This document shows, piece after piece, positions 1 to 64,000 of a stretch of DNA of 64,000 bases. The stretch spans positions 1-64,000 of the forward strand of contig NZ_BMFQ01000003.1 of the NCBI RefSeq assembly GCF_014638915.1, in the 5' to 3' direction. The translations under genes and the position numbers were made by a program. This DNA comes from Xanthomarina arctica. Lineage in GTDB: Bacteria; Bacteroidota; Bacteroidia; Flavobacteriales; Flavobacteriaceae. Position 1 is the stretch's first letter. Each line of letters opens with the position of its first letter. The notes under the pieces were generated by a model that worked only from the letters and a program-made list of their open reading frames with translations, searched no databases and was not told where the DNA came from.

Positions 1-71
1 TATATACTAACCTTAATTCTCTCTTTTATTCTTTCTAATTTATATGCCTTAATTTAGTGTTTTTATTAAAA

Positions 72-208
72 TGCTAACTTAAGCTGTATATAAAAAATGC
101 GTAGTTTAGTGCTAAATCAATGGAAAGTGCGTACTTGCTTTCATCCGATTTTCGTTCCGAAAATCCTCTGACACAAGCACGCACTTTTCATATACAAAAC
201 CGTTAGAT
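72..208 (+). repeat. attC-like palindromic cassette junction, site 0
   Basis: Imperfect palindrome of about 125 nt. Outer arms TGTATAT (85-91) and ATATACA (190-196) pair. Inner arms GAAAGTGCGTACTTG and CAAGCACGCACTTTTC pair, and the centre is CGATTTTCG / CGAAAATC around TTC. It ends in AACCGTTAG, with the presumed crossover G at 202. The same family recurs at 3507-3640, 5102-5234, 24144-24276 and inverted at 19614-19745. The 5' partner motif (TGCTAAC at 72) is less certain here because its cassette starts outside the window. Confidence 0.7.
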
Positions 209-221
209 AATATTAGATAAA

Positions 222-920
222 ATGAAACCTGAAACTGATTTTTTTAAAGCTTATTACTCTAGACAAAAAGATTATTTTGTGGAAGAAAATATTTTTAGTG
301 CTGAGAATTACTGGACTGAAGTGTTAAAACCCAGCAACATAAAAGACCATCATTTTATTGAAATAGAAGAGAGACTTAAATGCACATTACCAGAAGCATT
401 TAAAAATTTATACAAAGCTCACTACTCTGTAAATCTCTACGATATTATGGTAACCGTAGGTTATGTTTTTGCAATCCCTGGATCATTTGGCACTGTACTT
501 AAGCTTAGTGATATTGAAAAAATGCGTGAGATTGATGATTATGACATCAATGCTATTTCACTTATTGGAAACCCTGAAGGAGCAAATTTAAAGTATTTAA
601 AACAGTATCTGTTTGAAGAAAACTTAATATCATATCCCAAATTATTGGAACAAGGATTAATTCCTTTTGGAATTGTTAATCATGAATGGCACATCTGTCT
701 TGACACAAAGCAAGATAAAGTTAATCCCCCAATTGTTCTTTATTCAATCTCCTTTGCTACAGAATCTAAGGAAGCAACATCAACCAAAAATTGGTTTTCT
801 AATTTTTCATCTTTTATCAACTGCTTAACAGATTATTTAGAGACTGGAAATACTGAAAACTTCGATAAAATAGACCCTGATAATAACTATAAAATCATAT
901 ACAATTTCTGGGATCTCTAG
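222..920 (+). CDS. SMI1/KNR4 (SUKH)-like protein
   Basis: A 232-residue soluble protein. A motif typical of SMI1/KNR4 proteins lies near residues 40-60 (an acidic helix, then LPEAFKNLY). The later part has an IPFG...ICLD stretch around residues 143-160 followed by a conserved PIVLY segment, as in SUKH folds. Such proteins are often immunity proteins for contact-dependent toxins, but no toxin gene is next to it, so the role is inferred only. It is the single gene of cassette 1 (203-1001) and points the same way as the cassette. No signal peptide or membrane segment is visible. The ATG follows the cassette start by only 19 bases, so little room remains for a private promoter. Confidence 0.72.
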   Translation: MKPETDFFKAYYSRQKDYFVEENIFSAENYWTEVLKPSNIKDHHFIEIEERLKCTLPEAFKNLYKAHYSVNLYDIMVTVGYVFAIPGSFGTVLKLSDIEKMREIDDYDINAISLIGNPEGANLKYLKQYLFEENLISYPKLLEQGLIPFGIVNHEWHICLDTKQDKVNPPIVLYSISFATESKEATSTKNWFSNFSSFINCLTDYLETGNTENFDKIDPDNNYKIIYNFWDL

Positions 921-929
921 AAAAACATT

Positions 930-1007
930 ATCTAACAATAGCTAATAAAGCATAGTCTTGCCGCAGGCGCAACACAAGCCTACGGCTTCATAGCAAAACC
1001 GTTAGCT
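930..1007 (+). repeat. attC-like cassette junction, site 1
   Basis: Runs from ATCTAAC (930-936) to GTTAGCT (1001-1007). Its 5' side ATTATCTAAC (927-936) is the exact reverse complement of the start of cassette 1, GTTAGATAAT (202-211). The interior is palindromic: AAGCATAG...GCCGCAGG pairs with CCTACGGCTTCATAGC. This is the shortest site of the row, and its interior belongs to a different sequence family from site 0. Confidence 0.72.
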
Positions 1008-1071
1008 TTCATTACAGCAAACGAACCAATATCAAAGTATTTGAGAATTAATTAAGTATAAAAAACAGAAA

Positions 1072-2295
1072 ATGAAACAAGAAGAATTCCTAGAAGACTG
1101 CCAAGGTGGTAATGAAAAAATAATTTCTTTAAACTTAAAACAGGGTTTGAATCCGAATTTTGAAATTAATGGGAATACACCTCTAAATGCAGCGATACAA
1201 GGAGATCATCTACATATAGTTAAGCTACTTATTGATGCAGGTGCAGATGTGAATTTTCCAATTACCAATAATGAAACGGCCATTTTAATGTCCGCAGCCT
1301 TTGGGAATGTTGAAATTCTTAAAATACTTATTTCTAATGGAGCGCAACCACATGATCGGGATGCTGCTAATAGTTCAGTGCTATGTCGGGCATGTCAATA
1401 CACTAATGCAAAATTCGTAAAAACATTATTGGACGCAGGTTTACCTATTGATGATTGTTCTCATAATTGGACCCCATTGATTCATGCCGCCTATAAAGGA
1501 AGACTTGATATTGTTGAGATGTTAATTAGTATGGGCGTAGGTATTAATATAGAAACCCAAAAAGGACAAACGGCCCTTATGTTCGCTTGCGAACAAGGGC
1601 ATGCAGAAACGGTAAAACTATTACTGGAAGCAGGTGCAGATCCAAATATTGGCGTAAATAAACAACATCATTTATATGGAGGAGGACGTCAAGCCAGCCC
1701 TCTTAATACTGCAGCTTTTTGGGGTTATACTGATATTGTACGTATGCTGTTAGCTAAAGGAGCAGACATTGAAACTTCTGGAGAAAATGATAGAAAGAAC
1801 GCCTTGCACCTGAGTGCCATAGAGAAACATTATGAAGTCGTTAAAGAACTAATTGTGGCAGGTGCAGATCCGAATGTTAAAGATGGTTATGGTTCAACCA
1901 TTTATAGTTTAGCTGAGGAAAATGGAGTTCTTGTTGCATTGGAAGAAGCAATAGGGGAAAATCAAAAAAATGAAACTAATGATCGAGGAGATACAGATAT
2001 TTCAAAAATGGTTAATACCATTTCTTTAGCTTTAGAAAACATGAGTTTGAGTAAGACCTATGTAAATTTCCAAATAGACGAAGGTATTTGTTATTTGGTT
2101 GATGATTTAAAAAATAGAGAATTAATAGTTGAGCTGGAGGAAGACGATGGCTTTGATTTTGACATATACCATGAAAATGAGCAAGAGTACAAAACAATCA
2201 TGTCGGAAGTCTTTGAGTCCCTGCAGTCAAGTAAAACACTTAAAAACAAAGAATTAACTGACTTGAAATTAACATTTATCGATCATGTCATGTAA
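1072..2295 (+). CDS. Ankyrin-repeat protein
   Basis: A 407-residue protein with about seven or eight ankyrin repeats between residues 30 and 290. Each carries the TPL..A...G....V..LL..GAD.N signature, for example near residues 35-65, 135-160 and 165-195. The last 110 residues are acidic, carry no ankyrin pattern, and form a separate C-terminal region I do not recognise. No signal peptide is visible, so a cytoplasmic protein-binding role is likely. It is the only gene of cassette 2 (1002-2459), in cassette orientation, about 70 bp after the junction. Partner proteins cannot be read from the sequence. Confidence 0.88.
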   Translation: MKQEEFLEDCQGGNEKIISLNLKQGLNPNFEINGNTPLNAAIQGDHLHIVKLLIDAGADVNFPITNNETAILMSAAFGNVEILKILISNGAQPHDRDAANSSVLCRACQYTNAKFVKTLLDAGLPIDDCSHNWTPLIHAAYKGRLDIVEMLISMGVGINIETQKGQTALMFACEQGHAETVKLLLEAGADPNIGVNKQHHLYGGGRQASPLNTAAFWGYTDIVRMLLAKGADIETSGENDRKNALHLSAIEKHYEVVKELIVAGADPNVKDGYGSTIYSLAEENGVLVALEEAIGENQKNETNDRGDTDISKMVNTISLALENMSLSKTYVNFQIDEGICYLVDDLKNRELIVELEEDDGFDFDIYHENEQEYKTIMSEVFESLQSSKTLKNKELTDLKLTFIDHVM

Positions 2296-2335
2296 AAAAT
2301 ACATTGTAGAAAAAGCAAGGATCAAATTAACGAAA

Positions 2336-2465
2336 AGCTAACAATATGTATAAGTAATGCGGGGAAAATGCTATATTTTAATGAATTATTAATTAATGAG
2401 CGGCAGTGTAACTTGATAGTTTGGAGCTTCGAAATACCGCACTACTCATACAAGAACCGTTACCA
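2336..2465 (+). repeat. attC-like cassette junction, site 2
   Basis: AGCTAAC (2336-2342) to GTTACCA (2459-2465). AAAGCTAAC (2334-2342) is the exact reverse complement of the cassette 2 start GTTAGCTTT (1001-1009). The outer arms ATGTATAAGTAATGCGG and CCGCACTACTCATACA pair with few mismatches. It is a third sequence family with an AT-rich interior. Confidence 0.7.
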
Positions 2466-2483
2466 CACATTTGAGAAAAAACA

Positions 2484-2897
2484 TTGGGAAATAAAATACT
2501 AACATTTTTAAATAAATACGGACTTATTTTTGGAGGAATATTTATGATTTTGGTAAGCCTAATCATAATTCGAAACGGATATTTAGACAAAAAAATTACG
2601 GAAAGTAATAAAACAGTTAACGTAAAAGTTATCGACTGTTATGAAATTGGAAAGAGAAATTATTTTCTGAAATTCGAATTTAATGGTAAAACTTTTGTTA
2701 AACGGACTAAAGAAAAATATTGTAAAGAAATAAACAACACGGAAAACATACAACTATTGACCAATCAAAATCACGACCGATTTATTTTTGCGGACGAATA
2801 TAAAACTGACAATGATTTTGCTTATGGATTTCTTTTACTTGGATTTGCGTTTGTGATAATTTTTAAAGGATACCGAAATTTAAAATCGGATAAATAA
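2484..2897 (+). CDS. Small two-TM membrane protein, DUF3592-like
   Basis: A 137-residue protein with a hydrophobic helix at about residues 12-30 and a second at about 112-130. The 80 residues between them are soluble and could form a small beta domain. The TM, short beta domain, TM layout resembles DUF3592 proteins, but I see no diagnostic motif. The open frame begins at a TTG (2484) 24 bases after the cassette junction; the first ATG in frame (2544) would remove part of the first helix, so the TTG is preferred with some doubt. It is the only gene of cassette 3 (2460-3036) and points the same way. Confidence 0.6.
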   Translation: MGNKILTFLNKYGLIFGGIFMILVSLIIIRNGYLDKKITESNKTVNVKVIDCYEIGKRNYFLKFEFNGKTFVKRTKEKYCKEINNTENIQLLTNQNHDRFIFADEYKTDNDFAYGFLLLGFAFVIIFKGYRNLKSDK

Positions 2898-2908
2898 ATA
2901 AAAACGTG

Positions 2909-3042
2909 TGGTAACACCGTGTAAAAAACATTGCTTATTTTAGACTTATCGAAAGGTCGTTGCTCTTTTGTTAGCTACTGATTTTCCTGCGGAAAATCCT
3001 CGCATACAAAACCGCAACATTTCTTACACAAAACCGTTGTAC
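2909..3042 (+). repeat. attC-like cassette junction, site 3
   Basis: TGGTAAC (2909-2915) to GTTGTAC (3036-3042). GTGTGGTAAC (2906-2915) is the exact reverse complement of the cassette 3 start GTTACCACAC (2459-2468). The interior pairs GATTTTCCTGCG with a GGAAAATC arm and ends in TTACACAAAACCG. A relative of this family lies inverted at about 10003-10125. Confidence 0.72.
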
Positions 3043-3062
3043 ACAAGCTGAAAAAACCACGA

Positions 3063-3497
3063 ATGACAGAAAAAATCATGGATAATATTTTAGGGTTTTA
3101 CGCAAGTTTCAACTTTGGAGAAACTGATTCTGAATTAATCAGGTCATACTTGTGGAGCGAAAATGGATTAAAAAACAAACTCAATTTCCTGAAATGGCAA
3201 GATTTCGGAACTGACTTAAAACTGATTCTCTTTGAATTTTATGTAAGACCAATTCCTTACGAACGTAAAAACATAAAACCGATTGGAAGTTTTCGCAGAA
3301 AAGAACAATCTGTCGGAATACCAATAATATTGGATGACCAAAACTTTTTCAGACTCAAGGAAAACGAAAGACAATTATACTTTAAGAATACGATTTTAGA
3401 GAAACTCGAATTATTAACTGAAAAAATAAAGCGGAATAAATTAGATACTAATATTTCCGAACTTAAAAGTAAAGTGGAAAAAACGTTGAAAGGATAA
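3063..3497 (+). CDS. Conserved hypothetical protein of cassette 4
   Basis: A 144-residue soluble protein that I do not recognise. It is rich in Lys, Glu and aromatic residues, has no signal peptide and no membrane segment. A basic stretch near residues 58-80 (RPIPYERK, then GSFRRKEQ) and a charged C-terminal helix (about 105-144) are the main visible features. It fills cassette 4 (3037-3634) alone, in cassette orientation, with its ATG 27 bases after the junction. Being the single gene of a cassette between two clean junctions supports a real gene rather than a chance frame. Confidence 0.6.
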   Translation: MTEKIMDNILGFYASFNFGETDSELIRSYLWSENGLKNKLNFLKWQDFGTDLKLILFEFYVRPIPYERKNIKPIGSFRRKEQSVGIPIILDDQNFFRLKENERQLYFKNTILEKLELLTEKIKRNKLDTNISELKSKVEKTLKG

Positions 3498-3506
3498 AAA
3501 GCCAGT

Positions 3507-3640
3507 GTACAACACTGTTTATAAAAAATGCGTAGTTTAGTGCGAAACCAAAGAAAAGTGCGTACTTGCTTTCATCCGATTTTCGTTCCGAAAACCCTCT
3601 GACACAAGCATGCAACTTTCCATACACAAAACCGTTAGCA
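3507..3640 (+). repeat. attC-like cassette junction, site 4
   Basis: GTACAAC (3507-3513) to GTTAGCA (3634-3640). GTGTACAAC (3505-3513) is the exact reverse complement of the cassette 4 start GTTGTACAC (3036-3044). The interior is almost identical to site 0 (GAAAAGTGCGTACTTGC, then the CGATTTTCG hairpin tip). The crossover point would be after G3634. Confidence 0.75.
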
Positions 3641-3674
3641 ACAAGCTAAAACAAAAATTACGACACAATATAAA

Positions 3675-3704
3675 TTGTAGATTAAAAATTTAAAATTACA
3701 TTTG
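3675..3704 (+). promoter_or_regulatory. Bacteroidota-type promoter of the tyrS leader
   Basis: TTG at 3675-3677, a 19 bp spacer, and TACATTTG at 3697-3704 match the TTG / TAnnTTTG consensus of the Bacteroidota primary sigma factor. The start point would fall near 3710, a few bases before the leader peptide ATG at 3714. The promoter lies inside cassette 5, so the cassette brings its own transcription. Confidence 0.65.
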
Positions 3705-3713
3705 CATTAGAAA

Positions 3714-3818
3714 ATGAAAAGATTGAATAACATATTACGCCTTCCTTATTTCAGCACTTATTATAACAAAATAATATCTGCTTGGAATGTCTATGTGTAT
3801 ACTTCAAATAATAACTGA
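3714..3818 (+). CDS. Tyrosine-rich leader peptide of tyrS (attenuation)
   Basis: A 34-codon frame, ATG 3714 to TGA 3816-3818. Five of 34 residues are Tyr (positions 12, 16, 17, 27 and 29; the core reads PYFSTYYNK and ends VYVYTS), with one Phe and one Trp. It lies between a good promoter and an intrinsic terminator placed immediately before tyrosyl-tRNA synthetase. This is the arrangement of ribosome-mediated attenuation: scarcity of charged tRNA-Tyr would stall the ribosome on Tyr codons and favour read-through. I could not identify a convincing anti-terminator pairing by eye, so the mechanism is inferred from the layout. Confidence 0.65.
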   Translation: MKRLNNILRLPYFSTYYNKIISAWNVYVYTSNNN

Positions 3819-3843
3819 TAATTATAAATTATAACATAACTAT

Positions 3844-3873
3844 AAAGCCCGAGCATTTGCTCGGGCTTTTTTT
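3844..3873 (+). terminator. Attenuator hairpin in front of tyrS
   Basis: Perfect 11 bp stem AAAGCCCGAGC / GCTCGGGCTTT with an ATTT loop, followed by a run of seven T. It ends 12 bases before the tyrS ATG at 3886 and 25 bases after the leader stop. No complete gene upstream in the cassette needs a terminator, so it can only regulate tyrS. Confidence 0.8.
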
Positions 3874-3885
3874 ATTTAAAAAAAT

Positions 3886-5094
3886 ATGGAAACAATAACT
3901 AGATTAAAAGAAAATGTAGAAATCATTCTTCCTGAAAATGGATTGGAAGAAAAGTTAGAACAAGCGAAAAAAGAGAATCGAAAGCTCATTATAAAACTTG
4001 GTTTTGACCCAACTGCACCAGATTTACACTTAGGACACGCAGTTGTACTAAAAAAACTCAGAGAGTTTCAAGATTTAGGGCATCAAGTTATAATTTTAGT
4101 TGGAGATTTTACGGCAAGAATTGGAGACCCTACAGGAAAGAACAAAAGTAGAAAACCATTATCAGTAGAAGCTGTTAAACATAATGCTGAAACATACATC
4201 AATCAATTATCTAAAATCATAGACATTGATAAAGTTAAAATAGTTTTTAATTCTGAATGGTTAGACAAATTATCATTTACAGAAGTGATTCAAGTTTTAT
4301 CAAAAGTGACCGTTGCTCAGCTTCTGCATAGAAATGATTTTAATAAACGGTTTACTGAAAACACACCAATTGCAATGCACGAGATGGTCTACCCTATTTT
4401 ACAAGGTTTTGACTCGGTAGAAATTAAGGCAGACATTGAAATGGGAGGCACAGACCAACTTTTTAACTGTACAATGGGGCGAAAACTTCAAGAAACTTTT
4501 GAGATGAATCCACAAATTGTAATGTGTATGCCATTATTAAAAGGACTTGATGGAATAGAAAAAATGAGCAAGTCGTTAAACAATACAATAGGTTTAACAG
4601 ATAAGGCAAAAGATATGTTTGGAAAAACGATGTCTATTCCCGATAATTTGATTGAGGAATACCTTCATTTAACAACCGATTTCTCTTTAAACGAAAAACA
4701 AGCAATTAAAAACAGCTTAAACAATGGAGAAAACCCAATGGAAATAAAAAAAATAATTGCTAAAAATATTATTACTCAATACCATAATAGTAGCCTAGCT
4801 CAACAAGCAGAAGAACACTTTAAAAACCAATTTCAGAACAAGAAATTTGAAGACAAAGAATTTGAACCAGTATTAATTAATAATATCCAACAAGAAAAAA
4901 AGACAATTAAATTAATAGATTTATGTATTCAATTAAAAAAAGGGTTATCAAAATCGGCTATCCGGAGATTAATTGAAGATGGCGCAGTGCAAGTTAATTT
5001 GAAAAAAAACAAAGATATAAATACAGAAATAACCATAAAATCAGGTACAAAAATAAAAATAGGAAAAAGAGATTTTTACGAATTAATAGAATAA
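3886..5094 (+). CDS. tyrS: Tyrosyl-tRNA synthetase, TyrZ-like type
   Basis: A 402-residue class I aminoacyl-tRNA synthetase that charges tRNA-Tyr in the cytoplasm. Visible motifs: HLGH at residues 48-51, the GDFTARIGDPTGKNKSR block near 80-97, the tyrosine pocket around MYxxxQGFDSV (about 165-178), KMSKS at 226-230, and a C-terminal S4 RNA-binding domain from about residue 340. The GDFTARIGD block and length suggest the TyrZ-like form rather than the roughly 430-residue form usual as housekeeping TyrRS in Bacteroidota, so this is probably a second copy. It is carried in cassette 5 (3635-5228) behind its own promoter, leader peptide and attenuator. A role in resistance to a tyrosine analogue or D-Tyr avoidance is possible but speculative. 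Confidence 0.9.
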   Translation: METITRLKENVEIILPENGLEEKLEQAKKENRKLIIKLGFDPTAPDLHLGHAVVLKKLREFQDLGHQVIILVGDFTARIGDPTGKNKSRKPLSVEAVKHNAETYINQLSKIIDIDKVKIVFNSEWLDKLSFTEVIQVLSKVTVAQLLHRNDFNKRFTENTPIAMHEMVYPILQGFDSVEIKADIEMGGTDQLFNCTMGRKLQETFEMNPQIVMCMPLLKGLDGIEKMSKSLNNTIGLTDKAKDMFGKTMSIPDNLIEEYLHLTTDFSLNEKQAIKNSLNNGENPMEIKKIIAKNIITQYHNSSLAQQAEEHFKNQFQNKKFEDKEFEPVLINNIQQEKKTIKLIDLCIQLKKGLSKSAIRRLIEDGAVQVNLKKNKDINTEITIKSGTKIKIGKRDFYELIE

Positions 5095-5101
5095 GGCCGG
5101 C

Positions 5102-5234
5102 TGCTAACACCTTATATAAAAAATGCGTAGTTTAGTGCTAAACCAAAGGAAAGTGCGTACTTGCTTTCATCCGATTTTCGTTCCGAAAATCCGCTGACAC
5201 AAGCACGCACTTTTCATATACAAAACCGATGTGC
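5102..5234 (+). repeat. attC-like cassette junction, site 5
   Basis: TGCTAAC (5102-5108) to GATGTGC (5228-5234). TGCTAAC is the reverse complement of the cassette 5 start GTTAGCA (3634-3640); extending to 9 bp gives one mismatch. The interior is nearly identical to sites 0 and 4. The 3' core reads CCGATG where the others read CCGTTG, so this end may have mutated. Confidence 0.7.
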
Positions 5235-5237
5235 ATA

Positions 5238-5372
5238 ATGCGGAAAATCGTACAAATCATCAAAATTAGAACTAAAAATGCCAATGCAAAAACAGCACAT
5301 TCATTTTCCCCTACGCCAAATGTCAACGCTAAAAAAAATAAAAGAGCTGTTTTTTTGCCAACGCTCAAATGA
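5238..5372 (+). other. Possible 44-codon frame at the start of cassette 6
   Basis: An ATG 9 bases after the junction opens a frame of 44 codons ending TGA at 5370-5372. The predicted peptide is very basic and rich in Lys, Asn and Ala, with no domain I recognise. It is on the plus strand, in cassette orientation, whereas the main gene of this cassette is on the minus strand. It may be a gene remnant or chance; the remaining 5373-5427 holds nothing I recognise. Confidence 0.25.
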
Positions 5373-5427
5373 CGATAATAACGAATAAAAGTACTTGAAT
5401 ATTTAGATGTTTATGACAGGTATGTGT

Positions 5428-6171
5428 TTAATATGCATCAAACCAAAAATCAACAGTTACCCTTTCTGTTGTTGGACTTGATTGTTGTTCATTTTGGCCT
5501 CTCGATCCGCCACGTCCACCGCCGCTTCGTCCACCGCCGCTACCATTTCCTCCGCGACCACCACCACTTCTCATTCCTTGGCTTTGACCTTGCCCTCTTT
5601 CTTTATTACCACTACCTTCCATTTTATTGGCAACAACGCCTATAGATAATTTAGAAAAATCACTGTTTTCTTGGGAAGCTATTTTAGCTTTTGGGGTTTT
5701 AATTGAAAATTCAAATAATTGACTCGAAGCTGTATAGTGGTTTGCAATTGCAATATCTAAAGTATTTAAGTCTTTATTAAACGCTTGCTTTTCTTCAAAA
5801 GAACCATACTCTGCTTCTGCAGGTAATTTTTCAATCATACTATTTAAGTCAATAGCGTTGATATCAATATTTTCTTGTGAACCTTGTCGAGATTGTCTTG
5901 GTTCGTTACCATATGGATATTTTACATACACATCCTTTTTAGTCTTTCCTTTTATATCATAATAAATGGTAAGACCATTTTTAATGATTGACATTGCCGT
6001 ATTTCTATCTGTGGTGCTTATATTTAGGTAAACATAATTGTTGTCTTGTGAAACTTTATATAAAACGTTTTCATTGCTTATTTGCGTAGTATCTGCTGGA
6101 AAACTACTTTTATTTGATGCGAAAGAAGAGAGACTTGAAAGTGTTAAGAGTACGAGTATTAGATATTTCAT
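5428..6171 (-). CDS. Secreted protein with Gly/Arg-rich tail
   Basis: A 247-residue protein with a clear signal peptide (residues 1 to about 18, ending SSFAS). A conserved-looking beta region follows (about 35-90: YVYLNISTTDR, then a GLTIYYD segment), which resembles a family of Bacteroidota secreted proteins of unknown function. From about residue 185 to 232 the chain is almost all Gly, Arg, Ser and Gln (repeated GGGRGG), before a short ordered end (VTVDFWFDAY). The low-complexity part is not an RGG RNA-binding context because the protein is exported. It lies antisense to the direction of cassette 6 (5229-6457). Confidence 0.65.
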   Translation of the reverse strand: MKYLILVLLTLSSLSSFASNKSSFPADTTQISNENVLYKVSQDNNYVYLNISTTDRNTAMSIIKNGLTIYYDIKGKTKKDVYVKYPYGNEPRQSRQGSQENIDINAIDLNSMIEKLPAEAEYGSFEEKQAFNKDLNTLDIAIANHYTASSQLFEFSIKTPKAKIASQENSDFSKLSIGVVANKMEGSGNKERGQGQSQGMRSGGGRGGNGSGGGRSGGGRGGSRGQNEQQSSPTTERVTVDFWFDAY

Positions 6172-6312
6172 TTATTGTAAATTTTAGAATGTTATTATAA
6201 ATTTTTAATAGTTATAGTATGTAGACTATCAAAATTGATAAAGGTTTAATCATTTATAAAAAAACCTCATTCTAAAATCCGATAAATAAAGAATGAACGC
6301 GAAAAGCATTAT

Positions 6313-6463
6313 ACACAACAATGTGTATAATTCATTGCTATTACTCGCCTCCTTACGACAATCCGTGCGGATTTTGAACTAAACCCAAAAAGTTAGACAC
6401 TATTTAAGTGTAATTTTATGGGAAGAAAAGTCAAGTACAATTACGATTTCAAACACGTTGTGT
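6313..6463 (+). repeat. attC-like cassette junction, site 6, interrupted
   Basis: ACACAAC (6313-6319) to GTTGTGT (6457-6463). GCATTATACACAAC (6306-6319) matches the reverse complement of the cassette 6 start (5228-5241) at 12 of 14 positions. The left arm (GTGTATAATTCATTGC) is of the family seen at site 7. The right half of the palindrome is missing and is replaced by an insertion-sequence end. Confidence 0.55.
6375..6453 (+). mobile_element. IS3-family (IS150-like) end fragment
   Basis: TGAACTAAACCCAAAAAG at 6375 resembles the terminal inverted repeat of IS150-group IS3 elements. 25 bases further, an ATG (6418) opens MGRKVKYNYDFK, the usual start of a flavobacterial IS3 OrfA. The frame breaks off after about 12 codons where the cassette junction core CACGTTGTGTG begins. 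Only about 80 bp remain, so this is a fossil. Confidence 0.6.
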
Positions 6464-6555
6464 GCAAGCTTGACCCATACTGAAATAAGGCTACACAATT
6501 TTAAACCTTATGTTTGAAAAATGACTTTTATATAAGAAACACTCTAGGATTCAAG

Positions 6556-7761
6556 TTAAAATGTTTTTGGAATAGTAAAGAAAAATGTACTTCCAATTTT
6601 CAATTCAGATATAACTTTTATCTCTCCTCCAAGATTATCAATAATCTTCTTTACGGAAGCTAATCCGATACCTGTTCCAATATTTCCATGCCTATCTTCA
6701 ACACCAACAACATTAAAAATATTAAATATTTTATCTAGAAATTCAGCCGGAATACCTTCTCCATTATCTTCCACTAACAAATTATACTTGGATTCATCTT
6801 CAGATATATTAATTTTGATTTCAACTTTTGATTTTAGATTGTATTTAATCGCATTAGTTACTAAATTTACAAGCACTTGAATTAGAGCCGATTTATTAGT
6901 ATTAATTGTCTTAGTACTACCTTCAAAATAGAAAGAAACAGTTTTGTTTGGGTCAGTTAATTTAATTAGATCTTTTAAAAGGTCCTGAACTATTATTAAT
7001 TCATTTCTATCCTTTAGCAATTCATCACTTTTATAAAACTCTAATAGACCATCAATATAACTTTTTAAGGAATAAGAAGAAGATTTAAGATATTTCAGAT
7101 ATTGCTGTGATTCATCATTTAAATTCCCTTTGTTTTCATCTTCAAGTAATTCGGTTAGAGAAATGATATTAGCCAATGGAGATTTAAGGTCATGAGAAAC
7201 AACTTGAGCAAATTTTTCCAATGCTTCATTTCTTTTATTTAATTTATCCTTTAATCGGATAAGTTTTAAGTTTTGATATCTTTGCTCAAACAAATTTGTT
7301 ACCTGTTTTGCCATTGCAATAAGTGCATTTTTCTGCTCATCTTTTAATTTTCTAGGTTTGGTATCATAAACACATAATGTTCCAAGCTTATATCCATCAG
7401 AATTAATTAATGTTGCTCCAGCATAAAAAATTGCTTGATAGTCCGTTACCAATGGATTATCATGAAATCGCTCGTCTTCTCTCGAATCCTCAACGATTGT
7501 AATCAATTCATCAGAATTTATGGCATGCCCACAAAAAGAAATTTCTCTTGGTGATTCATTAAATGGAATGCCATGATGTGATTTTAAAAAATTTCGATCT
7601 TTATCTAACAATGTTACCAAGGATATTGGCACTTCACAGATATATGCCATTAAAGCAGTTATATTATCGTAACTTTCTTCTGGTAATGTATCTAAGAGTT
7701 TATATTTGTTTACTGCTAATTGCCTTCCATGCTCATTCTTTGGAAATTTAGGTGCTATCAT
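6556..7761 (-). CDS. GAF-domain sensor histidine kinase
   Basis: A cytoplasmic kinase without membrane segments. A GAF domain covers about residues 15-165 (includes SFCGHAI and the GTLCVYD motif). A short coiled coil leads to the HisKA helix (FAQVVSHDLKSPLANI, with the phospho-acceptor His) and the ATPase domain with N box (NLVTNAIKY), G1 (DNGEGIP) and G2 (GTGIGLA). The ATG at 7761 is chosen because relatives begin MIAPxxP; an upstream ATG at 7788 would add nine residues. No response regulator is adjacent, so its target is unknown. It lies antisense in what appears to be cassette 7 (6458-7990). Confidence 0.85.
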   Translation of the reverse strand: MIAPKFPKNEHGRQLAVNKYKLLDTLPEESYDNITALMAYICEVPISLVTLLDKDRNFLKSHHGIPFNESPREISFCGHAINSDELITIVEDSREDERFHDNPLVTDYQAIFYAGATLINSDGYKLGTLCVYDTKPRKLKDEQKNALIAMAKQVTNLFEQRYQNLKLIRLKDKLNKRNEALEKFAQVVSHDLKSPLANIISLTELLEDENKGNLNDESQQYLKYLKSSSYSLKSYIDGLLEFYKSDELLKDRNELIIVQDLLKDLIKLTDPNKTVSFYFEGSTKTINTNKSALIQVLVNLVTNAIKYNLKSKVEIKINISEDESKYNLLVEDNGEGIPAEFLDKIFNIFNVVGVEDRHGNIGTGIGLASVKKIIDNLGGEIKVISELKIGSTFFFTIPKTF

Positions 7762-7827
7762 AAAAACTGTTTGTTTTTTAAAATTCAAAAATAAGGTAAA
7801 TTACTAAACAATTACATAATCATCCTC

Positions 7828-7996
7828 AAACAACAGTTTACAAAAACGTGTATATTTCATTGCTAGTTCTAGCCTACGTGGAAAATCCTACGGATTGTCC
7901 ACTGGTTCGGTTCATTTTTACTAATTTAGGTGCTTAAACACGCCACACACGAGCGAAGCGAACTGGCGAATCAAATCATATATTAAACCGTTACCA
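7828..7996 (+). repeat. attC-like cassette junction, site 7
   Basis: The 3' core GTTACCA (7990-7996) follows TATTAAACC. The body contains CGTGTATATTTCATTGC on the left and a long arm with CGGATTGTCC and GCGAAGCGAACTGGCG. The 5' core is doubtful: AAACAAC at 7828-7834 is only a partial match to the cassette 7 start (GTTGTGT at 6457). Same family as site 6 and the degenerate site near 27.65 kb. Confidence 0.55.
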
Positions 7997-8010
7997 TACA
8001 TACCCAAACA

Positions 8011-8487
8011 ATGCCGAGAATTGAACTTCAAACTGAAATAAAAGCTGATAGAAATATCGTATTTGACTTATCACGAAGTATCGATTTACATAAAATATCG
8101 ACTGAACAAACAAATGAAGAAGCAATAGCTGGAAAAACGAGTGGATTAATTGGATTAGATGAAAGCGTAACGTGGAGGGCAAAACACTTTGGAATTTATC
8201 AAAAACTCACTTCCAAAATAACGGAATTTGATAAACCGAATTACTTTGCAGACGAAATGGTTACAGGAGCGTTTTCAGAATTTAAACACGAACATCACTT
8301 TGCGGAATCAAATGGCGGCACTTTGATGACTGACTTTTTTGATTATAAGTCACCTTTTGGGATTTTAGGAAAGTTAGCCGACAAGTTGTTTCTCAAAAAA
8401 TATATGACTGAATTATTAACTGAACGGAATCGTGTTGTAAAAGAATTTGCGGAATCTGAAAAGTGGAAAGAATTACTAACTGAATAA
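8011..8487 (+). CDS. SRPBCC (START-like) family protein
   Basis: A 158-residue soluble protein with the START/Bet v1-like pattern: an N-terminal strand with an Ile/Phe pattern (IELQTEIKADRNIVFDL), a central strand (VTWRAKHFG) and a C-terminal long helix (KYMTELLTERNRVVKEFAES). Proteins of this fold bind small hydrophobic ligands; this subgroup resembles COG4276-type proteins, whose ligand is not known. The ATG is 20 bases after the core of site 7, placing it as the gene of cassette 8, in cassette orientation. I could not find the matching 3' core (expected TGGTAAC) after the gene. Confidence 0.75.
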   Translation: MPRIELQTEIKADRNIVFDLSRSIDLHKISTEQTNEEAIAGKTSGLIGLDESVTWRAKHFGIYQKLTSKITEFDKPNYFADEMVTGAFSEFKHEHHFAESNGGTLMTDFFDYKSPFGILGKLADKLFLKKYMTELLTERNRVVKEFAESEKWKELLTE

Positions 8488-8544
8488 AGCCCATAGCAAA
8501 ACTCCATATTAAAGTAAATTAGTTACAAAACCAATAGTAGCCCT

Positions 8545-9156
8545 ATGACCAAAAACAATAGTAGCCCTATGACCAAAAACAATATGAAAGAAGGATTAAT
8601 AAAAGACACTTACGAGCTTGTTATAAAAGAAATCCAAACCATTGTTACAATTTCTTACGTTCTAATAGTAGGTATTGGAATGCTTTTTACCTTTCAAAAA
8701 TATTCAGAATTTGGAATTAATATTTTTGATTATGCCGACGTATTTGATTTTCTAATTGCCCCATTTTCAGATTTCAGAATATTATTATTTTCTACAATTA
8801 CTATAGCATGCATTTATGCATTCATTAAACTAGATGCACTTATTCAAAGAAAATACCCAAAAACCTATTCAAAAGCAAATCTTAATTGGGACAAAAAAAG
8901 CTGGTTCAACATCTATAGATATTCTTTATTTGGCTCTTTATTTGTATTCTACTTATATCTTTCGGCAGACATCTATGGCGTCTTTGCAAAGAGACAAATT
9001 ATTAGCGAATCGCCTATAAGTTTAAAATACTCCGACGACCAAATAATACATGGAAAGCTTATTGGAAAAACAAAAGACATCTTGTTTTTAATGCAAAACA
9101 AAAAAGTGGTAGCCATCCCAATCAATTCCTTAGTAAAGGAGTTTGAAATAAAATAA
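8545..9156 (+). CDS. Membrane protein of unknown function, about 3 TM
   Basis: A 203-residue protein with hydrophobic segments at about residues 32-52, 68-92 and 128-148, and a soluble C-terminal domain of about 45 residues (LKYSDDQIIHGKLIGKTKD and a following VVAIPINSL strand) typical of small beta domains. I do not recognise the family. The start is ambiguous: a 24 bp unit beginning ATGACCAAAAACAATAG is duplicated in tandem (8545-8568, then 8569 on), giving ATGs at 8545, 8569 and 8584. The 8584 start (MKEGLIKDTY) gives the most ordinary N-terminus. Confidence 0.6.
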   Translation: MTKNNSSPMTKNNMKEGLIKDTYELVIKEIQTIVTISYVLIVGIGMLFTFQKYSEFGINIFDYADVFDFLIAPFSDFRILLFSTITIACIYAFIKLDALIQRKYPKTYSKANLNWDKKSWFNIYRYSLFGSLFVFYLYLSADIYGVFAKRQIISESPISLKYSDDQIIHGKLIGKTKDILFLMQNKKVVAIPINSLVKEFEIK

Positions 9157-9310
9157 AGCTTCTAATAAATTTAATAAAATGGGAATAATTCTATGAGCTC
9201 TTTTTCTATCATATTTTAATTCATCTGTTGAATAATCAATTTTAAAACGTTTGGCAACAGCCTTTATAAAAACATCCTTAAATTGTACAACATATTTAAT
9301 AAAATAAAAA
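9147..9310 (-). pseudogene. Possible 3' gene fragment antisense in the 9.2 kb gap
   Basis: Read on the minus strand, about 9120-9310 stays open for roughly 55 codons with coding-like composition (FKDVFIKAVAKRF, then DYSTDELKYDRKR), ending near the end of the preceding gene. It has no start codon in frame. It may be the tail of a lost gene; no family recognised. Confidence 0.25.
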
Positions 9311-9329
9311 TTTCAATCTTATTAAACTC

Positions 9330-9704
9330 ATGAAACACTTAAAATATTTGGCAGTATTATGCCTATTAATAACCATTAGTAGTTGCACCTCTGGCCCATT
9401 AACAGAAACCGATAACAATACCACTGTAGAATACCAGTTAGACAGTCCGTTTCAAATACAATTAGAAGGCGATGCTCAAGGTAAAAACAAATGGGTATTA
9501 CAATCAGAAATTGAACCAGTCATCTCTTTAACTGACCAAAACACTAAGGTTGAAAATAATAAAACAATTTACACCTTCAACTTTAAAGTAAATACTGATG
9601 GTGAAAAAAACCTGGTATTAAGTTACCAAACCGAAGGTTTAGAATCCAAAACATTTCAAGTAAAAGTAATTGCAGGAACCATGGGAAGAATCCTTGAAGA
9701 ATAG
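9330..9704 (+). CDS. Small lipoprotein, possible chagasin-like fold
   Basis: A 124-residue lipoprotein: signal peptide with lipobox ISSC at residues 17-20, so it is probably anchored in a cell membrane. The mature part is all-beta in pattern, with the segment PFQIQLEGDAQGKNKWVL followed by ITxxDQ...TFNFKVNTDGEKNLVLSY. This order is reminiscent of the chagasin/I42 peptidase-inhibitor fold, but the diagnostic NPTTGY loop is replaced, so inhibition cannot be claimed. The gene stands alone, 17 bp before a broken DUF3995 gene. Confidence 0.6.
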   Translation: MKHLKYLAVLCLLITISSCTSGPLTETDNNTTVEYQLDSPFQIQLEGDAQGKNKWVLQSEIEPVISLTDQNTKVENNKTIYTFNFKVNTDGEKNLVLSYQTEGLESKTFQVKVIAGTMGRILEE

Positions 9705-9721
9705 ATCCAACTAAAAAAACC

Positions 9722-9918
9722 ATGATCTTATCAATTATATTAAGCATTATCCTAATGGTACAGGCAATAAGTCATTTCAACTGGGTCTTTGGAGGAAAAC
9801 TTGGATTCCCAGAATCCTTACCCATCAAAGAAAATGGAGAAAGAGTATTGAATCCTAAAAAACCGATAGTGCTATTGTTGGAATGGTATTTCTTTTACTG
9901 TTAAAGCGTTTCACATGA
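9722..9918 (+). pseudogene. DUF3995 membrane protein, frameshifted and truncated
   Basis: The first 47 codons match the start of DUF3995 membrane proteins (HFNWVFGGKLGFPESLP, then ENGERVLNPKK). At a run of six A (9857-9862) the frame breaks; one extra A would continue as TDSAIVGMVFLLLL, which fits the family. Even with that correction it ends at TGA 9916-9918, well short of the usual four-helix length of about 140 residues. The last 38 bp belong to a segment repeated at 24.8 kb. Confidence 0.65.
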
Positions 9919-10003
9919 TTTACCTATAAGAAGATTCGTTGAAATTTCTTTTGTATTAGATTTATGTACTAATCGTTATAATTTTCTTAAAACTGTTTTA
10001 CAA
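9881..10003 (-). repeat. Cassette-front segment repeated inverted at 24.8 kb
   Basis: Read on the minus strand from 10003 leftwards, about 122 bases match 24776-24897 with about nine differences and one small gap by eye. The segment starts exactly at the core of an attC-like site (ACCATTGTAAAACAG). The two copies sit behind attC-like sites of different families. Confidence 0.75.
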
Positions 10004-10130
10004 TGGTTTTGTATTTGGAAAGTTGCGTGATTATGCACGAAGATTTTTCGAAAGAAAATCAGTAGATAGCAAGCAAAGTAACTAACTTTAGTTAATCTAA
10101 AAGTAGCAATTTTTCAGATAGCGTGTTGGT
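10003..10130 (-). repeat. attC-like site in inverse orientation
   Basis: On the minus strand this reads ACCAACACGC...AAAAATTGC...ACTGATTTTCTTTCG / AAAATCTTCGTGC...ATACAAAACCATTG, the same family as site 3 (2909-3042). The 3' core is CCATTG rather than CCGTTG. A 27-codon frame on the minus strand (10138-10221, MEIKKYLDNY...) ends just before it and may be the remnant of its cassette gene. Confidence 0.55.
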
Positions 10131-10376
10131 AAATTAGTTTTTTATTTGAACAATAATTTCGTTCGTATATTTCCAATTATATTTACTGTAGTTATCTAGA
10201 TATTTTTTAATTTCCATATTCTCACTCTACTTACTTATTAATAACTATTACTAATAAATAGATAAAGTCTATGGCTAGATTTGGGTTATAAGCCCTATCA
10301 GGTAGTCTGTTATGGGATTGTCTTTAACAGGTAAAAGCTTCTAATAAGACGTACTATTAAATTTAAGTATAAAACA
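10131..10376. other. Intergenic, little recognised
   Basis: Apart from the 27-codon minus-strand frame at 10138-10221, this AT-rich stretch holds no gene, repeat or motif that I can support. Confidence 0.4.
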
Positions 10377-10408
10377 AGAAAAGAGCAATCCATGGATTGC
10401 TCTTTTCT
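10377..10408 (-). terminator. Intrinsic terminator after the cupredoxin gene
   Basis: Near-perfect hairpin GAAAAGAGCAATC / GATTGCTCTTTTC (10378-10407) with a CATG loop, 45 bp downstream of the minus-strand gene ending at 10453. T-rich sequence follows in both directions, so it may work on both strands. Confidence 0.75.
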
Positions 10409-10452
10409 ATTTACTATGATAGCCCGTTTTATAAAAAAAACGATCATATAAA

Positions 10453-10836
10453 TTAGTTTACAATTAAAGTATATTGAGGTGTCGGGTTTAGAGGACAGAA
10501 ATACACATATTCTCCTTTTGCTAAGCTAGTAACTTGACTTGACTCCGTGGTGTTATTTTCTACGGCTTTAGTAACATAAGCTGTTTGAATATGGTTTTCA
10601 GGTTTAGACGCATCTGCTCCCTTAGGAACTAATACAAATCCTACTTGATGTCCAACGTTGTTATTGGCAATTTCAAAAATGTAATTGCCTTCTGTTAAGG
10701 TCAATGTTTTTTGAGTAAACTCACCTTTGGTTTGTTCTAAAGAAACGGTTGTTGCTTTAGAATTCATTTTGTCTTGTGCATTTCCTGTTATTGTAAAGGT
10801 TAATGCGAATACGATTACTGCTATAATTTTTTTCAT
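10453..10836 (-). CDS. Secreted cupredoxin-like protein
   Basis: A 127-residue exported protein (signal peptide 1-20, cut after GNAQ). It has a plastocyanin-like beta pattern with a first ligand candidate His in NVGHQVGF and a Cys in YFCPLNPTPQY. The second His and the Met expected after the Cys in blue copper sites are not visible, so copper binding is doubtful or of another type. It lies 28 bp downstream of the AhpD-like gene on the same strand and ends before a terminator, so the two probably form one transcript. A role in redox or envelope stress is inferred from the pairing only. Confidence 0.72.
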   Translation of the reverse strand: MKKIIAVIVFALTFTITGNAQDKMNSKATTVSLEQTKGEFTQKTLTLTEGNYIFEIANNNVGHQVGFVLVPKGADASKPENHIQTAYVTKAVENNTTESSQVTSLAKGEYVYFCPLNPTPQYTLIVN

Positions 10837-10864
10837 CTTACTATTATTTAGGTTTTATTAAAGG

Positions 10865-11413
10865 TTATATGGTTTCTAATTCTAAAGGTTGTGCTACAGG
10901 AAAATCTACAGGAACTTGAGTGGTACTATGTACATAATTAGAGATGGTTTTGTCGCCAACTAAAGAAATGGTATCTATTAAATTCCCTTTGGTATAACCT
11001 GCATTAAAGAAGTTTTCTAAAACGGTTTCATCTGTTTTTCCTCTATTCTCAGTCACGTTTTTTGCTAAACTTGCTAAAGCATTGAATTTGTCGTTAACCG
11101 TAGAATATCCAGCTCTTAATTCTAAGATTTGGGCGTCTGTAAAACCATTCATTTTCCCAATAGCAGTGTGGGCTGAAAGACAATATATACAATCGTTTAC
11201 TTGGCTAACGGCAAGGTTTACAACTTCTTTTTCTTTAGCAGATAAAGATGTTTTTGCATTGGCAAATGTTAAGTAATTTTCTAAGGCTGTATCGCTATGC
11301 GCATATGTTGCATATAAATTTGGTACAAAGCCTAAAGCTTTACTTAGGTTATCGAAAATAGCTTGGTTGTTCGTACTTACGTCTTCTCTTGAAGGAACTT
11401 TAAATGTATTCAT
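10865..11413 (-). CDS. Carboxymuconolactone decarboxylase / AhpD-like protein
   Basis: A 182-residue all-helical protein of the CMD/AhpD family. The catalytic CxxC...H is visible in NDCIYCLSAHTAIG near residues 78-90, preceded by the usual EKEVVNLAVSQ helix. Such proteins reduce peroxides or adducts through the paired cysteines. It is the first gene of a probable two-gene unit with the cupredoxin-like gene, and a small gene (11555-11713) and an AraC regulator lie upstream on the same strand. Confidence 0.88.
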   Translation of the reverse strand: MNTFKVPSREDVSTNNQAIFDNLSKALGFVPNLYATYAHSDTALENYLTFANAKTSLSAKEKEVVNLAVSQVNDCIYCLSAHTAIGKMNGFTDAQILELRAGYSTVNDKFNALASLAKNVTENRGKTDETVLENFFNAGYTKGNLIDTISLVGDKTISNYVHSTTQVPVDFPVAQPLELETI

Positions 11414-11554
11414 AATTTTAAATTTTAATGCTGAATGGTATTCAGATTTTATTAGTATTTATTTTGTTTTTTTTTGATGGTACAAAGTTGCGGTATATGG
11501 GCTTGTTATAGAATGATTGTAATTCCCTAAAGCATGTCATTTTTTCCCTTGTTG

Positions 11555-11713
11555 CTAATTGTAGCTTATAAAAGGCTTTTCGGCATCACAATAATAATCG
11601 TGCATGTACTTTTGATCGCAGTGTGTTTCTGGTACAATCGTATTTACAGCCTTTTTAGGAGTACTCATGAATATTTCAATGAGGTTGAATATAGATTTGT
11701 TTTTTAGTTTCAT
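11555..11713 (-). CDS. Small conserved-looking protein, 52 aa
   Basis: A short frame from ATG at 11713 to TAG at 11555-11557. The peptide begins MKLKNKSIFNLIEIF, continues MSTPKKAVNTIVPETH and ends in a His/Asp/Cys/Tyr-rich part (DQKYMHDYYCDAEK). The balanced codon use and the His/Cys-rich tail suggest a real gene, perhaps metal-binding. It lies 142 bp upstream of the AhpD-like gene and 90 bp after the AraC gene, all on the same strand. Family not recognised. Confidence 0.5.
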   Translation of the reverse strand: MKLKNKSIFNLIEIFMSTPKKAVNTIVPETHCDQKYMHDYYCDAEKPFISYN

Positions 11714-11803
11714 CTTATTATTGTTTTAATATTACAATGCAAAGATGCGATAGAAGGAGGTGCTGAAAAATGAAGAATTTGCCCAAAGGCTTGTCAATTT
11801 TTC

Positions 11804-12646
11804 CTAACTAAAGGAATTTAATCTCTTTTTGTAGTCTGATGGCGATAATGTGGTGTGTTTTTTAAACAATCGGCTTAGGTGAGAAGCGTCTTCAAAGCCA
11901 ATATCGTAAGCAATCTCTTTGGCAGATTTGTCGGTGTAGCTTAATAAACGTTGCGCTTCTAATACAATACGCTGATGTATAATCTGTAAGGGACTTCTAT
12001 TTAATTTGGCAAAATTATTAGATAAGGTTTTTGGAGATTTAAACAGTTTGTCAGCATAAAAAGACACGCTGTGTTCTGTTTTAAAATGTTGCTCTACCAG
12101 AAAATTAAACTCACGAAGTAAATCTACTTTAGAACTTTTAGGGGTTTCCGTAATCCCTTCTTTGGCCTTTAATAATCGGGTGCTTTTTATAATAAAACGT
12201 GCCATTAGCATTCTAAGCATTTCGGCTTGAATGTTATCTTCCGTTTCTAATTCATCTATAAAAACCTCGTGAAGCGTTTTGAATTTTTGTTGTTCGTTAG
12301 CATCTAAATGTATGATTGGAATATTGGTGTTTCCAAAAAACAAAATGCCTACACAGCTTACTTCTTGATCGTGATCTTTAATGCAGTAAAATTCTCTGTT
12401 AAACTGATAAACGGTAGCATCTGTACCATTAACATATTGCAGATATTGAATAGGGGTTAAGGCTAAAATACTATGAGGTTCAATAGTAAATGGAACACTA
12501 TCAATAATAATATCGATGGCTTCTGAATTTGCCCAGATAAAAGTATAAAACTCACATTGCTTCGCTTTTTTAAATGGCAATAAATCGGTCTCATTTCCAA
12601 TGTTGAAAATAGCGTTTGTAGAAAATTCCTTAAAAGTGTGAGTCAT
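11804..12646 (-). CDS. AraC-family transcriptional regulator
   Basis: A 280-residue regulator. Residues 1 to about 160 form a cupin-like sensor region (YTFIWANSEAIDI, then EPHSILALTP). Two C-terminal helix-turn-helix motifs lie at about 185-275: VSFYADKLFKSPKTLSNNF and AKEIAYDIGFEDASHLSRLF, followed by SPSDYKKR. It is upstream of, and on the same strand as, the small protein, AhpD-like and cupredoxin-like genes, which are its most likely targets. Effector unknown. Confidence 0.92.
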   Translation of the reverse strand: MTHTFKEFSTNAIFNIGNETDLLPFKKAKQCEFYTFIWANSEAIDIIIDSVPFTIEPHSILALTPIQYLQYVNGTDATVYQFNREFYCIKDHDQEVSCVGILFFGNTNIPIIHLDANEQQKFKTLHEVFIDELETEDNIQAEMLRMLMARFIIKSTRLLKAKEGITETPKSSKVDLLREFNFLVEQHFKTEHSVSFYADKLFKSPKTLSNNFAKLNRSPLQIIHQRIVLEAQRLLSYTDKSAKEIAYDIGFEDASHLSRLFKKHTTLSPSDYKKRLNSFS

Positions 12647-12736
12647 AGCTTCTAAGTCTAATTAGTAATAGAAAAATTACAAAAAAAGAAAATTATTTAA
12701 GAAGTCTTTGAAGTAGCAATTAAATATTATTAGTCG

Positions 12737-13603
12737 CTATGGTACTTCATGTCCCTGACTTGCCTCTAAAAGCATAAACCAATCTTCCAGTTCCAACGAC
12801 ACTTCTAAAGCTTTATTTGCATTTTTAATCCGTTCTTTATTGGTGCTTCCAATAACAGGAGACACATGAATAGGGTGTTTTAAAATCCAACTTAAAAGGA
12901 TGTTATCTACAGAGAGGTTGTATTTTTCTGATAAGGTTTTTAAAACTTTGTTTATTCTATAAGCTTGCTCGTTTTTCTCTTTAAAAACAGTTCCTAAAGG
13001 ACTCCAACTCATTGCTTGAATGTTCTTTTGTAACATGTAATCTAAAGTGCCATTTTGCATGGCCTTTTGTTGGGTTAAAGAGAACTCAATTTGATTTACT
13101 TGAACCTGGATTTTATCAGAAATTAATGCTATTTGAGAGGGTGTAAAATTTGAGACTCCAAACTGAATAATTTTACCACTTTCCTGTAAATGGGAAATGG
13201 CTTCGGCAATGATATCCGGTTGCATCAACGGACTTGGTCTATGCAATAAAAAAGTATCTAAATAATCTGTTTTTAAATTTCTTAAAGATTCTTCGACACT
13301 CCAAATAATATAGTCTTTAGAGTAATTATAATGTTTTGTTTTATGGGTTCTGGTTTTGCCAACATATTGGATACCACATTTAGAAATAAGCTGTATGTGC
13401 TCTCTAGGAATACCACTTTCTATAAAGGCATTTCCAAAGTCACTTTCCGTTGTATAATCACCATAGATATCGGCATGATCGAAGGTGGTATGGCCGTTTT
13501 CAGTACAGAACTGAATCATTTTGGCTTGTTCTTTAGTGGATAGCTGTTTTCCCCATTTACCCCAGGACATGCAACCAATAATGAGTTTTGATTTCTTTGT
13601 CAT
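12737..13603 (-). CDS. Aldo/keto reductase
   Basis: A 288-residue NAD(P)H-dependent oxidoreductase with a TIM-barrel pattern. The catalytic tetrad is visible: Asp and Tyr in FDHADIYGDY (about 42-50), Lys in LISKCGI and His in FLLHRPSPL. The C-terminal cofactor segment (SPVIGSTNKERI) is present. It resembles the YdhF-like subgroup. The substrate cannot be read from sequence. The gene stands between the AraC regulator and a phosphodiesterase gene on the same strand, with about 90-130 bp gaps. Confidence 0.9.
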   Translation of the reverse strand: MTKKSKLIIGCMSWGKWGKQLSTKEQAKMIQFCTENGHTTFDHADIYGDYTTESDFGNAFIESGIPREHIQLISKCGIQYVGKTRTHKTKHYNYSKDYIIWSVEESLRNLKTDYLDTFLLHRPSPLMQPDIIAEAISHLQESGKIIQFGVSNFTPSQIALISDKIQVQVNQIEFSLTQQKAMQNGTLDYMLQKNIQAMSWSPLGTVFKEKNEQAYRINKVLKTLSEKYNLSVDNILLSWILKHPIHVSPVIGSTNKERIKNANKALEVSLELEDWFMLLEASQGHEVP

Positions 13604-13732
13604 ATAAAAAGTTTAACGAGAATCGTTTCTCAGTTTGATTCATACCAATCAGCAATTAATTCTTACTATTCCAATTGGTAGCTTCTAATATTTTAGTGTC
13701 TAATTTTGCGAAATCTGTTTTCTTTAGGCTTT

Positions 13733-14662
13733 TTAAAAAACCGAGATATTTAAGCTATCTAAAACTGATTTTAGTTTATCTGGATAATCGGTAATAATGC
13801 CGTCTACCTGAAATTGAATCATTTCTAGTATTTCTTCTTGTGTATTGACAGTCCAAGGAATAAGCAACATGTTTTGTTTCTTACAATTGTCAACTAATTT
13901 TTGATTTACCAATGTAACATATGGGCTGTAAACTTGAGGTGTAAAGCCAAGGTTTTTGATGTTTTGATCTAGAGATTTTTCATTTTCAACAAGGAGCGCT
14001 AAAGTAAGTTGAGGTTCCATTTGTTTTACCATTTGTAACGTTTCGATATCAAAAGATTGAATGCATATTCTGTTAGCAATCTGGCTCATATTAATCTGTT
14101 CCAGCACTAAGGTTACAAATTCTTTAACGGCAGGATGATAGATGGTATCAAATTCTGAGTTACGTTTGATCTCTATATTGTAATAAGGTTTCTTTAAATT
14201 GTTTTTTGTTGTGTAATTTTCTGCTTCATTTATAACATCTATTAGCAAGGGTTTGTGGACTGGCATTTTTTGTTGAAGAGGAAAGCGTTCGTGGGGTTTG
14301 ATACCAACGTCGTACTTTTTTATTTCCTCGTATGGAAGTTGGTATATGTTATGTTGTTGCTCGTTTTCTAAGGTTATGATTTCTCCTTTGGGAGTTATAG
14401 CAATTTCATGAGAAAAAAAGGGTTCATGAGAAACTACAACCTTATTATCTTTAGAAATTACAACGTCCATTTCTAAAGTTGTGACACCAATTTCTAATGC
14501 TTTTATGAATCCTGGAATGGTGTTTTCTGGTAATATGCCTCGAGCTCCTCGATGACCTTGGAGATCTATGGTCTGGTTTTGATTTTTACAAGATTGGAGG
14601 CTTAGAAGCATAAGAAATACCATTGTTATTCTTAGCATGATTGGTTTTTTGTTAAAATGCAT
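13733..14662 (-). CDS. Glycerophosphodiester phosphodiesterase lipoprotein
   Basis: A 309-residue GDPD-family enzyme that hydrolyses glycerophosphodiesters to glycerol-3-phosphate and an alcohol. The N-terminus is a lipoprotein signal (LLSLQSC, Cys at about 25). Catalytic features: HRGARGILPENT (His-Arg and Glu), EMDVVISKDNKVVVSHEP (Glu, Asp, His) in the first 90 residues. The C-terminal IQFQVDGIITDYPD segment is typical. An internal ATG (14638) could also serve as start. It probably acts in the periplasm on phospholipid head groups. Confidence 0.92.
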   Translation of the reverse strand: MHFNKKPIMLRITMVFLMLLSLQSCKNQNQTIDLQGHRGARGILPENTIPGFIKALEIGVTTLEMDVVISKDNKVVVSHEPFFSHEIAITPKGEIITLENEQQHNIYQLPYEEIKKYDVGIKPHERFPLQQKMPVHKPLLIDVINEAENYTTKNNLKKPYYNIEIKRNSEFDTIYHPAVKEFVTLVLEQINMSQIANRICIQSFDIETLQMVKQMEPQLTLALLVENEKSLDQNIKNLGFTPQVYSPYVTLVNQKLVDNCKKQNMLLIPWTVNTQEEILEMIQFQVDGIITDYPDKLKSVLDSLNISVF

Positions 14663-14906
14663 CCTTTTATAATGTGTTTGCTTGTAAGTATCTATACTTT
14701 ATAAGAATACGAATGTACCTTGTTTTTTTGAAGAGACAAAGCCGAATTAAAAGCTTTAAGATTTGTTAATAATGACTAAGGAATCATTTTGACTAAAAGG
14801 AAGGTAGATTTGGTTTTGCTTGGTGCCTTTTTGGCGATGGAAAGGGTGAATGGGAAAATGATATTGCAATTTTAATATACTGATAGTAAATAGATTATTA
14901 TTTACT

Positions 14907-15002
14907 AAAAAAAAAAAAAGAATAGCGGTTAGAATTTAAATACAGTCCTATAATCATGTATGGTAAAATGTAGGAAGGTGTGTTTTTAAACTAACCGCTA
15001 TT
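14907..15002 (-). terminator. Terminator with long loop after the LRR gene
   Basis: Perfect 12 bp arms AATAGCGGTTAG (14921-14932) and CTAACCGCTATT (14991-15002) flank a 58-base loop. Read on the minus strand, the hairpin is followed by a run of 13 T (14907-14919). It lies 20 bp after the stop of the LRR gene. Nothing else was recognised in 14663-14906. Confidence 0.65.
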
Positions 15003-15021
15003 GTTTTGTGTTTTTATGGTT

Positions 15022-16149
15022 TTACTTTTTAAGTATTTTAAAAGTTGTTATTTCCCCATTTAGAGTTTTAACGTTTACGAAGTACATTCCTTCAGTTAAA
15101 CTTGAAATATCTATTTTATTCCCGATTTGGGTTTCCATAACTTTTTGTCCAATAGTATTTATAATCGTGACGTTTTCAATAGTTGTGTTGCTATTATTTT
15201 TCATGTTTAAAATACCTGACGTTGGATTTGGATACAAGGACATGTATTGAGCTAAAGTATCTTTCGAAATACTTAAGGCTTCGCATGCAGCTACATTTGC
15301 AACAAATGTTGATCCAGGATCCGTCTCTTCCCAAGTGGTGTTGCTAAAAGCGACATCGTCTACAAACACACAGGTTAGGTTTGGAGTTTCGATGGCGTAG
15401 TACCAAAAGTTAGTTATACTTGAATTATTACCATTTTGGATGTTTAAAGATGAAATTAGCGTGTGATCTACCCAGCAAAGAGACAAAGCTGTATTGTTGC
15501 TTAAATCTAAATCTCCAGTAAAATTATTGCTCGGTCCAGGGGTTAAGTTCGAATTTCCAATCGAGAAGAAGAATAAATCGGTCCAATTAGAAAAGATATC
15601 AGGAATATCTCCAGAGAAATAATTTCCGTTTATCCAAAAGGAAACCATAGATGTTAAATTTGAAAATTCTGTTGGAATATTACCCGTTAGTAGATTGTCT
15701 TCTAAACTTAAAACCTCTAAAGTTGTTAAGTTTCCCATTTCAGGAGGAATTGTACCAGTTAGGTTATTGTCCCAAAAAGATAGCGCTTCAAGAAATGTTA
15801 AATTCCCTATTGTTGCAGGGATGCTACCAGTAAGTAAGGGATGGAATGATAAATCAATTTCTCTAATTTCAAGAAGGTCTCCTATTTCTAAAGGTAAGGT
15901 TCCATTAAGATTGTTATTTGACATTACTAATCCGGTAACATGATCTTGACCAGCAACAATTTCGACCGTTACTCCAGACCATGTAGACACAGGGTCTGCT
16001 GTGTTCCAAGAGGTGTTATCTGTCCAATTTGCACCATCTGTGGCATTGTAAAAGGCTATTAATGCATCTCTTTCAGATGTAGGTACTTGCCCAAAAGAAA
16101 AAAGGGCAGTTAAACAACATGTAGTAAATAAAAGTAATTTTTTTTTCAT
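15022..16149 (-). CDS. Secreted leucine-rich-repeat protein with T9SS sorting tail
   Basis: About 375 residues. The signal peptide ends at FSFGQ; the start at 16149 (MKKKLLLF) is preferred over an ATG 51 bases upstream because it gives a normal signal. A plant-type LRR start (ALIAFYNATDGANW) is followed by several LRRs (LxGxIPxxIGNLTxL) between about residues 70 and 190. The last 80 residues are a type A Por sorting domain (LYPNPTSGILNM ... LTEGMYFVNVKT). It would be exported by the Sec and type IX systems and attached to or released from the cell surface, probably to bind other proteins or polymers. Confidence 0.9.
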   Translation of the reverse strand: MKKKLLLFTTCCLTALFSFGQVPTSERDALIAFYNATDGANWTDNTSWNTADPVSTWSGVTVEIVAGQDHVTGLVMSNNNLNGTLPLEIGDLLEIREIDLSFHPLLTGSIPATIGNLTFLEALSFWDNNLTGTIPPEMGNLTTLEVLSLEDNLLTGNIPTEFSNLTSMVSFWINGNYFSGDIPDIFSNWTDLFFFSIGNSNLTPGPSNNFTGDLDLSNNTALSLCWVDHTLISSLNIQNGNNSSITNFWYYAIETPNLTCVFVDDVAFSNTTWEETDPGSTFVANVAACEALSISKDTLAQYMSLYPNPTSGILNMKNNSNTTIENVTIINTIGQKVMETQIGNKIDISSLTEGMYFVNVKTLNGEITTFKILKK

Positions 16150-16453
16150 AATAAGTGGTTTTAGAAAATGGGTTTTTGTTAACTTTAATCTAATAAGCAT
16201 AGTTATTATTCTCTAGATTAAAGGTTAAGTAAAAGTAAAGGTGTAGGATTTATTAGACAATACTCAAATTGAGTATATTTTGAATAGGTTTGATAGTTAG
16301 ATTGTTAGGGCTGTTTTGTGAGTGCTTGACTAGAGGTCTTTTGAAAGTAGACTTACTCTAACAATTAAATTATACAGTACTAGCAACTGGCTATATCTAA
16401 TACAAAGACTATATTCGGATTAAATTTGCTATTGAGGTTATTTCTGTAAGACT

Positions 16454-18367
16454 TTAATAATTTATAATATAACTATTAAAGTCTTGATCTTCAATTAAGT
16501 TGAATTTTTTTCTAAGTCTATATTTAGAAGTTCTTACAGATGCAGGACTTATATTTTGTAAAACAGCAATTTGTTTTGTGTTCAGTTTCATTCTAATTAA
16601 CGAGCACATTCTTAAATCTGTTTTAGATAGATTAGGTACTTGTTTATTTAGTTTATCATAAAAGCTGCTACTTAGTAAATCTACTTGCATTTGAAAATTT
16701 TGTTCTTTTTCGTTAACTAGCATTTTACTCTTAATTTCATTCTTAAAGGCGATTAATTCTATTTCTCTTTTTTGTCCTTTTAACTTTATTAAGGCATTGA
16801 GTTTTTTAAATATCATACTAGCCCATTCTTGGTTTTGAGTGATTTCAATTGCTAGGTTTTCTAGGTCTTTCTTTTTATATTCTATTTCTCGATTTAGTAA
16901 ATCGTTTTCCAATTTGGTCGCTTTTATCTTTTGTTGCGTTAATTCTTGCTTATTTTTTGCTATTACTACTTTTTGTTTACTTTTAAGTTGTAATAAATAT
17001 AGTAGAACTAAAATGACTATTATAGATAAGGCTAATAGTAAGATCCACTGAAATTGTACTTTTGACTTTTCTGCTAATAAGTTAATTTTAGATTTCTGAC
17101 TAGAAATTTCAGTATCTTTTTTTTCCGTCTCGTATAGTGTTTGGTAATGAGATAATCCGTTCACTTTAAGAACACTATTTATAGAATCATTTAAATGTGT
17201 ATGTTTTTTAAAATAAGAATATGCAATTGATTCGTTTCCTAGCGCTTCATTGGTTTTATATAGAATATTAAGCGTTGCCAAAATATTTTCATAATTCAAC
17301 GTTGTATTTTGAAGCTCTAATAACTTCACACCTTGAATATTGGCTTGTATGTAGTTTTTTTCAGCAAATAAAAGATGAGTTTTTGAATCTAAATAAAAAA
17401 GATGAAGTTGTTTATCTGGAGTTTTCTTCCATTTTTCTTCCAATTTTTTAATAACTATTCTTGCTTGATTTAAGCTGTCTAGTTTTATAAATGATTTAGC
17501 AAGATACGTATAGTCATGAGCAGAGTTGTAATGAAAATAGGGTATTTTTTCAGATAGTTTAATGTTTTCTTTTAAAAAATTAATGGTTTGGTTGTATTTT
17601 TTTAAATAGTAATAATTTACAGCAATGTTAGACATTGATATACTATAAACAGTTGAGTCTTTAAGTTTTAAAGCCATATTTCTTACTTTAAATAACTCTT
17701 CAAGCGACTCTTTATAAAATGCGTTTTTTCCATATACAACAGACAATCCTATTCTAGTATTTAGGATGTTTATTGTATCTTTTTTTGACTGAAAAACGGA
17801 TAAAGATTTTTGGTATTCTTGAGATGCTTTAGTAAAAAAACCCATTTCTAGTAAAGTGAAAGCTTTATAATTATTTGCTATCGCAAATCTTATGGAATCA
17901 TTTTTAATTAGTGCCATTTTTGCGGCATACTCATAACTGTTTTTAGCTTCTTTTACTTCGCCAATTCCAAAATAACTATTCCCTGCTTTTAAATATAAAT
18001 CTGATAATAGTAAGGTGTCAGTAATTGTTTGGTTGCTATTTATAAAATCCTTGAATATTGTTAGACCTTTTTCTGAGTTTTCAGAAATATTAGTATGAAA
18101 ATTAATTAGATAATTAATGTGTTTAATGGCAATATTGGGATAGTGTAATTCGAGAGCCAAATCGATTGCTTCTTTTGCTAATATTTCATAACCTTCTTCA
18201 TATTTAACGTAACTAGTTAATGTGTCTAAAACAAATAGTTTTGTAATGCCTGTAGATTGTTTTATTCTATTTTTTAGTTCTTCTATTTTTAATTTTTGAT
18301 GGCCTTCTTGTGAAAACCCAAAAGATATACAGAATAGAAAACAGCAAAATGTATATAGCGTTTTCAT
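16454..18367 (-). CDS. TPR sensor with C-terminal LuxR-like helix-turn-helix
   Basis: A 637-residue one-component regulator. Signal peptide 1-19, a periplasmic domain with TPR-like helices (about 35-410), one membrane helix near 440-462 (WILLLALSIIVILVLLYL), a coiled coil (about 465-510), and a cytoplasmic HTH at about 585-637 (LNTKQIAVLQNISPASVRTS KYRLRKKF). The architecture is common in Bacteroidota. It lies between two surface-protein genes: the LRR gene downstream and, divergently, the beta-propeller gene at 18509, which are plausible targets. Confidence 0.88.
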   Translation of the reverse strand: MKTLYTFCCFLFCISFGFSQEGHQKLKIEELKNRIKQSTGITKLFVLDTLTSYVKYEEGYEILAKEAIDLALELHYPNIAIKHINYLINFHTNISENSEKGLTIFKDFINSNQTITDTLLLSDLYLKAGNSYFGIGEVKEAKNSYEYAAKMALIKNDSIRFAIANNYKAFTLLEMGFFTKASQEYQKSLSVFQSKKDTINILNTRIGLSVVYGKNAFYKESLEELFKVRNMALKLKDSTVYSISMSNIAVNYYYLKKYNQTINFLKENIKLSEKIPYFHYNSAHDYTYLAKSFIKLDSLNQARIVIKKLEEKWKKTPDKQLHLFYLDSKTHLLFAEKNYIQANIQGVKLLELQNTTLNYENILATLNILYKTNEALGNESIAYSYFKKHTHLNDSINSVLKVNGLSHYQTLYETEKKDTEISSQKSKINLLAEKSKVQFQWILLLALSIIVILVLLYLLQLKSKQKVVIAKNKQELTQQKIKATKLENDLLNREIEYKKKDLENLAIEITQNQEWASMIFKKLNALIKLKGQKREIELIAFKNEIKSKMLVNEKEQNFQMQVDLLSSSFYDKLNKQVPNLSKTDLRMCSLIRMKLNTKQIAVLQNISPASVRTSKYRLRKKFNLIEDQDFNSYIINY

Positions 18368-18472
18368 AAGTTGAAGGTTTATTCTTGTATTTAAGAATCT
18401 GTTTTTTAAGAACTTAAAACGATGTCTATACTTTGTCTACGGCTAAAATAGGCATTCTTTTAGTTATTTTAA

Positions 18473-18480
18473 TAGATTTG
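18473..18480 (+). promoter_or_regulatory. Candidate -7 box of the beta-propeller gene
   Basis: TAGATTTG matches TAnnTTTG and lies 28 bp before the ATG at 18509. No good TTG box is present at the usual distance, so the call is weak. Confidence 0.35.
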
Positions 18481-18508
18481 AAATCTAATCTTTAAAAATA
18501 AATATATC

Positions 18509-19567
18509 ATGAAACTACTATTACGTTTATTAACTATTTGCTTGTTTTTTACATCGGTTTACTCTATTGCGCAGGTTGATGTTTCCACAGATCTATCGAG
18601 TCCTGCTAATTTATTGTTACATGGAAATGATTTATATATTACAGAATTTGCTGGTGGAAAGATTAGTAAAATAGGCATTACAGGCACCCTTCCAATAACA
18701 GCAACTACTGTTGTTAGCGGATTGAATGGTCCAACTTCTATGGCAATTAAAGACAACTTTTTATATATTACACAGCCATTTGATAATAAGATATCTAAAA
18801 TTGATTTTACTTCTGCAACACCAACTGTAACGGATGTACTTGTAGGAGGGCTTTTAAACATTCCTTATGGTATGGCTTTTTATGGAAATGATTTATATAT
18901 AGCAAATAACCAAGGAAATGAAATATTAAAAATTGATGTAACAGCAGCTACTCCAACAGCTACAGTTTTTGTAAATGGAATAATTAATCCTTATGCACTA
19001 AAAATTGTTGGTGATGATTTGTATACCAGTTCTGTTGAGGATCAAAATATTTATCATATAGATCTTTCTGCTACAGCGCCTACAGCAACTGAATATGCAT
19101 CTGGTTCTGGTTATACTACACAAATTGATATTTCTGGTGATGCTATGTATTTGGCACAATATTATGAAGAAACTGTATCTAAGATAGATATGAGTGTGGC
19201 TTCACTTGTTGTTAATACTTTTATCAGTTTTGGTTCAAGTGGTCCATTTGGAGTTGCAGTTAATGGAGGTGATTTATATGTAGCAGAATTAGCTGCAAGC
19301 AAAGTTACAAAGCATTCTAGCTCTTTGTCTGTAGACGAGTTTACTATTGATTCTAAATTGGGTCTTTATCCAAATCCTTCAACAGATGAAATTAGAATTA
19401 AAGGACTTAAAGTAAGAGAGAACTATAATATTTATAATGTATTAGGGCAAGTAGTTAAAACAGGAAGTGTGTCAAGTGTCGAATCTATTAATATTTTTAA
19501 TTTGAATTCTGGAGTGCATTTTATTCAAATAGGGAATAAACAAACATTAAAGTTTGTTAAAGAGTAA
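18509..19567 (+). CDS. Secreted beta-propeller protein with T9SS sorting tail
   Basis: A 352-residue protein. Signal peptide 1 to about 21 (cut after SIAQ). Residues 25-270 hold six or so repeats of the type GNDLYI(T/A)xxxxxxISKIDxTxxxPTATxxVxG, an NHL/SMP-30-like propeller. The final 75 residues are a Por sorting domain (LGLYPNPSTDEIRIKG ... NLNSGVHFIQIG). It would be exported by the type IX system. It is transcribed divergently from the TPR-HTH regulator. Ligand unknown. Confidence 0.88.
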   Translation: MKLLLRLLTICLFFTSVYSIAQVDVSTDLSSPANLLLHGNDLYITEFAGGKISKIGITGTLPITATTVVSGLNGPTSMAIKDNFLYITQPFDNKISKIDFTSATPTVTDVLVGGLLNIPYGMAFYGNDLYIANNQGNEILKIDVTAATPTATVFVNGIINPYALKIVGDDLYTSSVEDQNIYHIDLSATAPTATEYASGSGYTTQIDISGDAMYLAQYYEETVSKIDMSVASLVVNTFISFGSSGPFGVAVNGGDLYVAELAASKVTKHSSSLSVDEFTIDSKLGLYPNPSTDEIRIKGLKVRENYNIYNVLGQVVKTGSVSSVESINIFNLNSGVHFIQIGNKQTLKFVKE

Positions 19568-19613
19568 ATAATATAATCTATGGCTTGATTTTATATTTTT
19601 ATAGCTTGTTGCT

Positions 19614-19745
19614 AACGGTTTTATAATTGAAAAGTGCGTGCTTGTGTCAGCGAATTTTCGGAAGGAAAATTGGATGAATGCGGGTACGCACTTTCCTTTG
19701 GTTTAGCACTAAATTAGGCGTTTTTTATATACAGCTTAAATTCGC
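19614..19745 (-). repeat. Isolated attC-like site, inverse orientation
   Basis: Read on the minus strand it is the same family as site 0: TTAAGCTGTATATAAAAAA at the left, GAAAGTGCGTACCCGC, a CAATTTTCC / GAAAATTCG tip, AAGCACGCACTTTTC, then AAAACCGTTAGCAACAAGC. The core of the next cassette (GTTAGCAAC on the minus strand) points toward the 18509 gene, but no matching 3' core was found beyond that gene. The remaining 19746-19907 holds nothing I recognise. Confidence 0.65.
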
Positions 19746-19907
19746 AAACCTATTTTTTAGTTTAATAGACTAATTCAGGTACAATTAATCTTCTATTTAG
19801 TTTGTTTTTTAAATCAAGTTTTTAGCAACATGACATCAGCTAATGCTAGATTTAAAAAAATCTGAAAGCCTCTTTTTTGTATAAACGTGCATGTCATGGT
19901 TTTAGCT

Positions 19908-22652
19908 TCAAAAACAACAGTTAGTAACAATTATTTTCTTGTTTACCGTTCCAGTTGTAGTCTTGGCTATCACAATATACATCCCTGAAGCTACATGCAA
20001 TGGTATCGAAATGGATCGCTCAGTTTTGTTTATATTCCATGTTTTTACCTGTTGTCCAATGTTGTTATACAAACTAACATTTCGTATGTCTGTATCTACA
20101 GTGCTTTTTAATTGTAATTCGGAAATGGAGTTATTCATAGTAATATAAACTTCGTCAACTAAAGTTTCCTCTTCTATAGTTAATACTCTTGGTTGCAATA
20201 CAAGAAAAAATCTATTATGATACTCACCTGCATCTAAATTAATTTCAAATGCTTGGTTTGAAATATCGTGTATTTCACCTGTTAAACGGTCTTTAATATA
20301 AATAGTGCTGTAATCTTCTGCATGTTCCAGCGCATCAACTTTAATGCGTATAAGACCACCATCCATCGTTCTAACCCCTATCGGTATTTCCTTGTCAAAA
20401 CCAAACTCATTAGTCGCTTGAATCACATATTTTTTATCGTTAAGAACCCAATACATATCATCATCAAAAAACTCGTACATTTCGGCATCATATCCCCAAT
20501 CAATAGCATCAGATGTATTTGGGTCAAGAGTAAGCAAAACTTGACGGTGACTTATTTTAGGAGCATCAAAACCAATTCTGAATTTTGGTCTTAAATCATT
20601 TTCTGAATTATACGTTGTGGTTGATTCTGACGGATTGGTTCTCATGAAAACAGAATTACCAGAAGATTCCTTTACAAAAACACGCTGACTATTGTTAAAC
20701 TGAACTTGCCCTCCATCTGCATCACCCACCACGAAAAATCCTTGGGCAACAGGGATATATTTTTTAGGAGCTCCCTTAGTTGTATAGTCTGAAGTATTTA
20801 TTCTTTCATCATTCTGTATAGAAGAAGCTGGAACACCTCCGCTTTTACTATAGGTTGCATAACCTGCTGGATACGCTGCTAAAACATGGTTATCGCCTGC
20901 ATAATGATCCCAAAAATAAAGAGTACCCGTTATTGAACCGGTACCTGGAAATAATCCATTGTCATCAATAAATTTATCGGCATCTATAGCCGAGGGATAC
21001 GGATTGCCAGCCAAATGATCATTATTAGCACCAACCGTTAGTTCAATAATTCCATTATTTGGTTTGCCAACAAAGGTGTAATTTTGTTCATCTGCAATGG
21101 TGTTAGAGCCTTTCATGGAATAGCCTTGACCTACTTTTACATCTTCCGAATTGCCTACACTCGCCCAGGCACTATAACCCAAACCAGAATCTTCCAGTTT
21201 GTACATCCAACGGGTACTTATTTTAATTGGTAAGCTTGGTGTGCCATCTGCGTACGAAATATTTGGACCAAAATCGATTTCTATACTATTATTAGGGTCT
21301 GTACCGTCTCTTAAAACGTCTCCAATAATAAAGTTAGCTCCACCAGAGTTAACCGGCGAGCCCCAATAATTGTATCTAAAACTGTTGCCCGTTCCTTGCT
21401 GGTTAATTTCTATGGAGCCGGTACTTGCTAAATCAAAAACACTCCCAGTATCTTGTAATAATTGAGATTCTTCTTTTAAGTAAATTTTGCCGTCTAGTGT
21501 TAAGCTGTTGGTTAAACGTAAACTATTGTTAATGATGGTTAATGAAGCGGAAATTTTAATTTCAAGATTTTTAACTAGGCCACTATTGTCTGGTTCAGAT
21601 GCAATTATTGGATAGCTTGTTGTTACTTCGGGAATAATATTTATGAGATCATTTAAAATACTAGGGACACCGCAGCTCCAGTTTGCTGCAATATTCCAAT
21701 CTGAACTAGTTGCTCCTATCCAATAATTTTTGGTAGGCGCTGGGTTAATAACCACTGTAACTGTAGAGGCAGAAGAACTACAACCACCTACAATTGTTGT
21801 AGATGTCATAGTATATGTATTTGAATTTACAGTTACCAAGCCTGTATCTGAAATACTTATAACACTTGGTGCAAAAGTATATGTAGCGGTCGCATCGTAG
21901 TTTCTTATCTGGAAACTTCCTGTTGGTATGGAACATGTTGGCTGTGTAATTGAGTCTATTCCAGAGAGACCATTGTTTGTTTTAGTTGCATAAACGGAAA
22001 TGGCGCCAGTGGTAGAAAGCATTCTGCCATCTACTTTACCACCCGAGCCAATACTAACTGCTCCAGGATTACTAATTAGATTGCCACTTATGGACGTAGA
22101 AGCAGCCATAGAAATTGCACCGCCAGACAGCCAAAATATATTGTCTGGTGAAGCACAATTAATCAAAAGTACAGTCGAACCTGCAGCGGTTGAAAATGCA
22201 CCTCCTATTTTAAAGATAAATTCCGCATTCGGATCTCCTTCCGCATCTAAAGTAAGGGTTCCTAATAAAGATGCTGCAGCTGGTTGCGAATAAATACCAG
22301 GCGTAAGTGTCTCACTCCCAAAAACAGGAGCATGAGCAGTTGTAGTTACGGTATTGTTGATTTGAGTAACAATAGCTTCTAAATCTAAAACCGCCTGTGC
22401 CGTAATACTATTTGTATTTTCAAAACTCCCATTAACAACTGTAGGAGGACTAAAACCACTTATGGCACCTAGATTTGTACCAATATCACCTGAGATATCG
22501 GATGTGGCTGTGTTAGAGATAGCTCCATTAGATGTAAAAAGGGCGAAATCTTCAATTGATCCGAGATTAATTTGGGAAACAGCACTATTACCTATTAAGA
22601 AGAAAAGAAATAATAGAAGAGGATGAGATAAGAATTTTGTTTTAGGTATCAT
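19908..22652 (-). CDS. DUF3494 ice-binding-like protein with T9SS tail
   Basis: About 914 residues. Signal peptide cut after AVSQ; the start at 22652 (MIPKTKFL) is preferred over an ATG 33 bases upstream. Residues about 25-220 form a DUF3494 domain, the fold of bacterial ice-binding proteins (LGSIEDFALFTSNGAISN, SDISGDIGTNLGAISGF, FKIGGAFSTAAGSTVLL, IFWLSGGAISM, SISGNLIS). A large middle region (about 310-820) with beta-helix and Asn/Gly-rich features (YWIGATSSDWNIAANW) is typical of secreted flavobacterial proteins. The last 80 residues are a Por sorting domain. It probably acts outside the cell, in ice or surface adhesion; true ice binding is not shown. Confidence 0.88.
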   Translation of the reverse strand: MIPKTKFLSHPLLLFLFFLIGNSAVSQINLGSIEDFALFTSNGAISNTATSDISGDIGTNLGAISGFSPPTVVNGSFENTNSITAQAVLDLEAIVTQINNTVTTTAHAPVFGSETLTPGIYSQPAAASLLGTLTLDAEGDPNAEFIFKIGGAFSTAAGSTVLLINCASPDNIFWLSGGAISMAASTSISGNLISNPGAVSIGSGGKVDGRMLSTTGAISVYATKTNNGLSGIDSITQPTCSIPTGSFQIRNYDATATYTFAPSVISISDTGLVTVNSNTYTMTSTTIVGGCSSSASTVTVVINPAPTKNYWIGATSSDWNIAANWSCGVPSILNDLINIIPEVTTSYPIIASEPDNSGLVKNLEIKISASLTIINNSLRLTNSLTLDGKIYLKEESQLLQDTGSVFDLASTGSIEINQQGTGNSFRYNYWGSPVNSGGANFIIGDVLRDGTDPNNSIEIDFGPNISYADGTPSLPIKISTRWMYKLEDSGLGYSAWASVGNSEDVKVGQGYSMKGSNTIADEQNYTFVGKPNNGIIELTVGANNDHLAGNPYPSAIDADKFIDDNGLFPGTGSITGTLYFWDHYAGDNHVLAAYPAGYATYSKSGGVPASSIQNDERINTSDYTTKGAPKKYIPVAQGFFVVGDADGGQVQFNNSQRVFVKESSGNSVFMRTNPSESTTTYNSENDLRPKFRIGFDAPKISHRQVLLTLDPNTSDAIDWGYDAEMYEFFDDDMYWVLNDKKYVIQATNEFGFDKEIPIGVRTMDGGLIRIKVDALEHAEDYSTIYIKDRLTGEIHDISNQAFEINLDAGEYHNRFFLVLQPRVLTIEEETLVDEVYITMNNSISELQLKSTVDTDIRNVSLYNNIGQQVKTWNINKTERSISIPLHVASGMYIVIAKTTTGTVNKKIIVTNCCF

Positions 22653-23090
22653 TGGGTTTAAAAGTATCAAAGTGAGTTTTGCCAACTATCATATTTATAC
22701 ATAGTTGCTACTAAAATGAAGTGTAGTTATTTGGGCAAGGTAGACGGTCTAAGATCTATACAGCTAATAAAAGTGATATATTCGTCAAGAAACACGTGCC
22801 TTGTCGAAACAAGGTGTATTTCATCGGTTATTTTTTTGTTTTCAAATAAAAAAGTCTTTGGGCATTGTTAAAACAGGTCTTTTTATATCGAGTGAATTAT
22901 TTAATCCTGGTATTTATAGAGAAATTTTTAAGTATAAACCTATCAAATTTCCATCTAAAATTGATTTACTAAATTAATTGCTGGTTTTTTTGTACCACCA
23001 CATCCAAATGCGTTAACTCGCTTAAAAATCATACTTGGTATCGTTAAGAAAGCAGCCACTATGTAAGTGGTTCTAAAAGGCAGATTTATG
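22653..23090. other. Intergenic with no intact gene
   Basis: AT-rich. A short plus-strand open stretch at about 22867-22977 (VKTGLFISSELFNPG...) has no start codon and no family I recognise. It may be part of the decayed element that follows. Confidence 0.35.
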
Positions 23091-23099
23091 CGTTTTTCA

Positions 23100-23445
23100 A
23101 GTGTGGATGAATTGTATAGTTATGAAGGAATTAAAACATGAATAAGGGAATCTGGAAGTTGTACAAAAGGATGACCCCCATAAGTAAAATAGCAATCAAA
23201 AACTTCGGAATTTATTATTTATGTGCAGTTTTACGGTCTTCAAACCTGCCTGCCGTCCGGTAGCTACAACAAGGCTTGCAGATTTATATGAGCAAATAGT
23301 AGCCAAAGGAAGAGTAACTAGCATTAATAGCCGTATGTAATAACCTATTAAAACAGGCTTTTACCATTGCTAAATCAGGACTGATATTTGACGAAACTTA
23401 CAGAAGTACTTTGGTAAAAATTAATAGATTTTTACTTGTTTTTTA
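23100..23445 (+). pseudogene. IS110-family transposase remnant
   Basis: The C-terminal half of an IS110-type transposase can be read only across several frames: NQKLRNLLFMCSF, then a NKACR segment, DLYEQIVAKGR, and finally NLLKQAFTIAKSGLIFDETYR (last three joined by frameshifts), with in-frame stops. These motifs belong to the transposase_20 domain of that family. No ends of the element or intact DEDD domain were found. Confidence 0.6.
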
Positions 23446-23477
23446 GTACAGTGTTTTGTTAGGCAACGTGTTTAACT

Positions 23478-23745
23478 TTATATTTTTACTAGTATTTTGG
23501 TAAAAAACTGGTATTGGTTATTTGCTATTGAGATGAAATATATTCCTTTCTTTAAGGATTGAATGTTTAATTTTGGAATATCCATATCAAAAGATTTAAT
23601 AGAAAGAACTAATTTTCCATTTATATCAAAAATTTTGATTTTAGAAATAGTACTATGTTTGCTTTTTTAAATGTAAATTACATCTTCAACGGGGTTGGGG
23701 AAAATAGAAAATGAATTGACTTCAATATTACTTGTTGATAATAAA
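23478..23745 (-). pseudogene. Orphan 3' fragment: T9SS sorting domain
   Basis: On the minus strand, about 88 codons read as a Por secretion tail: SNIEVNSFSIFPNPVEDV, then after an in-frame stop (TAA at 23667-23669) ISKIKIFDINGKLVLSI and SLKKGIYFISIANN, ending at TAA 23478-23480. No upstream gene body is present; at about 23745 it meets a plus-strand membrane gene. It is the leftover end of a deleted surface-protein gene. Confidence 0.7.
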
Positions 23746-24135
23746 TCATTTGCCATTTACTTCGGACTTTTATTTCTTTGGATTTATTCGATTGGCAAAG
23801 TTCTAAATAAAAATAATCCTGAATTAATAAAACCTATGAATATCTGGTGGATTATATATCTGATTTCACTTATTCCTGTTGCATTAGCTTACCGAGGAAT
23901 GACAATGATGTCCTTTGACCAAATAGACTCGTGGATTTTAGCTCCAACTGGAATTATTGGATTCTGAGCAATTGCAAAAATTGTAATTTATTCTGTAAAA
24001 ACTATGAAAAGAGAAGAATTAAACAAAGAATACAAAACATTAGATTTAGTTTCGGAAATATTTCTAATCTATTTTTTCATAATTGGAATTTGGATTCTAC
24101 AACCACGACTGAACAAAATAATGGCTAAAATATAA
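23745..24135 (+). pseudogene. Small membrane protein, 5' truncated with internal stop
   Basis: Plus-strand frame with three or four hydrophobic helices (FGLLFLWIYSIGKVL, WWIIYLISLIPVALAY, IFLIYFFIIGIWILQP). It lacks a plausible start, because its upstream end abuts the orphan sorting-tail fragment. A TGA at 23965-23967 interrupts it after GIIGF; the same frame then continues for 55 codons to TAA at 24133-24135 with the same character, so the TGA probably replaces TGG. It sits directly before an attC-like site, so it was the gene of a cassette whose front is lost. Family not recognised. Confidence 0.6.
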
Positions 24136-24143
24136 AGCACTAC

Positions 24144-24276
24144 AGGCAACACTGTTTATAAAAAATACGTAGTCTCGTGTTAAACCAAAGGAAAGTGCGT
24201 ACTTGCTTTCATCCGATTTTCGTTCTAAAAATCCGCTGACACAAACACGCACTTTTCAATTATAAAACCGTTGGCA
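24144..24276 (+). repeat. attC-like cassette junction
   Basis: AGGCAAC (24144-24150) to GTTGGCA (24270-24276), interior nearly identical to sites 0, 4 and 5. Its 5' core predicts a cassette start of GTTGCCT, which is absent upstream, in agreement with the 5' truncation of the preceding gene. Confidence 0.7.
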
Positions 24277-24284
24277 ATAATTTA

Positions 24285-24635
24285 ATGAAAACCATAATTC
24301 AAACATTATTTTTAATTATAATTTTGCAAAGCTGCACTAATCAGAAGAATAACTCTGAAATATTTGGGCATTGGATTTCTACCAAAAGCACAAATACTGT
24401 AGAACTACAGTTTTTTAAGGATTCCCTAATTTATAATGCTTGGGAAAAGACAACTAAATTCAAATGGGAAAGCAATAGAACAAAAATTTACTATGTACAA
24501 TTAACGAATATTAACCCTGAATTAGAAACTGACTTTATTATGGAATATAGACTTAATTCAGAAAAAGATACGCTTTTTGTAAAAACCTCAGAATCTAATT
24601 TCACGAATGAATTTATAAAAAAAACTGCTGACTGA
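24285..24635 (+). CDS. Small lipoprotein, cassette gene
   Basis: A 116-residue lipoprotein: signal with lipobox LQSC (Cys at about 17). The mature part has a lipocalin-like or calycin-like beginning (IFGHWIS, then VELQFFKDSLIYN) and alternating strands (YRLNSEKDTLFVKT), as in small bacterial proteins with a GxW start. Its exact role is unknown. The ATG lies 15 bases after the junction core at 24270, in cassette orientation. The matching 3' core (ATTGCCAAC) is not found; the following site is degenerate. Confidence 0.6.
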   Translation: MKTIIQTLFLIIILQSCTNQKNNSEIFGHWISTKSTNTVELQFFKDSLIYNAWEKTTKFKWESNRTKIYYVQLTNINPELETDFIMEYRLNSEKDTLFVKTSESNFTNEFIKKTAD

Positions 24636-24669
24636 ACAAATAGTGGAAAAAATAACTGAAATAAAAAAA

Positions 24670-24782
24670 CTATTTCAGTTTAGTACTAAATCAAAGAAAA
24701 GTGCGTACTTGGTTTTATCTAATTTTATTTCCGGAAATCCGCTGACACAAGCCCGTACTTTTCATATACAAAACCATTGTAA
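24670..24782 (+). repeat. Degenerate attC-like site
   Basis: Contains AGTGCGTACTTGG, a degraded tip and AGCCCGTACTTTTCATATAC, ending AAAACCATTG (the core G is A). Left arm is scrambled (ATAACTGAAATAAAAAAAC). It precedes the cassette-front segment shared with the 9.9-10.0 kb region. Confidence 0.55.
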
Positions 24783-24897
24783 AACAGTTTTAAGAAATTT
24801 TAGCGATTAGTTAATAAATCTTATACAAAAGAAATTTCAACGAATCTTCTTATAGGTAAATCATGTGAAACGCTTTAAAAGTAAAAGAAATGCCATT
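24776..24897 (+). repeat. Cassette-front segment, second copy
   Basis: Matches the minus strand of 9881-10003 from the site core through GTGAAACGC and on to GCCATTC. The minus strand of its last 40 bases encodes the same LLLLKRFT end seen in the broken DUF3995 gene. It stops at the terminator hairpin. Confidence 0.75.
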
Positions 24898-24929
24898 CAA
24901 AGTTGTTAAAAACAGCTTTGAATGGCATT
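24889..24929 (-). terminator. Terminator of the 24975 gene
   Basis: Perfect 14 bp arms AATGCCATTCAAAG / CTTTGAATGGCATT, 13-base loop, 46 bp after the stop of the minus-strand gene. The T-rich stretch beyond it on the minus strand is weak (TTTCTTTTACTTTT). Confidence 0.6.
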
Positions 24930-24974
24930 AATTAATAAACTTAAAAAGTTAATTGGCAATGTGTCTTATAAAAT

Positions 24975-25790
24975 TTATAAAATAAATTTTATAGAGGTTA
25001 CACGTCCATTATCATCTTGAATATGGGCTACATAAAATCCACTACTAAAAGTGGCTACATCAACCTTGTTACCTGGTGTTTCAGTTAATAATTTACCAGT
25101 AATATCAAAAATACTTATTGTTTTAATATCTGTATTATTATTTATAACTTTTACAAACCCAGCATTGACAATTAAGCTAAGAGATGCATTTACAGAATAA
25201 TCTTCAATAGATAATCCAGCAACTGAAAGCGCTTCAATATCATCAAATTCAAGACTTTCAGTACCATCTCCATTGTCATCAACTCGTGTAATTGACATTC
25301 CAAAAACATCTGATAATAAATCATTAAGACTCATTGGGCCTTCAACATTTAACCCTGATGCTAGCAAAGGAATTGTATATGTTACAAAACTTGTAGCAGA
25401 AGCTGGTATTGAAATACTCGTTGATTCCGCCATAGTAATATTTTCATCCAATTGATCGTCGAACAATAGAACAACAAGTTCCATATCAACACCAGATAAA
25501 TTTCTAGCTTTAAAACTAATTCCTCCAATTCCTACGGTTGTATAATCTCCACCCCAATTTGTAATGTTATCAATAATTAATCTATTAGGTGGAAGTGTTC
25601 CTGGAAGTATTGATTCAGTTCCACCTGCTGTTAAGAACCCATTAGCTACTGATACAGGTGTAAAAAAAGAATTTAAATTACCCCAGCCTTCAAAATCTCC
25701 ATCAATATCAAAAGTACTTGTTTGTCCAATACTAATTTGCCCATAAGATATTTGAGCTAAAAGAATAAATAAAATGTAAAGTTTTTTCAT
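24975..25790 (-). CDS. Secreted protein with T9SS sorting tail
   Basis: About 271 residues from the start at 25790 (MKKLYILF), preferred over one 63 bases upstream because it begins the signal peptide (cut after ISYGQ). The mature region opens FDIDGDFEGWGN and looks like a carbohydrate-binding or jelly-roll module (ISFKARNLSGVDMELVVLLF, FVTYTIPLLASG, SITRVDD). The last 70 residues are a Por sorting domain (VNASLSLIVNAGFVKV, ISIFDITGKLL, FSSGFYVAHIQD), somewhat divergent because the usual YPNP is missing. Function unknown. Confidence 0.75.
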   Translation of the reverse strand: MKKLYILFILLAQISYGQISIGQTSTFDIDGDFEGWGNLNSFFTPVSVANGFLTAGGTESILPGTLPPNRLIIDNITNWGGDYTTVGIGGISFKARNLSGVDMELVVLLFDDQLDENITMAESTSISIPASATSFVTYTIPLLASGLNVEGPMSLNDLLSDVFGMSITRVDDNGDGTESLEFDDIEALSVAGLSIEDYSVNASLSLIVNAGFVKVINNNTDIKTISIFDITGKLLTETPGNKVDVATFSSGFYVAHIQDDNGRVTSIKFIL

Positions 25791-25815
25791 GTTTTTTTTA
25801 TTAAAATTATTTTTG

Positions 25816-25823
25816 CAAAAGTA
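25816..25823 (-). promoter_or_regulatory. Candidate -7 box of the 24975 gene
   Basis: TACTTTTG on the minus strand, 25 bp before the chosen ATG at 25790. It supports the downstream start. The nearest TTG lies further away than usual (24 bp). Confidence 0.4.
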
Positions 25824-26002
25824 AGACTTTTTGTTTAAATTTAAGAACAACACTTACTATAAAAATTATTATCTCGGTGCTATTAATTCGACTGAACCCC
25901 TATATTTATTGAGCTTTTTAAAACAAAACTTCGAGACAAATAATTATTTTATTTATATCTAACCATTGCCAGTAATGCTAAAAAGTACAATCAAAAAACA
26001 AA

Positions 26003-26228
26003 ATGATGAATAAATTTTTAAAGCAAAACATTGGCTTCTTTTCACTATTATGTTTAGTATTCCAATTTTATTTCAAATAGTAATGAAGGGAACAATGTTT
26101 TACAATATTAATTCCTAAAAAATCCTGACCTAACAGAAATGTTTAATATGTTTAAATTTTTCCCTATAATAATGATACTCTATATGGGATTTTCTTTGCT
26201 TGGTTTTTGTTTATTCATTTTATTGTAG
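26003..26228 (+). pseudogene. Decayed small two-TM protein
   Basis: Three plus-strand pieces in different frames read as one small membrane protein: MMNKFLKQNIGFFSLL (26003), a middle piece SIPILFQIVMKGTMFYN, and MFNMFKFFPIIMILYM ... LGFCLFILL (26139-26228). Frameshifts and stops separate them. Rest of 25824-26293 holds nothing recognised. Confidence 0.3.
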
Positions 26229-26293
26229 AAATTTGCAATGAATTCAACGACAAGCGGATTGTGCCTAATATTGCCATAACTTTAAAACTTATC

Positions 26294-26641
26294 TTAATAA
26301 AACAAATATATCCAAATAGACCTTGACAATTTAAAATTGAAAGTACTTAATAGAAACGCTAACACCCCAATAATGGCGAATACTCTTAAAGGCGACAAAT
26401 CAATAAAATACCAAAACACCACAAGACTTGTTATCATTTGTGCTGCAGCAAGTGCATAGCTTACAAACATAGCCCCAAAAAAGAAACCAACTTCTCTTTC
26501 AAATTTATAATTGCACTCTGGACATTTATTGTTCATTTTCGGAATTTTAAACAATAAAAGGTTTCCGCCATTCATAAAAATATTTCCTTTTTTACAATTT
26601 GGACACTTACAATTCAATGCATCAATTACTTTACTCATCAC
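26294..26641 (-). CDS. DUF983 family membrane protein
   Basis: A 115-residue protein with two CxxC pairs at the N-terminus (CKCPNCKKGNIF and NNKCPECNYKF), a FEREVGFFFGAMFVSYAL motif and two membrane helices after it, the full DUF983 layout. The first two codons are both Met; either could start. Family members are widespread in Bacteroidota and of unknown function; the zinc-ribbon head is probably cytoplasmic. Divergent from the AraC-type gene at 26731. Confidence 0.9.
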   Translation of the reverse strand: MMSKVIDALNCKCPNCKKGNIFMNGGNLLLFKIPKMNNKCPECNYKFEREVGFFFGAMFVSYALAAAQMITSLVVFWYFIDLSPLRVFAIIGVLAFLLSTFNFKLSRSIWIYLFY

Positions 26642-26657
26642 AAAATGTTTTATAATG

Positions 26658-26665
26658 CAAAATTA
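26658..26665 (-). promoter_or_regulatory. Candidate -7 box of the DUF983 gene
   Basis: TAATTTTG on the minus strand, about 17-24 bp before the ATG at 26641. The upstream TTG box is not evident. Confidence 0.35.
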
Positions 26666-26730
26666 AGACAGTAAATAGCTTGTATTCATATAAAATGTAC
26701 GCCATTTTTTGTACTTTTCGGACATACAAT

Positions 26731-27603
26731 ATGAAAATACCCGTTTTAAATATTAGTCAGTTTAAAGAATCTACACCTCTTAATGATGTGTATATAAATT
26801 CTTTTTCGAGTCACATACAGCGTAATAAGGCGTTAATTAATAAACCACATAGTCATAATTTCTATCTATGTGTACTATTTACCGAAGGTACAGGTACACA
26901 CGAAATTGATTTTAATTCTTATAGTATAAATCCTGGCAAGGTGTTTTTGTTAAAACCAGGACAAACACATTTTTGGAAATTTGAGACACAACCCCAAGGA
27001 TTTATCTTTTTTCATTCTCAAGAATTTTATGAACTAAAGTTTTTAGAACATAAGCTCCATTCATTTCCTTTTTTTTATTCGAATCAAAACCCTCCTTTTT
27101 TAGAATTAGCTCCTAATAAGCTGAACGAATTAAATCTTAAACTTCAGGAAGTTTATACTGAATATTTACAAACCAATCTGTTAAGAGAGTTAAAAATAGT
27201 AAATTCATTAAATAACATTTATATAGAATTAACAAGGGCGTATACAGTTGATATCAATTTAGAAAAGCTTAATTCTCCAAACTATTCTAATATACTTGAA
27301 ACTTTAGAGAATTTAATTGACACCCATTTTTATAGACAAAAATTACCTAAATTTTATGCTGATAAATTAAGCATAACCACCAAGCACTTGAATAGAGTAG
27401 TAAAAAAAACCATAAATAAAACCACAAGCCAATTAATCTCTGAAAGGATTATTCTAGAAGCAAAAAGATTGATTGTACATTCTCACGACAATTTAGCCAA
27501 TATCGCATATACCCTCGAATTCTCGGACTATGCCTATTTTTCTAAGTTTTTCAAATTAAAAACGGGGATGACGCCTTTGGATTTTCGGAAAAAGTATTTT
27601 TAA
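26731..27603 (+). CDS. AraC-family transcriptional regulator
   Basis: About 290 residues from the start at 26731 (MKIPVLNISQFKE); an upstream ATG (26680) would overlap the promoter space of the divergent gene. Residues 1-130 form a cupin sensor (HSHNFYLCVLFTEGTGTHEID, KPGQTHFW). The C-terminus holds two HTH motifs (PKFYADKLSITTKHLNRVVK and LANIAYTLEFSDYAYFSKFFK), ending MTPLDFRKKYF. Effector and targets are unknown; the divergent DUF983 gene is one candidate. Confidence 0.92.
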   Translation: MKIPVLNISQFKESTPLNDVYINSFSSHIQRNKALINKPHSHNFYLCVLFTEGTGTHEIDFNSYSINPGKVFLLKPGQTHFWKFETQPQGFIFFHSQEFYELKFLEHKLHSFPFFYSNQNPPFLELAPNKLNELNLKLQEVYTEYLQTNLLRELKIVNSLNNIYIELTRAYTVDINLEKLNSPNYSNILETLENLIDTHFYRQKLPKFYADKLSITTKHLNRVVKKTINKTTSQLISERIILEAKRLIVHSHDNLANIAYTLEFSDYAYFSKFFKLKTGMTPLDFRKKYF

Positions 27604-27633
27604 TGAAATTTCGATTCTTTAAAAGTATTTTGC

Positions 27634-27712
27634 CCAACATCATATATAATTTATTGCTAAATTAGGAACTTAAACACGTCACTAATCCTACAAAAAACTG
27701 TTCATCAGTAAC
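27634..27712 (+). repeat. Degenerate attC-like site
   Basis: GCCCAAC (27634-27640) followed by ATCATATATAATTTATTGC and AACTTAAACACG, the left-hand features of sites 6 and 7, and ending AAAAACTGTTCATC. Palindromic arms are poorly kept. Weak call. Confidence 0.35.
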
Positions 27713-27731
27713 AAACCAAAACTTTAAAATA

Positions 27732-28247
27732 ATGAAAATAAAACTCTTACTAATCTCTTTAATTATTTTTCAATTCGCCAGTTGTCAATCAAATAAAAAA
27801 AGTAATATCAAGGAAATAAATAAAAACGGATATATCATTTCATATCCATCCAATTTAAAGTCAGATGAAAGTGGTAAACATGGAAGTGAATTTTTATTGT
27901 TTACCGAAAAAACAGATTCTACGGATAATTTCAGCGAGAACATTAATTTAATTATACAAAATTTAGAAACCTTAAATTTAGACTTAAACAAATTTGTGGA
28001 AATAACAGAAAATCAGATTAAAGCAAACGGAAACTTAATTTCAAGTGAAAGGATAAAAAATAACACTTCGGAATTTCAAAAAATAATTTATAGTGTTCCC
28101 TTAAATAATTTTGATTTAAAATTTATTCAGTATGATTTCGTAGTAAATAATAAAGCATATATACTGACTTTTACTGCTAAGGAAAATGAATTTGACACCT
28201 ATTCTTTTGAAATGGAGAAAATCATGAAAACATTTAAAATAGAATAA
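27732..28247 (+). CDS. PsbP/DUF1795-like lipoprotein
   Basis: A 171-residue lipoprotein: signal with lipobox FASC (Cys at about 19). The mature chain follows the PsbP/DcrB pattern: a start GYIISYPSNLK, a long helix with FVEITENQI, and strands IQYDFVVNNKAYILTFTAKENEFD before a final MEKIMKTFKIE helix. Such small periplasmic proteins are of unknown role in Bacteroidota. A degenerate cassette-type site precedes it, and another TGC-rich stretch of the same style follows at about 28250-28390, so it may be a former cassette gene. Confidence 0.7.
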   Translation: MKIKLLLISLIIFQFASCQSNKKSNIKEINKNGYIISYPSNLKSDESGKHGSEFLLFTEKTDSTDNFSENINLIIQNLETLNLDLNKFVEITENQIKANGNLISSERIKNNTSEFQKIIYSVPLNNFDLKFIQYDFVVNNKAYILTFTAKENEFDTYSFEMEKIMKTFKIE

Positions 28248-28424
28248 AACGGAGCGTATAAAATCGTTCAGAATTTATTGCTTTTTACTCTCCTATTCAT
28301 GAAAATTCCGTCACTTTTCTATTCGTTTTTTATTTGCTAAAAGAGTTGCCTAACCAGACAACGTATCATAAACAAAACCCTGAGCATACATAAAAATATT
28401 CTCGACTAGATTGAAACCTAAAAT

Positions 28425-29078
28425 ATGGACTTAAAAAACCCTTTAACATTTTTCCCATTACTTATAACAGCAAACATTCTCGCTTTCATACTAACTATTA
28501 TTATTAGTAAGCTATGGAATAATTTTTATAACCATAAAGAATCCCTCCATAAAAAGGAAATAATAGGATCGATTCTTATTTTATTTGTCAATATTATAAT
28601 AGCAATACCTGGATATTTCCTTTGGCTTAAAGGAATCGTCGTATTTTCTAACTCTAATATATTCTTATCTTTTATTAGTGTATTCTTCTTAATGGATTTT
28701 TTGATGTATGTTTTACATTATTTATCTCATAATATAGGCGTACTAAATAAAATCCACTCCAAACATCACGAACATACGGATAGTTTTAATTCAGTCAGCT
28801 TATATCATATGTCTCCTTGGGAATCTATCTTTTTTGGACTATTACTAACAATGCTTACTGTAATTTTTCAGTTTAACCTTTATGGTTTTATTTTATTTCT
28901 AATTTTCAATTGGTTATATGGTGTAATGACTCATTTAAACGGGAACACATTTAAGCATTCTTTATTTGTTTTCACAACTAATACATTTCATAAAACTCAC
29001 CATAAGCTTAATCATAAAAATTATGGATTCTATACTTTTTTGTGGGATAATTTATTTAAAACAGAAATGAAAGATTAG
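28425..29078 (+). CDS. Fatty acid hydroxylase / sterol desaturase superfamily protein
   Basis: A 217-residue integral membrane protein with about four helices. The di-iron histidine clusters are present: HYLSHN and KIHSKHHEHTDSFN (about 102-125) and TFHKTHHKLNHKNYG near residue 190. Members hydroxylate or desaturate lipids such as fatty acids or carotenoids, using O2. The substrate here is unknown. It stands alone with 180 bp before it and 200 bp after it. Confidence 0.88.
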   Translation: MDLKNPLTFFPLLITANILAFILTIIISKLWNNFYNHKESLHKKEIIGSILILFVNIIIAIPGYFLWLKGIVVFSNSNIFLSFISVFFLMDFLMYVLHYLSHNIGVLNKIHSKHHEHTDSFNSVSLYHMSPWESIFFGLLLTMLTVIFQFNLYGFILFLIFNWLYGVMTHLNGNTFKHSLFVFTTNTFHKTHHKLNHKNYGFYTFLWDNLFKTEMKD

Positions 29079-29279
29079 CCTTAAAACCATTCTTTAAGAC
29101 AACTTTATGAATAAAATTCAAAGGCCATTTTTAAGACCTTTATTAATAATGCTTACTTTAGGAGACCTAATTACTTAGCAAGTTTAACTTTACATTCCTA
29201 TTAAGCAACAAGATGGAATAAATGGATGCCATTTTAAAAGGAATTAAAACTCAAAAACATCTTAAAAAACTAACAAACC

Positions 29280-31469
29280 ATGAAACTAAACACCTTTAAA
29301 ATCCTCGTATTTGCTTGTCTGTTCGCTTTTAATTTCAACCTAAAAGCACAAGTAAACTGGACTAATGATGGAGATTCTTACTTTAAATTAGAAAACAATC
29401 AACTGGTTACCTATACCCTGCCCAACCAAGTTGTTAAAACAGTTATTTCTAAAAAACAACTAACCCCAGCGGGTCAAACAGAACCTTTAAACATCTCTCA
29501 CTTTTCCTTTTCAACAGATCAGCAAAAAGTACTCTTGTTTACAAATACGGTAAAAGTCTGGAGATTAAACACAAAAGGAGACTATTGGGTTTTCAACTTT
29601 AAAACAAATACTCTGAAACAAATAGGAAAAACACTGCCTCCTTCTTCCCTAATGTTCGCAAAATTCTCTCCAGACGGAAAGTCTATTGCATATGTATCTA
29701 ACAACAATTTATACAGCGAAGATTATGCTAGTGAAAGCATCAAACCCTTAACAACCGATGGTACTGTTTCTTTAATTAACGGCACTTTTGATTGGGCTTA
29801 CGAAGAAGAATTTTCTTGTAGAGACGGCTTTAGATGGAGTCCAGACAGCAAGTCTATTGCCTATTGGCAGATTGATGCCAGTAAGATCAAGAAGTTTTAC
29901 ATGATTAATAATACAGATGCTATTTATTCTGAATTAATTCCTTTAGAATATCCTAAAGTTGGCGAAACACCTTCTGCATGTAAAGTAGGTGTTGTAAATA
30001 TTTCAGATGCTAAAACCACATGGATGGATGTTCCTGGAGATCCTTCCCAACATTACTTGGTTAGAATGGAATTTATTCCAGCAAGCAACACCCTATTAAT
30101 TCAGCAATTAAATAGAAAGCAAAACGAAAGCATATTATACACGGCAGATGCTTTAAACGGAAAGACTAAAAAAATTCAAGAAGAATCAGACGATGCTTGG
30201 GTAGATTTATTTCAATTAGGTAATCCATATGCTGTAGATTACACCAACAATTTTAGTTTTTCAGACGATAATAAGAGCATACTTTGGGCTTCAGAAAAAG
30301 ATGGCTGGAGACATTTATATCAAGTTTCTTTAGAAGGAAAATCTGAAGTCCTTATCACAAATGGCGATTATGATGTGATTGATTTAAAACATATCAATAC
30401 AAAAGAAGGCTATGTATATTACTTAGCATCACCAGATAATGCCACGCAAAAATATTTGTATAGAACAAAGCTAAACGGCAAAGGTAAAAACGAATTATTA
30501 AGTCCGGAAAGCTTAAAGGGAACTCATGACTATTCCTTCTCTACCAATGGTAAATACGCATACCATACCTTTTCAAATCATTATACACCATATTCAAGAG
30601 AATTTATTACTGTCTCTAACCAAGAAGCTTTAACTGAAGAAGAAAGCATTGTTAAGAAACTAAAAACCATAGAAAAAGAACCAACTACGGAATTCTTTAC
30701 TGTTACCACTGCAGACAATGTTACCATGGACGGATGGATGGTAAAACCAACCAATTTCGATCCAACTAAAAAATACCCAGTCGTGTTTTATGTCTATTCT
30801 GAACCTGCAGGAGCAACGGTAGTAGATGCTTATAATGTAGGTAGAAACAGAAACTACAAGGGCAATATGGCAGACGATGGCTACATCTATATTTCTTTAG
30901 ATAATAGAGGAACGCCTGCTCCAAAAGGACGTGAATGGAGAAAATCTATATATAGAAAAATTGGAGTCATTAATATTAATGATCAAGCCATGGCCGCTCA
31001 AGAAATCCTTAAATGGGATTTTGTAGATCCAGAACGTGTTGCTGTTTGGGGACATAGTGGTGGTGGTTCTGCCACATTAAATTTAATGTTTAGATACCCT
31101 GAAATATACAAAACAGGTATTTCCTTAGCCGCTGTTGCAAACCAATTAACTTACGATAATATTTATCAAGAACGTTATATGGGCTTACCACAAGAGAATA
31201 TGGAAGATTTTATCAATGGTTCTCCAATGACTTATGCCAAAAATTTAGAAGGAAATTTACTTTATATTCATGGTACAGGAGATGATAATGTCCATTATCA
31301 AAACGCCGAAATATTGGTAAATGAGTTGATAAAATATAACAAACAGTTTCAATTCATGCCTTATCCTAATAGATCTCATTCCATAAGAGAAGGCGAAGGA
31401 ACTTCAGAACATTTATCAACTTTATACACCAATTACTTAAAGCTAAACTGTCCTCCAGGAGGAATATAA
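29280..31469 (+). CDS. S9 family peptidase, DPP IV-like
   Basis: A 729-residue exported prolyl peptidase. Signal peptide cut after LKAQ (about 24). An eight-bladed propeller (DPPIV_N) fills about residues 50-465, including DGFRWSPDSKSIAYW with the EEEF motif that binds the substrate N-terminus (YEEEFSC). The C-terminal alpha/beta-hydrolase carries Ser in WGHSGGGSA, Asp in GTGDDNVH and His in NRSHSI. It would remove X-Pro dipeptides from peptides in the periplasm. The nucleophile elbow is GHSGG rather than GWSYGG. Single gene with a terminator shared with acs. Confidence 0.93.
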   Translation: MKLNTFKILVFACLFAFNFNLKAQVNWTNDGDSYFKLENNQLVTYTLPNQVVKTVISKKQLTPAGQTEPLNISHFSFSTDQQKVLLFTNTVKVWRLNTKGDYWVFNFKTNTLKQIGKTLPPSSLMFAKFSPDGKSIAYVSNNNLYSEDYASESIKPLTTDGTVSLINGTFDWAYEEEFSCRDGFRWSPDSKSIAYWQIDASKIKKFYMINNTDAIYSELIPLEYPKVGETPSACKVGVVNISDAKTTWMDVPGDPSQHYLVRMEFIPASNTLLIQQLNRKQNESILYTADALNGKTKKIQEESDDAWVDLFQLGNPYAVDYTNNFSFSDDNKSILWASEKDGWRHLYQVSLEGKSEVLITNGDYDVIDLKHINTKEGYVYYLASPDNATQKYLYRTKLNGKGKNELLSPESLKGTHDYSFSTNGKYAYHTFSNHYTPYSREFITVSNQEALTEEESIVKKLKTIEKEPTTEFFTVTTADNVTMDGWMVKPTNFDPTKKYPVVFYVYSEPAGATVVDAYNVGRNRNYKGNMADDGYIYISLDNRGTPAPKGREWRKSIYRKIGVININDQAMAAQEILKWDFVDPERVAVWGHSGGGSATLNLMFRYPEIYKTGISLAAVANQLTYDNIYQERYMGLPQENMEDFINGSPMTYAKNLEGNLLYIHGTGDDNVHYQNAEILVNELIKYNKQFQFMPYPNRSHSIREGEGTSEHLSTLYTNYLKLNCPPGGI

Positions 31470-31598
31470 ATTACACATATTCTATTCGAGATAAAACCAA
31501 GTAGTTATATTGTTTTCCTTAAGAAGGAAATCAGGAATAATAACAGCATAATAACTACATGGTTCACAGTAAATTCCTTTAGAGCAATAAATAAGTAT

Positions 31599-31632
31599 AA
31601 TAGAAAAGCGCCTCCTAAGAGACGCTTTTCTA
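31599..31632. terminator. Bidirectional terminator between the S9 peptidase and acs
   Basis: Stem AATAGAAAAGCG / CGCTTTTCTATT with an inner CCTC...GAGA and loop CTAA, lying between convergent stops at 31469 and 31658. T-rich on both sides. Confidence 0.75.
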
Positions 31633-31657
31633 TTATTAATATATGTAAACTCTTATT

Positions 31658-33565
31658 TTAAAGCGAATTATCCATAATATCTTGAACTACTTCTGGATTT
31701 AGTAAGGTACTGATATCACCTAAATTAGAAGTGTCATTTTCTGCTATTTTACGTAGAATACGTCTCATAATCTTTCCAGAACGTGTTTTTGGTAAACCTT
31801 CTGTAAACTGTATCTTATCAAGTTTAGCTATAGGCCCTATTCTATCTGAAATAAGCTGGTTAATCTCTTTACGCAAATTGTCGTGAACTCTACTTTCACC
31901 TACTTCTTTAAGCGTAACAAAACCATACAATGCACTTCCTTTAATATCATGTGGAAAACCAACAATAGCGCTTTCAGAAACTGCAGGATGTTCATTAATA
32001 GCATCTTCAATAGGAGCTGTTCCTAAGTTATGACCAGAAACAATAATCACATCGTCTACACGGCCTGTAATTCTGTAATAGCCAACCTCATCTCTTAAGG
32101 CGCCATCACCTGTAAAGTACATGTTTTCATAAGCTGAAAAATAAGTATCCTTATAACGTTGGTGATTGCCCCAAATAGTTCTTGCAATACTTGGCCATGG
32201 AAATTTAATACATAAACGCCCTTCAACCTGATTACCCTTTTGCTCCAAGCCATTCTCATCCATTAAAGCAGGTTGAATACCTATAAAAGGTAAGGTTGCA
32301 TAGGTTGGTTTTGTGGGTGTTACAAAAGGAATAGGTGTTATCATAATCCCACCTGTTTCTGTTTGCCACCAGGTATCTACAATCGGACTCTTCTTCTTCC
32401 CAACAACATCATTATACCAATGCCAAGCCTCTTCATTTATTGGTTCTCCAACAGAACCCAAAACTTTTATAGAAGAAAGATCGTATTTCTCTACCAATTC
32501 TGCACCTTGTTTCGCCAAGGCACGAATGGCCGTTGGCGCGGTATAAAATTGGTTGACTTTATGCTTTTCAACAATTTGCCAAAAACGTCCAAAATCTGGA
32601 TAATGTGGTACCCCTTCAAACATAACTGTAGTAGCACCATTAGCTAAGGGTCCATAAACAATATAGCTATGTCCTGTAATCCAACCAATATCTGCCGTAC
32701 ACCAATACACATCATCTTCACGATATTGGAATACATTTTTAAAAGTATAAGCAGTATAAACCATATATCCGGCTGTGGTATGAACCATCCCTTTTGGTTG
32801 TCCTGTAGAACCCGAAGTATATAAAATAAACAACGGATCTTCAGCGTCCATAACCTCAGCTTCTAATTCATCGGAAGCAGCATCTAATAAAGGCTGTAAC
32901 CATTTATCACGACCTTCAGTCATAACAACATCGCCACCAGTACGATTAACAACTAAAACGGTTTCAACACCATCACAGTTTTCTAAAGCTTCGTCCACAA
33001 TACCTTTTAAATCGATGGATTTGGTACCACGAAAGGAACCATCGGAAGTAATGACCATTTTACAATCGCAATCATTAATTCTGCTTGATAATGCTCTTGA
33101 AGAGAACCCTGCAAATACGACCGAATGAATGGCTCCTATTTTAGCACAAGCTAAAAGAGAAATGGCTAGTTCTGGAATCATAGGTACATAAATACACACC
33201 CGATCTCCTTTTTTAATGCCATGATCTTTTAAGACATTGGCAAACTTATTCACTTTATGATAAAGCTGTCTGTAACTAATATGTTGCGCTTCTTCATCTG
33301 GATTATTAGGCTCAAAAATAATGGCTGTTTTATCTCCTCTGGTTGCCAAATGTCTATCGATACAATTCTCTGTGATATTTAGTTTTGCACCTTCAAACCA
33401 TTTTATTTCAGGTTTTGAAAAATCCCAACTCATGACCTTATCCCACTTCTTTCTCCATACAAAATGTTCTTCTGCAACTTCTTCCCAAAAATTTTCTGGT
33501 TCGCGAATGGATTTTCTATAGACTTGGTAGTATTCTTCTAAATGTTTTATGTGGTAATTACTCAT
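31658..33565 (-). CDS. acs: Acetyl-CoA synthetase
   Basis: A 635-residue AMP-forming acetate-CoA ligase (ATP + acetate + CoA to acetyl-CoA + AMP + PPi). Motifs: the P-loop YTSGSTGQPKGM near residue 250, WWQTETGG near 410, the TGRVDDVIIVSGHNLGT hinge block near 515, and the acetylation-target lysine in KTRSGKIMRR near 600. It is the last gene of a minus-strand acetate unit, 7 bp after prpE, next to its likely sensor. Post-translational control by lysine acylation is known for the family; no acetyltransferase is nearby. Confidence 0.97.
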   Translation of the reverse strand: MSNYHIKHLEEYYQVYRKSIREPENFWEEVAEEHFVWRKKWDKVMSWDFSKPEIKWFEGAKLNITENCIDRHLATRGDKTAIIFEPNNPDEEAQHISYRQLYHKVNKFANVLKDHGIKKGDRVCIYVPMIPELAISLLACAKIGAIHSVVFAGFSSRALSSRINDCDCKMVITSDGSFRGTKSIDLKGIVDEALENCDGVETVLVVNRTGGDVVMTEGRDKWLQPLLDAASDELEAEVMDAEDPLFILYTSGSTGQPKGMVHTTAGYMVYTAYTFKNVFQYREDDVYWCTADIGWITGHSYIVYGPLANGATTVMFEGVPHYPDFGRFWQIVEKHKVNQFYTAPTAIRALAKQGAELVEKYDLSSIKVLGSVGEPINEEAWHWYNDVVGKKKSPIVDTWWQTETGGIMITPIPFVTPTKPTYATLPFIGIQPALMDENGLEQKGNQVEGRLCIKFPWPSIARTIWGNHQRYKDTYFSAYENMYFTGDGALRDEVGYYRITGRVDDVIIVSGHNLGTAPIEDAINEHPAVSESAIVGFPHDIKGSALYGFVTLKEVGESRVHDNLRKEINQLISDRIGPIAKLDKIQFTEGLPKTRSGKIMRRILRKIAENDTSNLGDISTLLNPEVVQDIMDNSL

Positions 33566-33572
33566 AATGTTT

Positions 33573-35471
33573 TTAATTTTTATGTATTCCTATTTGATTG
33601 GTTTTGTAAACAGATGCTATTTCGTTAATTATTTCTGGATCGTCGATGGTAGATGGAATGTTATACTTCAAATCATCAGCAATATGACGTAATAATTTTC
33701 TAAGTATTTTACCAGAGCGTGTTTTAGGCAAACGCTGTACAATTAACACATCTCTAAAAGAAGCTACAGCACCAATTTCCCTTCTTACATCTTTAATAAT
33801 TTCTTTTTGAATAGTTTCATCACTTTGAGACACTTCTGCCTTTAAAACGACTAAACCTAATGGCTTCTGTCCTTTTAATTCGCAATGCACTCCAAAAACA
33901 GCACATTCTGCAACAGATTGATGGGAAGACACAATTTCTTCCATCTCGGCGGTTGAAAGACGGTGTCCAGCTACATTTATAATATCGTCCACACGACCAG
34001 TTATAAAGACATAGCCATCTTCATCTTTGTAGCCACCATCACCTGAAAAATAATAACCTGGAAAACGTTCCAAATAACCTTTCTTAAAACGTTCTGGATT
34101 CCCCCAAAGATTGGTTAATGTTCCAGGAGGCAAGGGTAACTTAATGGCAACATAGCCTTCAGTACTTGAAGGAGCTTGTTCGCCATCTTCCGTTAAAATT
34201 TGAATATCGTAACCGCAAACCGGTAAGGTAGCGGAACCTGGTTTAACAACTTCTAAGGCCACTCCAACCATATTTGAAATCATAGGCCATCCACTTTCTG
34301 TTTGCCACCAATGGTCTATTACGGGTATCTTTAATTGATCTTGAGTCCATTGTAATGTTGCCGCGTCGCAACGTTCTCCTGCCAAAAATTGGTATTTCAA
34401 ACAAGACAAGTCGTAGCGTTTTATAAAGAGTCCAAGAGGGTCTTCTTTTTTAATTGCTCTAATAGCCGTTGGAGCGGTAAACATAGCGCTTACACGATGT
34501 TCGCTTATCACTCTCCAAAAGGTAGAAGCATCAGGAGTTCTAATAGGTTTTCCTTCAAAAAGTATGGTTGTATTTCTATTCAATAAAGGGCCATATACAA
34601 TAAAACTATGTCCTACTACCCAACCAACATCACTTGCTGCCCAAAAAACTTCTCCAGGATTTACACCATAAACATAATTCATAGAGAATTTTAAAGCCGT
34701 GGCATAACCTCCGGTATCTCGAATAATTCCCTTAGGTGTTCCGGTTGTTCCAGAGGTGTATAAAACATAGGAAGGATGTGTTGACTCTAGGTGAATAGCT
34801 TCCACTTCTTTTGCCTGATTTACAAAGCTTTTATAATCAATATCATAATCTTTCTTTGGAATTTCTGCTTTCAAATGCCTATCAAAAACAATAACATGAT
34901 TAGGTTTATTCACTGCTAAATCAATTGCTTCATCCACATAAGGCTTGTATGGTATTATCTTTTCAATTTCTATACCACTGCAAGCTGTAATAATGGCCTT
35001 GGGTTTACAGTCGTCTATTCGAATCGCTAATTCATGAGGAGCAAAGCCTCCAAATACCACGGAATGAATAACTCCAATTCTAGCACAAGCCAACATGGCA
35101 TATGCTGCTTGAGGAATCATAGGCATATAAATAATAATGGTGTCGCCTTTTTCAAGTCCTAGAGATTTTAAACCTCCGGCAAGTTTAGCTACTTCACTAT
35201 GCAGTTCATTAAAAGTTATTTTTTGAATGGTATTGGTAACTGGAGAGTCGTAAATAATGGCTACTTGCTCTCCAAACCCATCCTTGATATGCTTATCAAT
35301 ACAGAGATAACTTAAATTAGTTTCACCGTCTTCAAACCACTGATCGTAATCATTTTTATCTTTTGATAGAATGGTACTGGGTTTCTTAAACCATTCCAAT
35401 TGGTCACTCTGCTCTTTCCAAAAGACCTCTGGATGTTCAATACTTTTTTTGTATATTTTTTGATATTTCAT
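33573..35471 (-). CDS. prpE: Propionyl-CoA synthetase-like acyl-CoA ligase
   Basis: A 632-residue AMP-forming ligase related to Acs. P-loop YTSGTTGTPKGII near residue 245, WWQTESGWP near 400 (the SGWP variant typical of PrpE/ACSS3 rather than Acs), TGRVDDIINVAGHRLST near 510 and KTRSGKILRK near 595. It probably activates propionate, or acetate with lower affinity. The start overlaps the upstream small gene by 4 bp and the stop is 7 bp before acs, so the two ligases are co-translated. The gene symbol is by homology. Confidence 0.88.
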   Translation of the reverse strand: MKYQKIYKKSIEHPEVFWKEQSDQLEWFKKPSTILSKDKNDYDQWFEDGETNLSYLCIDKHIKDGFGEQVAIIYDSPVTNTIQKITFNELHSEVAKLAGGLKSLGLEKGDTIIIYMPMIPQAAYAMLACARIGVIHSVVFGGFAPHELAIRIDDCKPKAIITACSGIEIEKIIPYKPYVDEAIDLAVNKPNHVIVFDRHLKAEIPKKDYDIDYKSFVNQAKEVEAIHLESTHPSYVLYTSGTTGTPKGIIRDTGGYATALKFSMNYVYGVNPGEVFWAASDVGWVVGHSFIVYGPLLNRNTTILFEGKPIRTPDASTFWRVISEHRVSAMFTAPTAIRAIKKEDPLGLFIKRYDLSCLKYQFLAGERCDAATLQWTQDQLKIPVIDHWWQTESGWPMISNMVGVALEVVKPGSATLPVCGYDIQILTEDGEQAPSSTEGYVAIKLPLPPGTLTNLWGNPERFKKGYLERFPGYYFSGDGGYKDEDGYVFITGRVDDIINVAGHRLSTAEMEEIVSSHQSVAECAVFGVHCELKGQKPLGLVVLKAEVSQSDETIQKEIIKDVRREIGAVASFRDVLIVQRLPKTRSGKILRKLLRHIADDLKYNIPSTIDDPEIINEIASVYKTNQIGIHKN

Positions 35472-35692
35472 GACTTTGTTTTTTTGGAATTAAACAAGCC
35501 AAACCAATTTGGGTTTAAAACTTTTAATTTGATAAGCGCCCATATAATAGCCACAAAGCAAATTCCTATAACCATAGAGTTTATGGCACTTATAGGCATT
35601 TCATTTTCGAATTTAAATCGATAAAATAAGGTAGCTACAACATAGATAGTTATAATAATATCTGATGCCATAGGATTGATACGTAATTTCAT
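35468..35692 (-). CDS. Small membrane protein of the acetate unit
   Basis: About 74 residues from the start MKLRINPMASD at 35692; an ATG 48 bases upstream is possible but less likely. Two membrane helices (IIITIYVVATLFYRF and INSMVIGICFVAIIWALI) separated by a charged loop, and a C-terminal tail LNPNWFGLFN. It overlaps prpE by 4 bp (ATGA). Function unknown, but the coupling suggests a role with the ligases or the sensor. Confidence 0.65.
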   Translation of the reverse strand: MKLRINPMASDIIITIYVVATLFYRFKFENEMPISAINSMVIGICFVAIIWALIKLKVLNPNWFGLFNSKKTKS

Positions 35693-35781
35693 ATCGCTGA
35701 TACTTTTACAAATTGGGGAGGCTATATATAACCCAACCAATTCTAATTAAACATTGTTTGTTTGCACACAAAACCAATGAA

Positions 35782-36144
35782 TTAATTTAGAAGTTCAAGT
35801 ATTTCTGAAACTATCTTTTTTACTGAAAACGGCTTTGACAAATACTTATCTGCTCCTAGTTTTAAGCCTTTTTCAACATCTGAAGCTTTATTTTTTGCAG
35901 TTAAAAAAACCACTTTCGTATTTTTTAAACTGTCTTGTTTTTTAATGAAATCTAAGGTTTGATAACCATCTACATTTGGCATCATGATATCTAGTAAAAT
36001 AACATCTGGCGTGTTTCCTTTTAAAATGTGTAAGGCTTCACTTCCATCTCGAGCTATAAATACTTCAAAACCTTGTTTTTTAAAAGCATATTCCAAGGTC
36101 ATTACAATGTTTGGCTCGTCGTCGACAATTAAAATCTTCTTCAT
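35782..36144 (-). CDS. Receiver-only response regulator
   Basis: A 120-residue CheY-like receiver with nothing after it: acidic pocket (VDDEPN), phospho-acceptor Asp in VILLDIMMP near residue 52, Thr in VVFLTAKN and Lys in YLSKPF. There is no DNA-binding domain. It begins 3 bp after the hybrid kinase stop, on the same strand, so it is the likely partner of that kinase. Compared with CrbR, which is a LuxR-type regulator, the output domain is missing, so transmission to transcription must use another protein. Confidence 0.93.
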   Translation of the reverse strand: MKKILIVDDEPNIVMTLEYAFKKQGFEVFIARDGSEALHILKGNTPDVILLDIMMPNVDGYQTLDFIKKQDSLKNTKVVFLTAKNKASDVEKGLKLGADKYLSKPFSVKKIVSEILELLN

Positions 36145-36147
36145 TTT

Positions 36148-38850
36148 TTATGCGTTTACAATGTAGTTAAAAGGCAACTTAAATCCAAAGGTTGTGCCAC
36201 TTTTTTGGTTGTTTTTAACCCAAATATTTCCATGGTGGTTTATAATTATTTGCTTGCTAATAGCTAGGCCTAAACCACTCCCTTCTGGTTTGATTGTATT
36301 TTGTTCACTTGTTTGATAAAATTTATCGAAAACAAAGGCCATATCCTTCTCTAAAATACCTGCTCCATTATCGCTAATCATAACTTCAATAGCTTCATTT
36401 CCTAATTTATAATCTATAACAATTTTACCAATTTTGGGTTCGCAAAATTTCACAGCATTAGACAATAAGTTTGTTAATACTTGTAAAATACGATCTTCAT
36501 CATAATTCAATACAAACTTGTGAAGATTTTTATTAGAAATTACAATGTCTTTTTTAGCAGCAATATGCTGTATACTAGCTAAGGCCTTTTTAAAGGTGTC
36601 TTGAATATTGTGAGCTTTCATTTGCAATTCATCTCTTCCTGTAGATAATTTTTCGAAGTCTAGGATGCTATGGATAAGCCTGGCCAAACGATCAGAATCC
36701 TGGAGAATATTGGTTAAAAACTGCGTTTTAATCTCTTGTGGCATATCATCGTCATCTAGAATAAGCTCTGTTGCTGCTCTAATTCCTGTGATGGGCGTTT
36801 TTAATTCGTGGGCAACCGTGTCTAAAAATTCATCTTTTTGCTTGTCTTTTGAGATTAATTCCACATTGGCATCTTTTAATTTGGTGGTTAAACATTCCAA
36901 TTCATTCGACTTTTCTTTAAGTAATTTATTATTAGCTATATTTTCTTTAGATTCTTCTAGGATCTTTAAAACTTCAACCAAACTTATTTGTTCTTCTTTA
37001 ACCACACTGGCAATTAATATTTTTGCTGAAGAACTTCCTATACTTCCTGTCAAGAGTTTTTCAGAAAAATTGATTAAACGAGCATCAGCCAATTGGGTGT
37101 CTTGAGGCAATTTGTATTTAGTAAAGAAAATACTTAAGGCTCTTTGAGCTCTTTGCTCTCCTAAAAATTTATTAAGAACACTTTTAATATCGGCCACATA
37201 AGCCTCCCCTTTCCAAACAAGCGCGTTATCTTGTAAAGCAGAATAATTACTACTATCTACAAACATTTCGGCATAATTACGCTCGCGATAATGTCCTTTC
37301 TGAGTTAACGAAAAAACAAGATATAAAAGTGTATTAAAAGTCATACTCCAAAAGAAAGCATGAGCTGGAGGACTTAGAAAATCGATTCCAAATAACGCAT
37401 TTGGCTTCAGGGCTTCTATATTAAAAAGACCATAGGTAACAAAGTCATTATTTCCAGAGTACAAATGCATAATAAAAGGTAGAACCAAACAATAAATTGA
37501 AATTATAAAGCCAACAATAATTCCAGTAATGGCTGCTCTTGAAGAACCCCTATTCCAAAATAATCCGATAAAAAACGAAGGTGCCAACTGAGAAATAATA
37601 ACAAATGAAATTAAGCCAATAGAATATAAAGACAAGGCCTTAGAGAAAAGGACATAGAAAAAATAAGCAATTATTATAATACTAAAAATGGCAATCCGTC
37701 GAATATTTTTAATGTACTGTTCGTTCTCTTCGGTTTGATTTTTACTAAAAATATCCAAAAAACCATATGGTATAATCAAGTTGTTACTTACCATAGTTGA
37801 AAGTGCCAGTGTAGAAACCACTACCATAGATATTACTGCTGAAAAACCACCAAGAAAAACTAAGAGAGCCAAAAACGTATGACCTTCATTTAAGGGGAGC
37901 AACAGCGTAAAATATTCTGCATTTACATTATTCAGGAATGTAAGTTTCCCTGCCCAAGCAATAAAAATAACAAACACATTAAAGATTAAAAGGTACAAGG
38001 GAAATAACCATATAGCTTGTTTTAAATGTTTTTCCCGATTATTCTCCAAAACCGAAACCTGAAATTGCCTAGGAAGTAGAAATATAGCCGTGAAAGATAG
38101 CATGATCATAAAAAGCCAATTAAAGCCATCTCCAGCGCCATTAAAAGTTGTAAGAGATTTAAAGTTTTCTACTTTAGAAATTTGGTTGTAAATATCTGTA
38201 GTACCATCAAACAAATAATATGTTACATAAACACCGATAACTAAAAAGAACACTAGTTTTAACACAGATTCAAAAGCCACAGAAGCAATGATGCCTCGAT
38301 GTTTTTCTGAAGCATCCGTAGTTTGGGTACCAAAGAAAGCCGCAAAAGTAGCCAGTAAAACTGCGATGTAGAACGTTGAATCGTCAAACATACTTTTACT
38401 TACATAGCTTGACTTATTTGACATAATGGTAAACGTTTCAGATACAGCTTTCAATTGTAATGAAATGTATGGTACAATTCCTATAAAACAGACTACAGTT
38501 ACCAGGGCTCCTAAAAAGCGATTATTACCATAACGAAGAGAAATAAAATCGGCTATGGAGGATATTTTATGCTGTTTGGAGATTCTTATTATTTTCCGCA
38601 GTATAACAATCCAAAGAGGTGCTGCTATAACGGGTCCCAAATATATAGGCAAGAAATTTATACCTGAAGTTGCTGCAATTCCAATACTACCATAATAGGT
38701 CCACGCAGAACAATAAACTGCCAAGGACAATGTGTAGATATAAGGATTGTTCACCCATTTACTTTTGGCATTTTTTTCAGCATAAAAAGCGATATAAAAT
38801 AATATCGCTAAATAGGTTATGATAATAAAAAACAGACTATAATTACTCAT
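36148..38850 (-). CDS. Na+/solute symporter-histidine kinase hybrid (CrbS/CbrA-like)
   Basis: A 900-residue protein joining transport and sensing. Residues 1 to about 510 hold about 13 membrane helices of the SLC5 symporter family. A soluble STAC-type segment (about 540-640: YVADIKSVLNKFLGEQRA to LTGSIGSSSAKILIASV) and a coiled coil follow. The kinase core has FLDTVAHELKTPITGIRAA (phospho-His), NLLSNAVKF, DNGAGI and GSGLGLAIS. No PAS domain is obvious between STAC and HisKA. Proteobacterial CrbS regulates acs in response to acetate; the neighbours here (Acs, PrpE, ActP) make the same role likely. It overlaps the small upstream gene by 8 bp. Confidence 0.93.
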   Translation of the reverse strand: MSNYSLFFIIITYLAILFYIAFYAEKNAKSKWVNNPYIYTLSLAVYCSAWTYYGSIGIAATSGINFLPIYLGPVIAAPLWIVILRKIIRISKQHKISSIADFISLRYGNNRFLGALVTVVCFIGIVPYISLQLKAVSETFTIMSNKSSYVSKSMFDDSTFYIAVLLATFAAFFGTQTTDASEKHRGIIASVAFESVLKLVFFLVIGVYVTYYLFDGTTDIYNQISKVENFKSLTTFNGAGDGFNWLFMIMLSFTAIFLLPRQFQVSVLENNREKHLKQAIWLFPLYLLIFNVFVIFIAWAGKLTFLNNVNAEYFTLLLPLNEGHTFLALLVFLGGFSAVISMVVVSTLALSTMVSNNLIIPYGFLDIFSKNQTEENEQYIKNIRRIAIFSIIIIAYFFYVLFSKALSLYSIGLISFVIISQLAPSFFIGLFWNRGSSRAAITGIIVGFIISIYCLVLPFIMHLYSGNNDFVTYGLFNIEALKPNALFGIDFLSPPAHAFFWSMTFNTLLYLVFSLTQKGHYRERNYAEMFVDSSNYSALQDNALVWKGEAYVADIKSVLNKFLGEQRAQRALSIFFTKYKLPQDTQLADARLINFSEKLLTGSIGSSSAKILIASVVKEEQISLVEVLKILEESKENIANNKLLKEKSNELECLTTKLKDANVELISKDKQKDEFLDTVAHELKTPITGIRAATELILDDDDMPQEIKTQFLTNILQDSDRLARLIHSILDFEKLSTGRDELQMKAHNIQDTFKKALASIQHIAAKKDIVISNKNLHKFVLNYDEDRILQVLTNLLSNAVKFCEPKIGKIVIDYKLGNEAIEVMISDNGAGILEKDMAFVFDKFYQTSEQNTIKPEGSGLGLAISKQIIINHHGNIWVKNNQKSGTTFGFKLPFNYIVNA

Positions 38851-39037
38851 AATGTCTCCTTAAAACGATATATGAAATAAGGATTGAAATGAACCAAATT
38901 GAAAAAATTGAAACATACAAAGTAGGAAATCCGAATATATGTCCGTCACCATTAAACATTAAAATAAATGGCACATTAAAAATAAGGATTAAAGAAATCC
39001 CTAAAACCACTAGCTTTTGTTCGTGTCTCTTTTTCAT
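38843..39037 (-). CDS. Small membrane protein, symporter accessory-like
   Basis: About 64 residues from ATG 39037 (MKKRHEQKLVV); a TTG six bases upstream would also be open. Two helices (VVLGISLILIFNVPFILMF and YVSIFSIWFISILISYIVL) and a charged C-terminus, resembling small DUF3311-like subunits that often accompany SLC5 symporters. Its last 8 bp overlap the hybrid kinase start, so translation is coupled. Confidence 0.7.
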   Translation of the reverse strand: MKKRHEQKLVVLGISLILIFNVPFILMFNGDGHIFGFPTLYVSIFSIWFISILISYIVLRRHYE

Positions 39038-39067
39038 AAACAATTAAGAATTTAAAAGTAATAAAAA

Positions 39068-39101
39068 AAACAACAGCACAAAAAGTATGTGCTGCTGTTT
39101 T
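39068..39101 (-). terminator. Intrinsic terminator after the ActP-like gene
   Basis: On the minus strand AAACAGCAGCAC / GTGCTGTTGTTT with one mismatch and a loop of about nine bases, followed by TTTTTTTATT. It splits the island into porin-DUF4212-symporter upstream and sensor-ligases downstream. Confidence 0.75.
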
Positions 39102-39129
39102 CTAACTAGCTATTAAAAATCAAGGAAAA

Positions 39130-40896
39130 TTAATGTGATGTTGCTTCTCCAGCATCAGAAGGAATTCTAATACTCTCAACCATGTCTTGAACATCTTGAG
39201 GCGGAGCAGGTGTCATTCTTGAAACAACCAATGAAATAACAACATTTACAAGCATGGCAATAGTTCCAAATCCTTCAGGAGATGTACCAAACCACCAATC
39301 TGCGCTAGTACCACCTCCAAACATGTCTAGTTTGAATTTCATCATGTAGAATAACATTAAAACAATTCCTACAATCATACCGGAAATAGCACCTTGACTG
39401 TTCATTCGCTTATCAAAAATCCCTAGAATAATAGCAGGGAAAAAGGAAGCGGCTGCTAAACCAAATGCGAGCGCGACGACTGCGGCGACAAATCCTGGTG
39501 GATTAATACCGAAGTACCCTGCAATTAAAATGGCAACAAAAATTGAAATTCTTGCGGCTCTTAATTCTGCCTTGTCTGAAATATCTGGTTTTAATTGTTT
39601 CTTAATTAAATCGTGTGAAATAGATGTAGAGATTACTAATAGTAATCCTGCCGCTGTTGATAATGCGGCCGCTAAACCACCTGCTGCAACTAAAGCAATC
39701 ACCCAGTTTGGTAGATTTGCTATTTCAGGATTTGCTAATACCATGATATCTCTATCTACATACAATTCATTTTTAGCATCACTAGCATTAGAAATCATAC
39801 GCTCACCATAGGCTCCTCTTGCATCTGTGTATGCTGGCTTTGCACTAGATAAGGCATCTCCTGCAACGTATTGAATTTTACCATCATTATTTTTATCTGC
39901 CCAAGCAATTAAACCGGTATTTTCCCAGTTTTTAAACCATTCTGGAATTTCGGTATACTCTTTATTACTTACTGTTTCTATTAAGTTAGTTCTAGAAAAC
40001 ACTGCAATTGCTGGTGCTGTGGTATATAAAATAGCAATTAGGAATAAGGCATATCCTGCAGATTTACGTGCATCTTTTACTTTCGGTACCGTAAAGAAAC
40101 GCACAATTACATGGGGTAATCCAGCTGTCCCTGTCATTAATGCTAAAGTAATAGCAAAAACATCCCAAGTACTTTTTCTTCCACTTGTATACGCGTCAAA
40201 TCCCAGTTCGACGTGTAGCGCATCTAACTTATCTAGTAAAAAGGCCCCTCCCTCTACTTTACCTCCCATTCCTAATTGAGGAATGATATTACCTGTCATT
40301 TGAAGTGAGATAAAAATAGCTGGAACCATAAAAGCAAAGATTAACACACAATATTGCGCTACTTGCGTATAAGTTATCCCTTTCATCCCTCCTAATAATG
40401 CGAAAGTAAGAACGACTGCCATTCCAATAAATACACCAAGGTTTATATCTACTTGTAAGAATTGCGAAAAAACAATTCCTACACCACGCATTTGACCTGC
40501 AACGTAAGTAAACGATACAATTAATGCGCAAATAACAGCCACTGTTCTAGCTGTATTGGAATAGTAACGATCTCCAATAAAATCTGGCACTGTAAACTTA
40601 CCAAACTTACGTAAGTAAGGTGCTAAAAGCAATGCTAAAAGCACATAACCGCCAGTCCAGCCCATAAGGTACACAGAGCCATCATAACCAGAAAAGGAAA
40701 TAATTCCTGCCATACTAATAAAGGAGGCAGCACTCATCCAATCGGCTGCTGTTGCCATACCATTTGCTAGAGGAGAAACACCTCCACCAGCAACATAAAA
40801 TTCTTTTGTTGAGCCCGCCCTAGCCCAAATTGCGATTCCAAAATATAAGGCAAAAGTAAGCCCTACTAATAACCATGTCCATGTTTCTACATTCAT
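39130..40896 (-). CDS. actP: Na+/acetate symporter, ActP-like
   Basis: A 588-residue SLC5/SSS symporter with about 13 helices. The typical start (WLLVGLTFALYFGIAIWARAGS, then KEFYVAGGGVSPLANGMATAADWMSAASFI) is that of the ActP/VC2705 group. It carries a soluble insertion of about 90 residues (about 310-400, rich in Asp, Asn and Lys), common in this group. The protein would import acetate (possibly propionate or pyruvate) with sodium. It follows the DUF4212 small subunit by 27 bp. Symbol by homology. Confidence 0.92.
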   Translation of the reverse strand: MNVETWTWLLVGLTFALYFGIAIWARAGSTKEFYVAGGGVSPLANGMATAADWMSAASFISMAGIISFSGYDGSVYLMGWTGGYVLLALLLAPYLRKFGKFTVPDFIGDRYYSNTARTVAVICALIVSFTYVAGQMRGVGIVFSQFLQVDINLGVFIGMAVVLTFALLGGMKGITYTQVAQYCVLIFAFMVPAIFISLQMTGNIIPQLGMGGKVEGGAFLLDKLDALHVELGFDAYTSGRKSTWDVFAITLALMTGTAGLPHVIVRFFTVPKVKDARKSAGYALFLIAILYTTAPAIAVFSRTNLIETVSNKEYTEIPEWFKNWENTGLIAWADKNNDGKIQYVAGDALSSAKPAYTDARGAYGERMISNASDAKNELYVDRDIMVLANPEIANLPNWVIALVAAGGLAAALSTAAGLLLVISTSISHDLIKKQLKPDISDKAELRAARISIFVAILIAGYFGINPPGFVAAVVALAFGLAAASFFPAIILGIFDKRMNSQGAISGMIVGIVLMLFYMMKFKLDMFGGGTSADWWFGTSPEGFGTIAMLVNVVISLVVSRMTPAPPQDVQDMVESIRIPSDAGEATSH

Positions 40897-40923
40897 AATT
40901 TTTTGTTTTAATTTAGTTAAGGG

Positions 40924-41184
40924 TTACTCGTCGAAACCGTATTTTTTATCTAGTTTATTCATTAATCTTACATAAACGAAAATGAGAATTACGAATACAT
41001 AAATAGAACCTTGTTGTGCGAACCAGAATCCTAATTTAAATCCACCTAATCGAAACTGATTAAGTTCTTCTCTAAATAGTATCCCGCAACCGAAGGAAAC
41101 GATAAACCATATGCTTAATAAAATAACCAAGTATTTTATATTTTCTTTCCAGTATGCTGATGCATGTTTTTGTTTTTCTGACAT
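40924..41184 (-). CDS. DUF4212 symporter small subunit
   Basis: An 86-residue protein with two helices (YLVILLSIWFIVSFGCGIL and FWFAQQGSIYVFVILIFVYVRLMN) and the motif LGGFKLGFWFAQQGS characteristic of DUF4212. In many bacteria it precedes ActP-type symporters as a putative small subunit, as here. It lies 16 bp after the porin gene and 27 bp before the symporter. Confidence 0.9.
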   Translation of the reverse strand: MSEKQKHASAYWKENIKYLVILLSIWFIVSFGCGILFREELNQFRLGGFKLGFWFAQQGSIYVFVILIFVYVRLMNKLDKKYGFDE

Positions 41185-41200
41185 AATTTATTGTTTTATA

Positions 41201-42421
41201 TTATAGATAAATCATTGCTTGTAAGGTAATGGTGCCTAATTTTACATCACCAAATTTTTCATTTTTATATTCCATGGTTAGTTTGGAATGATGCCCAGCA
41301 AAATAAGCATTGGCTCCAACGCCAAAGATATTTCGGTTGTCATCTACAGCATCATAACTATTAGATCCATAAGACACATATGGTTGTAAGCGTGTTTTAT
41401 TTACATCGCCATTAAAAACATAACCAACATGACCGTAAATCATGCTTCCTGTTCCATAGGCGCTGTATAGGTAATCTGTACCATAATCGTTAGATTGGAA
41501 GGTTGCATAAGCTGTAATTGAAGAACCCTTTTCTCCTAAAGGGGCGTCATAAAAGACATCTATTGCAAAAATACTGACGTCTTCGCCTATTAATTCTGCA
41601 CCTTCTAGTTTAACAGAACCATTTGGATGTAAAAAGAAACCAGCTCCTACATTAAAAATAGGTTTCCCACCTAAATAGGTTCCAACTTTATAAGGTAGAA
41701 AATTAGATTCTTGATCTAAGAAATTATAATCGAAATAACCCGCGTAAACCATTCCTGCATCTCTAGATCCTAAAAGTCTTCTCCCTCCATAAACAGGAGC
41801 TCCACCATCTTCTGGCATTCTCATATCCAATCCATCTGTAATGGCATCATTAATGGCTACCTGATACTGAAATTTACCAAAGTTTCCTTTTCCAAAAACT
41901 CCAATGTGTCTAGCAAACTGATCTGAAAGTCCTAAAGTAGACCAGGATTGTCTGTTATTATCTAATGTCAACATGTTCAGAGTACTCTGATTGTTAAGCC
42001 TAGAAATACCGTTAAAATAATGAAGACCTCCACCAACAGAATGATGCTCATTCAGGTTGTACTGAGCCCAAACATCATGGAAGAATAATTGAGAGCCATC
42101 TCCCTTTCCTGTAGGACTTAGAGAATTGGCATTTAAATTATTTAAACCAAAATGAGTTAAAATTAAAAACTTGTCATTAAGTTGGGCGTACATAAGAACT
42201 CTAGCTCGCCTTAGATTAAAATTAAAATGGCTCACGTCGTCTGGAACCTCATCGGCATAAACACCTTGTACTTGAGCCCAAGATAAGATGCGGAAGTATT
42301 TCTTGCCATCTTCATCAAATTTCACCTTGTAGCCACCTTCATAACTTGGGGCACCTTGGGAATACATCATCCACTGACAGGCAAATAAGAACCCTGCGAG
42401 TAGTAAAAGATTTTTCTTCAT
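41201..42421 (-). CDS. Outer-membrane porin of the acetate unit
   Basis: A 406-residue protein with signal peptide (cut after MYSQG or nearby, about 23) and a barrel-like alternating pattern ending in an aromatic-containing C-terminal strand (LGTITLQAMIYL). The mature start FRILSWAQVQGVY and the NFNLRRARVLMYAQLNDKFLIL strand recall OprO/OprP-type porins, though no phosphate-binding features are visible. Placed first in the transport unit, it probably lets short-chain acids across the outer membrane. Confidence 0.8.
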   Translation of the reverse strand: MKKNLLLLAGFLFACQWMMYSQGAPSYEGGYKVKFDEDGKKYFRILSWAQVQGVYADEVPDDVSHFNFNLRRARVLMYAQLNDKFLILTHFGLNNLNANSLSPTGKGDGSQLFFHDVWAQYNLNEHHSVGGGLHYFNGISRLNNQSTLNMLTLDNNRQSWSTLGLSDQFARHIGVFGKGNFGKFQYQVAINDAITDGLDMRMPEDGGAPVYGGRRLLGSRDAGMVYAGYFDYNFLDQESNFLPYKVGTYLGGKPIFNVGAGFFLHPNGSVKLEGAELIGEDVSIFAIDVFYDAPLGEKGSSITAYATFQSNDYGTDYLYSAYGTGSMIYGHVGYVFNGDVNKTRLQPYVSYGSNSYDAVDDNRNIFGVGANAYFAGHHSKLTMEYKNEKFGDVKLGTITLQAMIYL

Positions 42422-42527
42422 AATTTTTAGTTTGAGTTAGTTTAAATTGGTTTTATGTGCACCACTAATCTCCAAAAAAGTATGAATAAAATAATAATAA
42501 GTATATTTATTTGTTAATTTAAAATAG

Positions 42528-42947
42528 TTAATCTCTGAAACGCTCCCATTTTATTAACATAAACTTATCACCTAACTCAGTCACTAACACCCCAGCTCCA
42601 GAAAGATTACTAGTGTCTTGAAAGTATCTAGAAAGCTCATTAGCATTCAATATTTTATAAGTAGGATGATAATCTGTTTTATAGGGTCTTTTGATATTAT
42701 ATTTCTTTACCCAGTTCATAATACTTACGTGAGACACGCCTAGAATACGCTCAATCTCTCGATAAGTCAAACCTTCCAAGTAGAGCTGTAAGGCTTTATT
42801 AACGTAATAATCATCTATTTTTTTTCCAAGCTTATTTACCGTAAAGAAATAGCCACAGTCTTTACACTTATAGCGCTGTCTGTCATTAACGATACCACTT
42901 TTAATATAACTTTCTGAACTACAGTTTGGGCAGAGATCTATTTTCAT
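42528..42947 (-). CDS. Zinc-ribbon/HTH protein, domesticated IS1-like
   Basis: A 139-residue protein. Residues 1-40 form an IS1/IS1595 N-terminal zinc ribbon (CPNCSSESYIKSG, then RYKCKDCGYFF). Residues 50-95 are a helix-turn-helix (LYLEGLTYREIERILGVSHVSIMNWVKKY) like InsA of IS1. The last 45 residues contain no transposase catalytic domain (LSGAGVLVTELGDKFMLIKWERF). There are no IS ends around it. Position, just ahead of the porin-symporter unit on the same strand, suggests a transcription regulator recruited from a transposon. The C-terminal end could be an effector or dimer region. Confidence 0.8.
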   Translation of the reverse strand: MKIDLCPNCSSESYIKSGIVNDRQRYKCKDCGYFFTVNKLGKKIDDYYVNKALQLYLEGLTYREIERILGVSHVSIMNWVKKYNIKRPYKTDYHPTYKILNANELSRYFQDTSNLSGAGVLVTELGDKFMLIKWERFRD

Positions 42948-42952
42948 ATATA

Positions 42953-42980
42953 CTAAATTAGCATAAATATATCAATTTAG
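42953..42980. promoter_or_regulatory. Inverted repeat upstream of the IS1-like regulator
   Basis: CTAAATT (42953-42959) and AATTTAG (42974-42980) form an inverted repeat, 6 bp before the ATG at 42947. It could be an autoregulatory operator. The same exact half-site was not seen before the porin gene. Confidence 0.3.
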
Positions 42981-43308
42981 CAATATAATTAAAGAGTAAA
43001 TCAGCAAATTATTCTTGAAGCCTTTAAAATAGGGGTATTATTGATTTATATCTATATGTCCCCTCTAAGTTCTTTAGGCTTTGTTGCTTAAGAATAATTT
43101 ATTAAAATGTGATTTCTTTCAAAGTCGTGATGTGCAGTTGAAATCCATTATAAATAGAAGCAACTATCAAGGGAGGCCGTTTAAGAAAATGAAACTATAA
43201 TCTCAAGTTGGTTGATAAAGTTCCAAACCACGTAACATCACCTTAAACTCTTTTTTATACTCTTATAAAGGATCTATTTTTTTATATTAGCAATCTAAAC
43301 CCTACTTC
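42981..43308. other. Intergenic, nothing recognised
   Basis: About 330 bp between divergent genes. It must hold promoters for the 43309 gene and part of the 42528 gene, but no good match to TTG / TAnnTTTG, no hairpin and no repeat is clear. Confidence 0.35.
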
Positions 43309-45231
43309 ATGTTAAAAAACTGCCTAACCCTCTTACTTATTTTTAACTTTACCTTATTAACATTCTCTCAAAAAAACGCTGAACCATCACCCGAAGACAT
43401 CCAATTGGCCGAATCGCTTAAAGTAGCGTTTCCCGATGATCAGGTAGCTTCAGAAAGTGAGACCTATTATATTACCTTCGAATATAATAAGAAAACAGGA
43501 AAAGTTGAAGTCTTAGAGAAAATCACTAAGAATCTGATAAATATAGATTCTAGAGCAGATATTCAGGTATATAGTTTTTATAATGGGGAATCGGAAGTAG
43601 AGTCATTTATCATTAAATATAAAACCGATCGTGAGGCAAATTTCTATATCAATGATGAAGCAATAAAAAGCGATGATTTATTTCATAACGATTCCAGAGT
43701 AAAATATACCAATTTAGATTTTCCTTTAAAGGGTTACAGATATCAAGTGGAAACCATTAAACGCTATAAGGATATAAAATATTTTACCAGTTTGTATTTT
43801 AATGATGACTATCCAACGGTAAAAAAAACATTCACTATTGACATTCCAGATTGGCTAGATTTAGAACTAAAAGAGATGAATTTCGATGGATTCATCATCA
43901 ATAAAACAGTTAATGCAAACGATAAAAACGATGGAGAAATTACCACCTTCACCTTTGAAAACGTCCCTACCATGTTTGATGATGAAAGTGCGCCAGGACC
44001 ATCTTACATTTATCCACATATCTTAATTTTAGCAAAATCCTTTACTTTTGATGGTGAGAAAACCAATATTTTCGAATCCACTCAAGACTTATATAACTGG
44101 TATAAAACTTTAGTAAACAGCTTAGAAAATGACAATTCAGATTTAAAAGCAATGGTTTTAGAGTTAACCAAAGACGCAACAACTGAAGAAGAAAAAATAA
44201 AAAACATCTACTATTGGGTTCAAGATAATATAAGATACATCGCATTTGTAGATGGTATTGCTGGTTTTAAACCAGATGAAGCCATCAATGTCTTTAACAA
44301 ACGCTATGGAGATTGTAAAGGAATGGCGAACCTAACCAAGCAAATGCTTATAGAAGCAGGTTTTGATGCGCGCCTTACATGGATTGGGACAACCAGAATT
44401 GCCTACGATTACTCAACACCCAGTCTTTCGGTGGATAACCACATGATTTGTACGCTTTACAATGATGGAGAACCTATTTATTTGGATGGAACAGAAAAGT
44501 TTAATGCCTATAAAGAATATGCCAATAGAATTCAGGGCAAACAAGTACTGATTGAAAATGGAGAAGAATTCATTTTAAATGTAGTTCCAAAGGTAGAAGC
44601 TAATTTCAATAAAGAAACTGTTGATTATACTTTAACGCTTGAAAATGATCAATTAAATGGAACCGTTTCTAAATCATTTAATGGCGAAAGTCGCTCGAGT
44701 TTATTACAATATCTAAGTCAGTTGCAAACTGATAAAAAGGACACCTTTCTTCTGTGGTATTTAAATGGTGGCAATTCAAATATAAAAGTTGATGAAATCA
44801 ACACCTCCGATTTAACAGACAGAGAAATTCCTATAAATATCGATTATAATATTAGTATTAACAATGCTGTTTCCTCCTTTGACGGCACCGTTTATATTGA
44901 TTTAGATTTAGACAAAGAATTATCTGGCTACAATTTTGAAAAACGCAAAACAGATTTTGTTTTCGATTATAAAAAGCATTTAGAATCTACTACTACCTTA
45001 AAAATTCCAGAAGGCTATCATGTTGAAAGCCTTCCACAAGACATTAATATTTCGAGTAAAAACTACAATTTAAAAGTTTCTTTTTCCCAAAATAATAACA
45101 CCATTATTTATAAAAAGGATTTTGAAATCACACAAAACGTTATTAAAAAAACGGACTTTTTAGAATGGGATGGTTTTATTAAAAATCTGAATACCATTTA
45201 CAACGAGCAGATTACGCTAACTAAACAATAA
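43309..45231 (+). CDS. DUF3857 / transglutaminase-like protein, catalytic
   Basis: A 640-residue exported protein: signal peptide (cut after FSQ, about 20), DUF3857 beta domain at about 50-220, and a transglutaminase-like domain at about 270-400. The papain-like triad is visible: Cys in YGDCKGMANL, His in VDNHMICTLY and Asp in IYLDGTEKF. A C-terminal DUF3858-type beta region follows. Its substrate is unknown; such proteins are common and paired in Flavobacteriaceae. The second copy starts 8 bp downstream. Confidence 0.88.
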   Translation: MLKNCLTLLLIFNFTLLTFSQKNAEPSPEDIQLAESLKVAFPDDQVASESETYYITFEYNKKTGKVEVLEKITKNLINIDSRADIQVYSFYNGESEVESFIIKYKTDREANFYINDEAIKSDDLFHNDSRVKYTNLDFPLKGYRYQVETIKRYKDIKYFTSLYFNDDYPTVKKTFTIDIPDWLDLELKEMNFDGFIINKTVNANDKNDGEITTFTFENVPTMFDDESAPGPSYIYPHILILAKSFTFDGEKTNIFESTQDLYNWYKTLVNSLENDNSDLKAMVLELTKDATTEEEKIKNIYYWVQDNIRYIAFVDGIAGFKPDEAINVFNKRYGDCKGMANLTKQMLIEAGFDARLTWIGTTRIAYDYSTPSLSVDNHMICTLYNDGEPIYLDGTEKFNAYKEYANRIQGKQVLIENGEEFILNVVPKVEANFNKETVDYTLTLENDQLNGTVSKSFNGESRSSLLQYLSQLQTDKKDTFLLWYLNGGNSNIKVDEINTSDLTDREIPINIDYNISINNAVSSFDGTVYIDLDLDKELSGYNFEKRKTDFVFDYKKHLESTTTLKIPEGYHVESLPQDINISSKNYNLKVSFSQNNNTIIYKKDFEITQNVIKKTDFLEWDGFIKNLNTIYNEQITLTKQ

Positions 45232-45238
45232 ATTACGC

Positions 45239-47404
45239 ATGAAAATTAAATTCTTACTAGTATGTGCTTTGACATATACTACCCTATTTTTCTCCCAATC
45301 GAAATCGCAACTGGAAGCTCAAGAGTTTTTTTGGGGTGAAGATGATGCCTTTAAAGATGCCGTGGATATTCCTGAAAAATGGCAAAATGAATCGGCTGTA
45401 GTTATCTATAAGAATGAGAATTACGACTATCATAAGTTTGGAAAACAAGTAGAATACAAATCATCGCTTCGTAAGCGCATTAAATTATTAGATCAAGCTT
45501 CGGTTACAGAATTCTCAACCTTCACCTACCAAAAACGATTTAGTTCCTCTAAAGGCTACTCTGGATATAATGCATCACATACCATAGTTGGACTAAAAAT
45601 TATAAAACAAGATGGCACAGAAACCATTATAGATATTGAAAATGAAGCTGTAGTTGTGGATAATGAAACCAAAGTGGCTATTGCAAATTTAGAAATTGGC
45701 GATATCCTAGATTTCTTTTATTACAGTGTAGAACCCTTTAAATCTGTAGAAGCATTTGGGTTTAATCCGGTAGAGCAAACTCTTGGGGAAGAATATCCAA
45801 TTATGGATTACAAGTTGTACTTCCAAACGGAAAATGATTTTTTCATCAACTTCAACTCCTATAATGGTGCACCTGAACTTACAGAAATTGCCACCGAAAA
45901 AAATAACACCAGACGTTATGAATTAGTTGCTACAGATATTGATAAACATAAATACGAACGTTGGTTTTATCCCCTGGTAGAACTTCCAACATATAAATTT
46001 CAAGTGTATTTTGCACGTTCGGGGAAATTTGAAGATCGTGCCTTAGCATTTCTTCCGGAAGATGAAAAAATCATAAAAAAAACAGTTTCAGAAGAAGAGG
46101 TTTTAAATTATTATGAAGCATACACTCCATTAGGTGATTTGGGTTCCATTGAACGTTTTATAAAAGAAAATGATTTTAAAAATGATCGCGAAAGAGTTAT
46201 TGCAGTATATTATTATGCCCGTCATAGGTATTTAACCCAATATGTAGAAGCAATCATTGTGGGAGAAACAGATATTTTAGCATCGCCATTTTATGCTACT
46301 AAAAACAACCCTCACATATTTGGTAATGAAAAAGAGTTTGCAAGGCATTTTATGGCTTTTTTATATGATTTCGATTATGATTACGACCTTATAATTGGTA
46401 AAAAGCGTTACGATGGTAGTTTGGACGAATTATTAATTCAGAGAAATGCCAATGTCTTTCTAAAAGTGAACACGAGTCCGCCAGTTTATTTAGATTATTT
46501 TAGACTTCACTCAGATGCCAATCAATTTAATTATTTATTAGAAGGAACTGATGTATATGAAATATCTGCAACTAAAAAACGATTAGACAAAATTACAACA
46601 GGGAAATTACCGCAAACTACTTATGACCAAAATGAATCTTATAAAGAAATAACCATTACTTTAAATGAAGATTTTTCGGGTTTCAATTATCAGGGCATCA
46701 ATAAATACAAAGGTTACGAAAAAGCAGATCAACAATTTGACAAGCTTATATTTAAGGATTATGTTATTGAAGATTATGAAAAATATGGAACTGAACCATT
46801 TATAGATCAAATTACCAACAAAAAAACACGCGAAAAAACAGAGATGGAACTTGCTGCCTTAGTAACCAAGTTACGCGAGAAACAATTAGAGAATTTAAAG
46901 GAAAGTATTGAAGGCGAATTGGAGATTCAAGATGTTAGCGATTACACTTACAACATCAAAGAAACTGGCCGTTACGGTTTTGACACTAGCTTCACTTATG
47001 ATGAAAGCTTTAATGCCAAAGATGCCTTTATTAAAAAAGCTGGTCCTAATTACATCATGGAAGTTGGGAAACTTATTGGCGGACAAGTAGACTTATCGGA
47101 TGAAGACCGCAAACGTGTGGAAAATGTTTTTATGAATTACCCAAGAAGCTACAATTATCATGTAACATTAAATATCCCTGAAGGCTATTCGGTTTCTGGA
47201 TTAGACAAATTAAATAAATCTGTTGATAATAAAACAGGTGCTTTTATTAGTACGGCAACTATAGAAGGGAATCAGTTAATTATCACCACTACAAAACAGT
47301 ATAAAAATAATTACGAAAATGGCGCTGACTGGCCATTAATGATAGCGTTTTTAGATGAAGCTTTTCAATTTACAAATGAAAAAATATTACTCAAAAAGAA
47401 TTAA
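45239..47404 (+). CDS. DUF3857 protein, inactive transglutaminase-like paralogue
   Basis: A 721-residue exported protein: signal peptide (cut after FFSQ, about 20), DUF3857 region at about 60-240 (VEYKSSLRKRIKLLD, GDILDFFYYSVEP), and a transglutaminase-like core around 285-430 in which the expected YGDCK...Cys and NHxxC...His are absent (AVYYYARHRYLTQYV, then NEKEFARHFMAFLYDFDYDY). It is therefore probably not an enzyme by that mechanism. It forms a unit with the catalytic paralogue, 8 bp upstream, which suggests they act together. Followed by a shared terminator. Confidence 0.85.
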   Translation: MKIKFLLVCALTYTTLFFSQSKSQLEAQEFFWGEDDAFKDAVDIPEKWQNESAVVIYKNENYDYHKFGKQVEYKSSLRKRIKLLDQASVTEFSTFTYQKRFSSSKGYSGYNASHTIVGLKIIKQDGTETIIDIENEAVVVDNETKVAIANLEIGDILDFFYYSVEPFKSVEAFGFNPVEQTLGEEYPIMDYKLYFQTENDFFINFNSYNGAPELTEIATEKNNTRRYELVATDIDKHKYERWFYPLVELPTYKFQVYFARSGKFEDRALAFLPEDEKIIKKTVSEEEVLNYYEAYTPLGDLGSIERFIKENDFKNDRERVIAVYYYARHRYLTQYVEAIIVGETDILASPFYATKNNPHIFGNEKEFARHFMAFLYDFDYDYDLIIGKKRYDGSLDELLIQRNANVFLKVNTSPPVYLDYFRLHSDANQFNYLLEGTDVYEISATKKRLDKITTGKLPQTTYDQNESYKEITITLNEDFSGFNYQGINKYKGYEKADQQFDKLIFKDYVIEDYEKYGTEPFIDQITNKKTREKTEMELAALVTKLREKQLENLKESIEGELEIQDVSDYTYNIKETGRYGFDTSFTYDESFNAKDAFIKKAGPNYIMEVGKLIGGQVDLSDEDRKRVENVFMNYPRSYNYHVTLNIPEGYSVSGLDKLNKSVDNKTGAFISTATIEGNQLIITTTKQYKNNYENGADWPLMIAFLDEAFQFTNEKILLKKN

Positions 47405-47423
47405 CCGTAATTTCAAATTTCAT

Positions 47424-47455
47424 AAAAAAGCCACAATTTACATTGTGGCTTTTTT
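47424..47455. terminator. Bidirectional terminator
   Basis: Stem AAAAAGCCACAAT / ATTGTGGCTTTTT with loop TTAC, between convergent stops at 47404 and 47458. T run on both strands. Confidence 0.85.
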
Positions 47456-47457
47456 AG

Positions 47458-48828
47458 TTATTTAAACGTCCGTTTTTTATAAGCTTTAAATTCTTTAATC
47501 ACTCGTGGTGCCATAATTAAGGTTGCCGTCATTGTAGGAATAGCCATCAATGCAAAAAATCCATCAATTAGGTTAATCATCATAGCCAAGGAGGTAGTTG
47601 CTCCCATAATAATACTTGCTATATACAAGTAGTTGTAATAGTGTTTCTTATCGGCTCCAAATAAAAAGGACATACACTTAGTTCCATAATAGGAATAGGA
47701 GAACAAAGAGGAAATACTAAAAATTATAATACAGATTAATAGAAGATACTTCCCAATTCCAGGCATGGCATTTGCAAAAGCCGAAGCTGTTAAACTCACG
47801 CCATTAGCATCGGTTGTTTGCCAAACACCTGTTACTAAAATAGCTAAGGCTGTTAAGGTACATACAATTAAAGTGTCTATTGCAGGTCCTAGCATGGCAA
47901 CCAAACCTTCACGTACAGGTTCGTTTGTTTTTGCTGCCCCATGAGCCATTGGTGCTGTACCAATTCCTGCTTCATTTGAAAAAGCACCACGACGAATCCC
48001 TAATAAAATTAAACCTCCTACAATACCTCCTAAAAAGGAATCTCCTTTAAAATTGGTAGCGGCAAAAGCGTCTGTAAAGATCATAACGAAGTATTTAGGA
48101 ACAACTTCATAATTAACAATTAAAATAAACATGACCAAAACAAAATAAAGTAAGACCATGCTTGGAACCATTTTGGAAGCCACTTTACTAATTCTATTTA
48201 ATCCTCCCAGAATAACTATGGAAGTGATAATTACCAAAACAGCTCCTATGATTAGATTGCTACTAAATCCGACAGCAACGCCGTTTGGCACTAACAAAAT
48301 ATCATTTATCGCTTGAGTTAATTGATTCACATTAAAAACTGGCAAAGCACCAACTAATCCACATAAACTAAAAAACACCGCTAGAGGTTTCCATTTCTTC
48401 CCTAAACCTTCCATAATGAAATACATGGGACCACCTTGAATCTTGCCCTCGCTATCTTTGCCTCTATACATTATAGCTAAAGTTGATGTGAAAAATTTAG
48501 TACTCATTCCAATTACAGCACTTACCCACATCCAGAACACAGCTCCAGGTCCGCCAATGGAAATGGCGACGGCTACTCCAGCAATATTTCCCATTCCAAT
48601 GGTTGAAGACAAAGCTGTAGTTAAAGCTTGAAAATGTGTTATTTCTCCTGCATCATTCGGATTATCATATTTCCCACGTAACACTTGTAAAGCATGACCT
48701 AGATATCTAAACGGCAAAAATCTGGAAAGTATTAAGAGATACAAACCTCCTCCAATTAGTAAAATTAACAAGGGTAATCCCCAAGCATAGGAGGCGAAGT
48801 CTGAAATGATCTGATCGAGTTGTTCCAT
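47458..48828 (-). CDS. Sodium:alanine (AGCS) symporter
   Basis: A 456-residue inner-membrane symporter of the AGCS family with about 11 helices. Family signatures are visible: ALTTALSSTIGMGNIAGVAVAI near residue 70, GGPGAVFWMWVSAVIGM, and GGPMYFIMEGLGKKW. It imports alanine or glycine with Na+. Single gene, with terminator sequences on either side. Confidence 0.93.
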   Translation of the reverse strand: MEQLDQIISDFASYAWGLPLLILLIGGGLYLLILSRFLPFRYLGHALQVLRGKYDNPNDAGEITHFQALTTALSSTIGMGNIAGVAVAISIGGPGAVFWMWVSAVIGMSTKFFTSTLAIMYRGKDSEGKIQGGPMYFIMEGLGKKWKPLAVFFSLCGLVGALPVFNVNQLTQAINDILLVPNGVAVGFSSNLIIGAVLVIITSIVILGGLNRISKVASKMVPSMVLLYFVLVMFILIVNYEVVPKYFVMIFTDAFAATNFKGDSFLGGIVGGLILLGIRRGAFSNEAGIGTAPMAHGAAKTNEPVREGLVAMLGPAIDTLIVCTLTALAILVTGVWQTTDANGVSLTASAFANAMPGIGKYLLLICIIIFSISSLFSYSYYGTKCMSFLFGADKKHYYNYLYIASIIMGATTSLAMMINLIDGFFALMAIPTMTATLIMAPRVIKEFKAYKKRTFK

Positions 48829-48882
48829 TTTATTTTTTAAGTTCTATAAATATATTAAAAGGAAAGTATATTTATTTATAAA

Positions 48883-48908
48883 AACAAAAAACCTTGATTT
48901 CTCAAGGC
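48883..48908 (-). terminator. Terminator of purC
   Basis: On the minus strand CCTTGA / TCAAGG with loop GAAA, followed by TTTTTTG. It lies 25 bp after the stop at 48933. Confidence 0.7.
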
Positions 48909-48932
48909 TCTTATTATATTTAAAAGTTCATT

Positions 48933-49880
48933 TTAGCTTTTCAAATAAGCTAAAACATTCAGTTCTATTCTATTTTGGATATTAGATACATCTGCTTTCA
49001 CAAATTTCTCACCCATGATTTTCTCATACAATTCAATATATCTTTCGGAAACCGTTTCTATATACGCGTCAGACATTACAGGAACTGTTTGCCCTTCTAA
49101 ACCTTGAAAATCGTTTGCAATTAACCATTGTCTTACAAATTCTTTAGACAATTGCTTTTGGGCTTCACCTTTATCTTGACGTTCCTGATACCCTTCAGCA
49201 TAAAAATAACGTGAGGAATCTGGGGTGTGGATTTCATCGACTAAAACAATCTTACCATCTTTTGTTTTTCCAAATTCATATTTGGTATCTACTAAAATCA
49301 AGCCTCTAGATGCTGCAATTTCTGAACCTCTTTGGAATAATTTACGTGTATAATCTTCAAGCACTAAATAGTCGGCTTCAGAAACAATGCCACGTTTTAG
49401 AATGTCTTCACGAGAAATATCTTCATCATGATCTCCCATTTCAGCTTTAGTTGCAGGAGTTATAATTGGTTGTGGAAATTTATCGTTTTCTTTCATCCCT
49501 TCTGGCATTGCTACCCCACAAAGTATGCGCTTTCCTAATTTATATTCTCTAGCCGCATGACCAGACATATAGCCACGAATCACCATTTCTACCTTATATG
49601 TTTCGCATAAATGTCCAACAGCTACATTTGGATCTGGGGTTGCCATAAGCCAATTTGGGACAATATCTTCGGTAGCTTTCATCATTTTGGTTGCTATCTG
49701 ATTTAAGATTTGCCCTTTATAAGGAATCCCTTTTGGCATAACCACATCGAATGCCGAAAGTCTATCTGTAGCAACCATAACTAATAGGTTATCGTTTATA
49801 TTATATACTTCTCTAACTTTTCCTTTATAAACACTTTTTTGGTTTGGAAAATTGAAATTGGTATCTGTAATTGTGTTCAT
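48933..49880 (-). CDS. purC: SAICAR synthetase
   Basis: A 315-residue phosphoribosylaminoimidazole-succinocarboxamide synthase, which joins CAIR and aspartate in purine synthesis. Signatures: YKGKVREVY near residue 18 (nucleotide-binding), [28 protein letters not shown], and [14 protein letters not shown] near residue 215 (catalytic/Mg-binding). The length is that of the long Bacteroidota form. It has its own promoter (49906-49936) and terminator. Confidence 0.96.
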
Positions 49881-49905
49881 TAGAAGTCACCTATTGTTTG
49901 TTTTG

Positions 49906-49936
49906 CAAATGTAATTTGTTTCCATTCGCCAAACAA
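49906..49936 (-). promoter_or_regulatory. Bacteroidota-type promoter of purC
   Basis: On the minus strand TTG (49934-49936), 20 bp spacer and TACATTTG (49906-49913). The -7 box ends about 25 bp before the ATG at 49880. Clean match to the consensus. Confidence 0.65.
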
Positions 49937-49943
49937 ATCTAAA

Positions 49944-49975
49944 CAAAAAAAGGAGACATAAACATGTCTCCTTTT
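49944..49975 (-). terminator. Terminator of the 50000 gene
   Basis: Stem AAAAGGAGACAT / ATGTCTCCTTTT, loop of four (AAAC on plus), followed by a run of T on the minus strand, 25 bp after the stop. It is immediately before the purC -33 box. Confidence 0.8.
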
Positions 49976-49999
49976 AAGTATCAATAAATTTATAGTTAT

Positions 50000-50509
50000 T
50001 TATTTGAATCGGATATTATAAGTAGCTCCTATTCCAACATTTTGCAAATCCACATCGTTTTCTGCAAAGGTATTTTGATAAAAAGCATAAAAATTCCAGT
50101 CTCTGTTATGATATCCAATTTGTGGATTAACATATAATCCTCCGTCATTATTTTCAAGATTGGTTACAAAACCATACCCCACATCAGTTCCTAAAAACAA
50201 ACCATCTGGGGTAAAATAATAGCGAAAGAATCCTGCTGCTGGCACAACTCCGAAATCGTCGAAACCATCTTTCCCAAAATAATGGCTATAACCTGAAGCG
50301 ATACCTATAGCTATATTAGGATTGAATAAATACTGTCCTCTAAGATCAACGCCTAAGGTAAAAGACGAAGCATCGCTGGCATCTCCAACTGGAATCCCAG
50401 CCGTTAGACCTGCTTTTAACCAAGAATTATCTACCGTGATATCCACTTCTTCTTGAGCGAAAATTGGACTGAACCCTAATATGACTACAACTAAAAATAA
50501 ATTTTTCAT
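50000..50509 (-). CDS. Outer-membrane beta-barrel protein
   Basis: A 169-residue protein with signal peptide (cut after FAQ, about 18) and an OmpW/OmpX-like eight-strand pattern: alternate hydrophobic strands (AGLTAGIPVGDASDAS, TLGVDLRGQYLF, FRYYFTPDGLFLGTDVGYGF) ending in VGIGATYNIRFK. No catalytic motif is visible. Role as a small barrel or structural protein is inferred. Own terminator. Confidence 0.78.
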   Translation of the reverse strand: MKNLFLVVVILGFSPIFAQEEVDITVDNSWLKAGLTAGIPVGDASDASSFTLGVDLRGQYLFNPNIAIGIASGYSHYFGKDGFDDFGVVPAAGFFRYYFTPDGLFLGTDVGYGFVTNLENNDGGLYVNPQIGYHNRDWNFYAFYQNTFAENDVDLQNVGIGATYNIRFK

Positions 50510-50665
50510 TTTGTTTTGTTTTATGATTAAGGTACAAACTTCTGAAAGTTTTAGAGAAAAAAGTTATAGGATTATTGGCAAAATTTATATAATTATAGTA
50601 CTATCCGGCGCTAATACCATGTAGTCAAATGATTAACAACTAAAAACCTTAATTACAATAAAGCA

Positions 50666-50690
50666 AAAAGCCAGTAAAAAAACTGGCTTT
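50666..50690 (-). terminator. Terminator of the PhoH-like gene
   Basis: Stem AAAGCCAGT / ACTGGCTTT, loop of six, on the minus strand followed by TTGCTTT. About 70 bp after the stop at 50762. Confidence 0.65.
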
Positions 50691-50761
50691 AAATTTTATA
50701 AACTAATTATATTTAGTTCCAGAAATACATGTTTGTTCTGGAACGACCGATACACAGTTTT

Positions 50762-51715
50762 TTATTCTATATTTTCTATGCTTCTGTATGCTTCAATGAC
50801 TTTCTTAACTAATTTATGACGAATGACATCTTTGTCATCTAAAAAGACCATGCCTACACCTTCTACATTTTTCAAAATCAAAATGGCTTCTTTTAAACCA
50901 GAAACGGTTCTACGTGGTAAATCTATTTGTCCTGGATCTCCAGTAAGTAAAAACTTAGCGTCTTTCCCCATTCTAGTCAAAAACATTTTCATTTGGGCGT
51001 GGGTTGTATTTTGACCTTCATCCAGAATTACAAATGCATGGTCTAAAGTACGTCCTCTCATAAAAGCTAAAGGAGCAATTTGAATCGTACCATTTTCTAT
51101 GTATTGCGCTAATTTTTCAGCTGGAAGCATATCTCGCAAGGCATCGTAAAGTGGTTGCATATAGGGATCTAATTTTTCTTTTAAATCGCCCGGAAGAAAT
51201 CCTAGGTTTTCACCAGCTTCAACAGCAGGTCGCGTTAAGATAATACGTTTAACTTCTTTATTTTTTAAAGCTTGAACGGCAAGAGCGACACCTGTATAGG
51301 TTTTACCTGTCCCTGCTGGACCGATAGCAAATACCATATCATTTTTGCTCATAAGTTCAACCATTTTTCTTTGGTTGGCCGTTTGTGCTTTAATTTGCTT
51401 ACCATTAACACCATGGACTATAATTTGCCCACTAGCATGACTTGTAGCATAATCTGCCTTACTATGACTGCTAAGCACACGTTCTATAACATTTTCATCA
51501 AGTTTATTGAATTTAATGAAATGCTCCATGAGCATGTTAAAACGTTTGTCAAACTCTTCTAACATTTCCTCATCTCCATAGGCCTTTATTCGGGTTCCTC
51601 TAGCAACAATTTTAAGTTTTGGAAAGTATTTTTTTAATAATTCAATATTGGCATTTTGCGCTCCAAAAAATTCTTTAGGAGAGACTTCTTCAAGTTCGAT
51701 TATTATTTCGTTCAA
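50762..51715 (-). CDS. phoH: PhoH-like ATPase
   Basis: A 317-residue PhoH/YbeZ-type protein. A KH-like N-terminal segment (about 30-90) is followed by the P-loop GPAGTGKTYTG near residue 138, the Walker B FVILDEGQN near 230 and the FLLTGDPGQID motif. Family members are ATPases or helicases linked with RNA processing. The start is a TTG (51713-51715), which gives the family N-terminus NEIIIELEEVSPKEFFG; no ATG suits as well. Divergent from the SAM hydrolase gene. Confidence 0.93.
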   Translation of the reverse strand: MNEIIIELEEVSPKEFFGAQNANIELLKKYFPKLKIVARGTRIKAYGDEEMLEEFDKRFNMLMEHFIKFNKLDENVIERVLSSHSKADYATSHASGQIIVHGVNGKQIKAQTANQRKMVELMSKNDMVFAIGPAGTGKTYTGVALAVQALKNKEVKRIILTRPAVEAGENLGFLPGDLKEKLDPYMQPLYDALRDMLPAEKLAQYIENGTIQIAPLAFMRGRTLDHAFVILDEGQNTTHAQMKMFLTRMGKDAKFLLTGDPGQIDLPRRTVSGLKEAILILKNVEGVGMVFLDDKDVIRHKLVKKVIEAYRSIENIE

Positions 51716-51755
51716 AAGCTATAGGATTTAATTAAAATTATCAATTAAGATTTAT

Positions 51756-51763
51756 TAGATTTG
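51756..51763 (+). promoter_or_regulatory. Candidate -7 box of the SAM hydrolase gene
   Basis: TAGATTTG matches TAnnTTTG, 62 bp before the chosen ATG at 51826. No TTG at the usual distance. Confidence 0.4.
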
Positions 51764-51825
51764 TGCTTAAACAAAGCTACACAATTTTAGTGTGAGTTAT
51801 GTTAAAAAAATATCAACAATTATTT

Positions 51826-52662
51826 ATGCCAATCATAACTTTAACAACCGATTTTGGAGAGAAAGATCACTTTGCTGGCGCTGTTAAAGGAGCTATTTAC
51901 ACTGAAATGCCAGATGTAAGAATTGTTGATATCTCTCATTCTATCTCTCCATTTAACATTCCGGAAGCAGCTTATATTATCCAAAATGCTTATAGCAGTT
52001 TTCCAAAAGGAACCATTCATATTATTGGAATAGATTCTGAAATGAATTTAGAAAATAAACACATTGCCATCAAGCTTGACGATCACTTTTTTATTTGTGC
52101 CAACAATGGAATAATGAGCATGATTTGTGCTGACATTGCTCCCGAAAAAATTGTTGAAATAAATATTCATGATCGTATTGAAACTAGTTTTCCTGCTCTC
52201 GATGTTTTTGTAAAAGTTGCTTGTCATATTGCTAGAGGTGGTACTCTTGAAGTTATTGGAAAAGTTATTAATTCCATAAAACCTATCAAAAATATTCTGC
52301 CTTTTGTCAATGACGAACAAAACCAAATTGTTGGAAGTGTTATTTATATAGATAATTACGGGAATGTGATTAGTAATATTAAGAAATCGTTTTTTGAGAA
52401 AATCCAACAAGGAAGGGCTTACGAAATTTCGGCAAGGAATAACACCTTCAAAAAAATCTATACCAAATATAGCGATGTCGTTAATTTTGATACACCAATT
52501 GAAAAAAGAAACGACGAAGGAAAGGGCTTAGTTGTTTTTAACTCGTCTAATTATTTAGAAATCGCCATTTACAAGAGTAACAGTCAGACTTCTGGGAGTG
52601 CGTCCACTTTAATGGGCTTGGATTTAATGGATTCCATTAGTGTTAACTTTTTAAACGAATAA
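51826..52662 (+). CDS. SAM hydroxide adenosyltransferase/hydrolase family
   Basis: About 278 residues of the DUF62 family, which cleaves S-adenosylmethionine using water to adenosine and methionine. The start at 51826 (MPIITLTTDFGEKDHF) is the canonical N-terminus; an ATG 27 bases upstream would add nine residues. Other signatures: DISHSISPFNI, FPKGTIHIIGID, FICANNGIMSMI, and IDNYGNVISNI near residue 175. C-terminal domain ends with VVFNSSNYLEIAI. The small ABM-like gene follows after 13 bp. Confidence 0.9.
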   Translation: MPIITLTTDFGEKDHFAGAVKGAIYTEMPDVRIVDISHSISPFNIPEAAYIIQNAYSSFPKGTIHIIGIDSEMNLENKHIAIKLDDHFFICANNGIMSMICADIAPEKIVEINIHDRIETSFPALDVFVKVACHIARGGTLEVIGKVINSIKPIKNILPFVNDEQNQIVGSVIYIDNYGNVISNIKKSFFEKIQQGRAYEISARNNTFKKIYTKYSDVVNFDTPIEKRNDEGKGLVVFNSSNYLEIAIYKSNSQTSGSASTLMGLDLMDSISVNFLNE

Positions 52663-52675
52663 ACCTTAAAAGACT

Positions 52676-52972
52676 ATGTTTGTACGAATTGTAAAAATGA
52701 GTTTCGATGAAAACCATATAAGTGATTTCCTTGAAAATTTCAATTTAAACAAAGAACAGATACGAAATTTTGAAGGCTGTCGGTTTTTAGAATTATACAG
52801 AGATAAAACAAATACCAACATATTTTTTACTTACAGCTATTGGAATACGGAAGCCGATTTAGAAGCTTATAGACATTCCAATTTATTTAAAAATGTGTGG
52901 AGTAAAACAAAACCACTATTTAACGCCAAACCAGAAGCTTGGAGTGTGGAAAAGCTTGATTCGCTTCAATGA
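52676..52972 (+). CDS. ABM-domain-like protein
   Basis: A 98-residue dimeric alpha/beta-barrel-like protein of the antibiotic-biosynthesis-monooxygenase type: MFVRIVKMSFDENHI start, a helix FLENFN, FEGCRFLELYRDK strand, and TYSYWNTEADLEAYRHSNLFKNVW. Many members are of unknown function and are not monooxygenases of antibiotics. It is 13 bp after the SAM hydrolase gene, on the same strand. Confidence 0.8.
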   Translation: MFVRIVKMSFDENHISDFLENFNLNKEQIRNFEGCRFLELYRDKTNTNIFFTYSYWNTEADLEAYRHSNLFKNVWSKTKPLFNAKPEAWSVEKLDSLQ

Positions 52973-52991
52973 TAATTTAATTTAATATTGT

Positions 52992-53048
52992 GGTTTCGAC
53001 TACGCTCAACCACCAAATACATATGGTTGACTTAGCGGAGTCGAAGTC
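52992..53048. repeat. Imperfect palindromic intergenic repeat
   Basis: Arms GGTTTCGACTACGCTCAACC (52992-53011) and GGTTGACTTAGCGGAGTCGA (53025-53044) are near reverse complements around a 13-base loop. The motif GACTTCGACTCCGCT is common in flavobacterial intergenic repeats. It could act as a weak terminator after the 52676 gene. Confidence 0.55.
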
Positions 53049-53066
53049 AAATAAAACCTTAACAAA

Positions 53067-55448
53067 ATGATTGCCATCTTAAGAAAAGAAATAAACTCGT
53101 TTTTCGCCTCGCCAATTGGCTACTTGGTTATCGCTCTTTTTTTACTGCTAAACGGCCTTATTTTATGGCTTTTTAAAGGAGAATTCAATATTCTAGATAA
53201 TGGTTTTGCGGATTTATCTTCGTTTTTCCTCTTAGCTCCTTGGGTTTTAATCTTCCTGATTCCAGCTGTAACTATGCGTAGTTTTAGTGACGAAAAAAAG
53301 CAAGGAACCTTAGAGCTTTTACTAACCAAACCAATTTCTTTATTAAACATTGTATTAGGAAAATATCTAGGGGCATTCATTTTAATTTGTATGGCATTAT
53401 TGCCAACCCTATTATATGTTTACACAGTGTATCAGCTAGGAAATCCAGTAGGCAATTTAGATATTGGTAGCACCTTAGGCTCTTATATCGGTTTACTATT
53501 TTTGGCGGCTTCTTACACCGCTATTGGTATTTTCACTTCTACCCTATCCGATAATCAAATTGTTGCTTTTATAACCGCTGTATTTATCTGTATCATCTTT
53601 TATATAGGATTTGAAGGCCTAGCCGATATGCTTTCCAACGCTTTTATAGAACAATTTGGAATGACAGCCCACTATAATAGCATGAGTCGTGGGGTGTTAG
53701 ATACAAGAGATCTCATCTACTTTTTAAGTATTACCATATTTTTCATTGTGCTTACTAGTAAACGCATTACAACAAAAGGTTTTCAGAAAAAGGAAGGGAT
53801 TTTTATTATTGGAATGCTAATAGGTTTAATTGTTTTAAATATCATTAGCGCTAATTTTTATGGCCGTTTTGATTTAACTTCAGATAAACGATACACCATT
53901 AGCGAATCTTCTTTAGGTATTATAGATGATGTGAATTCTCCAATACTAATTGATGTTTTTCTAGAAGGAGACGATTTCCCTTCAGAATTTAGACGCCTAA
54001 AATTAGAGACACAACAAATTCTAGAGGAGTTTGCTGCTAATAACAAAAACATCGTTTATCATTTTATAAACCCTATTGCAGACGAAGCTAATAGAGAAAC
54101 CAACATTCAACAACTTAATAATCGCGGGTTAACACCCATGCAGTTAAGTGTTGAAGAAAATGGAAAAAGTAGTCAAGCCGTTATCTTTCCCTGGGCTTTG
54201 GCAAGTTATAACGATGTGACTGTTAAAATTCCTTTGGTGAAAAATAAAATTGGAGCCACACAACAAGAATTGGTAAACCATTCAGTACAACATTTGGAAT
54301 ATGCTTTTGCTGACGGATTTAGCAAGCTTGTAAATCCTAAAAAGAAAAAGATAGCTTTCCTTATAGGTAATGGCGAATTGAAAGGCCGTTATATTGAAGA
54401 TTTCCTTAAAACGGTTTCGGAATATTACAATTTAGCTCCATTTACTTTAGATAGCGTTTCTAACAATCCAGAAAAAACCTTAGATCAATTAAAAGATTTT
54501 GATTTAATTGTTTCAGCAAAACCTACAGAAGCATTTACCGAAGATGAAAAATTTGTTTTAGATCAATTTACAATGTCTGGAGGAAAAAGTCTTTGGTTGC
54601 TGGATGCTGTTGCCATGGAAAAAGACAGTTTGTATAACACTGGAAAAAGTGTTGCTATTGCAAGAGATTTAAATTTAACCGATTTCTTCTTTAAATATGG
54701 TATTAGAGTCAATCCTGTGTTAGTAAACGACCTCTACTCGGCTCCTATTACACTTGCTATTGGTGAAGGTAGCGAAGCGCGTTTTCAGCAATTTCCTTGG
54801 TTTTATTCGCCTTTGGTGAATCCAGAAAGTCATCATCCAATTGTGAATAATATCAATTTGGTGAAATTTGATTTTGCCAATCAGATAGACACTTTAAAGA
54901 ACGACATTAAAAAAACCATTCTATTAAAAAGTTCTATACTGTCTAAAATTGATGGCACTCCTAGAGAAATTAGTTTGGAAATGACTTCTGAAGAACCAGA
55001 CCCTAATTTATACAACAAACCGTATCAAAACTTGGCTGTGTTATTAGAAGGTGAATTTACTTCTGTTTACAACAACCGAGTGAAACCTTTCTCTCTACCT
55101 AATGAAAAAAACATCAGTAAGCCTACAAAGATGATTGTGGTTGCAGATGGAGACATTATAAAAAATGAATTGGGCAAAAATGGCCCTGTTGAATTAGGTT
55201 TTGACAGAAGCTCTGGACAAGTCTATGGCAATAAAGAGTTTTTACTGAATGCCGTAAATTACCTTTTAGACGACAATGGACTTATAAACATTCGTTCTAA
55301 AGAAATTGAAGTATCATTTTTAGATTATAAAAAAGTAGCTTCAGAAAAAACAAAATGGCAATTCATAAATATCTTGTTACCACTAGTAATATTAGGTGTT
55401 TTCGGGTTTGTATTTAACTTTTACAGAAAGAAAAAATACGCTAAATAG
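53067..55448 (+). CDS. gldF-gldG: GldF-GldG fused gliding-motility ABC transporter protein
   Basis: A 793-residue single frame. Residues 1-240 match GldF, the ABC permease of gliding motility (LRKEINSFFASPIGYLVIA, SFSDEKKQGTLELLLTKP, STLSDNQIVAFI, with six helices). Residues about 245-793 match GldG, with an N-terminal helix (IFIIGMLIGLIVLNII), a FDLTSDKRYTIS motif, an intein-free soluble domain and a C-terminal helix (FINILLPLVILGVFGFVFNFY). In Flavobacterium johnsoniae these are two proteins; here no stop separates them. The ATPase GldA is not in this window. Confidence 0.9.
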   Translation: MIAILRKEINSFFASPIGYLVIALFLLLNGLILWLFKGEFNILDNGFADLSSFFLLAPWVLIFLIPAVTMRSFSDEKKQGTLELLLTKPISLLNIVLGKYLGAFILICMALLPTLLYVYTVYQLGNPVGNLDIGSTLGSYIGLLFLAASYTAIGIFTSTLSDNQIVAFITAVFICIIFYIGFEGLADMLSNAFIEQFGMTAHYNSMSRGVLDTRDLIYFLSITIFFIVLTSKRITTKGFQKKEGIFIIGMLIGLIVLNIISANFYGRFDLTSDKRYTISESSLGIIDDVNSPILIDVFLEGDDFPSEFRRLKLETQQILEEFAANNKNIVYHFINPIADEANRETNIQQLNNRGLTPMQLSVEENGKSSQAVIFPWALASYNDVTVKIPLVKNKIGATQQELVNHSVQHLEYAFADGFSKLVNPKKKKIAFLIGNGELKGRYIEDFLKTVSEYYNLAPFTLDSVSNNPEKTLDQLKDFDLIVSAKPTEAFTEDEKFVLDQFTMSGGKSLWLLDAVAMEKDSLYNTGKSVAIARDLNLTDFFFKYGIRVNPVLVNDLYSAPITLAIGEGSEARFQQFPWFYSPLVNPESHHPIVNNINLVKFDFANQIDTLKNDIKKTILLKSSILSKIDGTPREISLEMTSEEPDPNLYNKPYQNLAVLLEGEFTSVYNNRVKPFSLPNEKNISKPTKMIVVADGDIIKNELGKNGPVELGFDRSSGQVYGNKEFLLNAVNYLLDDNGLINIRSKEIEVSFLDYKKVASEKTKWQFINILLPLVILGVFGFVFNFYRKKKYAK

Positions 55449-55530
55449 ACTCCTGAATTCACCAAAAGATTCCCGCTTTCACGGGAACAAGTTGTTAATA
55501 AGTTTGTTTCCTATATTAACAGCTATACGA

Positions 55531-55538
55531 TATATTTG
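55531..55538 (+). promoter_or_regulatory. Candidate -7 box of dnaN
   Basis: TATATTTG matches TAnnTTTG, 39 bp before the ATG at 55578. The nearest TTG (55504) is 24 bp away, longer than usual. Confidence 0.45.
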
Positions 55539-55577
55539 TAATAGTAATTAATCGAACTTAAAACGCATTTAATATAG

Positions 55578-56696
55578 ATGAAATTTATAGTATCAAGTAC
55601 CTATTTACTTAAACAACTGCAAGTTCTTGGAGGTGTTATAAACAACTCTAATACCTTACCAATTTTAGATAATTTCTTGTTTGAATTAGATCATACAGAA
55701 CTTATAATTTCAGCTAGCGATTTAGAGACAACCATGTCTTCTAAATTAGAAGTCGAAAGTGATAACAGTGGTAGTATTGCTGTTCCTGCACGTTTACTAT
55801 TAGAAACTTTAAAAACCTTTCCTGAGCAACCTTTAACTTTTGTTGTTGAAGAAAATAACACGATAGAAATAAGTTCTAATCATGGGAAATATGCTTTAGC
55901 TTATGCCGATGCGAACGAATTTCCAAAAGCTGTTTCTTTAGAAGATGCAACTTCAACTACTATAACAGGAGATATTTTAGCAACAGCTATTAGCAAAACT
56001 ATATTCGCAGCTGGAAACGACGATTTACGTCCGGTAATGAGTGGTGTCTTTTTTCAGTTTTCTACTGAAGGTTTAACTTTTGTGGCTACAGATGCGCACA
56101 AATTGGTTAAATATTCTAGAGAAGATGTTCAAGCAGAACAAACTACTGAATTCATTATGCCTAAAAAACCTTTAAATCTTTTAAAAGGAATTTTAGCAGC
56201 AAGTGATGATAGTGTTATCATTGAATACAACGATTCTAATGCGAAATTTACTTTTGAAAACACGGTTTTAATTTGTCGTTTAATTGATGGAAAATACCCT
56301 AATTACGAAGCTGTAATTCCAAAGGAAAATCCGAATAGATTGGTAATAGACAGAACACAGTTTTTAAACTCTGTACGTCGTGTTAGTATTTTCTCTAATA
56401 AAACCACACACCAAATACGTTTAAAAATTGCTGGAGCAGAATTAAATATTTCGGCAGAAGATATCGATTACTCTAATAAAGCTGAAGAACGTTTAACTTG
56501 TGATTATCAAGGAGACGATATGCAAATTGGGTTTAACTCACGTTTTTTAACCGAAATGTTGAACAACCTAACTTCAAGCGAAGTGCAATTAGAAATGAGC
56601 TTACCAAACAGAGCTGGAATTTTAACTCCAATTGATGGTTTAGATGAAGGTGAACAAGTGACTATGCTTGTAATGCCTGTTATGTTGAATAGTTAA
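55578..56696 (+). CDS. dnaN: DNA polymerase III beta subunit (sliding clamp)
   Basis: A 372-residue three-domain clamp. Signatures: MKFIVSSTYLLKQLQVLGG start, PILDNFLFELDH, RPVMSGVFFQF, FVATDAHKLVKY and GKYPNYEAVIP. It ends MLVMPVMLN, as expected for the C-terminal strand that binds partners. It provides processivity to the replicase. It stands apart from any other replication gene. Downstream lie two terminator-like hairpins. Confidence 0.97.
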   Translation: MKFIVSSTYLLKQLQVLGGVINNSNTLPILDNFLFELDHTELIISASDLETTMSSKLEVESDNSGSIAVPARLLLETLKTFPEQPLTFVVEENNTIEISSNHGKYALAYADANEFPKAVSLEDATSTTITGDILATAISKTIFAAGNDDLRPVMSGVFFQFSTEGLTFVATDAHKLVKYSREDVQAEQTTEFIMPKKPLNLLKGILAASDDSVIIEYNDSNAKFTFENTVLICRLIDGKYPNYEAVIPKENPNRLVIDRTQFLNSVRRVSIFSNKTTHQIRLKIAGAELNISAEDIDYSNKAEERLTCDYQGDDMQIGFNSRFLTEMLNNLTSSEVQLEMSLPNRAGILTPIDGLDEGEQVTMLVMPVMLNS

Positions 56697-56699
56697 CAA

Positions 56700-56725
56700 G
56701 TTCCTGCGAAGGCAGGAACCTTTTT
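56700..56725 (+). terminator. Terminator of dnaN
   Basis: Stem GTTCCTGC / GCAGGAAC, loop GAAG, followed by CTTTTTAAT, beginning 4 bases after the stop. Confidence 0.8.
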
Positions 56726-56730
56726 AATAT

Positions 56731-56765
56731 AAAAACCACTACTTTCTAGTTGTGGTTTTTTTTAT
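56731..56765 (+). terminator. Second terminator after dnaN
   Basis: AAAAACCAC and GTGGTTTTTTTT pair around a loop of about 14, with a T run of eight on the plus strand. Weaker but well placed. Confidence 0.5.
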
Positions 56766-56841
56766 TCGGCATCTACAATTGGAATATAAATCTAGCATAA
56801 TCACTTTTTGGCCTCAAAGAAAGGGTTCATTTACTTTAAAT

Positions 56842-56871
56842 ACCTACAAGGTTTTTAAAACCTTGCAGGAA
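56842..56871. repeat. Short palindromic repeat
   Basis: CCTACAAGGTTTTTAAAACC and TTGCAGG form a near-perfect palindrome of about 27 bp. Elements of this sort recur between genes in many flavobacteria. Confidence 0.4.
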
Positions 56872-56936
56872 AATCATAACTACAAAAAAAATCAAATAAT
56901 TTAAAATAAAGTTCAACTTCTTAGTTGGTTTTTTAT

Positions 56937-57590
56937 TTACTCCCTTTCTATTTCAGAAATAAGCTGTTTGCCATAATAAAGCTCATAATGACTTTCTGTA
57001 AATGTGTTATGTACAATAAAATATATTTCAGCCGTAAACTGATCCATTTGTGTTGGAGAATAATAAACAGTTGAGAAAATCTCCTTTTTCTCTCCAGAAA
57101 ATTCGGCTGCAAGCGATCTATTGGTACCAAATCTAATTGGCACTTCTAAATTAGTATAACCATCAAAAAGATAATCTTCAAAAGAATCTTTTACTTTAGC
57201 ATCATATTTAGGAATTCCTTTATAGGGTTTGCCTTTTTTATCTTTTAAATTCTCTTTAAGATACATTTTACTGGTATAACCAGCACCAAAAAGAGATACT
57301 CCTTGATAACCTATATATTCGTTTATACGATATCTCATTTTATTTATAGTATCTACTAAACTAAAGGCATTAATATCTACAGGTTGGTTGTATAAAGCTT
57401 TAATCTTACATCTGGTCAAAATACGTTTGACTTGATCTCCTTTAACTTTAACATTCGATCTGGTATTAAATTTCTTTGATGTCTTTTTCGTTTTTAAAAA
57501 TTCAATGCTCAAACTATCCGTTATAATTATTTCTTGGCTTACAACATATTGAACAGGTAGTAAAAATAGAAATACTAGTATTTTATTCAT
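56937..57590 (-). CDS. Secreted protein of unknown function
   Basis: A 217-residue protein with a signal peptide (1 to about 18, cut after VVSQ). The mature part is Lys-rich and beta-rich (VKVKGDQVKRILTRCKIKALY; SVNAFSLVDTINKMRYRINEYI near residue 78 approximately). I recognise no domain. It is transcribed toward dnaN and is separated from the transporter genes to the right by a terminator. Confidence 0.5.
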   Translation of the reverse strand: MNKILVFLFLLPVQYVVSQEIIITDSLSIEFLKTKKTSKKFNTRSNVKVKGDQVKRILTRCKIKALYNQPVDINAFSLVDTINKMRYRINEYIGYQGVSLFGAGYTSKMYLKENLKDKKGKPYKGIPKYDAKVKDSFEDYLFDGYTNLEVPIRFGTNRSLAAEFSGEKKEIFSTVYYSPTQMDQFTAEIYFIVHNTFTESHYELYYGKQLISEIERE

Positions 57591-57630
57591 TAAAGCAGGT
57601 TTAATATTCTAAATGAGATTTCAATATACT

Positions 57631-57675
57631 AAAAAAACCATATTCAAGTTTGGTTATGCTTGAATATGGTTTTAT
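57631..57675 (-). terminator. Terminator of the efflux operon
   Basis: Stem AAAACCATATTCAAG / CTTGAATATGGTTTT, loop of ten, with a run of T on the minus strand. It lies 20 bp after the stop of the AI-2E family gene. Confidence 0.8.
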
Positions 57676-57695
57676 TTTTTATTTCAATAAAGGCA

Positions 57696-58757
57696 TTAAT
57701 CAGCCAGTACAATATCTTCTTTACTATCTATCCAAGCTACATATAACTTGTGTAAAACAGATAATAAAACGGTTCCAATAAAAATTCCAATAATACCATG
57801 TAATAACATGCCACCCAGTGCTCCAAGAATAATTAGAATCATTGGAGTTTCTAAACCTTTAGCTAATAAAATTGGTTTTAAGACATTATCTAATATGGAG
57901 ATTACCAGAATATATACTGTAAATACAGTTGCTACTACGGAGCTATCTGCTATTGAATATGCAATCAAAATAGTTGGTATAACCACAAGAGTAACTGGAA
58001 TTTGAACTATAGCTGCTAACATAACAATGAAAGCGAAAATAGCAGGTGCGGGAATTCCCATCAGTTTAAACCCTACAAAACAAAGAAACGCTTGTATAAT
58101 AGCCACAAACAAAATGCCTTTAACGACATTTCTAACGGTATCTCTTGCAATTAATAACATCTCAACACCTTTGTTCCCTCCTATTAGTTTGTTAGCAAAA
58201 TCGCTAGCCGATTCGAAAGCTCCTTTAGAATTAGACATAAACATAACTGCTATTATAAACGATAATAAAAAAGCCAATACCGTTCCAATAATTCCAGTAA
58301 AGCTTTTTAGAGCCGATTTCCCCTTCTCTAACAGAACCTCTTTGTGTTCAATTGCGTATGTTCTAGAATTTGCTGAAAGGTCTGACCAATCATTATAAAC
58401 ACGTTCTCCTACAATTGGCCAGTCTTTTACTTTCTCCGTTGGAGGAGTAATTTCTAATTCATTGTTTTGAACAGCCGTAAACGTTTCTTTTAAATTACCA
58501 AACAAAGAACCTACCATAGAATATGTTGGTACAATTAATAAGGCTACCGCAATTATTGTAAAAATAAAAGTCGCTTTCTTTCTGTGTTTTTCTCCAAAAA
58601 CATTAAGAAACTTTTGAAACAGTGGAAATAATGATACTGCTAAAATAACACCCCAAGTAAAAATCCCAATAAATGGTTTAACAAGAAAAAAGCCCCAAAG
58701 AATTAATAAGGAGATGACTATGAGTCTGATAAATTCTGTAATTGTAAATGATTTCAT
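57696..58757 (-). CDS. AI-2E family transporter
   Basis: A 353-residue membrane protein with about eight helices in the PF01594 pattern: FIRLIVISLLILWGFFLV start, FIAVMFMSN, GILFVAIIQAFLCFVGFKLMGIPAPAIFAFIVMLAAIVQIP near residue 215, and DNVLKPILLAKGLETPMILIILGALGG near residue 290. Members move varied small molecules; the link to AI-2 is not general. It is the last gene of the unit starting at 62659, 13 bp after the TolC-like gene. Confidence 0.88.
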   Translation of the reverse strand: MKSFTITEFIRLIVISLLILWGFFLVKPFIGIFTWGVILAVSLFPLFQKFLNVFGEKHRKKATFIFTIIAVALLIVPTYSMVGSLFGNLKETFTAVQNNELEITPPTEKVKDWPIVGERVYNDWSDLSANSRTYAIEHKEVLLEKGKSALKSFTGIIGTVLAFLLSFIIAVMFMSNSKGAFESASDFANKLIGGNKGVEMLLIARDTVRNVVKGILFVAIIQAFLCFVGFKLMGIPAPAIFAFIVMLAAIVQIPVTLVVIPTILIAYSIADSSVVATVFTVYILVISILDNVLKPILLAKGLETPMILIILGALGGMLLHGIIGIFIGTVLLSVLHKLYVAWIDSKEDIVLAD

Positions 58758-58770
58758 AATAATATAGATA

Positions 58771-60141
58771 TTAGTTTGTTTGGTTCCATCCGCCGCCTAA
58801 AGCTAGGTATAATTTTACAACGGATTGCAATTGCGATTTATAACTTTCGGAAGCTGTTAATTGAACAGAAAAAAAAGTGGTTTGTACATTTAAAAAATCT
58901 AAAAAAGAAGTAGCTCCTTCATCATAACGAACCCAAGCCAGATTATAAGCTTCTTCAGCCAACTCCAATTGAAGTTTACGGATTTCAACTTCTTTTTTAT
59001 AAGTATCTATAGAGATAAGGGCATCTTCAACTTCTTGAAAAGCTAATAAATAAGCTTGCTTATAATCTAAAACCATTCTATTATATTGTTCTTCTTCAAT
59101 ATTGATGGTGTTGTTTATTTTGTTTCCATTAAAAAGAGGCCCAACCATATTTCCCATGAAGCTTCCAAATATGGCAGAAGGATCTAACAGTTTCGCCCCC
59201 AAATTGAAATCAATCTGAAAGTTGGGATATTTAAAGGTTTCTGCCACCCCTAAAGATGCCAATTGTGCCTTAAGCAATATTTCCGCTTTTATAATAGAAG
59301 GGCGACGTCTTAATAATCCAGCAGGAACACCCACAGGTAACTCTGAAGGGAAAAGTTGTTCTTCTAATTTTTTCCCTCTAGGAATCTCCTTCGGGAAGCT
59401 TCCTAGAACAGTACTAATGGCATTTTCAATCTGTTTTCTGCCTCTATATAAAGATTGCAAGGTTACTTGAACATCCTTCAAACTAATACTAATTTGATTT
59501 ACATCCACCTTAGAAATAAAACCACCATCATATCTGGCATCAATAATAGCTTTATATTTCTCCATGGAAACCTCCATCTGTTCAGATACATTAATCTGAT
59601 TATCAATGGCTCTAAGCGTGAAATACAATTCTGCTATTTGGGAGACCATGGTAGCTTTAACTTCAAATACAGCCATTTCTGTTGCGAGATAGGCTTGTAG
59701 TGCCGCTTCATTTTGATTTGCTATTCGTCCCCAAACATCAATGGTATAAGATACCTGACCAAAAGCTGTAACAGAATTTTGAAACGATGGAAATAAAGAT
59801 GTTTTAGATGTTTCTGCACTTAATCCATAATTTACCTCAGGGTATAATTGCGCTTTAGCAATAGCTAATTGTAGTTGAGACTGTTTAATGCCAATAATAA
59901 TATTTTGAAGAGGTAAATTGTTATCCAGTCCTTCATGGATTAAATCCGTAAGTACCGGATCATTGAAAAAAGACCACCATTCTGTATCTGCAAGACTTAA
60001 AGTATCTGTAGTATGTGTTGAAAATGAAGCTGGGCTTTCAGTTTGAGGTGCCACAAATTCATTTTGAACCTTACAACCGAAAAACGAAAGACAAAGGAGC
60101 AAAACGACAATATGAAATAAGTTATACTTTTTCACTTTCAT
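58771..60141 (-). CDS. TolC/OprM-like outer-membrane efflux lipoprotein
   Basis: About 456 residues; the start at 60141 (MKVKKYNLF) is chosen because it leads a lipoprotein signal (lipobox FFGC). It overlaps the preceding gene by 20 bp. The mature chain follows the NodT/OprM family: DTEWWSFFNDPVLTDLI, two long helical coiled-coil halves (QSQLQLAIAKAQLYPEVNYG and EEAYNLAWVRYDEGATSFLDFLNVQ), and RRRPSIIKAEILL. It would form the outer channel of a tripartite exporter with the HlyD-like and FUSC-like proteins. Confidence 0.9.
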   Translation of the reverse strand: MKVKKYNLFHIVVLLLCLSFFGCKVQNEFVAPQTESPASFSTHTTDTLSLADTEWWSFFNDPVLTDLIHEGLDNNLPLQNIIIGIKQSQLQLAIAKAQLYPEVNYGLSAETSKTSLFPSFQNSVTAFGQVSYTIDVWGRIANQNEAALQAYLATEMAVFEVKATMVSQIAELYFTLRAIDNQINVSEQMEVSMEKYKAIIDARYDGGFISKVDVNQISISLKDVQVTLQSLYRGRKQIENAISTVLGSFPKEIPRGKKLEEQLFPSELPVGVPAGLLRRRPSIIKAEILLKAQLASLGVAETFKYPNFQIDFNLGAKLLDPSAIFGSFMGNMVGPLFNGNKINNTINIEEEQYNRMVLDYKQAYLLAFQEVEDALISIDTYKKEVEIRKLQLELAEEAYNLAWVRYDEGATSFLDFLNVQTTFFSVQLTASESYKSQLQSVVKLYLALGGGWNQTN

Positions 60142-61156
60142 AAATACTTGGATCATTAAAATAAGTAACAACTTTATATGCTAAAACTACGTAAACTACT
60201 GCCATACCAATTCCAAATAATCGTTCTACCATAGTATCTCCAGCAGAGTCACTTGAGCTAGAAATAACACCCATTACTAGAAAAAATGTTCTAAAAGCAA
60301 TGGCATAAATAGGAACTGTTTTTTTGCCTGAAAATATCTGATATGTAAAAAACAAACTAATTACAAAGGTTAAAAATATGTAAAAAAAGAATGTAGGTGT
60401 AATAGTAAGTAAATTATAAGCAATTATACCACTTACGCCTCCTAACACATTAGCCAAAATAAGTACAAGTCCTTTCTTCGATTTATAAATCAATGGATCT
60501 AAGCCTAAAATAAGAATAAACACAAAAGTTAAAACGAGCGCGTTGGGTCTAAAAAAATAGAAATATAAAACTGCAGGCATCAAAACAAACAACCCATTTA
60601 AGGCTATTTTATTTAAGTTATAAGCTGGTTCAACTTCTTCTTTTTTATCAGGTGTTTTGTCTACGGTTGAAGGTTCTGGAAAAAACAAAAAAGCCAATTG
60701 AGTAACACCTAAAGCTATGGCCAAATTTAATACCATATCCAATAAAATTAAATCCCCAAGAGGCTCAGCTGTTAAGCTTAAAAAAGGAAGTAAAAGCGTT
60801 AGTATTAAAAATAACAGTCTTACAGGTTCTGGAATTTTAACCAACCTAAAAGACCAAAAAATAACGAGTGCTAATATAAAAAGAGTTTCCAAAACATAAT
60901 CTTGAACAAAACCTCCTATAACCAAACCAAACAAGCCAAGAATATATAAGCCTATGATGGCCGCAAGTGATTTTTTTAAGCCTAAAGCATTTTTCCCTTT
61001 ATCGAGTAACATTAAAGCAAAAATGGCAGAAATTTGAGGCAAAAGAACATTATTTGTTGTGGCTATTAACAAGGCAGAAACAACACCTAATAAACATCTA
61101 ATAATGGCTCTAGTTTGTTGAGTTGTATTTATATTTATAGCCTCACTATCTAACAT
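60122..61156 (-). CDS. DUF2955/FUSC-like inner-membrane protein
   Basis: A 344-residue protein with about ten membrane helices, as in DUF2955 and AaeB/FUSC-type inner-membrane components. The first 25 residues are cytoplasmic (TQQTRAIIRCLLGVVSALLIATTNNVLLPQ). A soluble Glu/Lys-rich loop (TVDKTPDKKEEVEP near 168) divides the two halves. It overlaps the HlyD gene by 11 bp. Expected role: inner partner of efflux for aromatic or other small organic acids, by analogy to AaeAB. Substrate not known. Confidence 0.8.
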   Translation of the reverse strand: MLDSEAININTTQQTRAIIRCLLGVVSALLIATTNNVLLPQISAIFALMLLDKGKNALGLKKSLAAIIGLYILGLFGLVIGGFVQDYVLETLFILALVIFWSFRLVKIPEPVRLLFLILTLLLPFLSLTAEPLGDLILLDMVLNLAIALGVTQLAFLFFPEPSTVDKTPDKKEEVEPAYNLNKIALNGLFVLMPAVLYFYFFRPNALVLTFVFILILGLDPLIYKSKKGLVLILANVLGGVSGIIAYNLLTITPTFFFYIFLTFVISLFFTYQIFSGKKTVPIYAIAFRTFFLVMGVISSSSDSAGDTMVERLFGIGMAVVYVVLAYKVVTYFNDPSIYESEKV

Positions 61157-62219
61157 AAGAGACTTTTGAAGTTAACCACATTTTAAATTTAGCTAGACTA
61201 TTTAAAATAAAACTATCACCCGTAAAAACAACCACATTAGCTTGACTGCCTTGTCGTAATTTTTTATAAACCTCATCATTTTCTAAAGCTATAATAACAG
61301 GAAAACGCTGTTGTTCCCGCAACCATCCTTGCTGACTTCTTACTGTTGGCAAATCGGCCGCATTGGTGTTTTGAGTTTTTACACCATAAGCAATACTGGT
61401 TACTTTAGCTTTATAAACTTCACCTGCATCAATATCGAAAGTAATGCTTGCTTGATCATTAACTTTTAAATGACTTAAATTATTTTCAGTGAAATTGGCT
61501 TGTATCCAAATGGTTTTATTCGAAATCAAAGAAGCTAAAGCTCGACCAGCAGAAGCAAAATAGCCGGTTTCAACATTAAAACTTTCTATAACACCATTTG
61601 AAGGTGCAATAATAACGGTATGTTCTAAATCCCAATTGGCTTTTTCCAATTGATTTAAAGCACCTTTAACTAAAGGATTATTAGCATCTAATGGCCCTAA
61701 AGCTGTTTTTTGACCTTCAAGATTAGCTTCCGCAGTCGATACATTCTCAATCGCTGTTAAATAGGTAGATTCTGAACGGTCTCTATCTGCCTCAGACAAA
61801 GCGCCTTCATATTGAGTCATAACACGCTTGGTACGATCCCAGTTTTTAGTAGCACGATCTAATTTAACACGCGAACTATTTAATTGTGCAGATGCTGCTT
61901 TTAAGCCTGAAAGACCCGCTGATAAATTTTGAGTCACGTTCTCCAAATTAATTTCAGCTTGAACTACAGCAATTTCATAAGGCGTTCTATCGATAAGAAA
62001 TAACGTATCTCCTTCTTTAACTTCAGAATGCAAACCAACATCAACCCTCGTTACATAACCACTAACCATAGGAGCCAAAGATAAATTCAATCCTTGGACA
62101 CGAGCCTGATTAGTTGAAGGCGTAAACCTACTACCCATCACATTAAACAGCATGATAACAAACGTTAAAACAACAACTATGATGCTTATTTTTTTTGCTG
62201 AACCTTTATTTGCTCCCAT
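61146..62219 (-). CDS. HlyD-family membrane fusion protein
   Basis: A 357-residue periplasmic adaptor with one N-terminal helix (ISIIVVVLTFVIMLFNVMG). A biotinyl-lipoyl-like part is split (APMVSGYVTRVDVGLHSEVKEGDTLFLIDRTPYEIAV near 50-85 and IIAPSNGVIESFNVETGYF near 200) around a long coiled coil (about 85-185). The beta-barrel part (WIQANFTENNLSHLKVNDQASITFDI) follows. It resembles EmrA/AaeA. It starts with its ATG sharing one base with the stop of the channel gene. Confidence 0.9.
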   Translation of the reverse strand: MGANKGSAKKISIIVVVLTFVIMLFNVMGSRFTPSTNQARVQGLNLSLAPMVSGYVTRVDVGLHSEVKEGDTLFLIDRTPYEIAVVQAEINLENVTQNLSAGLSGLKAASAQLNSSRVKLDRATKNWDRTKRVMTQYEGALSEADRDRSESTYLTAIENVSTAEANLEGQKTALGPLDANNPLVKGALNQLEKANWDLEHTVIIAPSNGVIESFNVETGYFASAGRALASLISNKTIWIQANFTENNLSHLKVNDQASITFDIDAGEVYKAKVTSIAYGVKTQNTNAADLPTVRSQQGWLREQQRFPVIIALENDEVYKKLRQGSQANVVVFTGDSFILNSLAKFKMWLTSKVSYVR

Positions 62220-62659
62220 TAATTTGAATTTTGATTTTTGTAAATTTGTTGTATTAAAGAATACATCATGGCTGTGGACCAGCCAATTAACATAATGCCA
62301 TTAATAGCCTCAATACCTGATAATATACGCCAATTGTCTGTTAAGGTTAAATCTCCATAACCTAATGATGTAAAGGTAACCATAGAAAAATACCATGCTT
62401 CCGAAACACCTGAAAATAACTCCCTAGTTTCAGGAATAAGCATATAAGTAAATGCCCAAAGCCAAGTTTGTAAAAAATGTAAGATGGAAAAAAATAAAAA
62501 TGACGTTATTAATAATCGTAAAGCAACCTTTGAATGGTCAAATTTATTTCTATTCTCAAATGAAGGTATTATTTTTTTAAGCCACATTACATTGCCATAA
62601 GCCTGAATAACCACACTTATTATTATAATTAGGCTTCCTATTAATAGAGATAAAATCAT
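62219..62659 (-). CDS. Two-TM K+ channel-like protein
   Basis: A 146-residue protein with helices at about 3-24, 48-75 and 105-140. A pore loop with the potassium selectivity filter TSLGYGD (near residue 97) lies between the last two, as in the Ion_trans_2 family. It lacks a regulatory RCK domain. It is the first gene of the exporter unit, and its stop and the ATG of the HlyD gene overlap by one base. Whether it passes K+ is not known. Confidence 0.85.
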   Translation of the reverse strand: MILSLLIGSLIIIISVVIQAYGNVMWLKKIIPSFENRNKFDHSKVALRLLITSFLFFSILHFLQTWLWAFTYMLIPETRELFSGVSEAWYFSMVTFTSLGYGDLTLTDNWRILSGIEAINGIMLIGWSTAMMYSLIQQIYKNQNSN

Positions 62660-62898
62660 TTTGTTCTAGAGTAATTATCACAAAGAAAACAAAAATAATA
62701 ACTTCGAATACCCTAAACACATAAAATACAATGGAATGTATTCTGCTTTTTAATTTTAGATGAAATATAATTCAATTCCTAAAATCAAGAATAAAATAAT
62801 TAAACAACTAAAAATCATTAACATACGTTTTCTAAATGAAGTAATTTGTGATATTACCATTTAAACAACGTATTATGAAAGCAAAAGATTTAGAAATT

Positions 62899-62927
62899 AA
62901 AAATGCTCACTTTTCAATGAGCATTTT
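62899..62927 (-). terminator. Terminator of the DUF4870 gene
   Basis: Stem AAAATGCTCA / TGAGCATTTT with a loop of eight, on the minus strand followed by TTAATTT. It lies 25 bp after the stop at 62952. Confidence 0.7.
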
Positions 62928-62951
62928 CAGTTTACCTTTATTTATAAATTT

Positions 62952-63290
62952 TTAACTAATAAAATTAAATGATAAAGGGTATGTTGGTGATTCGCCATTA
63001 TTGGCTTTTATTGCATTGATAATTGGAAAAATTAAAGAAATAAATCCGATAACAATTAAACCTACAATGCCTAATCCAAGTAATAAAATAGCCGGAACAC
63101 AAATGATGGCATAAATAAGCATGCTTAACTGAAAGTTAATAATTTGCTTGCCTTGTTGGTCCATTTCAAAAACTTTATCTTTTTGAGTAGACCACAAAAT
63201 TAGTGGGACAATAAGTCCTCCAAATCCTGTAATAAAAGTCAATAGCTGACTTAAATGTGTGATAACGATTAATTGATTGTCTTTTCTCAT
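62952..63290 (-). CDS. DUF4870 membrane protein
   Basis: A 112-residue protein of the DUF4870 (Tic20-like) family. Three or four helices with the typical start VITHLSQLLTFITGFGGLIVPLILW, then GKQIINFQLSMLIY, and LIFPIINAIKANNGESPTYPLSFNFI at the end. Function unknown; may be in membrane protein handling. Single gene with its own terminator. Confidence 0.88.
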   Translation of the reverse strand: MRKDNQLIVITHLSQLLTFITGFGGLIVPLILWSTQKDKVFEMDQQGKQIINFQLSMLIYAIICVPAILLLGLGIVGLIVIGFISLIFPIINAIKANNGESPTYPLSFNFIS

Positions 63291-63372
63291 GATGGTTAAT
63301 TTTAATTGATTGATGTGCTTATAAGACGATCAAAATGTTAAAATGTTACACCTTAAGCTAGAATAACTTCAA

Positions 63373-63582
63373 TTATTTAACAGAACAACCTACACCTTCC
63401 TTTTTAATACCTAATTTTACTAAAATGGTTTCCAATAAACACCATTTAGTAAAGGCAGATTGGATTAGATTTATTCCTATAAATACTGTAAACCACATCC
63501 AATTTTGATTGACGTAAACAGTTAACACAACGCTTAAAAGCACCATGACACCTACTATGATTCTAAAATATGTATTTAACAT
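63373..63582 (-). CDS. DUF2892 membrane protein
   Basis: A 69-residue protein with two helices (IIVGVMVLLSVVLTVYVN and WFTVFIGINLIQSAFTKWCLLETIL), the DUF2892 pattern; the WCLLETIL helix end is typical. The motif is like the YgaP C-terminus, where it is fused to a rhodanese. It follows the PII-like gene by 18 bp on the same strand. Confidence 0.85.
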   Translation of the reverse strand: MLNTYFRIIVGVMVLLSVVLTVYVNQNWMWFTVFIGINLIQSAFTKWCLLETILVKLGIKKEGVGCSVK

Positions 63583-63600
63583 TTTTATTTATTTTTAAGT

Positions 63601-63906
63601 TTAAATATACTTTTCTATTGGAACAACAACCGCCTTTATAGGATTGTTCGTTTCTAGACTCGCGTTAAATTCTTTTATTAAGCTGAACAAAACATCAATG
63701 TTAGAGTCTTCTGTAAAAGAAAAAAACAAACTAGATTCGTTCCCTCCTTTTTCACCTGAAAACCAATTGGAAGCCATTAATACAGAAGAGCCATTTTTAT
63801 AACCATCAATATCTGAGCTACTAAAGTTTTCAATATTGGCGTTTTTAAAGAGTTTCAAAACATCTTTTTGAAATTCTTCCACTGCTGTAACTATTACTAA
63901 TTTCAT
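63601..63906 (-). CDS. Small PII-like protein
   Basis: A 101-residue protein with an alpha/beta pattern like PII-type (GlnB-like) folds: MKLVIVTAVEEFQKDVLKLF start, FSSSDIDGYK, a loop with SNWFSGEKGG near residue 45, and a final KAVVVPIEKYI strand. It lacks the uridylylation Tyr motif. Probable ligand-binding sensor; ligand unknown. Together with the DUF2892 gene it probably forms a two-gene unit. Confidence 0.6.
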   Translation of the reverse strand: MKLVIVTAVEEFQKDVLKLFKNANIENFSSSDIDGYKNGSSVLMASNWFSGEKGGNESSLFFSFTEDSNIDVLFSLIKEFNASLETNNPIKAVVVPIEKYI

Positions 63907-63923
63907 TTTTTTTAATTTTTATT

Positions 63924-63995
63924 TCCCGCAGATTTCGCTGATAATCGCAGATTTTTACTAACTTTTTTCTGCGTTAATTTGCGAAATCTGCGGGA
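63924..63995. repeat. Inverted repeat at the right edge
   Basis: Perfect 15 bp arms TCCCGCAGATTTCGC (63924-63938) and GCGAAATCTGCGGGA (63981-63995) with a 42-base interior. Elements of this form are scattered between genes in Bacteroidota. The interior repeats part of the arm (ATCGCAGATTT). Confidence 0.65.
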
Positions 63996-64000
63996 CAATT

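Follow-up and report, generated by a model that had tools for sequence, protein, structure and literature searches.

The left end of the window, that is of the 64,000 nucleotides at positions 1 to 64,000 of the Xanthomarina arctica contig NZ_BMFQ01000003.1 (C3), carries eight palindromes separating genes (Table 1), and these lie where the initial annotation had placed them. An attC-like site measures about 125 bp, and a cassette usually consists of one gene and one such site. The exact matches claimed for the ends of cassettes 1 to 5, which include the GTT, were found at the full lengths reported, as was the looser agreement claimed for cassette 6; the ends of cassette 7, for which no claim had been made, agree poorly. 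In 42 wrong pairings of the same window ends, runs did not exceed 7 bases (mean 3.0). At E <= 0.001, five of the eight palindromes are recovered by a covariance model, while the ones near 930, 2336 and 6313 escape it; in the last of these, E7, the left half is normal and the right half unrelated. As its ends do not match, the stretch between E7 and E8 appears decayed or rearranged. A gathering scan of the window with Rfam yielded no match, and no recombinase resides beside the window array itself.

Table 1. Features of the cassette array in the window, further attC-like elements and the candidate recombinase gene (positions refer to the window unless a contig is given; bits are covariance model scores).
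Feature	Position	Strand	Remarks
Element E1	71-212	+	141.1 bits; R' run of 10 with next R''; cassette 1 starts at GTT core 202-204; preceding cassette cut by contig edge
Cassette 1 with E2 (~926-1011)	203-1001	+	end match 10 bases; E2 missed by model
Gene of cassette 1	222-920		SMI1/KNR4 (SUKH) family, 232 aa; Pfam PF09346, 1.5e-11
Cassette 2 with E3 (~2332-2467)	1002-2459	+	end match 9 bases; E3 missed by model
Gene of cassette 2	1072-2295		ankyrin repeats, 407 aa; Pfam Ank_2, 1e-49
Cassette 3 with E4 (2904-3046)	2460-3036	+	end match 10 bases; 111.9 bits
Gene of cassette 3	2484-2897		137 aa; no family above cut-off
Cassette 4 with E5 (3502-3644)	3037-3634	+	end match 9 bases; 147.3 bits
Gene of cassette 4	3063-3497		144 aa; no Pfam match
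Cassette 5 with E6 (5097-5238)	3635-5228	+	end match 7 bases; 148.2 bits
Gene of cassette 5	3886-5094		tyrosyl-tRNA synthetase-like, 402 aa; Pfam tRNA-synt_1b, 2.2e-77
Cassette 6 with broken E7 (~6303-6463)	5229-6457	+	decayed core GAT, not GTT; ends agree at 12/14; E7 missed by model
Gene of cassette 6	5428-6171	-	247 aa
E7-to-E8 stretch (cassette 7) with E8 (7833-8000)	6458-7990	+	ends agree at only 3/14; 60.8 bits
Gene between E7 and E8	6556-7788	-	GAF/histidine kinase; Pfam HATPase_c, 1e-22
Last gene after E8	8011-8487 (within 7991-8487)	+	158 aa; weak Polyketide_cyc2; no closing element found by model
Solitary element	9994-10136	-	81.2 bits
Solitary element	19606-19747	-	106.8 bits
Two elements in tandem	24139-24280 and 24643-24786	+	134.0 and 83.2 bits
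Solitary element, weak	28251-28390	+	54.8 bits
Tyrosine recombinase gene	C3:831132-832337		outside window, same contig; array from 832368 on

The initial observation is confirmed and proves larger than described: the left end of the window belongs to an integron-like cassette system of Flavobacteriaceae that extends across the whole genome. With covariance model R1, built from 36 elements of the same genome, 73 copies were detected there, mostly in co-oriented arrays and in clusters mostly confined to a single strand; arrays lie at either end of C3, at the left end of C1 and of C5, and throughout C6 and C7. Elements are present in 311 of 397 sampled genomes of the family.

The initial annotation had read the palindromes as attC-like recombination units and had named end matches at chance rates as the outcome that would speak against this reading. 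Genome-wide, the rule that R' at the start of a cassette matches R'' of its own following palindrome lies far above chance. In X. arctica, 16 of 22 pairs are perfect over 7 bases, with a mean of 6.45 matches in 7 as compared to 2.94 after shuffling (maximum 4.05), and in relatives the match is perfect for 81 of 157 pairs (mean 5.76; shuffled 2.54, maximum 2.92). Within one and the same element, taken as a control, a perfect 7-base match occurred in 0/34 own and 3/193 relatives' cases. The breakpoints proposed for comparison in related genomes were also found at the GTT core, whole cassettes being exchanged. The unit that is shared and duplicated comprises a gene plus one element, from core to core, which together with the end rule supports the reading as attC-like units. 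Among 177 cassettes, nine between-genome pairs have at least 300 bp in common, and the flanks, compared in five of the nine, agree at random level (one value, 0.237, for which 75 bases were set against 300, does not enter the flank range). Two species pairs whose recombinases are 37% and 47% identical have whole cassettes in common at 91% and 96%, embedded in unrelated flanks.

The arms of the sites are paired and covary in sequence. R arms of about 10 bp are combined with an L stem of 16 bp, in which two positions, 7 and 12, are occupied by G-T in the bottom strand and by A-C in the top strand. These two wobble positions are conserved in three site sets, although relatives' sites were found with a model of the X. 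arctica sites, which favours the same bases, wobble positions included. When excised sites were simulated, folding was better for the bottom strand in 158 of 164 cases. Analysis of sequence and predicted fold revealed no conserved extrahelical bases in the attC-like sites, the two G-T positions being found there.

While no recombinase had been reported with the palindromes, this does not hold for the genome: a gene for a tyrosine recombinase is present on the same contig, 0.83 Mb away, where it heads a co-oriented array. The initial interpretation therefore stands with regard to attC-like units, the R'/R'' rule and exchange at the core; it fails with regard to the missing integrase, and the sites differ from canonical attC. 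Across 41 recombinase loci, all 206 detected elements are on the recombinase strand. Elements lie downstream of the gene in 32 loci; since the stretches examined reach no further than about 1-2 kb upstream, the lack of elements on that side says little. Nine loci are without any element, three of them with more than 17 kb of room. Across the 397 genomes, recombinase matches go along with elements, being present in 153/204, 52/107 and 15/86 genomes by element class. Of the 311 element-bearing genomes, 106 gave no recombinase match at the chosen thresholds, and a match without elements occurred in 15 genomes. Matching plasmid records number 63, all below 60% identity and four with a query coverage of 80% or more; three phage records contain partial matches.

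About 30 bp 3' of the X. arctica recombinase gene, a putative attI-like site reads TATATTT, six variable bases and ATATAACNA|GTT, and is followed by cassettes on the same strand. As judged from sequence alone, such a motif lies shortly behind the 3' end of the gene in 47 of 62 loci, not all of them independent because some represent the same contig twice (e.g. L089 and L155, L091 and L156), and a matching R'' follows within 4 kb in 33 of the 47. The 12-mer core gave 10 matches in the X. arctica genome versus 7 for the reversed control and is not specific by itself, so the assignment as attI rests on position and not on the motif alone.

The array-linked recombinases form one clade (support 100/100), and the X. 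arctica enzyme sits in a Bacteroidota clade. It does not qualify as IntI: with 185.5 bits it stays below the cut-off of NCBI model TIGR02249 (265), it falls into a separate clade, and some 43 residues of the IntI insert are missing. The IntI-type search originally proposed would consequently miss it. Its top NCBI model is NF040815 (site-specific tyrosine recombinase/integron integrase; 205.1 bits, cut-off 220), which two clade-B relatives exceed with 234.9 and 234.2 bits. As this model also takes the XerD-like protein of X. arctica (223.1 bits), its name is no test. Among solved structures, the best sequence matches are XerA entries (5hxy, 1.2e-39; 4a8e). Assignment to Xer was rejected too, because the Xer sequences form a clade of their own (100/97) without array-linked members. 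In structure, the N-terminal domain of the recombinase weakly resembles UvsW/XPB, with eIF1-type folds matching almost equally well. UvsW/XPB N-terminal domains are related to the HARP domain of SMARCAL1. The SMARCAL1 HARP structure was absent among the structural matches listed for the N-terminal domain, which excludes nothing. Pfam searches (E up to 10) with ten sequences, N-terminal or related to these, gave weak, mixed matches with no HARP among those listed, the best being DUF5710 on a clade-P relative (0.00055, below its cut-off), and an N-terminal profile retrieved nothing useful from PDB sequences.

Could the arrays be classical cassettes, i.e. clusters of attC sites lacking integron integrases (CALIN), moved by an IntI from elsewhere, for example from plasmids or other species, with the array-side recombinase being incidental? 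CALINs are described as common and more widely spread than IntI, and GTT/AAC cores as well as bottom-strand folding are as in classical attC. Yet IntI scores above the TIGR02249 cut-off in none of the 397 family genomes while elements are present in 311, the recombinase heads co-oriented arrays with an attI-like site of its own in many genera, and the L stem is unlike the described layout with extrahelical bases. We therefore consider this explanation improbable. An even smaller likelihood is assigned to movement of the cassettes by host XerC/XerD or another recombinase, with the neighbouring enzyme serving a different task. The genome does encode XerC- and XerD-like proteins and further tyrosine recombinases, but its XerC and XerD fall within the Xer clade and were not found beside arrays. 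Arrays accompany 37 of 55 loci with long recombinase forms as opposed to 5 of 47 with 'short' relatives (mostly Xer-like, from other phyla), in a chain search that is symmetric under reverse complement and carries no strand information.

That the palindromes are dispersed MITE- or REP-like repeats, situated between genes by chance, is hardly credible. Some copies are in fact solitary or decayed (those at 9994, 19606 and 28251 and others). On the other hand, the sharing and duplication of gene plus element from core to core already contradicts this view, and the end matches connect one element with its neighbour and do not join both ends of a single element.

We regard it as quite probable that a chromosomal integron-like system is present, in which a tyrosine recombinase other than IntI would move the cassettes. 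Cassettes would be inserted as circles at GTT cores, and the recombinase encoded next to the attI-like site would serve this site and the same-strand cassettes behind it. The neighbouring recombinase presumably does the cassette work; it may act on the folded bottom strand, which could be told from the top strand by the two G-T positions in the L stem, and its N-terminal domain may provide the structure recognition that is accomplished by the extra insert in IntI. The window array could be distal or secondary and partly decayed, being either served in trans or split from the recombinase by assembly gaps only. A more far-reaching proposition, the chances of which appear evenly balanced, is that Bacteroidota possess a second integron lineage, whose non-IntI tyrosine recombinase recognises folded single-strand attC by two G-T wobble pairs and an N-terminal domain akin to those for fork recognition, in place of the extrahelical bases and the IntI insert, and serves a cassette pool extending across genera.

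Integrons are defined by IntI. The extra domain of IntI was reportedly found necessary for activity by Messier and Roy in 2001. PMC8138268 likewise reports this necessity. With a recombinase that is devoid of a part needed by known integron enzymes, this kind of gene capture may exist in a second form. If so, capture of folded single-strand cassettes would not be tied to IntI, Flavobacteriaceae would hold a cassette pool (elements in 311/397 sampled genomes) whose recombinase goes unreported in a search for IntI, and it could be asked directly what lets a recombinase use a hairpin.

PMC8138268 describes an integron-like subgroup of tyrosine recombinases in which the insert is not fully conserved, so recombinases of the present type may have been placed there; to the extent consulted, neither this paper nor NF040815 ties the family to cassette arrays. 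Xer and XerA likewise lack the IntI insert; the array-linked recombinases are set apart by their position outside the Xer clade, their added N-terminal domain and their linked arrays. The window resembles CALINs in containing attC-like arrays without an IntI gene, whereas X. arctica encodes a candidate recombinase of its own at the head of an array. Compared with IntI-based chromosomal integrons such as that of Vibrio cholerae (VchIntIA, PDB 2a3v), the recombinase belongs to another clade, misses the insert residues and carries an extra N-terminal domain, and the sites show R arms of about 10 bp and two G-T positions in the L stem where extrahelical bases are described for attC. In common with these integrons, a recombinase gene, albeit non-IntI, heads the array, an attI-like site with predicted insertion at GTT adjoins this gene, as far as sequence tells, the GTT/AAC cores and, in simulated sites, bottom-strand folding are as in classical attC, cassette starts pair with their own R'', and whole cassettes are exchanged.

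The row of eight integron-like palindromes that the initial annotation described at the left end of the window is present, and its cassette ends match as reported, with exact runs of 10, 9, 10, 9 and 7 bases for cassettes 1-5 and 12 of 14 bases for cassette 6. The match fails for cassette 7, and among 42 mismatched combinations of the same ends the longest run is 7. Element E7, the broken element of cassette 6, is normal in its left half; on the right it consists of unrelated DNA containing a 21-codon frame, beginning at position 6418, that may resemble the start of an IS3-type transposase. Contig C3 of the 3.9-Mb genome starts with the window, so the array is truncated at the contig end. Upstream of the gene in the tyrosyl-tRNA synthetase cassette, inspection by eye revealed a short, Tyr-codon-rich leader frame as well as a GC-rich hairpin followed by a T run, resembling a transcription attenuator. 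The encoded protein has one other match in the genome, 30% identical.

The elements are by no means confined to this array. A 15-base pattern of their right end (at most one mismatch) occurs 43 times in the genome compared with 11 times for the reversed control, and R1, a covariance model built from 36 elements and yielding rough E-values, finds 73 matches at E ≤ 0.001, in clusters whose members mostly share one orientation (Table). At least one element at E ≤ 1e-5 is found in 311 of 397 sampled genomes of the family, in a survey that scored only eight candidates per genome and applied stricter filters.

Table. Arrays and associated features in the Xanthomarina arctica genome
Feature	Location	Strand	R1 matches on strand
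Element cluster	C2:590-612 kb	minus	10/10
Element cluster	C2:686-695 kb	minus	9/9
Element cluster	C3:832-842 kb	plus	6/6
Element cluster	small contig C6	plus	7/7
Element cluster	window left end	plus	5/6
Tyrosyl-tRNA synthetase gene with leader region	window 3714-5094		
Second tyrosyl-tRNA synthetase match	C1:1036783-1037721		
Broken element E7	window 6303-6463		
Tyrosine recombinase gene	C3:831132-832337		
Additional attI-like sites, C2 array	L049, 3125 and 4519	minus	
Cargo near recombinase, including defence-like genes	L045:6834-15016; L047:2546-3256		

The matching of cassette ends, which had been read as a sign of recombination units, exceeds chance genome-wide. The test took adjacent elements whose AAC and GTT cores are exact and compared the bases following GTT in the first with the reverse complement of those preceding AAC in the second. 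In the own genome, where 48 of the 73 R1 matches lay in fetched loci and 34 had exact cores, 22 pairs agree at a mean of 6.45 of 7 bases and 16 are perfect, as compared with a shuffled mean of 2.94 and a maximum of 4.05 in 2000 shuffles. In relatives (193 of 203 R1 matches with exact cores) 157 neighbour pairs average 5.76 of 7 with 81 perfect, against a shuffled mean of 2.54 and maximum of 2.92. Perfect agreement never extends over 10 bases, which puts the R arm at about 10 bp including GTT. When the two ends of one element are compared, 0 of 34 own and 3 of 193 relatives' elements match perfectly. The matches thus join neighbours and not the ends of one element; the two arms of a site therefore belong to different neighbours, as would be expected if circles had been inserted successively. 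A model-free search for chained cassettes found 133 in 41 recombinase loci versus two in one Markov shuffle of each.

Cassettes also appear in different genomes. Among 177 cassettes cut at successive elements and compared by BLAST, 36 pairs share at least 300 bp: nine between genomes, one between two own arrays and 26 within one locus. Shared cassettes of 968 bp (95.8%) and 860 bp (91.4%) connect genomes whose recombinases are only 46.6% and 37.1% identical, respectively, and one of 605-609 bp (80%) is common to the own genome and another with a 45.7% identical recombinase. Flanks were compared for eight pairs (five between genomes, one own-own, two within a locus). Beyond the adjoining site identity is 0.58-0.64, with 0.61 for random pairs (maximum 0.64), and in the adjoining site itself 0.61-0.82. 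The predicted breakage at the core is borne out insofar as identity spans core to core, but the exact G/TT base cannot be placed since most sites have the same bases around the core.

The arrays are linked to a tyrosine recombinase of 402 amino acids. It is the best own match to the IntI model TIGR02249, yet reaches 185.5 bits against a cut-off of 265; its top NCBI model is NF040815 (205.1 bits, cut-off 220). None of the 397 family genomes contains an IntI above the model cut-off; 166 have weaker matches at E ≤ 1e-30, most of which stop near model position 180. Homologues occur in 156 of the 397 at E ≤ 1e-60, and a profile of 34 rows recovers them in 112 of 395 genomes of a phylum-wide sample; named relatives include Mesonia, Subsaximicrobium, Lutibacter, Wenyingzhuangia and Aquimarina. 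In a tree of 71 rows the array-linked proteins form one clade (100/100) within that of the sampled Bacteroidota (100/98), apart from the IntI (100/99) and Xer (100/97) clades, the latter including the organism's own XerC- and XerD-like proteins. The nearest rows are those of IntI, a single XerA and an archaeal sequence; as these branches lack full support (91/88, 92/75), the recombinase clade may be sister to IntI. Relatives at less than 60% identity are present in 63 plasmid records, 49 of them from Acinetobacter. The recombinase match has in-frame stops, often near its end, at seven loci (mostly one; two in L120, four in L124; also L101, L106, L107, L112 and L121), most of which have kept elements or arrays.

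All 206 R1 matches in 41 loci (own and 40 relatives) lie downstream of the recombinase and on its strand, the strand being the stronger point because the retrieved sequence extends no more than about 1-2 kb upstream in most loci. Nine of the 41 have no match; six of these offer less than 2 kb of space, the other three more than 17 kb (L097, L106, L115). Recombinase matches occur in 153 of 204 genomes with five to eight elements, 52 of 107 with one to four and 15 of 86 with none (any versus no elements, Fisher 6e-16). The 106 genomes with elements and no recombinase match at the thresholds used fit loss, divergence or remnants. Arrays accompany recombinases with an N-terminal extension in 37 of 55 loci and shorter ones in 5 of 47, a contrast that is no clean test of the N-terminal domain because most of the shorter proteins are Xer-like and come from other phyla; of these five, two are misbinned long frames (L241, L262) and a third is a broken copy (L124). 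The related clades B and P also have arrays; in P these are present at roughly half of the loci tested. Among the cassette cargo near the own recombinase are defence-like genes encoding a PDC-S45-like protein, a PDC-S15 protein and, next to a large ATPase-like protein, a cytosine methyltransferase.

An ATATAAC-like sequence with GTT lies within 260 bp of the recombinase gene's 3' end in 47 of 62 loci, 31 bp after the gene in the own genome. Conservation inside this attI-like pattern is partly imposed by the search; many loci share a TATATTT-like block that lies some 20 bp upstream and was not part of the searched pattern. For 33 of these 47 loci, the sequence after GTT reappears as R'' within 4 kb (at most one mismatch of 7), and several of the other 14 sit at contig ends. 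Two more such sites in the own C2 array have no recombinase gene just upstream, and one is followed by an exact R'' 745 bp on; their sequences suggest further entry points served in trans.

Searches of open-licence PMC literature on integrons and on the HARP domain yielded no description of a comparable system, and one may exist elsewhere. According to one study, Bacteroidetes were formerly credited with In0 only, and a single complete integron has since been added, from Salinibacter ruber (PMC9024848); two others name Bacteroidota among integron-bearing phyla (PMC8618304, PMC9668308; see also PMC8138268, PMC8352920, PMC2426708, PMC4035279, PMC6213257).

In simulation, excised sites favour the bottom strand for folding in 25/25 own and 133/139 relatives' cases and outperform the inserted form in 22/25 and 122/139, with a mean z of about -4 against shuffles. 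In relatives true partner arms pair at 11.59 of 14 positions versus at most 8.35 when shuffled among sites, and RNAalifold finds changes on both sides in five of nine L-arm pairs. When the L stem is drawn as 16 pairs, its positions 7 and 12 carry A-C or C-A in the top strand, which corresponds to G-T in the bottom strand, in 31/34 and 29/34 own sites, 144/193 and 139/193 in relatives, and 91/96 and 76/96 in a set comprising clades B and P as well as others (98 of 178 matches used), figures biased toward these bases as all sites were found via a model derived from own sites. The other positions vary among A-T, G-C and C-G; over the whole stem G-T pairs number 697 on the bottom and 23 on the top strand. 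In the alignment with VchIntIA a jump from 181 to 247, versus 284 to 307 in the query, means that about 43 residues are absent from the recombinase. According to a published account, several IntI residues contacting the extrahelical bases of attC fall within this stretch (PMC3053210). We infer that the two G-T positions would mark the strand, just as extrahelical bases do in IntI integrons.
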